The notes: generated from the letters alone by a model not told the origin. A stretch of DNA of 32,869 nucleotides from a virus (IMGVR_UViG_3300027534_000007:1-32869), one strand, 5' to 3'; positions 1-32,869 are shown, counted from the stretch's first letter. Made by a program: numbers and translations.

Positions 1-1
1 G

Positions 2-334
2 ATGTTGAATGACATCGTGCTCCTGATTGTGGGTGGCATTGGTGGTGTGATTGGCAAGCGTGCTGTATCGACAGCAGCCAAAGCATTTTCTCCACAGCCC
101 CCACAACAGCCGATGTGCCAGCCAATGATGGGTGGCTACAACCACAGCAGCTATGCCCCGCCACAGTCTGCGTATGGCTTGCCATCGCAGCCATTCGGTG
201 CAATGCCTGTCTGGAAGAACCCGGAGCTCGATGAGAGCTGGACACCAGGTCCGCCGCCTACTACGCCACCGGAACATCAAGAGCCTGACGAAGACCGCGC
301 AGAGATTGCTGCAGCTCGGAAGGAAGAAGAATGA
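2..334 (+). CDS. small membrane protein at head of lysis cassette (holin candidate)
   Basis: The 110-residue frame has a glycine-rich hydrophobic N-terminus (about residues 3-20), then a proline- and glutamine-rich, finally acidic tail. Its stop overlaps the Rz start as ATGA, so it is translationally coupled to the lysis genes. A single membrane segment directly upstream of Rz/Rz1 and an endolysin makes a holin or other lysis accessory role possible, but I recognise no family. The ATG is at the very edge of the window, so the real start may lie further upstream. Confidence 0.6.
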   Translation: MLNDIVLLIVGGIGGVIGKRAVSTAAKAFSPQPPQQPMCQPMMGGYNHSSYAPPQSAYGLPSQPFGAMPVWKNPELDESWTPGPPPTTPPEHQEPDEDRAEIAAARKEEE

Positions 335-834
335 ATCCGTTGACCCTATACCCAACAATTGCTCTTGTAGCACTTCTTGCAATAGGCGGTTTCTACAAGT
401 ACGGCTACAGCAATGGCTGGGATGATCGGGATACCGAGACTCAAATCGAGATCGCTCGTAAGAACGAAGAAGCTCGAGTCAAAGAACAAGAGATGGCAGC
501 AGTTGTTTCTGCCAAGGAAGCTGAACTTAGAAAGGCCAATGATGTTGTCATCAAAAAGCAAACTGATCTTAATCGCCTCATTGCTACTGGCCGGGTGCGC
601 CTCCCCACCGCCAGTTGTTCACAAGCCAGCGTCAATCCCGCCTCTCCCCCAGGAGATAGGGACAAAGCGCCAAGCCAACCTGACTCAGCGACTGACGGAC
701 CTTCTGATTCCGAACGAGAAACCCTCCAGCTCATCGCCCAGATCGCCGCAGACGGAGACCGGGCAATCAACCAGCTCAACGCCTGCATCGACGCCTACGA
801 AGAAGTAAGGAGCAAAGCAAATGGTAACCCCTGA
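331..834 (+). CDS. Rz: Rz-like i-spanin (inner-membrane spanin subunit)
   Basis: This 167-residue protein has an N-terminal transmembrane segment (about residues 5-23, not a cleavable signal) followed by a long charged alpha-helical region (about 30-85) typical of the periplasmic coiled coil of i-spanins. Spanins fuse inner and outer membranes at the last step of lysis of Gram-negative hosts. The assignment is supported by a lipoprotein frame (Rz1) nested inside it and by the endolysin gene that overlaps its 3' end by 14 bases. Sequence conservation in spanins is low, so the call rests mainly on architecture. Confidence 0.85.
   Translation: MNPLTLYPTIALVALLAIGGFYKYGYSNGWDDRDTETQIEIARKNEEARVKEQEMAAVVSAKEAELRKANDVVIKKQTDLNRLIATGRVRLPTASCSQASVNPASPPGDRDKAPSQPDSATDGPSDSERETLQLIAQIAADGDRAINQLNACIDAYEEVRSKANGNP
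542..808 (+). CDS. Rz1: Rz1-like o-spanin lipoprotein, nested in Rz
   Basis: This frame lies entirely inside Rz, in another reading frame. It encodes about 88 residues: a basic start, a hydrophobic stretch and the lipobox LLLAGC, followed by a proline-rich segment. This is the signature of an outer-membrane spanin lipoprotein, whose mature part would begin at the cysteine and pair with Rz across the periplasm. Two adjacent ATG codons (539 and 542) could start it; 542 is better spaced from the AGAAAGG upstream. The frame is open further upstream to 413, but that part lacks signal features. Confidence 0.85.
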   Translation: MLSSKSKLILIASLLLAGCASPPPVVHKPASIPPLPQEIGTKRQANLTQRLTDLLIPNEKPSSSSPRSPQTETGQSTSSTPASTPTKK

Positions 835-1450
835 ACAACTGCAACGATTGCACATTGCTCCTCAATGGGCCGAGCCACTGAACGCTACCTTTGAGCGATT
901 CAACATCCGGACTCCTCGTCAGCAAGCAGCCTTTATTGGCCAGTGTGGGCATGAGAGCGGAAACTTCCGTGTGCTTGAAGAAAACCTCAACTACCGTGCT
1001 GCCACGTTGCTGAAACTCTTTCCAAGAACACCAAAGAGAACTTGGGGATTCACGCCTGAAGAGGCTGCAGCCTACGAGCGCCAGCCCAAGAAGATCGCCA
1101 ACCGCATCTACGGCAATCGAATGAACAACCGCGACGAAGCGTCAGGCGATGGCTTCCGTTTTCGTGGACGCGGAATTTTGCAATTGACCGGCTCGGCAAA
1201 CTACCACCACGCAAGCCAAGCGCTGGGTGTGGACTTGATCATGGAACCCGACCTGGTGGCCACGCCGCAGTACGCTGCACTGACGGCCGGCTGGTTCTGG
1301 GATACCCACAAGCTCAATGCACTTGCCGAGGCGGGAAACATCTTGGCTCTCACCAAGAAGATCAACGGCGGCACCATTGGCCTGGAAGACCGGATCAAGC
1401 ACATCAACACTGCGCTTGCACTTCTGTCACAGCAAACAGAGATGGCTTAG
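821..1450 (+). CDS. endolysin, glycoside hydrolase family 19 (chitinase-like lysozyme)
   Basis: The 209-residue protein matches the GH19 endolysins common in phages of Proteobacteria. It shows the GHESGNF motif (E45 is the likely catalytic acid), the YGNRM segment (97-101) and the FRGRGILQLTG block (114-124) of the substrate cleft. It would cleave the glycan strand of peptidoglycan. There is no signal peptide, so export depends on a holin. The start is supported by AGGAG eight bases upstream. The gene overlaps Rz at its start, and its stop overlaps the stop of the leftward gene at 1447, so rightward and leftward transcription converge here. Confidence 0.92.
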   Translation: MVTPEQLQRLHIAPQWAEPLNATFERFNIRTPRQQAAFIGQCGHESGNFRVLEENLNYRAATLLKLFPRTPKRTWGFTPEEAAAYERQPKKIANRIYGNRMNNRDEASGDGFRFRGRGILQLTGSANYHHASQALGVDLIMEPDLVATPQYAALTAGWFWDTHKLNALAEAGNILALTKKINGGTIGLEDRIKHINTALALLSQQTEMA

Positions 1451-1635
1451 ATCTTGGTTTGAGCCACTTGCTGATAGCGTTCAGTGATGGTTTGGTTGAT
1501 CCGAGCATGGTTCTCATGAACTAGGACAGCTCGAGGATCTTTAGGAGGCTGGTTCAATACCGGCCTCTTGTACGTCCGGTCCTTGTGATCGATGGCTATC
1601 TTGGACACGTAGTCCTTGCTGAATGGGCTTGTCAT
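1447..1635 (-). CDS. hypothetical 62-residue protein, last gene of the leftward block
   Basis: This is a basic 62-residue protein with no recognised domain and no membrane segment. GGAGA lies upstream of the ATG, and the start overlaps the previous gene's stop (ATGA), so coupling is likely. It ends within the stop codon of the convergent endolysin gene. Function unknown. Confidence 0.65.
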   Translation of the reverse strand: MTSPFSKDYVSKIAIDHKDRTYKRPVLNQPPKDPRAVLVHENHARINQTITERYQQVAQTKI

Positions 1636-1850
1636 TGTGGGATCTCTCCGTGGAAGTACTTCATGGGTTGTGGGATCAGCTCGTTGCAGAAGACCTTGGA
1701 GATCTTGCTGACCCAGGGCTGTTCAGGGTCGAAGAACAGAACCTTCACCCGCTGGCCAGATTCGAGCGCCAGGACGTTCTTTTGGTGGTAGGTGTACCGA
1801 TGCCCTTGCCGAGCGATTCTGAGGGCTTCTGGGCCGTCTGGTGCGGTCAT
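1632..1850 (-). CDS. hypothetical 72-residue protein downstream of the tRNA scar
   Basis: I place the start at the ATG at 1850. The frame is open upstream to 2012, but that part translates a tRNA 3' end and a terminator and is unlikely to be protein. The product begins MTAPDGPEAL and contains ALESGQRVKVLFFDPEQPW, compatible with a small beta-rich domain. No family was recognised. The Shine-Dalgarno sequence is poor. A terminator lies just upstream (1899-1929), so this gene needs read-through or its own promoter. Confidence 0.6.
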   Translation of the reverse strand: MTAPDGPEALRIARQGHRYTYHQKNVLALESGQRVKVLFFDPEQPWVSKISKVFCNELIPQPMKYFHGEIPQ

Positions 1851-1898
1851 GGGAGTGCTTTCAATAGTACAACCCCGTGCCAATAGCACAGGGCAAAG

Positions 1899-1929
1899 AA
1901 AAAAGGCCTGAGTCGTTAGACCCAAGCCC
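1899..1929 (-). terminator. rho-independent terminator following the tRNA 3' end
   Basis: Read leftward, a ten-pair stem with three G-U pairs (GGGCTTGGGT with ACTCAGGCCT) is followed by TTTTTT. It works on this strand only, because the G-U pairs are lost on the other. It sits about 20 bases after the CCA of the tRNA fragment, as terminators do behind bacterial tRNA genes, so it may have been captured together with the tRNA. Confidence 0.75.
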
Positions 1930-1948
1930 TTGATTTTGCTACACAAAC

Positions 1949-1986
1949 TGGCGCGCCCGGCAGGATTCGAACCCACGACCCCTTGG
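1949..1986 (-). pseudogene. 3' end of a host-type tRNA gene (T-arm, acceptor strand, CCA)
   Basis: Read leftward the sequence has GGTC (variable loop), GTGGG-TTCGAAT-CCTGC (T-arm), CGGGCGC (acceptor 3' strand), discriminator G and an encoded CCA. No matching 5' strand GCGCCCG, D-arm or anticodon arm is found in the 100 bases upstream; that space is filled by the end of a DUF4224-like gene and the first codons of an integrase. It is therefore a 3' fragment, most like proteobacterial tRNA-Arg genes that start GCGCCCG. Such tRNA ends are the usual core of att sites. Confidence 0.8.
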
Positions 1987-2012
1987 TTCTCTTTGCTGCG
2001 CTTGCGAGCCAT
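1980..2012 (-). pseudogene. 5' remnant of a tyrosine integrase gene (first ~11 codons)
   Basis: The ATG at 2012 overlaps the stop of the DUF4224-like gene (TAATG) and reads MARKRSKENQG, which resembles the first residues of the phage tyrosine integrases usually encoded directly after DUF4224 genes. After these codons the sequence becomes the tRNA 3' end, and no integrase domain follows. I interpret it as an integrase gene cut off at an att site. The evidence is the short N-terminal match plus the gene order, so this is inference. Confidence 0.6.
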
Positions 2013-2234
2013 TACATTGCTTCCCAGTTAGGTTCAGCGTGTTTGGTTTGCTTCTTGGTTTCGGTGGTGCCATCGAACACCTTGGTTTCCTTGATCACGC
2101 AGGATTACGACGCTTCCATCAGGCCGTACTCGGTGTTCGATGCCCATGGCTTTCAAGACCCTGACTTGTGCGGAGTGCACCTTGCGGTGAGTCAGGGCCT
2201 GGATTTCCTCATACGAGAGAAAGGTGTCAGTCAC
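2012..2234 (-). pseudogene. DUF4224-like small protein, frameshifted
   Basis: A GTG start at 2234 opens a frame containing FLSYEEIQALTHRKVHSAQV and the RVRPDGSVVILRD block, typical of DUF4224 proteins that accompany phage integrases. The frame then runs into unrelated sequence and stops at 2034. A neighbouring frame continues the family pattern with KVFDG and an HAEPNWEAM end and stops at 2012-2014. The total of 223 bases is one more than a multiple of three, so a one-base indel near 2098-2106 (or a sequencing error) separates the halves. The product is probably lost or altered. Confidence 0.65.
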
Positions 2235-2616
2235 AATTTGCGTCTGCGTATTTGTCGATCATGTGATCGGCCCAAGCATCGGCCATGATTTGTTCAACCT
2301 CATTGGACTTTGCATAGATCTGCTCATCAATGTCGGAGCCTTCGAACAGATCGGTGATCTCGATGCCTTGGTAGAAGCACTTGGCACCTTCAGCCACGAT
2401 CCATTCATCGGGAGAGTCGCCACTTTCGACACTGAAGTAAACCGTGAAGTCTTTGCCACCCATGTCGATCTGTAATTCGAACTGGTGCATGGCACAAGCA
2501 GTGTCTTCTTGGTTCAAAGCAGATCGCAGATCGTCTCTGAGTTGAGGAAAGTGATCCTCATCAAGAGCCAGCAGTGAACGCTTGGCGACATCGTAGAGTG
2601 AGTTGGGAGTTGTCAT
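2227..2616 (-). CDS. hypothetical acidic 129-residue protein
   Basis: The product is acidic and soluble, without membrane segments or a recognised motif. The start ATG overlaps the stop of the preceding gene (ATGA), and its own 3' end overlaps the GTG of the DUF4224-like frame by eight bases, so it belongs to a tightly coupled run of small genes. Function unknown. Confidence 0.7.
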   Translation of the reverse strand: MTTPNSLYDVAKRSLLALDEDHFPQLRDDLRSALNQEDTACAMHQFELQIDMGGKDFTVYFSVESGDSPDEWIVAEGAKCFYQGIEITDLFEGSDIDEQIYAKSNEVEQIMADAWADHMIDKYADANCD

Positions 2617-2801
2617 TTTTTGTCTCCATCAATTTTCCAGCCCCAGTCCATGCGATCCCACGCATAGTCTTTGGCGTACTCGTCTTTTTCTTCTTCGGAC
2701 ATTGCGTTCCATTCGTCTTCTTCAATTTCAAACTCAGTCTCGTATGAGGATTGATGGTTTGCGCCGCTGTCCAGCCACGTTTTAATGGTGATCATGCTCA
2801 T
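2613..2801 (-). CDS. small phage protein resembling DUF7167
   Basis: Starting at the ATG at 2801 (overlapping the previous stop as ATGA), the 62-residue product begins MSMITIKTWLDSGAN, has a very acidic centre (EFEIEEDEW, SEEEKDEY) and ends with a tryptophan-rich WDRMDWGWKID. This pattern is common among small phage proteins (DUF7167-like, from memory). Its role is unknown. An in-frame start at 2831 is possible but would overlap the previous gene by 34 bases. Confidence 0.7.
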   Translation of the reverse strand: MSMITIKTWLDSGANHQSSYETEFEIEEDEWNAMSEEEKDEYAKDYAWDRMDWGWKIDGDKK

Positions 2802-3001
2802 GACACCCACTTCTGTCCCAGAGGACACCAAGTCACTTGCTGAGCGTCTTCAATGATGTGGCTTTGAACCACTTCTTGAAACGGATAGCCCAGTTTGTAG
2901 AAGCAATCTTCACGAATGGCAAACAGCTTTTCACCTGGATCAACATCAACAGTGACTCGCAGCTTGCCGCTTTTCAGGGTTTTGCAAGAGATCTCTTTCA
3001 T
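2798..3001 (-). CDS. hypothetical 67-residue protein
   Basis: A small protein that begins MKEISCKTLKSGKLRVTVDV and has a beta-rich look. It starts in the stop codon of the Nmad5-like gene (ATGA) and ends in the start of the next gene, so all three are translationally coupled. No family was recognised. Confidence 0.7.
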   Translation of the reverse strand: MKEISCKTLKSGKLRVTVDVDPGEKLFAIREDCFYKLGYPFQEVVQSHIIEDAQQVTWCPLGQKWVS

Positions 3002-3516
3002 GGTGCAGGCTTTGGCATCTTGGGTTGATTCTTAGGCCAGCCGGCTTTCACGAAGTCGCTCAGCACATTGGCCACTGCAGGCAGTGAAGCAACGGCTTTG
3101 GCTTCATCTGCAGGCAGATACTTTTCAAACTCAGGCAGCAGATCAATCAATGCCTTGCGAGTGGTCACGGCGTCAGCCGTGGCAGCGAGCTTGGTACGCA
3201 AAGCATCGAGACGGGCACGTTCTTCAGCAAACTCAACCAGCAAGGCTTCAACTTTCTCATTGACCTTGGGAGAGCGGCTGTATTCAGGGTGCATAACACG
3301 CACGTTGCTGCAGTGGTAGCCAGAAATATGATGGCTCTCTGTCTTCAAGAAATGCCGCAGAGCTTTGTCTTCAGCAATGGCTTTGACTTTGGGAGGCAGC
3401 TGGGATATTGCGTCGTCTTGCAACAGCTTGTGAATCTCGGTTTCGTAATCGCGCTTTGGAACATCGTCCATTGCTGCACGTACAAAAGCGTCACGGATTA
3501 CTTTGGTCAGGCGCAT
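2998..3516 (-). CDS. Nmad5-like putative nucleotide-modification protein
   Basis: From the ATG at 3516 the 172-residue product begins MRLTKVIRDAFVRAAMDDVP followed by a conserved YE..I....DDA.. segment. This is the N-terminal signature of the Nmad5 family, predicted from comparative genomics to take part in phage DNA base hypermodification. The activity is not established. The C-terminal third is helical with a KPAP tail. The start is preceded by AAGAAAGA rather than a classical Shine-Dalgarno. A strong terminator lies 25 bases upstream of the start, so a promoter is probably close. Confidence 0.75.
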   Translation of the reverse strand: MRLTKVIRDAFVRAAMDDVPKRDYETEIHKLLQDDAISQLPPKVKAIAEDKALRHFLKTESHHISGYHCSNVRVMHPEYSRSPKVNEKVEALLVEFAEERARLDALRTKLAATADAVTTRKALIDLLPEFEKYLPADEAKAVASLPAVANVLSDFVKAGWPKNQPKMPKPAP

Positions 3517-3540
3517 GATTTTCTTTCTTGGTTCAGGAAT

Positions 3541-3563
3541 AAAAAAAGCCCCCGAAGGGGCTT
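3541..3563 (-). terminator. strong rho-independent terminator with UUCG loop
   Basis: Read leftward: AAGCCCC, loop TTCG, GGGGCTT, then a T-rich tail (at least five T after the stem). It lies between the gene ending at 3582 and the Nmad5-like gene starting at 3516, so it divides the replication genes from the terminal small-gene run. The rightward RNA could form the same stem but has no T tail. Confidence 0.9.
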
Positions 3564-3581
3564 GATTGAGTGAAGTGGGAT

Positions 3582-3941
3582 TCAACCCATTCGAAGGATC
3601 TCGATACCAGCATCAGTGGTGTTGGTGATGTAGGTGTCCTTGCCCCACTCTTGGGAGAGCGTTGAAGAAATGCCTCCACGAATATCTTTTGAAGGGTATT
3701 TTCCAGAAGGAACAACTTGCACTGAGCCAATGGGAGCATCGAAATTGATCAACGGTCGGTAGTACGAAGTAAGCTCTCCGTAGGGATACTTGCGGGGAGC
3801 ACGCTGGCGCTCTTTTGGCACAGCGACTTCCAAACCGTTGCTGATTGTCTCGCCTTGTTCAGTGACGATGGCGTATTGACAACCGGAAGCCACAAGCAGT
3901 TTGATGGCTTTGTTCAATGCGATAACTTGTACCTCAGTCAT
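3582..3941 (-). CDS. hypothetical phage protein (119 residues), gene after DNA polymerase
   Basis: From the ATG at 3941 the product has an N-terminal helical half (MTEVQVIALNKAIKLLVASG), a basic linker (PKERQRAPRKYPYG) and a C-terminal half with RGGISSTLSQEWGKDTYIT and GIEILRM. This C-terminal pattern occurs in several phage proteins suspected to bind nucleic acid, but I cannot assign it to a named family. The start overlaps the DNA polymerase stop (ATGA), suggesting coupled synthesis, perhaps a replication accessory role (inference). Confidence 0.7.
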   Translation of the reverse strand: MTEVQVIALNKAIKLLVASGCQYAIVTEQGETISNGLEVAVPKERQRAPRKYPYGELTSYYRPLINFDAPIGSVQVVPSGKYPSKDIRGGISSTLSQEWGKDTYITNTTDAGIEILRMG

Positions 3942-6598
3942 GGTGAATCTTTCTTGGAGCACAACTCCATAATGATTTTTTGATCTGCTTTATTGGGCAG
4001 GGTGATTGCATGAGCCCAGTCGGGATAAAAAATGTCCAAGGCAGCACCCAGCTTTACAGTCGGGTGTTGGATTTCGGGCAGCTCTTGCCACTGCATGGAC
4101 TTGATCAGCTCACGATTGGCAAACTCGACTACCTCCACATCGTTGCGGATGAGGATGTAGATTGCGTCGTGAATCAGAGCCACTGGCTTGATGTCGTAGC
4201 GGTACTTCGATGCCCAAACTTTGCGCATGAAGTCCACTGCAGCACGGTTGTTGAGCAAGCCATAGGATTGACCCAGGGCATTGCCGGCAGTTCTTCCTTC
4301 GGCCGAAGCTTCGTAAGGCATGCCTCTGGTGCCATAGATCACCTGCTTGAGCAGAGGAGTCCTGACACGTAATCCAAACGCCACTTCCACGTAGCCGTCG
4401 ATCGAAGCTTGCTTCAGGCGCTCTTGAACGTAGGCATCCGATACCTGGTAGAGATCGTGGTATCCCTTTTCGATGGCTTTGGATTTCTCCTCGGACCAAC
4501 CCAGGTTGCTCATCATCCCGTGGTAAGTACCACCGTAGGTGAGAAGAAAGGTAGGTGCCTTGGAGTCTTGTCTTAGCTCCGGGTACTTCTTCTTGATCGT
4601 GTTGACCGAAGCAGGATCTTCAAGATCGATCTCGGGACACTGATCACGGAAGTAATAGGCCGCACGCAGTGAGTGACCGTCAAAGCCTTTCTCATAGACC
4701 GCAAGCTTGTTGGGATCCTTGGTGGTTAGTGCAGAGATGTAGTCTTCAAGCGAGTTGAAGTCAGCACCTGCAAAGAGCCAACCAGGTGGAGCTTGGAAGC
4801 ATGTCTTGATCACTTTGCCGAAGTCAGATCCAGCAGGCAGGTTCTGCATGTTTGGATCACTCGAGCTCAGTCGGCCGGAGACCGTGCCACCCAGATTGAA
4901 GCTGCCATGCAGGTATCGCATGCCATCATCTTTGAGGATGCCTCGCTCGAATGCAGGGATGAACGTGGACAGGATCTTCGTGACCTTGCCGTAGCCAATC
5001 AACGCAGTGAGCAGCTCTTTGTAGGCAGGCTCCTCGGTGTGGTTGATCAGCTTCTCGATCGTCTCTGCACCGGTTGCAGGTTGCTTGGTGTCGGTGAGAT
5101 CGAGCACTGGCAAGCCCATCAGTTCGTAGAGCAAACGCTGCAGCTGAGGACCGGAGTTCGGATTGAACTCCATGGCTTCGAATGCAGCCTTGTTCTTGGG
5201 CATGATCTTCCCAGGATTCTTGGCTTTGGCTTTCCGGTCTTCGTAGTCCTTTTTCCAGGCAGTCTCCTGCAACAGCAACTGCAGCATCTTGATGACGCTG
5301 CTGTTTTTGATGGCCGTGAGGTGAAGCTGTTGCTCGACAAAAAGATCCATCTTTACGTCAGTGATCTTGCTGTCACTCATGGGCATGCCACTCAGCTCGA
5401 TCTGGATGATCAGTTTGAGGCTTGGGAGCATCAAGCCGTTGTACAGATCCAGCTGGTTGTCCTGCACCATGGTTGGCCAGTACTTGTCCTTTACATAGTT
5501 GGTGGACAGGGCATCCACCAGGTTGTACTGGAGCAGCTCATCAAGAGGAATCTTGCGGATGTCCTTGATGTCGTCCTTGGCCCAGTTGCCTGCAAACTCA
5601 TGAGCCAGTGACTTCAAGCCCAGCACGTTACCGGCCGTCGAATTGATGGCCAGGTAGGTGATGATCTTGGTGTCGTGCATGCGCTTGGTGAGCACATCCA
5701 GACCCTTGAGCAGACCCTTGGTGTCCAGCAAGTCTTCCATCCACAGTGCGTAGATGAGTGCCTTGATGTCGTAGGAAGCGCTGTGAAAGGTCAGCTCACC
5801 TTGGTAGGTCTCGAAGAACTCTTTGAGCATGATGCGCAGGGGCACATCGGCTGCATAAAAGCCGTAGTGCGATGCCATGGATTCCTCAGGGCAGTTGAGA
5901 TTCATCGTGCCGTTCTCGAAGACGACACGCTGGTAGTCCACCGCAAAGGCAATGCCGTTGTGCTTGTCCCAGGCGAATGCAATCGTGGCCACTCCAGCCT
6001 CGTCAAAGCGCAAGGAGAAGCCTTCGATGTCACAGGTGAGGCTTGGGTGCTGGTGCAACGATTGAAGGGCTGCACGGATCTCCTGCCAGCTTTTGGGGTA
6101 CTGAGCCGAGTGGATGATGCCGCTACCAATGGCCTGGTAGTTGCCGGCCACACCTGAAGCCAGTGTGAATAGACTCAGGTCTAGCTTGGCTTGCAGCTGC
6201 GGGTTGTAGATCAGCTGCTGGTAGTTCAGACCCAGCACAACGGTCATGTGCTCGTAGCCCTTGATCTTGCAAGGAAGCACATAGCCGAAGTGAGGGTCTG
6301 CCTTACCTTGACCAGCAAGGGTCTTGAAGTAATTGGCGTCTGCAACGTAGAGGTGTTTGACACCCAGACTGTCCAAGGCAGGCAAAAGGTTGCTCAGGTA
6401 ATCTTTGATGTGCTGAGCTGGCGCTTTGCCTTCCGAGTTGTAGTCCAGGGTGAAAGCAATCATCTCTTCTTCAGCGATGCCACGTTTGATCAGGGGATCA
6501 ACGTAATTGACTCGGAGCTCGTGTTTGCTGAAAGAGGTGCTTTTCGACAAGACAGCGATGCTGTAGGCGTTGGCTTCTTTGAAGATGTGGTGACGCAT
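3938..6598 (-). CDS. family A DNA polymerase with 3'-5' exonuclease (N4 gp39 type)
   Basis: An 886-residue replicative polymerase. Proofreading motifs: Exo I CDIEG (D190, E192), Exo II SYDIK (D277), Exo III Y358-x3-D362. Polymerase motifs: SGRLSSSDPNMQNLP (575-588), motif A ADFNSLED (D613, E618), motif B R676-x3-K680-x7-Y688-G689, and motif C LIHDA (H810, D811). All catalytic residues are present. There is no 5'-3' exonuclease domain, and the N-terminal 180 residues are family-specific. It would copy the phage genome together with the helicase encoded upstream. The length agrees with N4-type polymerases. Confidence 0.97.
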   Translation of the reverse strand: MRHHIFKEANAYSIAVLSKSTSFSKHELRVNYVDPLIKRGIAEEEMIAFTLDYNSEGKAPAQHIKDYLSNLLPALDSLGVKHLYVADANYFKTLAGQGKADPHFGYVLPCKIKGYEHMTVVLGLNYQQLIYNPQLQAKLDLSLFTLASGVAGNYQAIGSGIIHSAQYPKSWQEIRAALQSLHQHPSLTCDIEGFSLRFDEAGVATIAFAWDKHNGIAFAVDYQRVVFENGTMNLNCPEESMASHYGFYAADVPLRIMLKEFFETYQGELTFHSASYDIKALIYALWMEDLLDTKGLLKGLDVLTKRMHDTKIITYLAINSTAGNVLGLKSLAHEFAGNWAKDDIKDIRKIPLDELLQYNLVDALSTNYVKDKYWPTMVQDNQLDLYNGLMLPSLKLIIQIELSGMPMSDSKITDVKMDLFVEQQLHLTAIKNSSVIKMLQLLLQETAWKKDYEDRKAKAKNPGKIMPKNKAAFEAMEFNPNSGPQLQRLLYELMGLPVLDLTDTKQPATGAETIEKLINHTEEPAYKELLTALIGYGKVTKILSTFIPAFERGILKDDGMRYLHGSFNLGGTVSGRLSSSDPNMQNLPAGSDFGKVIKTCFQAPPGWLFAGADFNSLEDYISALTTKDPNKLAVYEKGFDGHSLRAAYYFRDQCPEIDLEDPASVNTIKKKYPELRQDSKAPTFLLTYGGTYHGMMSNLGWSEEKSKAIEKGYHDLYQVSDAYVQERLKQASIDGYVEVAFGLRVRTPLLKQVIYGTRGMPYEASAEGRTAGNALGQSYGLLNNRAAVDFMRKVWASKYRYDIKPVALIHDAIYILIRNDVEVVEFANRELIKSMQWQELPEIQHPTVKLGAALDIFYPDWAHAITLPNKADQKIIMELCSKKDSP

Positions 6599-6606
6599 GT
6601 GGTTCC

Positions 6607-7122
6607 TTAAATGAGCAAGTTTGTGACCATCCTTGCTTTCATCATGTTGATCGGTGCCTGATTCTTTTCACGCAGCTCAACGATTTTCTCATCGGTGAGT
6701 TGCTTGGCTTGGCACGGGCAGGTGGCAATCAATTTTTCCAGGGGCTGGTGAATGGACTCGGGGAAGATGTGCAGATAGTCCTGCAGATCATTCGAGGCAT
6801 TTAGCACCTGGTTGATGAAGCCAATGACGAATGGCAGCTCTCTCTCATTGAGTTGCTTGAGATCAAAGAGATACTCATCCATGGTTGGTTTCAGCTGAAC
6901 GAGCAGCCGATTCCACTTGCGGGGAGGAGACCCGTTGTCACAGCTGTAGTGCACACCCTTGTAGTTGAACGACTTGTGGGAGTAGCCTCCCAGCAGGGTG
7001 TTGCGAACGATCAGAACTTCCAGACGATTCTTGAACTGGTTCTCTACCGGGCGGTAAAGGTACTCGTAAAGCGTGTCTTTGATCAGCTGCTTGGTGCGCG
7101 GATCATGTTGAAGCTGTTCCAT
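6607..7122 (-). CDS. conserved hypothetical protein between helicase and DNA polymerase
   Basis: A 171-residue, mostly helical soluble protein with a CxC motif (CPCQ near residue 136) and a basic middle region. The position between the SF1 helicase and DNA polymerase matches the small uncharacterised gene found there in N4-like phages (gp38 position, from memory). A replication accessory role is inference only. Confidence 0.75.
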   Translation of the reverse strand: MEQLQHDPRTKQLIKDTLYEYLYRPVENQFKNRLEVLIVRNTLLGGYSHKSFNYKGVHYSCDNGSPPRKWNRLLVQLKPTMDEYLFDLKQLNERELPFVIGFINQVLNASNDLQDYLHIFPESIHQPLEKLIATCPCQAKQLTDEKIVELREKNQAPINMMKARMVTNLLI

Positions 7123-7140
7123 GGTTTTCTCATTGAGGTT

Positions 7141-8388
7141 TTAGACCAGATCTCCGGTGAGGAAGACTTGGGTACGTGCACGGCTGACGCCGACATAAAG
7201 CATTCGTGCAATTTGATCTCCTGAGTTGCAGCGACGGATGTCGTCGAGATCTACGAACACACGATCGAACGTGGAGCCTTGTGCCTTGTTGATGGTGCAG
7301 GCATAGGCAGCACGAAGATCGATCCACTGGGATTCCATTTCAGAGACGGCACCGAAGTTGTCTTGAGCACGCATCTTCTTAATGCCTGCGTTCCACTCCT
7401 GAAGACTCTTGGGGTGGAACAGCCAGATGCCGTCGATGCACATCATGTTGCCGGGCACTTCGTATCGAACCGAAGGGCTTTCGATAGCAGTGATCTGGAC
7501 CATCTGATCGGTCTTGATCGAGCTACGACCGACGGTGACAAACGAGTTGCAAACTGCGTAATCGTCAACCTGAAAGTCAGGATCTCCCTTTACATGGTTC
7601 CGGACGAAGTGGTTGTAGTTGATGACGCACTTGTTGGTCCAGGCCAGGATTTTGGAGTCCTGGTAACGCCAGTCAGGCCGTGTGAACTCAGCCTTGATGG
7701 CTTCGTTGAACGCATCCCGCTGCAGGTACTGAACGTGGTGCCCATCAGGTGTGAAGCTGAAGAACTCACCTGTGTTGACCGTGTGGCGGAACTTGGTGGA
7801 AAGGTCAACGATTGGATTGCCTTCAGCCTGTCGAACCACGGTGGTCAGTGCAGCACCTGAGAAGTTGGCATCGAACACTGGTGTTCCGGTTGCCTTCACA
7901 GGTGTGAGCTGAGCCGGATCACCGATGAACACGACCTTGCAGTTTCGAGTCATCTTGAAGATGAAGCTCAGCAGCTGCTTGTCCACGTAACTGGCTTCGT
8001 CAATGAACAGGAGGTAGTTCTCCTTCTGGTCAGTGGTACGAGGCACCAGGGTAGTGGTGTTGGTTCGATAGTCGGTGCTGACCCGCAGGCCCAGGAACGA
8101 GTGGATCGTCACTGCACCTTGGCCAGTGATGCTGCCCAGGTTCTCTGCAGCCTTGTTGGTGGTTGCAGTCAGAGCAACTTCGTATTCCTTGTGCTCTGGG
8201 TTGATCAGCCTGGCGGTCTTGTTGAAGCCAGGCATGCGATCAATGAGCGTGCGAACCAGAGTGGACTTGCCACAACCCGAATATCCACGGAGTACAAACA
8301 CCGTTTCAATGGGGTCCATCAGAAAGTTGTGGAAGGATTCCAGTGCGTTCTGCTGGTCTTCGGTGAGTGTGATTTCTTGGGTGGTCAT
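7141..8388 (-). CDS. SF1 DNA helicase (RecD/Dda-like, N4 gp37 type)
   Basis: A 415-residue P-loop helicase with the motifs in order: Q-motif TEDQQNAL (9-16), Walker A GYSGCGKST (35-43), motif Ia TATTNKA (74-80), Walker B FIDEAS (128-133), motif III GDPAQL (156-161), motif V NKAQGSTFD, and motif VI YVGVSRAR (398-405). The arrangement is that of Dda/RecD-type 5'-3' helicases (SF1B). It is encoded two genes before the DNA polymerase and probably opens the fork or clears bound proteins. Its ATG shares a base with the stop of the upstream gene (TAATG). Confidence 0.95.
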   Translation of the reverse strand: MTTQEITLTEDQQNALESFHNFLMDPIETVFVLRGYSGCGKSTLVRTLIDRMPGFNKTARLINPEHKEYEVALTATTNKAAENLGSITGQGAVTIHSFLGLRVSTDYRTNTTTLVPRTTDQKENYLLFIDEASYVDKQLLSFIFKMTRNCKVVFIGDPAQLTPVKATGTPVFDANFSGAALTTVVRQAEGNPIVDLSTKFRHTVNTGEFFSFTPDGHHVQYLQRDAFNEAIKAEFTRPDWRYQDSKILAWTNKCVINYNHFVRNHVKGDPDFQVDDYAVCNSFVTVGRSSIKTDQMVQITAIESPSVRYEVPGNMMCIDGIWLFHPKSLQEWNAGIKKMRAQDNFGAVSEMESQWIDLRAAYACTINKAQGSTFDRVFVDLDDIRRCNSGDQIARMLYVGVSRARTQVFLTGDLV

Positions 8389-8714
8389 TAGGCAGCCATG
8401 AGTTCTTCGTCTTCCTTGTTGAGCTCGTCGACAGTGATACCCAGCAGTGCTGCGATCTTGATGTCTTCGTACTCTTTGCGGGAGAGGATTCGAGTTTTGA
8501 AATAGTTCGATTGAAAGCCAGTAATTGTCTTGGCTTTGCTGTATGGCTCATCAAGCAATTCAGCATTCTTCAGGCAAGCAACAAATCTCAAGCCTTCGTC
8601 ATACGGCAGGACGATGCTTTTGTTGTAATCAAAATCGATGGCCAGAAAGTTTTCTTTAGGCGTCCTGTTGTATAGCTCTGCACGAGCTTGTGCTACAGCT
8701 TTTTTCTTGTCCAT
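8388..8714 (-). CDS. hypothetical 108-residue protein upstream of the helicase
   Basis: The N-terminus (MDKKKAVAQARAEL) is basic and helical; the centre has LAIDFDYNKSIVLPYDEG; the C-terminus is a predicted helix rich in acidic residues (VDELNKEDEEL). The start directly abuts the stop of the VWA gene (TAAATG) and the stop overlaps the helicase start, so it is coupled on both sides. A short helix-turn-helix-like stretch (DIKIAALLGITVDELN) may bind DNA, but this is weak. Confidence 0.75.
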   Translation of the reverse strand: MDKKKAVAQARAELYNRTPKENFLAIDFDYNKSIVLPYDEGLRFVACLKNAELLDEPYSKAKTITGFQSNYFKTRILSRKEYEDIKIAALLGITVDELNKEDEELMAA

Positions 8715-9836
8715 TTAGACCTCGTAATGAATGACCTTGCCGAATGGGGCTTGGAACTTGGGGTTATCGTGGATCAACCACAGTGTCTTGGCTTTGGTTT
8801 CAGGGCCGTAGAAGTGGAAGTAACCATCCGTGAACACCAGCAGCAGCTGAGGCTTGTTGGTATCAGCCCACTCCAATACTGGCTCGATGCGAGTACCACC
8901 ACGGCCGGTGAAACTAACGTGCATCAGATCTTGCATGCTGTGCACCTTGTCCACCGATTTGAGCTCGGTGTCGAACTGAATGATCGTGATGGTTTCTGGC
9001 TTCATCATCTTCATGATGGAAGCCGTCTCCGACACGAAGCGGTTGAACTCCTCATCAGACACTGAGCCTGATGTGTCCACTGCAACAGCGATGTTGATGA
9101 GGTTTTCACCAAACAACCGTGGCATGTGGAACTGAGGAAAGAACCTGCGATTGGGACGCTTGAAGCTGTAATCGTTCTTGGCGAACGTCTGCAGGTACTT
9201 CTGGAGGATGCGATTCCAGGGCAGCTTAGGATTCAGCAACCGGTTTAGGAAGATCTCGATCTCACCAGGGATGCTGCCTGGCTTGTCACCAGCCATCTTG
9301 GATTGGATCGATGCTCGAACCAGGATGTCTTGGATCTCATTGGCCAGGGCTTCAGCAGCTGCAGGAGAGGGATCATCCGGAGCCTGGAGGTCTTCTCCGA
9401 AGCCGGGCATGGGTTGATCGCTAGGATGAGTCGGCAGCAGGCTGTAGACCTCTTCAGTAGACAGCTGCTTGTACTGATCATCAGCCAGACCATCCTTGGG
9501 CATCTTGAAGCCACGCTCGAGTAACTGCAGGTTGATCACATGGTCAGCTGCCATGTTGAACTTGCGGTGATCACGATCGCCTTTGCGTTCCATGTGCAGG
9601 TACGCACAGTGCATGGCCTCATGCAGGATCAGGAACACTCGCTCTTCATGGCTCAAGGACATGAAGAATTGCGGGTTGTACATGATCTTTTTGCCGTTGG
9701 TTGCAGCAGTGGAAACCTTGTCGCTGAACTCGTGAATCAGGCTGAAAGCGAGGGTGGTAAAGAAGGCCGAGTCAGTCTTGCCCATCAAGGCGATCTTTGC
9801 CTTGTTCAAGGCGATTTCATGAGGTGTTTGTTCCAT
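8715..9836 (-). CDS. VWA-domain protein with metallopeptidase-like N-terminus (N4 gp25 type)
   Basis: The 373-residue product (start at 9836) has two parts. The N-terminal part carries an HExxH zinc signature, HEAMH (72-76), followed by NMAADHVIN, as in putative metallopeptidases fused to VWA domains. The C-terminal part is a von Willebrand A fold with a complete MIDAS: DTSGS (254-258), the threonine in GRGGTR and FTDG. It is encoded near a MoxR-like AAA ATPase; such pairs act as chaperone or remodelling systems on a VWA-bound partner. The target in N4-like phages is unknown. Confidence 0.9.
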   Translation of the reverse strand: MEQTPHEIALNKAKIALMGKTDSAFFTTLAFSLIHEFSDKVSTAATNGKKIMYNPQFFMSLSHEERVFLILHEAMHCAYLHMERKGDRDHRKFNMAADHVINLQLLERGFKMPKDGLADDQYKQLSTEEVYSLLPTHPSDQPMPGFGEDLQAPDDPSPAAAEALANEIQDILVRASIQSKMAGDKPGSIPGEIEIFLNRLLNPKLPWNRILQKYLQTFAKNDYSFKRPNRRFFPQFHMPRLFGENLINIAVAVDTSGSVSDEEFNRFVSETASIMKMMKPETITIIQFDTELKSVDKVHSMQDLMHVSFTGRGGTRIEPVLEWADTNKPQLLLVFTDGYFHFYGPETKAKTLWLIHDNPKFQAPFGKVIHYEV

Positions 9837-9853
9837 AGGGTCTCTGATTGAAA

Positions 9854-9871
9854 TAGAGCCTCTATGGGCTC
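9854..9871 (-). promoter_or_regulatory. short hairpin in the VWA gene leader
   Basis: Perfect inverted repeat AGAGCC-CATAGA-GGCTCT read leftward, in the 38-base gap between the gene ending at 9875 and the VWA start at 9836. It is followed by ATTTC rather than a T-tract, so a terminator is unlikely. A translational or processing element is possible. Confidence 0.4.
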
Positions 9872-9874
9872 TGG

Positions 9875-10324
9875 TTACGTTGGGTCGATCAATTTTCTGG
9901 CTTGATAAAGCTTTCCATATTTTTCTTGGTTTTCCCAATCAAGATTGGTAACTTCGTCGTAGTGCTCCAGGATGTAATCACGAAGCTCTTCAGGCTTATC
10001 AATGCGGTCCATCAAATACCCGAGATCGGGATTTTTACCGCTATCGTAAACAGTCTTTTCGATTGCTTCACCAAGTGAAGTAAACCGAAGACTTTCAGTG
10101 CCGGCTCCGTAATCACCTCCGCTTTCCCACCGACTGTCATAGGCAATGCCTGCAGCTCTGAGTTCGAAAAGAAAACCAAGATTGCCGTAATTGATTTCGG
10201 GAAACCCAAAATGAGCAAGTTGATCGTCTAGCCAGTCTTCTTCAGGGTCAAAAGGGAAATGGCTTGCGGCTTCTCTTTCCTGGGTTTTTAAGACACTCAG
10301 TGTGACGTAGGTACGGTCTCCCAT
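9875..10324 (-). CDS. hypothetical 149-residue acidic phage protein
   Basis: Begins MGDRTYVTLSVLK at the ATG at 10324, one base after the preceding stop. It contains a WESGGDYGAGTESLRF segment and an acidic C-terminal half (RDYILEHYDEV). Proteins of this general pattern occur in accessory regions of phages of Proteobacteria, without a known role. No catalytic motif or membrane segment was seen. Confidence 0.7.
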   Translation of the reverse strand: MGDRTYVTLSVLKTQEREAASHFPFDPEEDWLDDQLAHFGFPEINYGNLGFLFELRAAGIAYDSRWESGGDYGAGTESLRFTSLGEAIEKTVYDSGKNPDLGYLMDRIDKPEELRDYILEHYDEVTNLDWENQEKYGKLYQARKLIDPT

Positions 10325-10325
10325 A

Positions 10326-10511
10326 TCACTTGATCTGCTCTTGCAGCTCGGCAATCACTGCGTAGTAATAATCAACCATGCGCTGGTGATAGTGCATGGC
10401 AGCTATTTCTTTGATCAGCTGGCGCTTGTTTTCTTCAAGGTCAGTTACTGCGATTTCTTTGGCTGTTGGCTTTGAGAATAAAGCATTGTTGAGTTTTTGA
10501 ATGACATTCAT
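10326..10511 (-). CDS. hypothetical 61-residue coiled-coil protein
   Basis: A short, strongly helical product with heptad-like spacing (LEENKRQLIKEIAAMHYH, YAVIAELQEQI). No clear Shine-Dalgarno precedes the ATG at 10511. It is coupled to the next gene, whose start lies one base beyond its stop. Function unknown. Confidence 0.65.
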   Translation of the reverse strand: MNVIQKLNNALFSKPTAKEIAVTDLEENKRQLIKEIAAMHYHQRMVDYYYAVIAELQEQIK

Positions 10512-10562
10512 AAAAGAAAAAGTTACCGGATTAGGGTGGCTTTGGTTTGGTTGAAACGTAGA

Positions 10563-11576
10563 TCAGAACAGGCTTGCAGCTGATTCGGAGATCCATTTTT
10601 GCACCGCTGCGTGAGACATCATGGCTTTGTTACGGCGGATGGTTTCTCGCATCGTCACCACCTGGAACTCCACCGGCAGGCGTTGGATGAACTCCATCAG
10701 CTTGCTGAAGTTGTCTGGGGTGGCGTTGTGTGCGATCGAGCCAGTCAAAGCAAACAGAATCGAAGGCTCTGTGGGGACACGGATTTCCTTTGGATTCAGG
10801 ATGATCTGAGCGGGTGTCGGCAGATCGTTGTAGATCTTCATGAAGGTGGTGAACTCTCGAGCCACACCTTCTGAGAGCGTGCCAGCCAGCATGGCCAGAC
10901 GCTGCTTGTCACCGTCCTGGGTCACACCCATCACACGGTTGGCAAATTCCCAGGTGCGTGGGCACGCATAGGTCTTGTCGGTGTGATCAGGGGTGAAGGT
11001 GTAGAGCTGACCGGGCTTGAACTTGATGTACGAAGTGATCCGGTGATCAATGTTGTTCTGCTCAGCCCACTCGACCCACTCGTTGGAATCGACCACGAGC
11101 TCCAGGTGCACCAGGCGAGACTGCAGTGCAGTGCTCATGGGCTGCACGATGGCGTTGTCTGTCTCCAGATTGCCAGCAGCCACGATGGCCACGTTCTTGT
11201 GCAGATGGTGGCTACCCACCATGCGATCCAGGATCAGCTTGTAGGCCGCTGCCTGGATGGCTGGAGGTGCACTGGTGGCTTCGTCCAGGAACAGCAGCCA
11301 GCCGCTGTAGCCTGCAGGGATCGGATCACCTTCGATGGGAAAGTGAGCCATGGGCACGTAGTCAGCCTTCTTGCCGGCAACCGTGGGAAAACCAGCCAGG
11401 TCAGTGGGATCACACTGGCTCAGGCGAAGGTCAATGACCTTCAGGTTGTAGTCCTCAGCGATCTTGTAAATGATTTGGGACTTGCCGCAGCCAGGACTGC
11501 CCACCAGCATGGGGACGAGCTTGGCACGGATGTAGGAAGCCAGCATGGGGATGGCTTGAGAGATTTTGACTTGCAT
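10563..11576 (-). CDS. MoxR-like AAA+ ATPase (N4 gp24 type)
   Basis: The 337-residue protein has Walker A GSPGCGKS (26-33), Walker B LLFLDEAT (94-101), a sensor I-like segment AIVAAGN, and an arginine-rich second half. The length and motif spacing fit MoxR-type AAA+ chaperones, which usually work with a VWA-domain partner; here that partner is encoded three genes downstream. It may remodel a replication or virion complex. The real target is unknown. Confidence 0.9.
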   Translation of the reverse strand: MQVKISQAIPMLASYIRAKLVPMLVGSPGCGKSQIIYKIAEDYNLKVIDLRLSQCDPTDLAGFPTVAGKKADYVPMAHFPIEGDPIPAGYSGWLLFLDEATSAPPAIQAAAYKLILDRMVGSHHLHKNVAIVAAGNLETDNAIVQPMSTALQSRLVHLELVVDSNEWVEWAEQNNIDHRITSYIKFKPGQLYTFTPDHTDKTYACPRTWEFANRVMGVTQDGDKQRLAMLAGTLSEGVAREFTTFMKIYNDLPTPAQIILNPKEIRVPTEPSILFALTGSIAHNATPDNFSKLMEFIQRLPVEFQVVTMRETIRRNKAMMSHAAVQKWISESAASLF

Positions 11577-11579
11577 GAA

Positions 11580-11990
11580 TTACCACCAAGAATCGTAAAT
11601 GACTGCTTTACCTTCGGAGAAGGCAGTGCGGGATTTGTTGACGAAATCGAGAACTGATTCTTTGTCGTCGTCATCGAACAAATCGTCACTCCCAAAGAAA
11701 AAACCCTGCGTTGCAGGCAGGGCTTTGAGCGATGCCAAAGATTCAAGGACATCAATGTCCTCAGGCATCAGCCTCACAGTGTTGCAGTTGAAGCTGAGTG
11801 ATTTGCCCCCCTTTTTGTCGTAGAGCGAATTCATCCAGCCATGGAGATGGTTGAACTTGCGCCAATAGGCGAATTCACGATCCAGGTTGGCAACAGCATG
11901 ACTGCCGTCTTCGTTGTAGATCTTGATGTCCACCTGTTGATCGCCAACGCTATCGGCGTCACAGGTGTAGGCGTACATGTCGAGGCCCAT
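11580..11990 (-). CDS. conserved phage protein of the MGLDMYAY type
   Basis: The 136-residue product starts MGLDMYAYT and has YWRKFNHLHGWM around residue 42. This N-terminus plus a W-R-K-x-N-x-L/I-H block recurs in small proteins of many phages (sometimes misannotated as phosphoglycerate kinase). No activity is known. The second half is acidic (FFGSDDLFDDDDKES). The stop is three bases before the AAA ATPase start. Confidence 0.75.
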   Translation of the reverse strand: MGLDMYAYTCDADSVGDQQVDIKIYNEDGSHAVANLDREFAYWRKFNHLHGWMNSLYDKKGGKSLSFNCNTVRLMPEDIDVLESLASLKALPATQGFFFGSDDLFDDDDKESVLDFVNKSRTAFSEGKAVIYDSWW

Positions 11991-11999
11991 GGCAGTTCC

Positions 12000-12188
12000 T
12001 TATTGGTTGAGTTGCTTGAGTAGCGTGTTGTGATAGGTCATCAGCAGACTGAACATTTCGTTCTTGTCTGTGATGGGGAGTTTCGATTCAGAGAAGTCAA
12101 CAACCTCTTGAAGGGAGCCTAGTGTAGGAAACAGGCCCATATGAACCGCACGGAGTGGCGGTTGTTGATTACTTGCTTGCTTGGACAT
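12000..12188 (-). CDS. hypothetical 62-residue protein
   Basis: A small soluble protein whose 5' end overlaps the upstream HTH gene by 20 bases. No good Shine-Dalgarno is seen before the ATG at 12188; the in-frame ATG giving MGLFPTLGSLQ is an alternative start. No family was recognised. Confidence 0.5.
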   Translation of the reverse strand: MSKQASNQQPPLRAVHMGLFPTLGSLQEVVDFSESKLPITDKNEMFSLLMTYHNTLLKQLNQ

Positions 12189-12471
12189 TGGTTTGTTGTT
12201 GCTTCTTGCCGAAGATTGATTTGAAGAACCCGGATACTTTGTCCATCAAAGTGGGTTCAACCATGGTGATAGGAAGTTCAACTTGCTGTGTGTACAGCGG
12301 AACTGCTTTGGGTTTCTTAACGGGTGCAACACCCATTTCAACCAGAACACGATTGATTGTTCTGCGTGAGACTTTGTAATCAGCAGCCAGGTCTTTGACC
12401 TTTACCTTCATGAAGGTGTACTGGTGAACGATTACGTGCTTCTGAATCTCGGTGATGATCTTGACTGTCAT
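12169..12471 (-). CDS. small helix-turn-helix DNA-binding protein
   Basis: Residues about 20-47 (FMKVKVKDLAADYKVSRRTI, then NRVLVEMGV) form a typical HTH: helix, turn, and the recognition helix VSRRTINRVL. The N-terminal KIITEIQKHVIVHQYTF suggests an additional strand or helix. The C-terminal half has a hydrophobic/basic stretch (MDKVSGFFKSIFGKK) that could touch the membrane or a partner. It may regulate middle genes. The gene begins after a 116-base gap in which a promoter could lie. Confidence 0.75.
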   Translation of the reverse strand: MTVKIITEIQKHVIVHQYTFMKVKVKDLAADYKVSRRTINRVLVEMGVAPVKKPKAVPLYTQQVELPITMVEPTLMDKVSGFFKSIFGKKQQQTNVQASK

Positions 12472-12589
12472 GATTGATCCTTTTTAAAGACTTGTCTGAT
12501 GGTCCATCGAGCGTCGATTCTGTTGGCAAACCACTTGAATAGCTTGCGACAGTCGTCTTGCAATAGACCGGGTGGATGGCCTGTAGTTC

Positions 12590-12787
12590 TCACAGGAGTC
12601 GACTGCTTCTGACGAGGCGGCATTGCTCTCTCATTTCAGTGGTGTAGTCGGGATGGAACTCAGCGACGCTGCAGTCGAGTGGCTTTTCCTTGGATGCCTG
12701 GTACTGGAAGATGTAGGTGGTCATAAGCACTTGGCCGATGAGGACGGCTACAAGCAACCATTCAGGTAGTTGTTTGGGGAGCTTCAT
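12590..12787 (-). CDS. small single-pass membrane protein
   Basis: 65 residues with one transmembrane segment (LLVAVLIGQVLMTTYIF, about 11-27) and a short soluble tail with two cysteines. Last of the coupled accessory genes; its ATG lies in the stop of the previous one (ATGA), preceded by the shared AAGGAGAAGAACAC element. Function unknown; small membrane proteins of this kind often act in host interference or lysis control. Confidence 0.7.
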   Translation of the reverse strand: MKLPKQLPEWLLVAVLIGQVLMTTYIFQYQASKEKPLDCSVAEFHPDYTTEMREQCRLVRSSRLL

Positions 12788-13497
12788 GTGTTCTTCTCCT
12801 TGATTGCATAGTCGTGGAATATCGCCCCCTTGCTTGCGTCACCAACCTTGCAGGACTTAACCCAGACATTCTTCCCAGTCTTTAGCCTTCTCAGGTGGCC
12901 TCTACGCTCATGCAAGCGGGGTGATGCGTGTGTGCCCCCTTTGGACTCTTGGCGGGGCTTAGATGGCTCAATCCACACCGTTGTCCAGTCGTAGGTTGGC
13001 AGCTTGCCTTGCTGTATCTTCCGGCGGTTTGTAAAGGTGTCACGCACTGTTGGGATGTGCGCCTCAATACGTCTGTCCATCGCACCGTACCAAGCGCCAA
13101 TTTGAGCCAGCATCAGTTCTGCCAGCTCCTTGTCCACTGGCTCGTCATCGCTGACAGACCCGTATCGAATGTTGTCATCCTCAATGAAGTAAAACATGGC
13201 AGGGATCGGCATCAATCGAGTCCCGGTTGGCCCCTTCCACATTGACACCGTGATGCCTTCGTCTGGATCATCTCCAGCCACCATCATCAAGACGGTGTAG
13301 CTCGGGTGATGGCTTGTCTTCCCCTGCCAAACAACAAAGCATTTGTCAAAAGGTGGTCGGTGTGTCATCACCGGGTCAAGGTCTGCCCGTTGCTTGTCAG
13401 TGAACGCACCAGACAGGTCAAACCATTTGATGTCTACGATGTCCACGCCAGCATCAGCCATCAGCTTCATAGAGTCACGAACAAGTTGCGTTGTCAT
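12784..13497 (-). CDS. hypothetical phage protein with basic C-terminal motif (237 residues)
   Basis: The C-terminal part contains SPRLHERRGHLRRLKTGKNV, then WVKSCKVGD. This basic block is common at the end of phage proteins of unknown function from Burkholderiales and other Proteobacteria phages. The N-terminal 150 residues look like a mixed alpha/beta domain without recognised catalytic residues. It is coupled to both neighbours through near-identical junctions, suggesting an exchangeable accessory gene. Confidence 0.75.
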   Translation of the reverse strand: MTTQLVRDSMKLMADAGVDIVDIKWFDLSGAFTDKQRADLDPVMTHRPPFDKCFVVWQGKTSHHPSYTVLMMVAGDDPDEGITVSMWKGPTGTRLMPIPAMFYFIEDDNIRYGSVSDDEPVDKELAELMLAQIGAWYGAMDRRIEAHIPTVRDTFTNRRKIQQGKLPTYDWTTVWIEPSKPRQESKGGTHASPRLHERRGHLRRLKTGKNVWVKSCKVGDASKGAIFHDYAIKEKNT

Positions 13498-13793
13498 GTG
13501 TTGCTCCTTGCTCGGATGGCGGCGGCGTGTCCTGCGCGAGTCTCGGCGTAGTGTCCTTGTTCAACTACCTTCGCACACGACTCACGCTCTTGTGCCAGCG
13601 CATCTGTGAGGATGTTGACCTGTCGCTCCATTGCTTCCATCTCTGCTGGCCATGAATTGCGCTCGTCAGCACGAACAAGCTCGGCAAAACGTTCAAGCTC
13701 TTCCTGTGTCACCGTCCAAAAACCATTGCGGAAGGCAGGCTCAGTGCCGGGAGTCTCAAATGCTTGACCCGCCATTTCAATTACGGTCTTCAT
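13494..13793 (-). CDS. hypothetical 99-residue accessory protein
   Basis: Begins MKTVIEMAGQAFETPG, has a tryptophan-containing middle (FWTVTQEELERFAELV) and a long helical C-terminus (MEAMERQVNILTDALAQERE), possibly a coiled coil. It is flanked by the repeated AAGGAG..CACATGA junction sequences. Function unknown. Confidence 0.7.
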   Translation of the reverse strand: MKTVIEMAGQAFETPGTEPAFRNGFWTVTQEELERFAELVRADERNSWPAEMEAMERQVNILTDALAQERESCAKVVEQGHYAETRAGHAAAIRARSNT

Positions 13794-14146
13794 GTGTTCT
13801 TCTCCTTGAGTTTGGCTTCAATGAACTCAATAAATTCTGCTGAGGTCATATGGCTATATCGAATCTCGTGTTTTTCCTCATCAGTCAGCCTAACCCATGT
13901 GCCCTGTGCTGGCTGCTCTGCCAGTGCTGCACGATCACGCCATGCTGCCCAGAGCTGGCGGGTGTGCATGGTGTGGTAGTTGACTTCGCCATTGCGCTCT
14001 GTTGCATGGACGTAAGTTTTTCCGTCCCAGTCGCCATGCACCATCCAGCAGTGGCCCTTCATCCAGGCTTCGAACAGCAGACGTTCTGTTTCAGTTGGTT
14101 CAGCGCCTTTGGCTCCCATTTCATGAGCTTGGTCAAGTGTCGTCAT
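13790..14146 (-). CDS. hypothetical 118-residue accessory protein, first after RNAP terminator
   Basis: A soluble protein with many tryptophans and histidines (KGHCWMVHGDWDGKTY, RQLWAAWRDRAAL). The leader is AGAAAGAAACCAA directly before the ATG. It is the first gene after the terminator that follows RNAP subunit 2, so it probably opens a separate (middle) transcription unit. No family was recognised. Confidence 0.7.
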   Translation of the reverse strand: MTTLDQAHEMGAKGAEPTETERLLFEAWMKGHCWMVHGDWDGKTYVHATERNGEVNYHTMHTRQLWAAWRDRAALAEQPAQGTWVRLTDEEKHEIRYSHMTSAEFIEFIEAKLKEKNT

Positions 14147-14235
14147 TTGGTTTCTTTCTGAAGGTACTTAGACCCTCGGCATCACATAGTCAAAAATCAA
14201 AATTCCGACAAGTCAGAATATCGGTATTAGTTCTG

Positions 14236-14259
14236 AGAGAAGTCTTGGAGAACTTCTCT
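14236..14259 (-). promoter_or_regulatory. inverted repeat in the gap upstream of the accessory operon
   Basis: Perfect 8-base arms AGAGAAGT and ACTTCTCT separated by 8 bases, in the 199-base gap between the RNAP subunit 2 gene and the gene starting at 14146, and just after the terminator in the direction of reading. It could be an operator or part of a middle promoter. There is no T-tract, so it is not a terminator. Confidence 0.35.
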
Positions 14260-14263
14260 ACTG

Positions 14264-14299
14264 ACAAAAAAATGTGGACCCATCCTTTCGGATGAGCCC
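14264..14299 (-). terminator. rho-independent terminator after RNAP subunit 2
   Basis: Read leftward: GGGCTCATCC, loop GAAA, GGATGGGTCC, then ACATTTTTTT. All ten pairs form with two G-U pairs, but only in leftward RNA. It lies 47 bases after the stop of the RNAP subunit 2 gene and separates the early polymerase operon from the accessory and replication genes. Confidence 0.88.
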
Positions 14300-14345
14300 A
14301 CGATTCCCAATTCACGAAGCGTCCGTAGGACGCCTAACCCAGCTT

Positions 14346-15590
14346 TCAGCAGAGTCCGTATGCAGACTCCCTGATCTTGCCACCCAAGGTCTGGGACAAC
14401 TTAGGGAACATTCCTGGCTTGCCATGGAGTTGGCTCAACAGGTCGTCCAGAAGGTAGCTGTCAGCCAGGTCAGCCAGGATCTCCTTGTACTGCCAGCGAA
14501 CCCAATTGATGTTGTTGGGGTGTGCCTTGAACTCGTCATGGATGGTGACAAGCTCGAAGGGCTGGTACTGGAGCATCCCGTTGATGATCCGAGCGAGGTG
14601 CTCGAGGTGCTGTTGGCTCAGCTTCTGGAGGTTCTCTGGCGTGAGGTGAGGCATGATCACAACATCCGGGACAGTACTTCTCTCGTACTGCTGGACGTAG
14701 TACCCGGCCTTACCATAGGGCATGGAGACTTCTCTCTTGGCTCCCATGATGCGTTCGAGCATCTCGATCTCGATCCACGCTGCTGCCTGTTCTGCGATCT
14801 CCCGATCGTAGTTGCAGCGACGGTGCATGCTCCTCAGCACATAAGCATCGACACTGTGGGTGACGTTGGCTGCGTTGGACAGGCCAGACTTCGAGCCCTG
14901 GTTTTCGTAGAACTCGTAGCTGAAGGTGGCATGGTCCAGCTCATCCACTTCGATGCGTGCCTCGACCTTCTTCATGACCTTGATGCGAGCATCGAAGCCG
15001 TCAGGCATCACCCAGGCATGCTGTAGGGCATAGGGTTGCCAGCTGGCCAGGAGATCCTGGAGCAGCTCCCAAGCACCTGGTGCAATGATCTGAGCCGCCT
15101 CGTAGAACGCAGCCAGCTCTGGAGTCTCGTCACCGAACAGGTTCTTGGGCTCTGCCTTGGAGCCGTAGAAGCTGGTCATCAGGGCCTGCTTGGCATCCTT
15201 GCGGTCTACGACTAGGTTGCCACCCAGGATGCCATTCATGACCTCTGTGCAGGTCGTATAGGCATCGGCTCGGACATTGGGATCAACCAAGCCTGTAGCC
15301 GTGGCACCAGCCTCGCAGCCGGTGAGCACGGACATCATTTGAATGCCTGAGCAAGTGCCATCCACACCGACCAGATGGCCAGTAGGGATGCCTTGCTGTG
15401 CTTTCCTGATGGCTTGAACAGCCTTCTGATACAGCGGACCGGTGTCGGCCGACTGAGACATGTACTCCAGATCATCGAGATGTTCTGTGGTCCATGCCAT
15501 GCGCTCTTCGAAGGTCAGCTTGTCCAGTCCGTACTGGGTAGCCGCATCGATGAGTAGGTATTGATAGCCGCTATAAAACTGCATACCCAT
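14346..15590 (-). CDS. phage RNA polymerase large (catalytic) subunit, T7-like (N4 gp16 / RNAP2 type)
   Basis: The 414-residue protein carries the catalytic half of a T7-type single-subunit RNAP. Motif A is VGVDGTCSGIQ (D77 corresponds to T7 D537). Motif B has R130-x3-K134 and Y142-G143, with the spacing of T7 R627/K631/Y639. Motif C is HDEF (H351, D352; T7 has HDSF). The N-terminal region of T7 RNAP is missing and supplied by the separate subunit encoded at 16042-16947, as in N4 RNAPII. In N4 this enzyme transcribes middle genes with an ssDNA-binding helper. Two small genes separate the subunits here. Confidence 0.95.
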   Translation of the reverse strand: MGMQFYSGYQYLLIDAATQYGLDKLTFEERMAWTTEHLDDLEYMSQSADTGPLYQKAVQAIRKAQQGIPTGHLVGVDGTCSGIQMMSVLTGCEAGATATGLVDPNVRADAYTTCTEVMNGILGGNLVVDRKDAKQALMTSFYGSKAEPKNLFGDETPELAAFYEAAQIIAPGAWELLQDLLASWQPYALQHAWVMPDGFDARIKVMKKVEARIEVDELDHATFSYEFYENQGSKSGLSNAANVTHSVDAYVLRSMHRRCNYDREIAEQAAAWIEIEMLERIMGAKREVSMPYGKAGYYVQQYERSTVPDVVIMPHLTPENLQKLSQQHLEHLARIINGMLQYQPFELVTIHDEFKAHPNNINWVRWQYKEILADLADSYLLDDLLSQLHGKPGMFPKLSQTLGGKIRESAYGLC

Positions 15591-15617
15591 GATGGGCTCC
15601 TTTGTTGGTTGGTTTAG

Positions 15618-15836
15618 TTAAGGCACATCAAGTACGAGTAGATGTGCACGGAAGGCAGTCGGAAAGAATTCTGGCTTGGCTTCTTTTAAACGGCCGTTGA
15701 GCATGATTCCCCATGTAGGAGAGTCAAGGAACGCACCCATATCAAGGCAGTAGTAGCCCTGATATTGGGTGAGATCATCTTCGTCATTGGCTTGTACAAA
15801 GGTGCCTTGTCGATACAGGTAGTACCTGGATTTCAT
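15618..15836 (-). CDS. hypothetical 72-residue protein lodged between RNAP subunits
   Basis: The product reads like a small beta-rich protein (MKSRYYLYRQGTFVQANDED, YYCLDMGAF). Its ATG overlaps the stop of the previous small gene (ATGA), so it is translated as part of the RNAP operon. It shares no visible RNAP motif, so it is not a missing RNAP segment. No family was recognised. Confidence 0.65.
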   Translation of the reverse strand: MKSRYYLYRQGTFVQANDEDDLTQYQGYYCLDMGAFLDSPTWGIMLNGRLKEAKPEFFPTAFRAHLLVLDVP

Positions 15837-16045
15837 GAGACCCCCAATAGAAGTAAGGCAAGCTGAAATTCTTTTGGAATGTCTTCAAAATTTCTAGGAC
15901 TCCATGAACCGTCAGGGTGGACGTAATTCAAATTCCAGTCTTCTTCTGTGGAATAGACAAAGACACGAAAGTACTTGTTTTTTATGGCCGGATCTTCCCA
16001 GTCAGGCACTTCTATGAGCTGTTGGTTGTGCCACACGTAGATCAT
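15833..16045 (-). CDS. hypothetical 70-residue protein lodged between RNAP subunits
   Basis: Begins MIYVWHNQQLIEVPDWEDP; tryptophan- and aromatic-rich, with a hydrophobic C-terminus (EFQLALLLLGVS). The ATG overlaps the stop of RNAP subunit 1 and the stop overlaps the next start. Its size and style resemble the neighbouring 72-residue protein, so the two may be diverged duplicates, but I cannot show this by eye. Confidence 0.65.
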   Translation of the reverse strand: MIYVWHNQQLIEVPDWEDPAIKNKYFRVFVYSTEEDWNLNYVHPDGSWSPRNFEDIPKEFQLALLLLGVS

Positions 16046-16947
16046 GGAGCACCCGTCACGATCTCTTCATTGGCCAGCTCGAGCTGTGCTTTCTTGAAGG
16101 CAGTACCCTGAGTTGTGATGTGATAGCCCATGGCATAGATCCGGCCGCGTTTATCCACCTTGTGAGTGAGATAGAACTTGTTGCCTTGCTGTGCCATCAG
16201 ACTATAGAACTCATAGCTCTGACGCTTGAATGCGTTCCACTGATCCGTCTGTTCCTGGTCCTTGAGCTCGAAGGTAGGCTCTTCCTCAACGGTGCTGAGG
16301 AAGTCTGTATCGAGCTTCAATGCCACCTTGTTCATCAGGTTGAGGACATCTAGGCAGATGTCTCCGTCATGATGGTTGCCGGTGCCAAGGATCAAAGAAT
16401 CATTGTGAGTCAGGTAGCCTGAGCTGTAGTTGTGGGTCAACTCCAGTGGTTCACATACCATGGGTGGCAGGTACTGAGAGTTCTCGATGAAGTTGATGAG
16501 GGTCTCAGGAAGAGGTATCCGAGAGACCACCATCAGACTGGCCATCTTGTCCTCTTTGCTGATGTCGAAGGCATCTGTTAGACAGAGCACTGCCATTAAC
16601 TCAGCCACCGTGGTGATGGCTTCTGTTCTGTCAGAGAACTGAAGTCGTGATGCAACCTGAGCTGATACCGAGGTAAACAGTTCAGGCTTCTGCGAGTACG
16701 CAATACCTACGAAGATGTCCATGACTAGGGCCTGAACATCCAGGTTCTCAAGCTGGGCAATCCTCTTCATCTTGGATTCGTAGTACTGGCCAGCTTTGTA
16801 CTTCTCGACCAGCTCGACACCTTGAATCAGCTTGGCTTGCATCTCAGGATGACCTTCGATAGCTGTTCTGATCTTGGCGTCGATGTGCTTGCGGTTGTAT
16901 CTCTGCTCGTTCATCTCCTGGAGAACGATCTGTCTCATGGTTTCCAT
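16042..16947 (-). CDS. phage RNA polymerase small (N-terminal) subunit, T7-like (N4 gp15 / RNAP1 type)
   Basis: The 301-residue protein ends with THKVDKRGRIYAMGYHITTQ followed by GTAFKKAQLELA, matching the T/DxxGR region of T7 RNAP (DWRGRVYA...NPQG..), which contacts the RNA-DNA hybrid. The upstream 260 residues correspond to the middle part of the T7 enzyme. Together with the 14346-15590 product it would form the heterodimeric polymerase of N4-like phages. The chain stops about 20 residues after this motif, where the catalytic subunit takes over. It is second in the operon behind hairpin promoter A. Confidence 0.93.
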   Translation of the reverse strand: METMRQIVLQEMNEQRYNRKHIDAKIRTAIEGHPEMQAKLIQGVELVEKYKAGQYYESKMKRIAQLENLDVQALVMDIFVGIAYSQKPELFTSVSAQVASRLQFSDRTEAITTVAELMAVLCLTDAFDISKEDKMASLMVVSRIPLPETLINFIENSQYLPPMVCEPLELTHNYSSGYLTHNDSLILGTGNHHDGDICLDVLNLMNKVALKLDTDFLSTVEEEPTFELKDQEQTDQWNAFKRQSYEFYSLMAQQGNKFYLTHKVDKRGRIYAMGYHITTQGTAFKKAQLELANEEIVTGAP

Positions 16948-16957
16948 TGATGTCCTC

Positions 16958-17329
16958 CTAGGGGTTGTATTTGATGAGGTGCACTGGCTTCTTCAGCTGG
17001 TGCATGTAGTCGACCATGTGCTTGGTGCCATTAGACTGGCCATCCCAGAAGGCCAAGAGACCATCTGAGAAGTTGCCCATCTGGGTATTCCTGATGAACC
17101 CGGCACGTTTGCCCAGGCCATCCCAGTTGGCTGGGAACTTGTAGAGCTTGATCTTGTGCTCGGTAGCAAACTGAACAGCGAGTGCATCTGCACCCCGTGC
17201 CATGCCTGAGACGATGCTCAAGGCCTTGTCCTGGAACTCCAGGTCTGACATTGCGTACAGCACACGGGTCAAGAGCTCGTAGTCTGCGAAGCCTCTGCTC
17301 CCAGCCACGATCAGTTTGAATTCGTTCAT
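16958..17329 (-). CDS. SLOG-fold protein (DUF2493/YspA-like)
   Basis: Starting at the ATG at 17329 (GGAGA seven bases upstream), the 123-residue product begins MNEFKLIVAGSRGFADYELL. It has the GSRG nucleotide-binding loop and the second motif VSGMARGADALAVQFA of the SLOG superfamily, followed by FPANWDGLGKRAGFIRN. Such proteins are thought to bind or cleave nucleotide-derived ligands. Small SLOG proteins are common in phages with unknown function. It is the first gene behind hairpin promoter A and is co-transcribed with RNAP subunit 1. An in-frame ATG at 17341 adds four residues. Confidence 0.88.
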   Translation of the reverse strand: MNEFKLIVAGSRGFADYELLTRVLYAMSDLEFQDKALSIVSGMARGADALAVQFATEHKIKLYKFPANWDGLGKRAGFIRNTQMGNFSDGLLAFWDGQSNGTKHMVDYMHQLKKPVHLIKYNP

Positions 17330-17365
17330 TGGTTTCTCCATGTTCTGGCAACAGCGCCAGCCCAT

Positions 17366-17376
17366 GGCCGGAGGCC
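17366..17376 (-). promoter_or_regulatory. hairpin promoter A (virion-RNAP type) for the SLOG-RNAP operon
   Basis: The + strand carries CATGGCC-GGA-GGCC: a 4-bp stem with a three-base GGA loop. In N4 the virion RNAP recognises a small hairpin on the template strand (P2 has AAGC-GGA-GCTT) and starts about 11 bases downstream of the loop centre. The + strand is the template for leftward genes, so orientation fits, with a start near 17360. It sits 37 bases before the SLOG gene and just after a terminator. Confidence 0.75.
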
Positions 17377-17415
17377 GAGACATGCTGTTGACTGTCTTGG
17401 CTGCGGTAGGTGTGA

Positions 17416-17449
17416 GAAAAAAACACCACCACTCCCGAAGGAGTGATGG
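17416..17449 (-). terminator. rho-independent terminator with UUCG loop
   Basis: Read leftward: CCATCACTCC, loop TTCG, GGAGTGGTGG, then TGTTTTTTT. The ten-pair stem includes one G-U pair. It lies 14 bases after the stop of the gene ending at 17463 and just before hairpin promoter A, closing one early transcription unit before the next starts. Confidence 0.9.
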
Positions 17450-17462
17450 TTTGGGGCTGGGA

Positions 17463-17735
17463 TCAGTCCAGTGCGAAGCCCGAGGTATCAGCAGGCAGCG
17501 CCGACTGGTACTCGATCTCCAGCTTGCTGAGGATCTGAGCAGCGCGGCTCGGATCTTCGTTCAGCCAGGCGAGCAGTGCCTTCTCGTTGCCTTTGCTCTC
17601 TTTGAGAGGGATAGCACCGAGTTTCTTGCGGCCACCATTCTTGGCAGGCAAGTAGAAGTTGAGGAAGCCCTGTGCCTTCCAGTTGTCGTTGGAAGGGGTA
17701 GCAGTAGCTTTGGTTACAGCGTTTTCGAAGGCCAT
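17463..17735 (-). CDS. conserved early protein of N4-like phages (90 residues, gp14-like position)
   Basis: From the ATG at 17735 (GGAGAAATCTC before it) the product begins MAFENAVTKATATPSNDNWK and continues AQGFLNFYLPAKNGGRKKLGA. The W-K-x-x-G-F-x-N-F-Y-L-P pattern with GG(R)RKLGAIPLKES recurs in small phage proteins, in N4-like phages just upstream of the RNAP genes (from memory). Function unknown. It forms its own unit: hairpin promoter B, gene, strong terminator, which suggests high early expression. Confidence 0.78.
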   Translation of the reverse strand: MAFENAVTKATATPSNDNWKAQGFLNFYLPAKNGGRKKLGAIPLKESKGNEKALLAWLNEDPSRAAQILSKLEIEYQSALPADTSGFALD

Positions 17736-17781
17736 GAGATTTCTCCAGTAAGAAAGGATTGAGGCAGGATTTGCCAGTCCA

Positions 17782-17794
17782 TGGGCGGAGCCCA
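17782..17794 (-). promoter_or_regulatory. hairpin promoter B (virion-RNAP type)
   Basis: TGGGC-GGA-GCCCA on the + strand: a perfect 5-bp stem with a GGA loop, preceded by CA as in the other four (CATG... pattern). Predicted leftward start near 17777, about 40 bases before the gene at 17735. Confidence 0.78.
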
Positions 17795-17900
17795 AGAACC
17801 GGACAAGCGGCGTACTCCAAGAGTTGAAGGGCAGGCGAGGCTACCCGACAAGCTTGGCTATGAGCAGTGAGGGATTTGTGAAACCGAAGGCTTGACTTGG

Positions 17901-18053
17901 TTAGCCGCGCCATGCCAAGAGCACGCCGATACCAGCAAAGATGACAAGCACAGCGATGGTGCACAGAGCATCAGTCCATGCTTCTTTGCGAGCAGCCTTG
18001 GCTTCATCAGCTGGGCTGTAGGTGTATGTGGAAGAGGTGTTGAGACGGGTCAT
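17901..18053 (-). CDS. small early membrane protein (50 residues)
   Basis: The ATG at 18053 opens a 50-codon frame ending TAA at 17901. The N-terminal half is polar (MTRLNTSSTYTYSPADEAKA), the C-terminal half one transmembrane segment (CTIAVLVIFAGIGVLLAWRG). AAGAAAGA stands before the start. Small membrane proteins transcribed first after infection are often host-takeover or superinfection-exclusion factors; here this is only inference from position. Confidence 0.65.
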   Translation of the reverse strand: MTRLNTSSTYTYSPADEAKAARKEAWTDALCTIAVLVIFAGIGVLLAWRG

Positions 18054-18071
18054 TAGAGATCTTTCTTTGGT

Positions 18072-18299
18072 TTAAGCATGCGCGTGCACATGCCAATGAG
18101 TTTGGTTGAAATGAGATACAGGGTAGAAGACCGCACGAAGGCCATGAGCAAGGAGAGCAGAGGTTGCAATGAGCGCGGCATCATGGTCATAGGCCTTGTA
18201 AGTTATCTGTAAGGGAGTTGCTTCGAGCACCTTGTCGATGTGATCTTCAAGGTAGTAGGAGATGTGAAGAGGTGGATAGGTGGGATGAATCGAGGCCAT
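18072..18299 (-). CDS. hypothetical early protein (75 residues), histidine-rich end
   Basis: Begins MASIHPTYPPLHISYYLEDH at 18299 and ends with FNQTHWHVHAHA, a histidine-rich tail that might bind metal. There is no clear Shine-Dalgarno; a TTG at 18305 overlapping the upstream stop is another possible start and would allow coupling. No family was recognised. Confidence 0.6.
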   Translation of the reverse strand: MASIHPTYPPLHISYYLEDHIDKVLEATPLQITYKAYDHDAALIATSALLAHGLRAVFYPVSHFNQTHWHVHAHA

Positions 18300-18301
18300 G
18301 A

Positions 18302-18490
18302 TCAAATACTTTTGTAAATGGTTGAAAGGACAGTGTGGATTGGAAGGCTTTCGTCTTCCCCTTTTTCAATAAGAAGAGCGCGGATAGCACTAGAGTAGTT
18401 ACACACCTCATAGAAGGCTTTGTACTCTTCTTCAGTCTCAAAGGTGAAGGTGAAGCTGATTGGTGAGAAAGGTGGTTTTGTGACCAGCAT
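18302..18490 (-). CDS. hypothetical early protein (62 residues)
   Basis: Starts behind an AGGAG, eight bases upstream. The product has a beta-like first half (SFTFTFETEEEYKAFYEVC) and a helical second half. Together with the adjacent small genes it is in the unit behind hairpin promoter C. Function unknown. Confidence 0.65.
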   Translation of the reverse strand: MLVTKPPFSPISFTFTFETEEEYKAFYEVCNYSSAIRALLIEKGEDESLPIHTVLSTIYKSI

Positions 18491-18493
18491 GGT

Positions 18494-18646
18494 TTACTCC
18501 TGGTTTGGTTGAATGCAGTCCAGCCGAACGTATTCAGCAATGACTGTGGAAGGCACCAGACGCAGCAGACGAGCAGCTTCCAGTGGTGATAGCCCAGCCC
18601 GATAGGCTAGGTAGATGTTGGACATTTGATGGGGAGAAGGTTTCAT
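18494..18646 (-). CDS. small early HTH-like protein (50 residues)
   Basis: From the ATG at 18646 (GGAGA upstream) the product reads MKPSPHQMSNIYLAYRAGLS then PLEAARLLRLVPSTVIAEYV. The segment GLSPLEAARLLRLVPSTVIAEY looks like a helix-turn-helix. It is the first gene behind hairpin promoter C, so it may be an early transcription regulator. The frame is open further upstream to 18691, but this would start inside the promoter hairpin. Confidence 0.65.
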   Translation of the reverse strand: MKPSPHQMSNIYLAYRAGLSPLEAARLLRLVPSTVIAEYVRLDCIQPNQE

Positions 18647-18690
18647 AGATGTCTCCGATGTAGAACAGGACAGCTGTTCTTTCCATCCCA

Positions 18691-18703
18691 TGCGCGGAGC
18701 GCA
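18691..18703 (-). promoter_or_regulatory. hairpin promoter C (virion-RNAP type)
   Basis: TGCGC-GGA-GCGCA on the + strand, a perfect 5-bp stem with a GGA loop and the CATG left flank. The predicted leftward transcript starts near 18686 and would encode the four small genes from 18646 to 17901. Confidence 0.8.
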
Positions 18704-18839
18704 ACATATCGGTGATGTATCGGTTTGGGTTGTGACTTGGATGGAGGTAATGGGATGGAGGTTTGCAGTGATCTGATACCCAGATGCACGTAATCACTAT
18801 TACCCTGAGCTGAGTTGGTACTCAGTCCAGCCTCACACA

Positions 18840-18852
18840 TGCGAGGAGCGCA
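18840..18852 (-). promoter_or_regulatory. hairpin promoter D (virion-RNAP type, imperfect stem)
   Basis: TGCG-AGGAG-CGCA on the + strand, the same as hairpin C except that the loop-closing pair is lost (A facing G). The CATG flank is kept. No convincing gene lies between D and C, so D may be a weak or tandem promoter for the same unit, or give a short leader RNA. Confidence 0.6.
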
Positions 18853-18910
18853 TCTCTTTCTACTTGGTAATCTGACTATCTCTGATGTGTAAATGTGTAA
18901 TGTGTAAAGA

Positions 18911-18936
18911 CCTAAGCTCCCCGAAGGGAGCGAAGG
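18911..18936 (-). terminator. probable terminator after the first early gene, UUCG loop
   Basis: Read leftward: GCTCCC, loop TTCG, GGGAGC, extended by CCT/AGG pairs across a small internal loop, then TCTTTACAC. The T-tract is weak, but the position directly after the stop at 18938 and the shared UUCG loop support it. Confidence 0.6.
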
Positions 18937-18937
18937 T

Positions 18938-19153
18938 TTACTTGGTGACAGCAGTGAGTTGTTTCTCGGTGACTCGTTGTTCTTTGAGCATGAGATTCAT
19001 CTTTGCTTGACGTTGGATGCGAGCTTCGTCTGCGAAGGCACCGGCTGATTCTTCTGCCCAGGTGGACAGGTGAACAGCAGCATTGGCAGTCTTCTCGAGT
19101 GCGATGAAGTAGGAAGTGATAGCGGCGAACAGTTGCTTGAACATTGCGAACAT
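18938..19153 (-). CDS. first leftward early protein (71 residues)
   Basis: The start at 19153 follows AAGGAGTCTCC. The N-terminus (MFAMFKQLFAAITSYFIALE) is amphipathic or hydrophobic, and the rest is a long helix with many alanines and charged residues (SAGAFADEARIQRQAKMNLM). It may associate with the membrane or form oligomers. It is the sole gene behind hairpin promoter E and is followed by a terminator, so it would be among the first proteins made. No family could be named. Confidence 0.7.
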   Translation of the reverse strand: MFAMFKQLFAAITSYFIALEKTANAAVHLSTWAEESAGAFADEARIQRQAKMNLMLKEQRVTEKQLTAVTK

Positions 19154-19181
19154 GATGGAGACTCCTTGAGGTTAATGGATG

Positions 19182-19193
19182 GGGTACGTACCC
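19182..19193. repeat. 12-bp perfect palindrome in the leader of the first early gene
   Basis: GGGTACGTACCC lies between hairpin promoter E and the gene at 19153. In leftward RNA it would form a stem right at the 5' end. It could also be a protein-binding site, because it is a perfect DNA palindrome. Confidence 0.6.
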
Positions 19194-19200
19194 AATACAT

Positions 19201-19211
19201 GCGCGGAGCGC
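19201..19211 (-). promoter_or_regulatory. hairpin promoter E (virion-RNAP type)
   Basis: GCGC-GGA-GCGC on the + strand with the CATG flank (the outermost T-T does not pair). Predicted leftward start near 19195. It is the outermost promoter of the early region and precedes the gene at 19153 by about 48 bases. Confidence 0.78.
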
Positions 19212-19326
19212 TAATGGGGGGGGGGGTAGTTGGAGAAATCAGCCCAGGGGCTGATAGTCCTACCTTCGTACCCCTCTGCAAAAAATCCCAAAACCCCACT
19301 GCCTATTTTTTAAGCAGTATTTTCTG

Positions 19327-19332
19327 TACAAT
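19327..19332 (+). promoter_or_regulatory. possible host-type -10 element for the tRNA-like gene
   Basis: TACAAT (5 of 6 matches to TATAAT) lies ten bases before the tRNA start, which fits a transcript starting at or just before the tRNA. No good -35 box is seen at the right distance, so the assignment is weak. Confidence 0.4.
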
Positions 19333-19341
19333 CCGACCCAT

Positions 19342-19426
19342 GGATGCGTAGACCCGTAAGGAGCGGGAGCTGCCTGTAAAGCAGTTGTCTATGGCCCACT
19401 TGGCTCGATACCAAGAGCATCCACCA
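19342..19426 (+). tRNA. tRNA-Tyr (anticodon GTA), slightly non-canonical
   Basis: 85 bases, the length of bacterial tRNA-Tyr. Acceptor GGATGCG/AGCATCC pairs at six of seven positions; discriminator A; encoded CCA. D-arm CCCG-TAAGGAG-CGGG; anticodon arm GCTGC-CTGTAAA-GCAGT with GTA at 19376-19378; a 13-base variable region as in class II tRNA-Tyr; T-arm CTTGG-CTCGATA-CCAAG. Deviations are the G-A at the seventh acceptor pair, two extra bases before the D stem, and C in place of the first T of the T-loop. It could be a working tRNA or a tRNA-like RNA. Confidence 0.78.
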
Positions 19427-19551
19427 ATTCCCCAGTAAATGTGAAGGGATTGGTTTCTCCATAAAATGCGGCTTGTCCGCTCCCCCCACCCCCGGTTCCC
19501 ATGGCTTCGCCCCTTTTATATATAAGGGTTCGACTCTTGTAAGTTTTATGT

Positions 19552-19578
19552 AAGGCTCCTTTATAGGGGCCTTTTTTA
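19552..19578 (+). terminator. rightward rho-independent terminator
   Basis: AAGGCTCC, loop TTTATA, GGGGCCTT, followed by TTTTATTT; eight pairs with one G-U. It would end the tRNA transcript and insulate the late promoter immediately downstream. Confidence 0.88.
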
Positions 19579-19589
19579 TTTGGTTCTAC

Positions 19590-19595
19590 TATACT
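19590..19595 (+). promoter_or_regulatory. probable late promoter -10 element
   Basis: TATACT (5 of 6 matches to the sigma70 -10) about 35 bases before the first late gene, after the terminator. No recognisable -35 hexamer lies 16-18 bases upstream. N4 late promoters are weak sigma70 promoters activated by the phage SSB, so a poor -35 would fit, but the site is not proven. Confidence 0.45.
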
Positions 19596-19629
19596 CAGCC
19601 TATACGCTAACTAAAAGGAAGAAGGCTGT

Positions 19630-20019
19630 GTGAAGAAGCAAAGCTTTAAGTGGTTGGACAGAAGGATCTCTGCTCCTGGGCCTCATCTTTGTCTATGCCT
19701 TTCAGAAGCTGAGTACAAGAAGGCCATGAAACATCTGAAGATCGAAGACTCCCCACGATGGATTTCTAATGACCATGCCAATGCCACCGCTCATAACATT
19801 TTCTCAAGCAGAGGATTGGTTTGCGTCGTGTGCTTGGGTGATTGCTCTGGCCGCAATGCTATTGAGATCGCTGGGCTGTTGATCCATGAAGCGGTACACG
19901 CATGGCAAGAGTGGTGCGATTACTATGGGGAAAAGAATCCAGGAAGTGAGCAAGAGGCGTATGCCGTTCAAAGCATTGCTCAAGAACTATTGGCTGAGTA
20001 CGCAAGGAGAATTTCATGA
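19630..20019 (+). CDS. putative small zinc metallopeptidase-like protein
   Basis: The 129-residue product, starting at GTG after AGGAAGAAGG, has LLIHEAVHAWQEWCDYYGEK around residues 83-102. This is an HExxH zinc-binding signature, followed by a possible third ligand in SEQEAYAVQ (E107 or E109), the pattern of minimal metalloproteases in phages. Substrate unknown; it could process a virion or host protein. It is the first late gene and overlaps the next start by four bases (ATGA). Confidence 0.7.
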   Translation: MKKQSFKWLDRRISAPGPHLCLCLSEAEYKKAMKHLKIEDSPRWISNDHANATAHNIFSSRGLVCVVCLGDCSGRNAIEIAGLLIHEAVHAWQEWCDYYGEKNPGSEQEAYAVQSIAQELLAEYARRIS

Positions 20020-20708
20020 GTGCATTGACTATTGACCAGTTCAAACAGGCTCTTCCTGACAAGGTGAAGAAGAGCATCAACCAGGAGTTGATTGACCAGA
20101 TCAATACGACTCTTTCTGATCCCGAGATGTTTGAGAGTTACAGGGAGAACCTGCTGAGCTACACCAAGGTGATGGCTGATGGCCGGTTCAAGGTGGATTC
20201 GTATGTCCAGGCCGTGAAGTACGTGAGCCACAAGCTGATGGGGTGCACGAACATCGAGGCTTACACGAAGACCTTTCCTGACAAGTACGCCCGGTTCGTG
20301 GCTCAGGGTGTTCAGGCCAAGGACATTGCCAGCTATGTGACGGCGTACAACAAATCCAAGCTCGTGAACCTGATCTTTGAGCAGACGCTAATTCCCAGCT
20401 ATGTGCTGAACCAGGATCTGTACCAGAGGGCGCTGAATGTGCAGGCCGATCTGATGGTGAACAGTGGGAGCGACAAGGTGCGGTGTGATGCCGCCAACAG
20501 TCTGCTGACCCATTTGAAGATGCCCGAGACCCAAAAGGTGGAGCTCGAGATCGGGGTCAAAGAGGATTCCAGTATTTCTCAACTGCGGCAGGCCACTTTG
20601 GAATTGGCTCGTCAGCAGAGGCTTGCGCTTGAGGCCGGTGCGATGAATGCACAGGAGGTGGCTCACGCAAGAATCGTCATTGATGTAGATGCACAAGAGG
20701 TGACTTGA
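20016..20708 (+). CDS. N4 gp69-like protein, candidate small terminase subunit
   Basis: A 230-residue, largely helical soluble protein (MSALTIDQFKQALPDKVKKS at the N-terminus). The C-terminus is a long helix (ISQLRQATLELARQQRLALE). It lies directly before the large terminase gene, with only a small membrane-protein gene between, as gp69 precedes gp68 in N4. The position suggests a small terminase that recognises DNA for packaging. No HTH is evident, so this role is inferred from context. Confidence 0.72.
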   Translation: MSALTIDQFKQALPDKVKKSINQELIDQINTTLSDPEMFESYRENLLSYTKVMADGRFKVDSYVQAVKYVSHKLMGCTNIEAYTKTFPDKYARFVAQGVQAKDIASYVTAYNKSKLVNLIFEQTLIPSYVLNQDLYQRALNVQADLMVNSGSDKVRCDAANSLLTHLKMPETQKVELEIGVKEDSSISQLRQATLELARQQRLALEAGAMNAQEVAHARIVIDVDAQEVT

Positions 20709-20917
20709 TGAACAACTTTGAGATTGGTTGCTACAGCGCCTTGTGCGCTTCTGTCATTGGTGGTTTTTGGGGAGTAGTCATTGCCCTCATTGATGTCCAA
20801 TGGGGTGTCTGTATTGGCTTTTCTCTGTTTTTGTTCTGTTACGTGATCCTGTACAACAACGCCAGGTATTCGGACGAAGAAATGGATGAGCATGAAAAGA
20901 GATTCAATGACGTTTGA
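20708..20917 (+). CDS. small two-pass membrane protein between packaging genes
   Basis: The ATG at 20708 shares its A with the stop of the previous gene. The 69 residues contain two hydrophobic segments (about 6-28 and 32-50) and an acidic tail (SDEEMDEHEKRF). Its 3' end overlaps the terminase start. A membrane protein in a packaging operon is unusual. It might act in lysis timing or superinfection exclusion, but nothing shows this directly. Confidence 0.7.
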   Translation: MNNFEIGCYSALCASVIGGFWGVVIALIDVQWGVCIGFSLFLFCYVILYNNARYSDEEMDEHEKRFNDV

Positions 20918-22520
20918 TCCTGTAGCAGAAGCACTGGCTCCGTGGAAGGTTGAGGATTATCTCAACGCCACGGATTACCAGCTCAATCCGAACTATGTGC
21001 CGAGTGAGTTTGCACTGGAGTTCGTGACGTTCATCAAGCTGGTCAATGGCCAGCAAGGTGAGGAGCACAAGACTCCGCTGGTTCACTACAGGATGCTCGA
21101 CACCCTGACCGAGGGTGGCAAGCGTGTGATCAACCTCTGTCACCGAGGTATTGCCAAGACCACGGTGATGGGTGAGTACCTGTTCCTGTTCATTGCCACC
21201 TATGGAGAGATCCCTGGTTTCGGTAGGTTGGACCTGGCGCTTTATGTGTCCGACTCGATCGAGAACGGTGTCAAGAACATGCGGAAGAACTTGGAGTTCC
21301 GCTGGGACAACAGCGACTTCTTGAAGCAGTACATCCCCGAGATCCGGTTCACCGACATCCGCTGGGAGTTCAAGAACGCTGACGGCAAGGTGTTTATCGT
21401 CAAGGGCTACGGTGCCAAGACCGGTGTCCGGGGTGCCAAGGAAATGGGTAAGCGTCCTCAGCTGGCGGTGCTCGATGACTTGATCTCCGATGAGGATGCA
21501 CGGTCGACCACGGTGATTGCTGCGGTGGAGGACACGGTTTACAAGGCAGTCAACTACGCCTTGCACCCGACCAAGAACATGATCATCTGGTCTGGCACAC
21601 CGTTCAATGCGAAGGATCCGCTGTACAAGGCAGTCGAGTCCGGAGCCTGGGCGGTCAACGTCTTCCCAGTGTGCGAGCAGTTTCCGTGCGAGCGATCGGA
21701 GTTCCGTGGCTCATGGCCTGATCGATTCACGTTTGACTACGTGAAGGAGCAGTACGACAACGCTGTGAAGCTGGGCAAGGTCGAGACGTTCAACCAGGAA
21801 CTGATGCTGCGAATCATGTCCGAAGAAGACAGAATGATTCAGGACGGCGACATTGGTTGGTACAAAATCGACGCTGTGCTGCGGAACAAGAGCAAGTTCA
21901 ACTTCTACATCACCACTGACTTTGCCACTTCGCTGAAGGACAAAGCCGACTTCTCGGTGATCAGTGTTTGGGCGTACAACAACGTGGGCGATTGGCTCTG
22001 GGTTGATGGAGTCTGCAAGCGCCAGCTCATGGACAAGAATATCGATGCACTCTTCCGACTTGCTCAACTCTACAAGCCCCAGTCCGTGGGTATTGAGGTT
22101 ACTGGTCAGCAGGGTGGATTCATCCAATGGATCCAGGGACAAATGTTGGACCGGAACATTTACTTCCCTCTTGCATCGGAAGGAAATGACAGCAAACCCG
22201 GAATCCGACCCAACACCAACAAGATGGTTCGTTTTAACACCGTGGTTCCTTTGTTCAAGGCACGCAAAGTCTTCTTCCCGATAGAACGGAAGCAGGAAGA
22301 TACAATGCTGGAAGCCATGAATGAACTGAGCCTGGTTTCTGTTTCTGGCTTCAGAAGTAAGCACGATGACTTCCTCGACACGATCTCGATGCTGTCGTCA
22401 CTTAATCCATGGAAACCATCGGAAGAAGCCCCAATGGTCGAATCAGGAAAAGGTGAGGGAATGTGGGACATCGATGTCGATGACTCTCCCATTGACCGAA
22501 TGGCGTCATACATCGTTTAA
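20886..22520 (+). CDS. terL: terminase large subunit (N4 gp68 type)
   Basis: The 544-residue packaging motor shows an N-terminal ATPase with Walker A CHRGIAKTT (85-93) and Walker B LAVLDDLI (193-200). The C-terminal RNase H-like nuclease has D345 (TTDFAT), E404 (GIEVTG) and D494/D495-D498 (KHDDFLD). It cuts concatemers and pumps DNA through the portal. Three in-frame ATGs (20886, 20892, 20907) are possible; all lie within the end of the upstream membrane-protein gene, so translation is coupled. No clear Shine-Dalgarno decides between them. Confidence 0.96.
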   Translation: MSMKRDSMTFDPVAEALAPWKVEDYLNATDYQLNPNYVPSEFALEFVTFIKLVNGQQGEEHKTPLVHYRMLDTLTEGGKRVINLCHRGIAKTTVMGEYLFLFIATYGEIPGFGRLDLALYVSDSIENGVKNMRKNLEFRWDNSDFLKQYIPEIRFTDIRWEFKNADGKVFIVKGYGAKTGVRGAKEMGKRPQLAVLDDLISDEDARSTTVIAAVEDTVYKAVNYALHPTKNMIIWSGTPFNAKDPLYKAVESGAWAVNVFPVCEQFPCERSEFRGSWPDRFTFDYVKEQYDNAVKLGKVETFNQELMLRIMSEEDRMIQDGDIGWYKIDAVLRNKSKFNFYITTDFATSLKDKADFSVISVWAYNNVGDWLWVDGVCKRQLMDKNIDALFRLAQLYKPQSVGIEVTGQQGGFIQWIQGQMLDRNIYFPLASEGNDSKPGIRPNTNKMVRFNTVVPLFKARKVFFPIERKQEDTMLEAMNELSLVSVSGFRSKHDDFLDTISMLSSLNPWKPSEEAPMVESGKGEGMWDIDVDDSPIDRMASYIV

Positions 22521-22529
22521 GGAATGCCC

Positions 22530-23276
22530 ATGAAACTTCAAGAAGTCTTTGACCAGCTCACGCATGGCGAGCTATCCCAACTCAGCATCGGCGGCAATGA
22601 AGCAGGGGTGATTGCTCCTGCAAACTACAACCGTTTGGTTCCACATGTGAACCTGGGCCTGACGGCGCTGTACAAGCGATTTCCTCTGAAAGAAGGTCGT
22701 TTGATCTTGGAACTGCAGAGTGGTCGAACCACGTACCCGATCCACAGCAACTATGCCGTGAGCAGCCGGACTTCCAGAGAGACGGTTCGCTACATCAAGG
22801 ACAGCACTGCGGCTCCGTTCAAGGATGACATCCACAAGATCGAACGGGTGTACACCAGCCTGGGCCATGAGTTTGGCTTGAACGATGAGGCCGATCCTTA
22901 CGGGATGTTCACGCCCAGTGCGGCGGTTCTGCGTGTGCCGGCCGACGTAGCTGCTCAGGTGATTGGTTTGCCGGATGAGCTGAAGTCTCCCCGTGTGGAG
23001 CTGGTCTACCGAGCCAACCATCCTCTGATCATCGCTGATGGTGCAGATCTGGAGCCCGATTCCCTGGAGCTCGAGTTGCCCTACAGCCACTTGGAGCCTC
23101 TCCTGTTCTACATCGCCAGCCGTGTGCACACACCGACCGGCATGACGAACGAGACAAACATGGGGAACACCTACTTCGCCAAGTACGAGGCATCGTGCCA
23201 GCAGCTGGAGTTGGTCAACCTGCGTGTTGATCAAGGTGGTCAAGCCGACCGCATCTCTCGCAACGGCTGGGTCTAA
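22530..23276 (+). CDS. N4 gp67-like tail/head-closure protein
   Basis: From the ATG at 22530 (AGGA upstream; an ATG at 22524 is also in frame) the product is 248 residues: MKLQEVFDQLTHGELSQLSI, then NYNRLVPHVNLGLTALYKRF. This is the N-terminal pattern of a conserved structural protein of N4-like phages, comparable in style to the adaptor proteins under the portal. It probably connects portal and tail. The order after terminase agrees with N4 (gp68, gp67). Confidence 0.85.
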   Translation: MKLQEVFDQLTHGELSQLSIGGNEAGVIAPANYNRLVPHVNLGLTALYKRFPLKEGRLILELQSGRTTYPIHSNYAVSSRTSRETVRYIKDSTAAPFKDDIHKIERVYTSLGHEFGLNDEADPYGMFTPSAAVLRVPADVAAQVIGLPDELKSPRVELVYRANHPLIIADGADLEPDSLELELPYSHLEPLLFYIASRVHTPTGMTNETNMGNTYFAKYEASCQQLELVNLRVDQGGQADRISRNGWV

Positions 23277-23285
23277 GGAGAAACC

Positions 23286-23570
23286 ATGGCCGAGCGTGAT
23301 CCCCGTCTTGAGCGTGCTGGTGTTTCTGGTTTCAACAAGCCAAAGCGAACGCCTGGCCATCCGACCAAGAGCCACGTTGTCGTGGCCAAGTCAGGTGTGC
23401 AGGTCAAGACGATCCGCTTTGGCCAACAAGGTGTTTCAGGCAGTCCCAAGAAAGATGGGGAGTCTGATTCCTACCGCAAGCGCCGTGAATCTTTCAAAGC
23501 CCGACATGCCAGCAACATTGCCAAAGGCAAAATGAGTGCGGCTTACTGGGCTGACAAAGTGAAGTGGTAA
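23286..23570 (+). CDS. DUF6321-like small basic phage protein
   Basis: 94 residues starting after AAGGAG. It contains RAGVSGFNKPKRTPGHPTKS and KTIRFGQQGVSGSPKKDGES, with the end KGKMSAAYWADKVKW. These blocks are very conserved in small proteins of unrelated tailed phages (DUF6321, from memory). It is strongly basic, and may bind DNA or act in head assembly. The role is not established. It ends the first late unit, followed by a bidirectional terminator. Confidence 0.85.
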   Translation: MAERDPRLERAGVSGFNKPKRTPGHPTKSHVVVAKSGVQVKTIRFGQQGVSGSPKKDGESDSYRKRRESFKARHASNIAKGKMSAAYWADKVKW

Positions 23571-23572
23571 AA

Positions 23573-23601
23573 GAAAAGGCCCCTGATTGGGGCCTTGGTT
23601 T
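23573..23601. terminator. bidirectional terminator between late gene and dUTPase
   Basis: AAGGCCCC, loop TGATT, GGGGCCTT. Rightward it is followed by GGTTTATTTT; leftward by TTCTTTT. It therefore serves both the rightward packaging unit and the convergent dUTPase gene, whose last codon lies at its edge. Confidence 0.85.
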
Positions 23602-24019
23602 ATTTTCCGGAAGATCCGAATCCTCCTGATCCACGGTCGGTCTCATCAAGAGAATCGACCAGTTCCAGCGTCACATCCGCAACCGGAACAATCATGAATT
23701 GAAGGATTCGATCTCCAGCTTCCCAGTGAAATGGGATGCCAGACTTGGTTCGTAAGGCAGCTTTCCACTCGCCGCGATAATCCGAGTCGATGACGCCACA
23801 GGTGTTGTTGAGTTCCATTCCGTGCTTGGCTCCGGTACTGGAACGCGGCAGCAAAAGACCGATATGGCCGGGGGGAACTGCAGCTGCAAACCCTAGTCCG
23901 ACCATCTGAGTTGCCGCAGTTGCGGTGCCAGCATTGGGCATGAATACATCAAAGGCTCCTGCTTTGTCAGTTGCCTTTGTTGGCATAATGAATGCCTGAT
24001 GAAGAGATTGAATGTGCAT
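23600..24019 (-). CDS. dut: dUTPase (trimeric, Dut family)
   Basis: All five motifs of trimeric dUTPases are present in 139 residues: motif 1 AGAFDVF, motif 2 PRSSTGAKHG, motif 3 GVIDSDYRGEW (catalytic aspartate in VIDSDY), motif 4 GDRILQFMIVPV, and a C-terminal motif 5 DRGSGGFGSSG. It converts dUTP to dUMP and pyrophosphate, keeping uracil out of phage DNA and feeding thymidylate synthesis. The start at 24019 fits the usual N-terminal LH..MPTKAT spacing. It is the only leftward gene inside the rightward late block. Confidence 0.95.
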   Translation of the reverse strand: MHIQSLHQAFIMPTKATDKAGAFDVFMPNAGTATAATQMVGLGFAAAVPPGHIGLLLPRSSTGAKHGMELNNTCGVIDSDYRGEWKAALRTKSGIPFHWEAGDRILQFMIVPVADVTLELVDSLDETDRGSGGFGSSGK

Positions 24020-24076
24020 TCTGTTGCTCTTTTGAGTTGATGGGGTGTTTACCGCTATTCGGAGAACGACTTAATT
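24020..24076. promoter_or_regulatory. divergent gap between dUTPase and portal genes
   Basis: 57 bases from which both genes are read outward. A terminator upstream of the dUTPase blocks rightward transcription, so a rightward promoter for the portal/capsid genes should be here or inside the dUTPase gene. A poor sigma70-like pair (TTGAGT, 18 bases, TATTCG) can be seen, but I would not rely on it. GGAGA serves as Shine-Dalgarno for the portal gene. No GGA-loop hairpin is present. Confidence 0.4.
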
Positions 24077-26245
24077 ATGAACCAACTGAACAAGACTTCG
24101 GAAGTGGAAACACCCCCACTCACCAATTGGAAAAACGCTCCGACTCTGGCAAACCTGAAACAGGATTTGCTGGATGCTCAGTCGGTGCACGATGCACAGG
24201 AAACCAAAATCAGCGAATGGCTGGACAACCTGAATGTCACAGGTAAAGCCAAGATCCAGACAGCCAAAGGCAACTCTGCGATCGTTCCTAAGCTGATCCG
24301 CAAGCAAGCCGAGTGGCGTTATGCCTCTCTGAGCGAGCCGTTCCTCAGCACCGACGACATCTTCAACGTCAAGCCTGTGACCTGGGAGGATCGCAATGCG
24401 GCTCACCAGAATCAGCTGGTTTTGAACCACCAGTTCAACACGGCGATCGACAAGGTTCGGTTCATTGACGAGTACGTCCGTGCTGCGGTGGATGAGGGCA
24501 CGGTGATCGTTCGGGTGGGCTGGGAGTTCATTGAAGAGGAGTACGTTGGCACCTTCCCCAAGGTCGAATTCAGGGTAAACCCTGAGTTGGCCCCATTGCA
24601 TGAGCACCTCCACCAGATGATGGAGGAGTCTCCCAGCGAGTACGAAACGGATGTTCCCGAGGAACTGAAGCAGGCTCACGAGCTGACGATGGAGCAGGGT
24701 CAGCCGATCGAGCCAGTGATCATCGGTGAGGTCGAGGAGAAACGGATTCGAACGGTGGCCAATCGGCCGACGCTGGAAGTCTGTGACTACCGCAACGTGA
24801 TCATCGATCCTACCTGCATGGGTGACATCGAGAAGGCTGGCTTCGTGGTTTACAGCTTTGAGTCTTCGCTTTCCCAGCTGGAGAAGGAAGGCAAGAAGTA
24901 CAAGAACCTGGACAAAATCAACATCTCGAACAGCTCGATCCTGGGTGTTCCGGACCACCATTCTTCGGATGGTTCCAAGACCTTCAACTTCAGCGACGAG
25001 CCCCGCAAGAAGTTTGTGGTCTACGAGTACTGGGGCTACTGGGACATCGACGGCACCGGCATCGTCAAGCCATTTGTTGCCGCCTGGGTAGGGAATACCC
25101 TGATCCGTCTGGAAGAGAACCCTTTCCCCGACAAGAAGATCCCGTTTGTTGTCGAGCAGTACCTGCCTGTGCGCAAAAGCACGTATGGCGAGCCAGATGG
25201 CGCTCTGCTGGAAGACAACCAAAAGGTCATTGGTGCGGTCACTCGAGGAATGATCGACATCATGGGTAAGTCGGCCAATGGCCAGACCGGTATCCGCAAG
25301 GACATGCTGGATACGACCAACAAACGCAAGTTCGACAAGGGCCAGGACTACGAGTTCAATGCCAACGTCGATCCTCGCCAGGGTGTGTTCATGCACACCT
25401 ACCCTGAGATCCCTGCATCGGCTCAGTTCATGCTGGGTTTGCAGAATCAGGAAGCCGAATCGCTGACTGGGGTGAAGTCCTACTCGGCTGGCGTCTCTGG
25501 CGCTTCCCTGGGCGATGTGGCTGCAGGCGTTCGTGGTGCTCTGGACGCTGCTTCCAAGCGCGAGCTCGGCATCCTGCGCCGGCTGTCGAACGGCATCATC
25601 AAGATCGGCCGCAAGATGATCAGCATGAACGCCGAGTTCTTGTCTGAGAAAGAGGTTGTCCGAGTCACCAACGACGAATTTGCCGTGGTTCACAAGGACG
25701 ATCTGCCTGGTCACTTCGATCTGCGCCTGTCGATCTCCACTGCAGAAGAGGACAACAACAAGGCTGAGCAGTTGGCTTTCCTTCTTCAGACCGTGGGTCC
25801 GAATTCAGACCCAGAAATGATGAAGATGATCCTGTCGGACATCGCCAAGCTGCGCAAAATGCCTGATTTGGCCAAGCGGATCGAGTCGTATCAGCCTCAA
25901 CCTGACCCATTGGCTCAGGAAGAAGCCCAATTGCGCATCGAATTGCTCAAAGCACAGATTGCCAAAGAGAATGCACTCGCAATGCAGCACCAATCTCAGG
26001 CTCAACTGGACATGGCCAAGGCTGGAACCGAGCAAGTCAAGCAAGGAAACATCCAATCCGACACCGACATCAAGAATCTGGACTTTGTTGAACAGGAATC
26101 GGGTGTAAAACAGGAACGGGCCAAGGAATTGCACGGTGAACAGGCCAGAAGCCAAGCTCAATTGAAGCTTATGGACCGCCAATTTGCGATAGAAGACCAA
26201 GATCGTGATCTTCTCAAAGAGTACTTGCTGAAAAAGAACCAATAA
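24077..26245 (+). CDS. portal protein (N4 gp59 type)
   Basis: A 722-residue portal protein, close to the usual N4-type length. It has an N-terminal acidic and helical part, a conserved core (LIRKQAEWRYASLSEPFLST near residue 75, RVNPELAPL, CDYRNVIIDPTC, EYWGYWDIDGTGIVKPFVAA) and a C-terminal glutamine- and alanine-rich helix (from about residue 615) that would form the crown coiled coil. The dodecameric portal is the DNA entry and exit gate and the nucleus of head assembly. The gene follows the dUTPase divergently and leads the capsid genes. Confidence 0.93.
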   Translation: MNQLNKTSEVETPPLTNWKNAPTLANLKQDLLDAQSVHDAQETKISEWLDNLNVTGKAKIQTAKGNSAIVPKLIRKQAEWRYASLSEPFLSTDDIFNVKPVTWEDRNAAHQNQLVLNHQFNTAIDKVRFIDEYVRAAVDEGTVIVRVGWEFIEEEYVGTFPKVEFRVNPELAPLHEHLHQMMEESPSEYETDVPEELKQAHELTMEQGQPIEPVIIGEVEEKRIRTVANRPTLEVCDYRNVIIDPTCMGDIEKAGFVVYSFESSLSQLEKEGKKYKNLDKINISNSSILGVPDHHSSDGSKTFNFSDEPRKKFVVYEYWGYWDIDGTGIVKPFVAAWVGNTLIRLEENPFPDKKIPFVVEQYLPVRKSTYGEPDGALLEDNQKVIGAVTRGMIDIMGKSANGQTGIRKDMLDTTNKRKFDKGQDYEFNANVDPRQGVFMHTYPEIPASAQFMLGLQNQEAESLTGVKSYSAGVSGASLGDVAAGVRGALDAASKRELGILRRLSNGIIKIGRKMISMNAEFLSEKEVVRVTNDEFAVVHKDDLPGHFDLRLSISTAEEDNNKAEQLAFLLQTVGPNSDPEMMKMILSDIAKLRKMPDLAKRIESYQPQPDPLAQEEAQLRIELLKAQIAKENALAMQHQSQAQLDMAKAGTEQVKQGNIQSDTDIKNLDFVEQESGVKQERAKELHGEQARSQAQLKLMDRQFAIEDQDRDLLKEYLLKKNQ

Positions 26246-26263
26246 ATGCTTTACATTACGGGC

Positions 26264-26285
26264 TTGAAGCACTTAGGTGCTTCAA
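26264..26285 (+). promoter_or_regulatory. strong hairpin without T-tract between portal and next gene
   Basis: TTGAAGCAC, loop TTAG, GTGCTTCAA: nine perfect pairs, followed by ACTCTATT. No poly-T follows, so a normal terminator is unlikely. It may be an RNA processing or attenuation element setting the ratio of portal to capsid messages. Confidence 0.55.
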
Positions 26286-26318
26286 ACTCTATTAACTTCA
26301 GAAAGCACTGGTAGACCC

Positions 26319-26666
26319 ATGAGTAACGCAACAATCCAAGCGATTGAAGACAACATTCGGCAGGCACGAAAGATCGTTGAAGTTGGAGAGGCGCTTGAGC
26401 GACTCAAGAACAACAAGGATTTCAAGAAGGTCATGATTGAAGGCTACTTCGAACAAGAAGCCATTCGACTGGTTCACCTGAAATCGGATCAGAACGTCCA
26501 AAGCCCTGACATGCAGAAATCGATCAACGCTCAAATCGACGCCATTGGTGCCGTGAGCCAGTATTTCAGCACCGTCCTTCACAAAGCCTCGATTGCCCGT
26601 AAAGCCATCACTTCGGATGAAGAAGCCCGTGACGAAATCCTCGAAGAGGAGTTGAACAATGGCTGA
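26319..26666 (+). CDS. small helical protein after portal (N4 gp58 position)
   Basis: From the ATG at 26319 the product is 115 residues, helical and acidic at its end (SDEEARDEILEEELNNG). A GTG start at 26277 would lie inside the preceding hairpin. No good Shine-Dalgarno is seen before 26319. The 3' end overlaps the next gene by eight bases. Such small genes between portal and the gp57-like gene are usual in N4-like phages; the function is unknown. Confidence 0.75.
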   Translation: MSNATIQAIEDNIRQARKIVEVGEALERLKNNKDFKKVMIEGYFEQEAIRLVHLKSDQNVQSPDMQKSINAQIDAIGAVSQYFSTVLHKASIARKAITSDEEARDEILEEELNNG

Positions 26667-27843
26667 TCCAACCACCGAAGCCGTCCAACCCTCCTACCTG
26701 GAGATGTCGGACGAGGAGATCATGAACAGCTCTTTCCCTGCAGAAGTTCCTGCAGCGCCAGCTGAAGAAGTGGTCGATGAAGCTGAAGACGAGCCTGCGG
26801 AAACTCCAGCTGCTGAAGCTGAAGCACCCGAGGCGACGGACGCTGACGATGAGGACGCCGGTACGGCGGCTGAAGAGGAAGCGGACGAAGCCGACGAGAA
26901 CAAAGAAACACCGGAAGCAGAAGCGGAAGCTCCTGAATCTGATACCAAGAAGAAAACGGAAGAGAAAGCTGACGAGTCGGAGAAGAAACCTGATGAAGCA
27001 GCTGTCGATTTCGAAGCAGAGTACAAGCGTCTTCTGACTCCCTTCAAGGCAAACGGACGAGAGATCGCCGTCAAGAGCGTCGATGATGCAATTGCCTTGA
27101 TGCAGATGGGAGCCAACTACAACAAGAAGATGGCTGCTCTGAAACCGAATCTGAAGCTCATGAAGATGTTGGAAAACAACGGTCTTCTGAGTGAGGATAA
27201 GATTGGCTTTTTGATTGACCTGGAAAAGAAAAACCCAGCGGCGATCAACAAGCTGGTCAAGGACAGCGGCATCGATCCTATGGATCTTGACGCTGAAAAA
27301 GCAAGCGGATATAAGCAGACTGCTTACACTGTTGATGACCGCGAGATTGAGCTGGATACGGTGCTGGATGAAATCCAGGGAACACCTTCGTACAACCGGA
27401 CGCTCGAAATTGTTAGCACTAAGTGGGATGCGGCAAGTAAACAGGTAATCGCTGGATCACCTCAACTGCTGAAAGTCATCAATGGCCATGTTGAAAGTGG
27501 TATTTACGACCTGATCAGCAAAGAGATGGAAAGCGAGCGCGTGTTTGGTCGCTTGAATGGTTTGTCAGACATCGAAGCCTATCGGCAAGTCGGTGATGCT
27601 CTCAACGCAAAGGGTGCGTTTAACTCGTTGGCTCAGGGTAGCTCCCCGACTCAACAGAAACCAGCTACCCAGCCTGTTGTGGTCACTCCGAAACCAAAGG
27701 TCGAAGACGACAAGCTGAAAGACAAACGGCGAGCTGCAAGCTCCACGAAGCCGGCTGCGCCTGCATCCGTACCCAAGGATTTCAACCCCTTGGCTCTGTC
27801 GGATGAAGAGTTCACGAAGCTGGTTAACAAACAATTTCTGTAA
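26659..27843 (+). CDS. N4 gp57-like acidic protein, probable capsid scaffold
   Basis: The 394-residue product begins with a very acidic, low-complexity region (about residues 20-105: repeated AEEV, EAEAPE, DEADE blocks), followed by a helical domain (DFEAEYKRLLTPFKANGREI) and a basic C-terminus (KPKVEDDKLKDKRRAAS). Acidic, helical, low-complexity proteins directly upstream of the major capsid gene are typical scaffolding proteins. The scaffold role is inferred from composition and position. Confidence 0.8.
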   Translation: MADPTTEAVQPSYLEMSDEEIMNSSFPAEVPAAPAEEVVDEAEDEPAETPAAEAEAPEATDADDEDAGTAAEEEADEADENKETPEAEAEAPESDTKKKTEEKADESEKKPDEAAVDFEAEYKRLLTPFKANGREIAVKSVDDAIALMQMGANYNKKMAALKPNLKLMKMLENNGLLSEDKIGFLIDLEKKNPAAINKLVKDSGIDPMDLDAEKASGYKQTAYTVDDREIELDTVLDEIQGTPSYNRTLEIVSTKWDAASKQVIAGSPQLLKVINGHVESGIYDLISKEMESERVFGRLNGLSDIEAYRQVGDALNAKGAFNSLAQGSSPTQQKPATQPVVVTPKPKVEDDKLKDKRRAASSTKPAAPASVPKDFNPLALSDEEFTKLVNKQFL

Positions 27844-27861
27844 ACACGAAGGATCACTACC

Positions 27862-29025
27862 ATGTCCATGCAATACAAAAACCCTCCTACCACCGCTTCG
27901 AGCGCTGGTCCTCAAATCAACACCCAGTACTACGAAAAGAAGGCCCTCATTGAGGCCCAAAAAGAGCAGTACTTCACCCAGCTGGCTGACGTTGCTTCCA
28001 TGCCCAAGAACATGGGCAAGAAGATCAAGCGTTACCACTACCTGCCTCTGCTCGATGACGCCAACATCAACGACCAGGGTATCGACGCTTCGGGCGCAAC
28101 CATCGCCAACGGTAACCTCTATGGTTCCAGCAAAGACATCGGCACCATCAGCGGCAAGATGCCTGCTCTGAGCGAGACCGGTGGTCGCGTAAACCGTGTT
28201 GGTTTCAAGCGTAAAGAGATCGAAGGCACTCTGGAGAAGTTTGGCTTCTTCGACGAGTACACCCAAGAGTCTTTGGACTTCGACACCGACGCGGATCTGA
28301 TGATGCACATCAACCGCGAGATGATCATGGGTGCCAACGAGATCACCGAAGACGCTCTGCAGATCGACTTGCTGAACGCCGCTGGTGTGATCAAGTACGC
28401 CGGTAACGCTACGTCGAACGCCACCATCGGTGCCGACGACATCGTGACCTACAGCGATCTGATGCGCTTGTCGATTGACCTCGACAACAACCGCACTCCC
28501 AAGCACACCAAGGTGATCACTGGTTCGCGCATGGTCGACACCAAGACCATTCCTTCCGCCCGTGTTGCCTACATCGGCTCTGAGTTGCTGCCTACCTTCA
28601 AAGCCATGAAGGATCTGCACAACAACGCCGCCTTCATCAGCGTTGAGAAGTACGCCGCTGGCGGTACGACTCTGGTTGGTGAAGTTGGTTCTGTCGATCA
28701 GTTCCGCCTGGTGGTGGTGCCTGAGATGATGAAGTGGGCCGGTGCTGGTGTGGCTGACGCTACCAACGCCACCTACGAAACCAACGGTCTGTGCGATGTG
28801 TTCCCGATCCTCGTGGTTGGTGACGAGTCGTTCACTACCATCGGTTTCCAAACCGATGGCAAGAGCGTGAAGTTCAAGATCACCCACAAGGCTCCTGGCG
28901 AGGCTACTGCCGACCGCACTGATCCTTACGGTGAGACCGGCTTCATGTCGATCAAGTGGTACTACGGTTTCATGGCTCTGCGTCCTGAGCGCATCGCCTT
29001 GATCAAGACCGCTGCCAAGCTGTAA
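27862..29025 (+). CDS. major capsid protein (N4 gp56 type)
   Basis: The 387-residue protein starts after AAGGATCACTACC and has the N4-family capsid pattern: a [17 protein letters not shown] helix near residues 22-38, the core [20 protein letters not shown], and the C-terminal [20 protein letters not shown]. It should adopt the HK97 fold of the head shell. Codon use is strongly biased to C-ending codons compared with neighbours, which fits very high expression. Confidence 0.94.
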
Positions 29026-29038
29026 TCAGCAAACGAGT

Positions 29039-29064
29039 GGGGATGATCTGAAAGGGTCATCCCC
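29039..29064 (+). promoter_or_regulatory. hairpin after the major capsid gene
   Basis: GGGGATGA, loop of ten bases, TCATCCCC, followed by CTTCCC rather than T. It lies 13 bases after the capsid stop. It may protect or process the abundant capsid mRNA and reduce read-through. It is a poor rho-independent terminator by sequence. Confidence 0.55.
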
Positions 29065-29088
29065 CTTCCCATAAACCAAGGAACCGCA

Positions 29089-29646
29089 ATGTCATCCGAT
29101 ACCGACGAAATCCTGACTCAAGACGAGTTGACCACCCTCAAAGCCCGTGCAGATCTGCTCGGCATCACCTATCACCCCTCGATTGGATTGGAGAAACTCC
29201 GTGAAAAAATCAATGCCGCAACCTCCGATGAAGTCCCCCAAGCCAATGCCGGCCAAGCCAGCCCCCAAGAAGAAAATGTGAATCAGAAGCGTGCACGCCT
29301 GAAGAAGGAAGCCCTCGAGCTGGTGCGTATTCGTGTGACTTGCATGAATCCGGCCAAAGCTGAGTGGGAAGGTGAGATCTTCACCGTTGGCAACTCTGCC
29401 ATTGGTTCCGTCACCAAGTACGTGCCGTTCAACGCCGATGCTGGTTGGCATGTGCCCCGCATCATCTACCAACAGCTTGCTGAGCGTCAGTGCCAGATCT
29501 TCACTACGGTGACTGATTCCCGTGGCAACAAGAGCCGCAAAGGCAAGCTGATCCGTGAGTTCGCAATCGAAGTGATGCCTCCTCTGACTCCAGAGGAATT
29601 GCGTGATCTGGCTCAACGCCAGGCCATGGCCAAAGCCATCGATTAA
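29089..29646 (+). CDS. N4 gp55-like virion-region protein (185 residues)
   Basis: It starts with an acidic helical part with KARADLLGITYHPSIGLEKL (a short helix-loop-helix seen in several phage proteins of this position), then a linker rich in P, A and Q, then a conserved C-terminal domain (VRIRVTCMNPAKAEWEGEIF, WHVPRIIYQQLAERQ). This order directly after the capsid gene matches gp55 of N4-like phages. Probable structural or head-stabilising role, not proven. Confidence 0.75.
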   Translation: MSSDTDEILTQDELTTLKARADLLGITYHPSIGLEKLREKINAATSDEVPQANAGQASPQEENVNQKRARLKKEALELVRIRVTCMNPAKAEWEGEIFTVGNSAIGSVTKYVPFNADAGWHVPRIIYQQLAERQCQIFTTVTDSRGNKSRKGKLIREFAIEVMPPLTPEELRDLAQRQAMAKAID

Positions 29647-29671
29647 GTAGCACCCAAGCCTGGATAGACCT

Positions 29672-30613
29672 ATGACCACTATTGCAGTAACAGACCTGAC
29701 CGCAGCCACCCTCGAAGGTACGGGTGTCTTTGATGTTCTGATGCGAGCCAACAAGGCTCACCTTGAAGCCGAGTTCAACAAGAACCGCATCAAGGGTGCA
29801 GAGTACGCCACGGTCTATCTGGGCTCATTGACCCAAGTGATGCAGACTGCTCTGCAGTTCCTACTCACCAAAGAGAAGACCGATCTCGAAGCCCAGCTGC
29901 TTGAAAAGCAGATCCTGTTGGCTCAGAAACAGATCGACAAAGCCACCGCTGAACTGACTCAGATCGCTGCACAGACCGAGCTGATCAATCAGCAGAAGGC
30001 GAACCTCATTGCCGAAGCAGCCAACATCCCCAAGCAAGGTTTGGTGTTGGATGCTCAGAAACTTCAGATCACCCAGCAGACAACCAACCTGCTGGCCGAG
30101 AGCCTGAACATCCCCAAGCAGGGTTTGCTGATCGACGCCAACAAGGCACAGGTCACTCAGCAGACCGAGAACCTGGTCTCCACCAAGCTCCAGGTCGAAG
30201 CCCAGACGCTGCTGATCAACCAGCAGAAGGCCAATGCCATTATCGAAGGCACTGTGCTGGTGGCTCAGGAATGCAAGCTGCGTGCTGAGTTCGATCTCAT
30301 CACAAGCAACACCGTCAAGTCGTCTCAAGAAACTGCGTTGCTGACCCAGAAGGTAGTCACTGAGCGTGCTCAGGTCACTGCCATGGGCGTGGATGACAAC
30401 AGCGTGGTCGGTAAGCAGAAGCTGCTCTACCAGGCCCAGACCGATGGCTTCAAGCGAGACGCGGAACAGAAAGCCGCCAAGCTGATGATCGACACCTGGA
30501 ACGTGAGACGCACCACAGACTCTGACAACACATCTGCAACCAGCACCAACAAGTTGAGCGATGTGGATGTCGGTTCTGCAGTCGCCAAGATGTTGGCAGG
30601 TGTAGGGGTCTAA
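29672..30613 (+). CDS. N4 gp54-like virion protein, long coiled coil with internal repeats
   Basis: The 313 residues are almost wholly helical. Residues 111-138 and 139-166 are a tandem 28-residue repeat (both contain NIPKQGL and TQQT), and LINQQKAN occurs at 104-111 and again at 181-188. Gln/Asn-rich heptads suggest a rod-like oligomer. In N4 the protein at this position is a virion component released with the DNA. A channel or hub role here is inference. Confidence 0.8.
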   Translation: MTTIAVTDLTAATLEGTGVFDVLMRANKAHLEAEFNKNRIKGAEYATVYLGSLTQVMQTALQFLLTKEKTDLEAQLLEKQILLAQKQIDKATAELTQIAAQTELINQQKANLIAEAANIPKQGLVLDAQKLQITQQTTNLLAESLNIPKQGLLIDANKAQVTQQTENLVSTKLQVEAQTLLINQQKANAIIEGTVLVAQECKLRAEFDLITSNTVKSSQETALLTQKVVTERAQVTAMGVDDNSVVGKQKLLYQAQTDGFKRDAEQKAAKLMIDTWNVRRTTDSDNTSATSTNKLSDVDVGSAVAKMLAGVGV

Positions 30614-30630
30614 GCCAACACCAAGCCAAC

Positions 30631-30655
30631 AGGGGAGCCTAGTGCTCCCCTTTTT
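30631..30655 (+). terminator. rho-independent terminator after the gp54-like gene
   Basis: AGGGGAGC, loop CTAGT, GCTCCCCT, then TTTTC. Eight pairs and a T-tract on the + strand. It lies 18 bases after the gp54-like stop and 24 bases before the next gene, so part of late transcription should stop here. Confidence 0.88.
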
Positions 30656-30678
30656 CATATCAGGAGTCAGGACACAAC

Positions 30679-32869
30679 ATGGGACTTTTCAGTAGCAAAT
30701 ATGTGACCCAGGTTGGTACGTCTGTGACTCGGGTCATGGAAGACGACGCGCTTCCAAACGCCATCAAGACAGGTTCTCTTAAAGCGTTCTTCAGAGAAGG
30801 TGAGCTGACCGAGTACGTGATGGAAGAGCTGGCATCCAGCATTGGTGTTCGTGCCGAGCGGATGTACGACTACGCAGAGAACCACTACGTCCATGGTTTG
30901 CCTTCAGGCGAGATCTACTCAGCAACCCAGGGCAGGGCACAGGTAGAGGCCATCATCGAAGCTGCAGAGGGTCAGCAAGTTCTGATGAAGTACTCCAACT
31001 TCGGGCCACCCAACACCTTGCACATCGGCTGGATGAAGCTCATCAGCCAGTACGGCTACAACACCGTCACCAATGAGCTGGCTACGTTGTCTGCTCAAAA
31101 GGGCAAGACCGTCTACCTGGAAGACATGGTGGTCGTGGTTCCAGAGAGTCAATTCGACACGCTGGAATCGAGTGCTCTTGAGCTCTGGGGTACGTCACCT
31201 ACGGCCGGCTACACGCCCAAACGAACGCTGAACATCAATGGCTTGGGTGAGCGATCGGTCTTCTCCCCAATCGTCAAAAGCGCGACTGCTATCGAAGTGC
31301 AGCTCAAGGTGACGTATGTGTGGGAAACCACTCCCAACAATTTCAGCACCGAATCGCTGACCATTTCGATTGCTGAATACGATCCTGCGGTTGACTACTT
31401 CCATGCAAAGTACGAAGTGAACGGTCAGCCCAAATACTGGATCTACGAGAACGACACCGGCACCTATCCAACCTTGGATGCAGTGTTCACTGAACAACCT
31501 GCTGTGTCTGGCTCGTATTTCCCGTTTGCCTACTTCCGGTACAACAAGCAGTCGGTGATCCAGGACAAGACAACCGATGCCTACAAGACCTCGAAGAAGA
31601 TGGTCGAGTACATCGGAATGGACTACGACATGATGGCTGAGACCATCAACGAGAACCCTGACATCGCTGATGTCGAGCAAGCCATGCTGGTCATGGCAGT
31701 GCCTGCAGTCTCCACCGACAAGATCGAGTGCCAATACCTGTTCGATTACTTCGACACCCTGCATTACGACATGGATGGTGGAACGTCTGCTGCCGTTTCG
31801 AATGTTGGTTCAAGGGTTTTCAGGAGAGCTTCTGAAAGCCGGTCGATTGTCATCAAGGACAAGCAGTTCAAGATGGCGCTTCAGAACACCGGCATCTACA
31901 AGCGCTTGGTAGCCGGGACGATTGGTTCTGTCGGCACCTGCACCAGTGCCTATGTAACGACATCGGAAGAAAGAGAAGTCGTTGATCAAGAGACTGGTCT
32001 TGTGTCTTTGGTGTCGGTGCCAAACAAACGGCATGTCTACAAGAAGCAGATTGCACCTGGCTTGTGTGAAGAGATCACGGTCACAGATCTGAGGATGGTG
32101 TACTGGATCTTTGGTGAGTACACGACCACGGGTGATGAGAACGACGACATTCTCCTGATCCCGATCGACAGGACTATTTCAAGACGTTATCCGATGGGAG
32201 AACGTGAGCATTTGTATGCTCGGTCATTGCACTTCGTTTTCAACAGCCGGGTGGTCACGAAGGTCAAGTGGTATCAGACCGGTGTGTTCAAAGCCATCCT
32301 GATCATCGCTGCAGCGATCATGTCGCTGTATGACGGTGGCTGGACTCTGGCAACGATTCTTACGACGGCAGGTATCCAGGCATTGATTGTCACCATCATC
32401 GTGACGATGGTTGTTGGTGAGATCTTTGCAACTGTCTTTAAGCTGTTTGTCAAAGTCTTTGGTGCTGACGTTGCAATGGTGCTGGCCATTGTTGCCGTGC
32501 TGTATGGCGGCTACCAGATGATTCAGCATGGCTCGATCGCTGGTGCACCGTTTGCATCTGAGTTGTTGATGCTGTCTTCTGGTTTATCTCAAGCAGCACT
32601 GAGCGCCAAGATGAATGATCTGATGGGCGAAGCAGAAGCCTTTCGTTTGCTGGCTGAAGAAAAAACTGAATTGTTGGATAAAGCAGAAGATCTGCTGGAC
32701 AACACTTCGTTTCTAAGTCCATTTGTGATCTTTGGCGAGAAGCCAGAAGACTTTTATAATCGGACTGTGCATTCCGGTAACATCGGAATAGTGGGTATCA
32801 ATGCAATCTCCTATTACGTGGACATCGCACTCACCCTTCCCAAATTGAATGACACGTTAGGAGAAGAAA
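30679..32869 (+). CDS. large virion (ejection-type) protein with three membrane segments, gp53/gp52 position, incomplete
   Basis: An ATG at 30679 behind AGGAGTCAGGA opens a frame that runs off the window after 730 codons. The first 500 residues look like a soluble beta/alpha structural domain. Around residues 537-553, 556-587 and 597-615 are three hydrophobic segments (ILIIAAAIMSLY; ALIVTIIVTMVVGEIF; VAMVLAIVAVLYGG), then an acidic helix. A virion protein with membrane segments could enter the host envelope during injection of DNA and virion RNAP. The gene position agrees with N4 gp53/gp52; the exact counterpart is uncertain. Confidence 0.82.
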   Translation, partial: MGLFSSKYVTQVGTSVTRVMEDDALPNAIKTGSLKAFFREGELTEYVMEELASSIGVRAERMYDYAENHYVHGLPSGEIYSATQGRAQVEAIIEAAEGQQVLMKYSNFGPPNTLHIGWMKLISQYGYNTVTNELATLSAQKGKTVYLEDMVVVVPESQFDTLESSALELWGTSPTAGYTPKRTLNINGLGERSVFSPIVKSATAIEVQLKVTYVWETTPNNFSTESLTISIAEYDPAVDYFHAKYEVNGQPKYWIYENDTGTYPTLDAVFTEQPAVSGSYFPFAYFRYNKQSVIQDKTTDAYKTSKKMVEYIGMDYDMMAETINENPDIADVEQAMLVMAVPAVSTDKIECQYLFDYFDTLHYDMDGGTSAAVSNVGSRVFRRASESRSIVIKDKQFKMALQNTGIYKRLVAGTIGSVGTCTSAYVTTSEEREVVDQETGLVSLVSVPNKRHVYKKQIAPGLCEEITVTDLRMVYWIFGEYTTTGDENDDILLIPIDRTISRRYPMGEREHLYARSLHFVFNSRVVTKVKWYQTGVFKAILIIAAAIMSLYDGGWTLATILTTAGIQALIVTIIVTMVVGEIFATVFKLFVKVFGADVAMVLAIVAVLYGGYQMIQHGSIAGAPFASELLMLSSGLSQAALSAKMNDLMGEAEAFRLLAEEKTELLDKAEDLLDNTSFLSPFVIFGEKPEDFYNRTVHSGNIGIVGINAISYYVDIALTLPKLNDTLGEE

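Follow-up and report, generated by a model that had tools for sequence, protein, structure and literature searches.

Spread over the leftward early genes of a viral genome fragment are short GC-rich hairpins with a GGA loop, which a sequence-only reading described as five promoters resembling those of the virion RNA polymerase (vRNAP) of phage N4. The question raised by this locus is whether these hairpins are such promoters and, if so, in what respects they depart from the N4 model. The window, i.e., the whole 32,869-base viral record that was analysed, is a fragment of a Schitoviridae (N4-like) phage, since it holds RNAP1 and RNAP2 in an N4-like gene order together with portal, terminase, and capsid genes (Table 1). 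Its gene order is that of LUZ7, and its portal is of the SU10 type. The contig ends within a gp53-like gene, the product of which is 84% identical to that of the closest relative (G001); for RNAP2 the corresponding identity is 93%. The early genes occupy positions 16958–19153, with RNAP1 on one side and the terminase on the other, and no sigma-70-like promoters were found in this early region, where 1.7 were expected. A family search with the product of the gene behind promoter C gave no match.

Table 1. Coordinates of the hairpin sites and surrounding genes; positions refer to the window unless a locus is named, and +1 positions are predicted.
Feature	Position	Strand or direction	Details
RNAP2, middle RNA polymerase second subunit	14346..15590	-	phrog_2051, E 2e-143
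RNAP1, middle RNA polymerase first subunit	16042..16947	-	phrog_2166, E 4e-104
YspA-like SLOG protein (YAcAr), first gene behind promoter A	16958..17329	-	PF10686, E 3e-12
Promoter A (predicted)	17357..17376	+	CC 17357-17358; hairpin GGCC-GGA-GGCC 17366-17376; leftward +1 17358, 29 nt to start codon
Intrinsic terminator between promoter B unit and promoter A	17425..17450	-	11-pair stem and T run
Gene behind promoter B	17463..17735	-	phrog_6271, E 1.4e-7, annotated 'toxin', host takeover category
Promoter B (predicted)	17774..17794	+	CC 17774-17775; hairpin TGGGC-GGA-GCCCA 17782-17794; leftward +1 17775, 40 nt to start codon
Gene behind promoter C	18494..18646	-	ORF with RBS-like sequence
Promoter C (predicted)	18683..18703	+	CC 18683-18684; hairpin TGCGC-GGA-GCGCA 18691-18703; leftward +1 18684, 38 nt to start codon
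Site D, degenerate	18838..18853	+	ATGCG-AGGAG-CGCAT at 18839-18853
Gene behind promoter E	18938..19153	-	phrog_6483, E 1e-7
Promoter E (predicted)	19192..19211	+	CC 19192-19193; hairpin GCGC-GGA-GCGC 19201-19211; leftward +1 19193, 40 nt to start codon
Large terminase	20886-22520	rightward	
Portal	24077-26245	rightward	
Capsid gene	27862-29025	rightward	98% identity to closest relative's homologue
G001 vRNAP ORF	L022 8585-19348		

Hairpin sites in the early region

Exact matches to CATGSSCGGAGSS were found on the + strand at 17363, 17780, 18689, and 19198, and a copy with one mismatch at 18838. The hairpins thus lie where the sequence-only reading had placed the starts of their stems, and four of them are perfect, while the fifth (18840; referred to as site D) turned out to be degenerate: it has an A where the C should close the loop, which leaves it a single base short of a perfect triloop hairpin of 6 bp, and the CC stands at 13 rather than at 12 as in the intact sites. 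Sites A, B, C, and E each form a perfect short inverted repeat with a 3-nt loop, upstream of an early gene. As had been proposed, the loop lies on the strand that is template for the leftward genes, and the four sites stand shortly before these genes, i.e., with 29–40 nt between the predicted start of transcription and the start codon and ca. 42–53 nt between the loop centre and the start codon. Promoter E is the outermost of the predicted early promoters, and a run of about ten G residues (19217–19226) is found immediately upstream of it.

All four intact sites read CGGAG, with a closing C:G pair, a 5′ G and a 3′ A in the loop, and a purine at –11, and all four carry a template-strand CCA, the A of which precedes the middle base of the loop by 12 nt. 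The –8 position is a G in B, C, and E and a C in A, and the stems of two of the four sites have just 4 perfect pairs. The conserved elements are the closing C:G pair, the G and A at the loop ends, and the CCA at a fixed distance. As to folding energy, the available DNA parameters do not favour the template strand, with both strands folding about equally.

Comparison with the hairpin promoters of N4 and with other systems

As a positive control, the same scan was run on the first 15 kb of N4 and recovered P1, P2, and P3 exactly (at 96, 565, and 4554). These precede gp1, gp2, and gp15 (RNAP1), respectively, and all have the hairpin on the template strand, a CCA, and a G-purine-A loop. In N4, promoter function requires the closing C:G pair, the 5′ G and 3′ A of the loop, a purine at –11, –10G, –8G, and +1C, with either purine allowed at –11 so that vRNAP tolerates the exchange of GGA and GAA (PMC4496689). 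The window sites share with P1–P3 the template-strand hairpin, the closing C:G pair, the GGA/GAA triloop, the CCA beside the hairpin, and the placement shortly before early genes and before RNAP1. They differ in that the CCA lies 12 nt from the loop centre (10 nt in N4), that the –8G needed in N4 is not kept, that the stems have 4–5 bp (5–7 in N4), and that four intact copies and one degenerate copy are present instead of three. Moreover, N4 P3 directly precedes RNAP1, whereas promoter A leads to RNAP1 and RNAP2 via one small gene.

Predicted early promoters with a 4–5 bp stem and a 3-nt loop have been described for the early genes of the Migulavirinae LUZ7, LIT1, and PEV2, as well as DEV (PMC3715699). 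Like the window sites, these have CC at 12, but in LUZ7 and DEV the middle position of the loop is taken by T or A (GTA, GAA) as opposed to G in the window, and RNAP2 is only 47% identical to that of the window. The stem-loop promoters of Pectobacterium phage CB3 (Cbunavirus), annotated by their depositors as N4-like (PMC6027278), likewise consist of a C:G-closed hairpin before early genes, but with a TAT loop. Finally, d(GNA) triloops, which favour closure by a C:G pair, make exceptionally stable DNA hairpins (PMC5815330), and the cGGAg loops of the window belong to this d(GNA) class, the members of which are known as folding motifs in vitro.

The identification as N4-type vRNAP promoters is supported by the N4-like nature of the phage, the recovery of P1–P3 by the same scan, the compensatory changes in the stems, and the presence of a vRNAP in the nearest relatives (see below for the latter two). 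In all likelihood, then, the four intact sites serve as early promoters for a T7-like vRNAP of the Schitoviridae type that is encapsidated in the virion and injected with the DNA. In N4, the incoming DNA becomes supercoiled through gyrase, the repeats are extruded, the non-template side is opened by SSB, and vRNAP binds the template-strand hairpin and begins transcription at CC (PMC4496689). By the same route, host gyrase would supercoil the incoming DNA of the window phage, upon which the short GC-rich inverted repeats would extrude as hairpins and SSB would open the non-template side. The vRNAP would then bind the template-strand mini-hairpin through its closing C:G pair and the G and A loop ends, and would start opposite the template CC at a fixed distance from the hairpin, yielding leftward RNAs that begin with GG and encode the early genes and the middle polymerase RNAP1/RNAP2. 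For the window sites we thus infer extrusion, vRNAP binding, the exact +1, and early transcription that is resistant to rifampicin. Counting against this promoter reading are the –8G in only three of four sites, the CC two bases further away than in N4, and the two stems of 4 pairs.

Conservation in related phages

Related loci were fetched in two rounds, i.e., fifteen with close relatives of RNAP2 and then 80 from a broader search that partly returned the same contigs. Within the clade of the window, four hairpins (five in L008) recur on the template strand of every triloop genome with good coverage, in an unchanged order, and the stems differ between genomes while their pairing is kept. Orthologues of promoter A are present in L005, L007–L010, L012, L014, and L018, and the interval of site D holds an intact hairpin in L008 and L014. 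In the closest relative (L005), GAA replaces GGA in three of four sites, which is the same exchange that the N4 vRNAP tolerates. The –8 position is G, C, or A in the relatives, and the CCA spacing is 11 nt in the L009 group (L009, L010, L012, and L018).

Two further tests were designed to avoid circularity. A search for CCA-N8/9-CGRAG that ignored stems yielded 41 matches on the early template strand, 37 of which have stems, versus 16 elsewhere, none of which has one. In the second test, loci were chosen solely by the transcribed leader (13 nt) of site B. All 18 loci selected in this way show a hairpin, with 4 bp or more, at an offset of 10–12, with stems that vary (TGGGC, GCGC, CGCCC, TTTGGGC, and ATGGCC, among others) and with GGA, GAA, GTA, GGTA, or GTAA as loop.

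Two features that had been thought distinctive did not hold up. The CATG that was to mark a separate promoter class is not conserved, being absent at the orthologous promoters of L009, L010, L011, L012, and L018 and at several sites of L007 and L013; it was rejected as a consensus element because it falls in the stem and spacer, which vary. The set of five reduces to four intact copies, and four promoters are usual in the clade. What is new in the window with respect to N4 is the 12-nt spacing and the loss of –8G (these, rather than CATG, being the real differences), together with the four copies, the kind of promoter itself being known.

On the opposite (gene) strand, conserved C-GGA-G hairpins with CC at 9 were noticed in L009 (6134/8300), L010 (6136/8281), L018 (6117/8272), and L008 (2316), which may be promoters facing the other way or a coding motif that arose by chance.

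Alternative explanations

The hairpins might instead act in RNA, as terminators or 5′-UTR structures of the leftward transcripts, since they are GC-rich inverted repeats located close to gene ends and the degenerate copy, site D, was picked out as terminator-like on the + strand. However, a T run is absent after all four intact sites, a separate and strong terminator (17450–17425) already divides unit B from unit A, and the conserved CCA is not within the hairpin but on its downstream side. Moreover, the CGGAG/CGAAG loop class is strand-specific, with 65 occurrences on the template strand versus at most 12 on the other, and we consider such an RNA role very improbable.

It is equally hard to maintain that the sites are bound as duplex DNA by a phage or host protein, i.e., as operators or replication elements. 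Several like inverted repeats upstream of genes are what common operators look like, but the stems vary freely with their pairing kept, which fits a reading of structure rather than of duplex bases; furthermore, the invariant part corresponds to the vRNAP contacts known from N4, and the orientation to the gene is constant.

The earlier suggestion to compare pattern counts with shuffled sequence gave a split answer, as the loose 13-mer with up to two mismatches is not above chance (11 found versus 8.8 expected), whereas the complete motif (hairpin with C-GRA-G loop and CCA at 12) occurs four times on the + strand and never on the other, against 0.027 on average, and never more than 1, in 300 dinucleotide shuffles. 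With the full motif so far above expectation and its orthologous places conserved in over ten related loci, the possibility that a short GC-rich motif simply arose by chance in a phage that is itself rich in GC can practically be dismissed; only the loose count speaks for it.

Predicted transcripts

If the four intact sites function as vRNAP promoters, their transcripts should begin with GG. The base adjoining the CC is an A in 159 of 181 sites of the family, and a 5′-terminal stem of at least 3 bp can form in 90 of the 181 predicted transcripts versus 14% of random GG positions, orthologous sites not being independent in this count. Both the adjoining A and the excess of 5′ stems agree with the CC being the start.

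The predicted early RNAs tend to open with a 5′-terminal stem-loop (GGCAAAUCCUGCC, GGGUACGUACCC), examples in the window being 17358–17347, 17775–17763, and 19193–19182, and the N4 P1 RNA likewise has one. We conjecture that this stem helps to release or protect the RNA.

Virion RNA polymerase of the relatives

The window ends before the expected position of a vRNAP gene, which was seen in six relatives including the closest one, where an ORF of 3,588 aa starts ca. 2.6 kb past the end of the gp53-like gene. The refuting observation named beforehand, the lack of a giant T7-like RNAP gene, was not borne out in these relatives. The vRNAP ORFs of G001, G002, G003, G004, G005, and G009 span 3,438–3,707 aa, are free of cysteine, and contain the catalytic residues of N4 vRNAP. 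A Pfam search with the G001 vRNAP gave no match, despite which homology was settled by a PDB profile search: the polymerase-domain profile (G001, G002, G003, LUZ7, and DEV) matches the N4 vRNAP structures 2po4, 3c2p, and 3c3l at an E value of ca. 3e-30. At an identity of 15–17% the alignment is weak, and the N4 contact residues K114, R119, D901, and R904 could not be mapped onto the vRNAPs of the relatives; N4 W129 aligns to Y or F in most of them, which at this identity is suggestive only.

In LUZ7 versus DEV, RNAP2 and the vRNAP domain are 70% and 73% identical, respectively, and 68% and 72% in N4 versus IME11. Among the G001, G002, G003, and G004 groups, by comparison, RNAP2 (taken from L005, L006, L008, and L010) is 69–83% identical and the vRNAP polymerase domain 25–37%, with the C-terminal part of the vRNAP being less diverged than the polymerase domain in the window clade. 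This suggests that the polymerase domain has been replaced or is changing very fast in this clade. Such divergence could drive the changes in the promoters, the correlation being drawn from few genomes.

At the position of N4 Y678, equivalent to T7 RNAP Y639 by the YGS motif, the vRNAPs of G001, G003 (L032), G004 (L033), G005 (L036), G009 (L035), LUZ7 (L021), and DEV (L051) have a phenylalanine, and those of N4, IME11, PB119, KpCHEMY26, and G002 a tyrosine. In T7 RNAP, Y639 excludes dNTPs, and the natural Y-to-F change might relax sugar discrimination.

Loop classes across the family

At least three hairpins of one motif and spacing were found on the template strand in 48 of the 94 early regions surveyed. 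The same survey detected such groups in 2 of 94 regions on the gene strand, in 1 of 76 and 0 of 76 downstream control regions, and in none of 470 shuffles. The loops are specific to lineages: GRA in the window clade and N4, GTA in L069–L073 (GTA with GAA in LUZ7 and DEV), GCA in L077 and L123, GNNA tetraloops in L006/L058, L011/L062, L079, L080, and L115, and gCNNGc in L084. DNA tetraloops of the cGNNAg and gCNNGc types are specially stable. At sites found in close relatives, GG[TC]A tetraloops replace the triloops in L006 (L058; 5536–7950) and L011 (L062; 6805–8535). The CC spacing is 12 in most lineages, 11 in the L009 group, and 10 in N4, IME11, and KpCHEMY26.

To account for the tetraloop class on the RNAP2 tree takes five separate changes, each imposed by branches with good support. 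L079, with a tetraloop, is the sister of L081, with a triloop, and the tetraloop-bearing L058 is nested within the window's own four-member group. A group of three like sites was not found in 41 of the 85 loci on the tree, some of which have short early regions and some of which are distant phages, so that the rule is supported for part of the family.

On balance, we lean towards regarding the vRNAP promoters of Schitoviridae as a class defined by shape, in which each lineage would use one mini-hairpin loop (cGRAg, cGTAg, cGCAg, cGNNAg, or gCNNGc) and a fixed CC distance (10, 11, or 12), and in which the promoters of a genome would all have switched loop class at once, on repeated occasions, in parallel with a vRNAP polymerase domain that was rapidly replaced or diverging. 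As part of that reading, the tetraloop and pyrimidine-centred classes would depart from the N4 rule, under which the loop has three bases and a purine at –11. The literature searched yielded no report of tetraloop vRNAP promoters and no account of loop switching between lineages, and a roseophage paper reports having found no promoter consensus (PMC4193335).

Implications

Detailed work on hairpin recognition by the N4 vRNAP rests on one phage, and the window clade offers natural variants of it, i.e., with a longer start-site ruler and with the –8G contact lost. Of more interest than the window's own variant is the loop switching seen more widely: in relatives that are 74–79% identical in RNAP2, tetraloops have completely taken the place of triloops at corresponding sites. 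Since several vRNAP types are sequenced, both the reading of loop and shape and a joint change of polymerase and promoter specificity become testable in vitro on oligonucleotide templates, and the motif provides a simple annotation rule for early promoters in many N4-like genomes.
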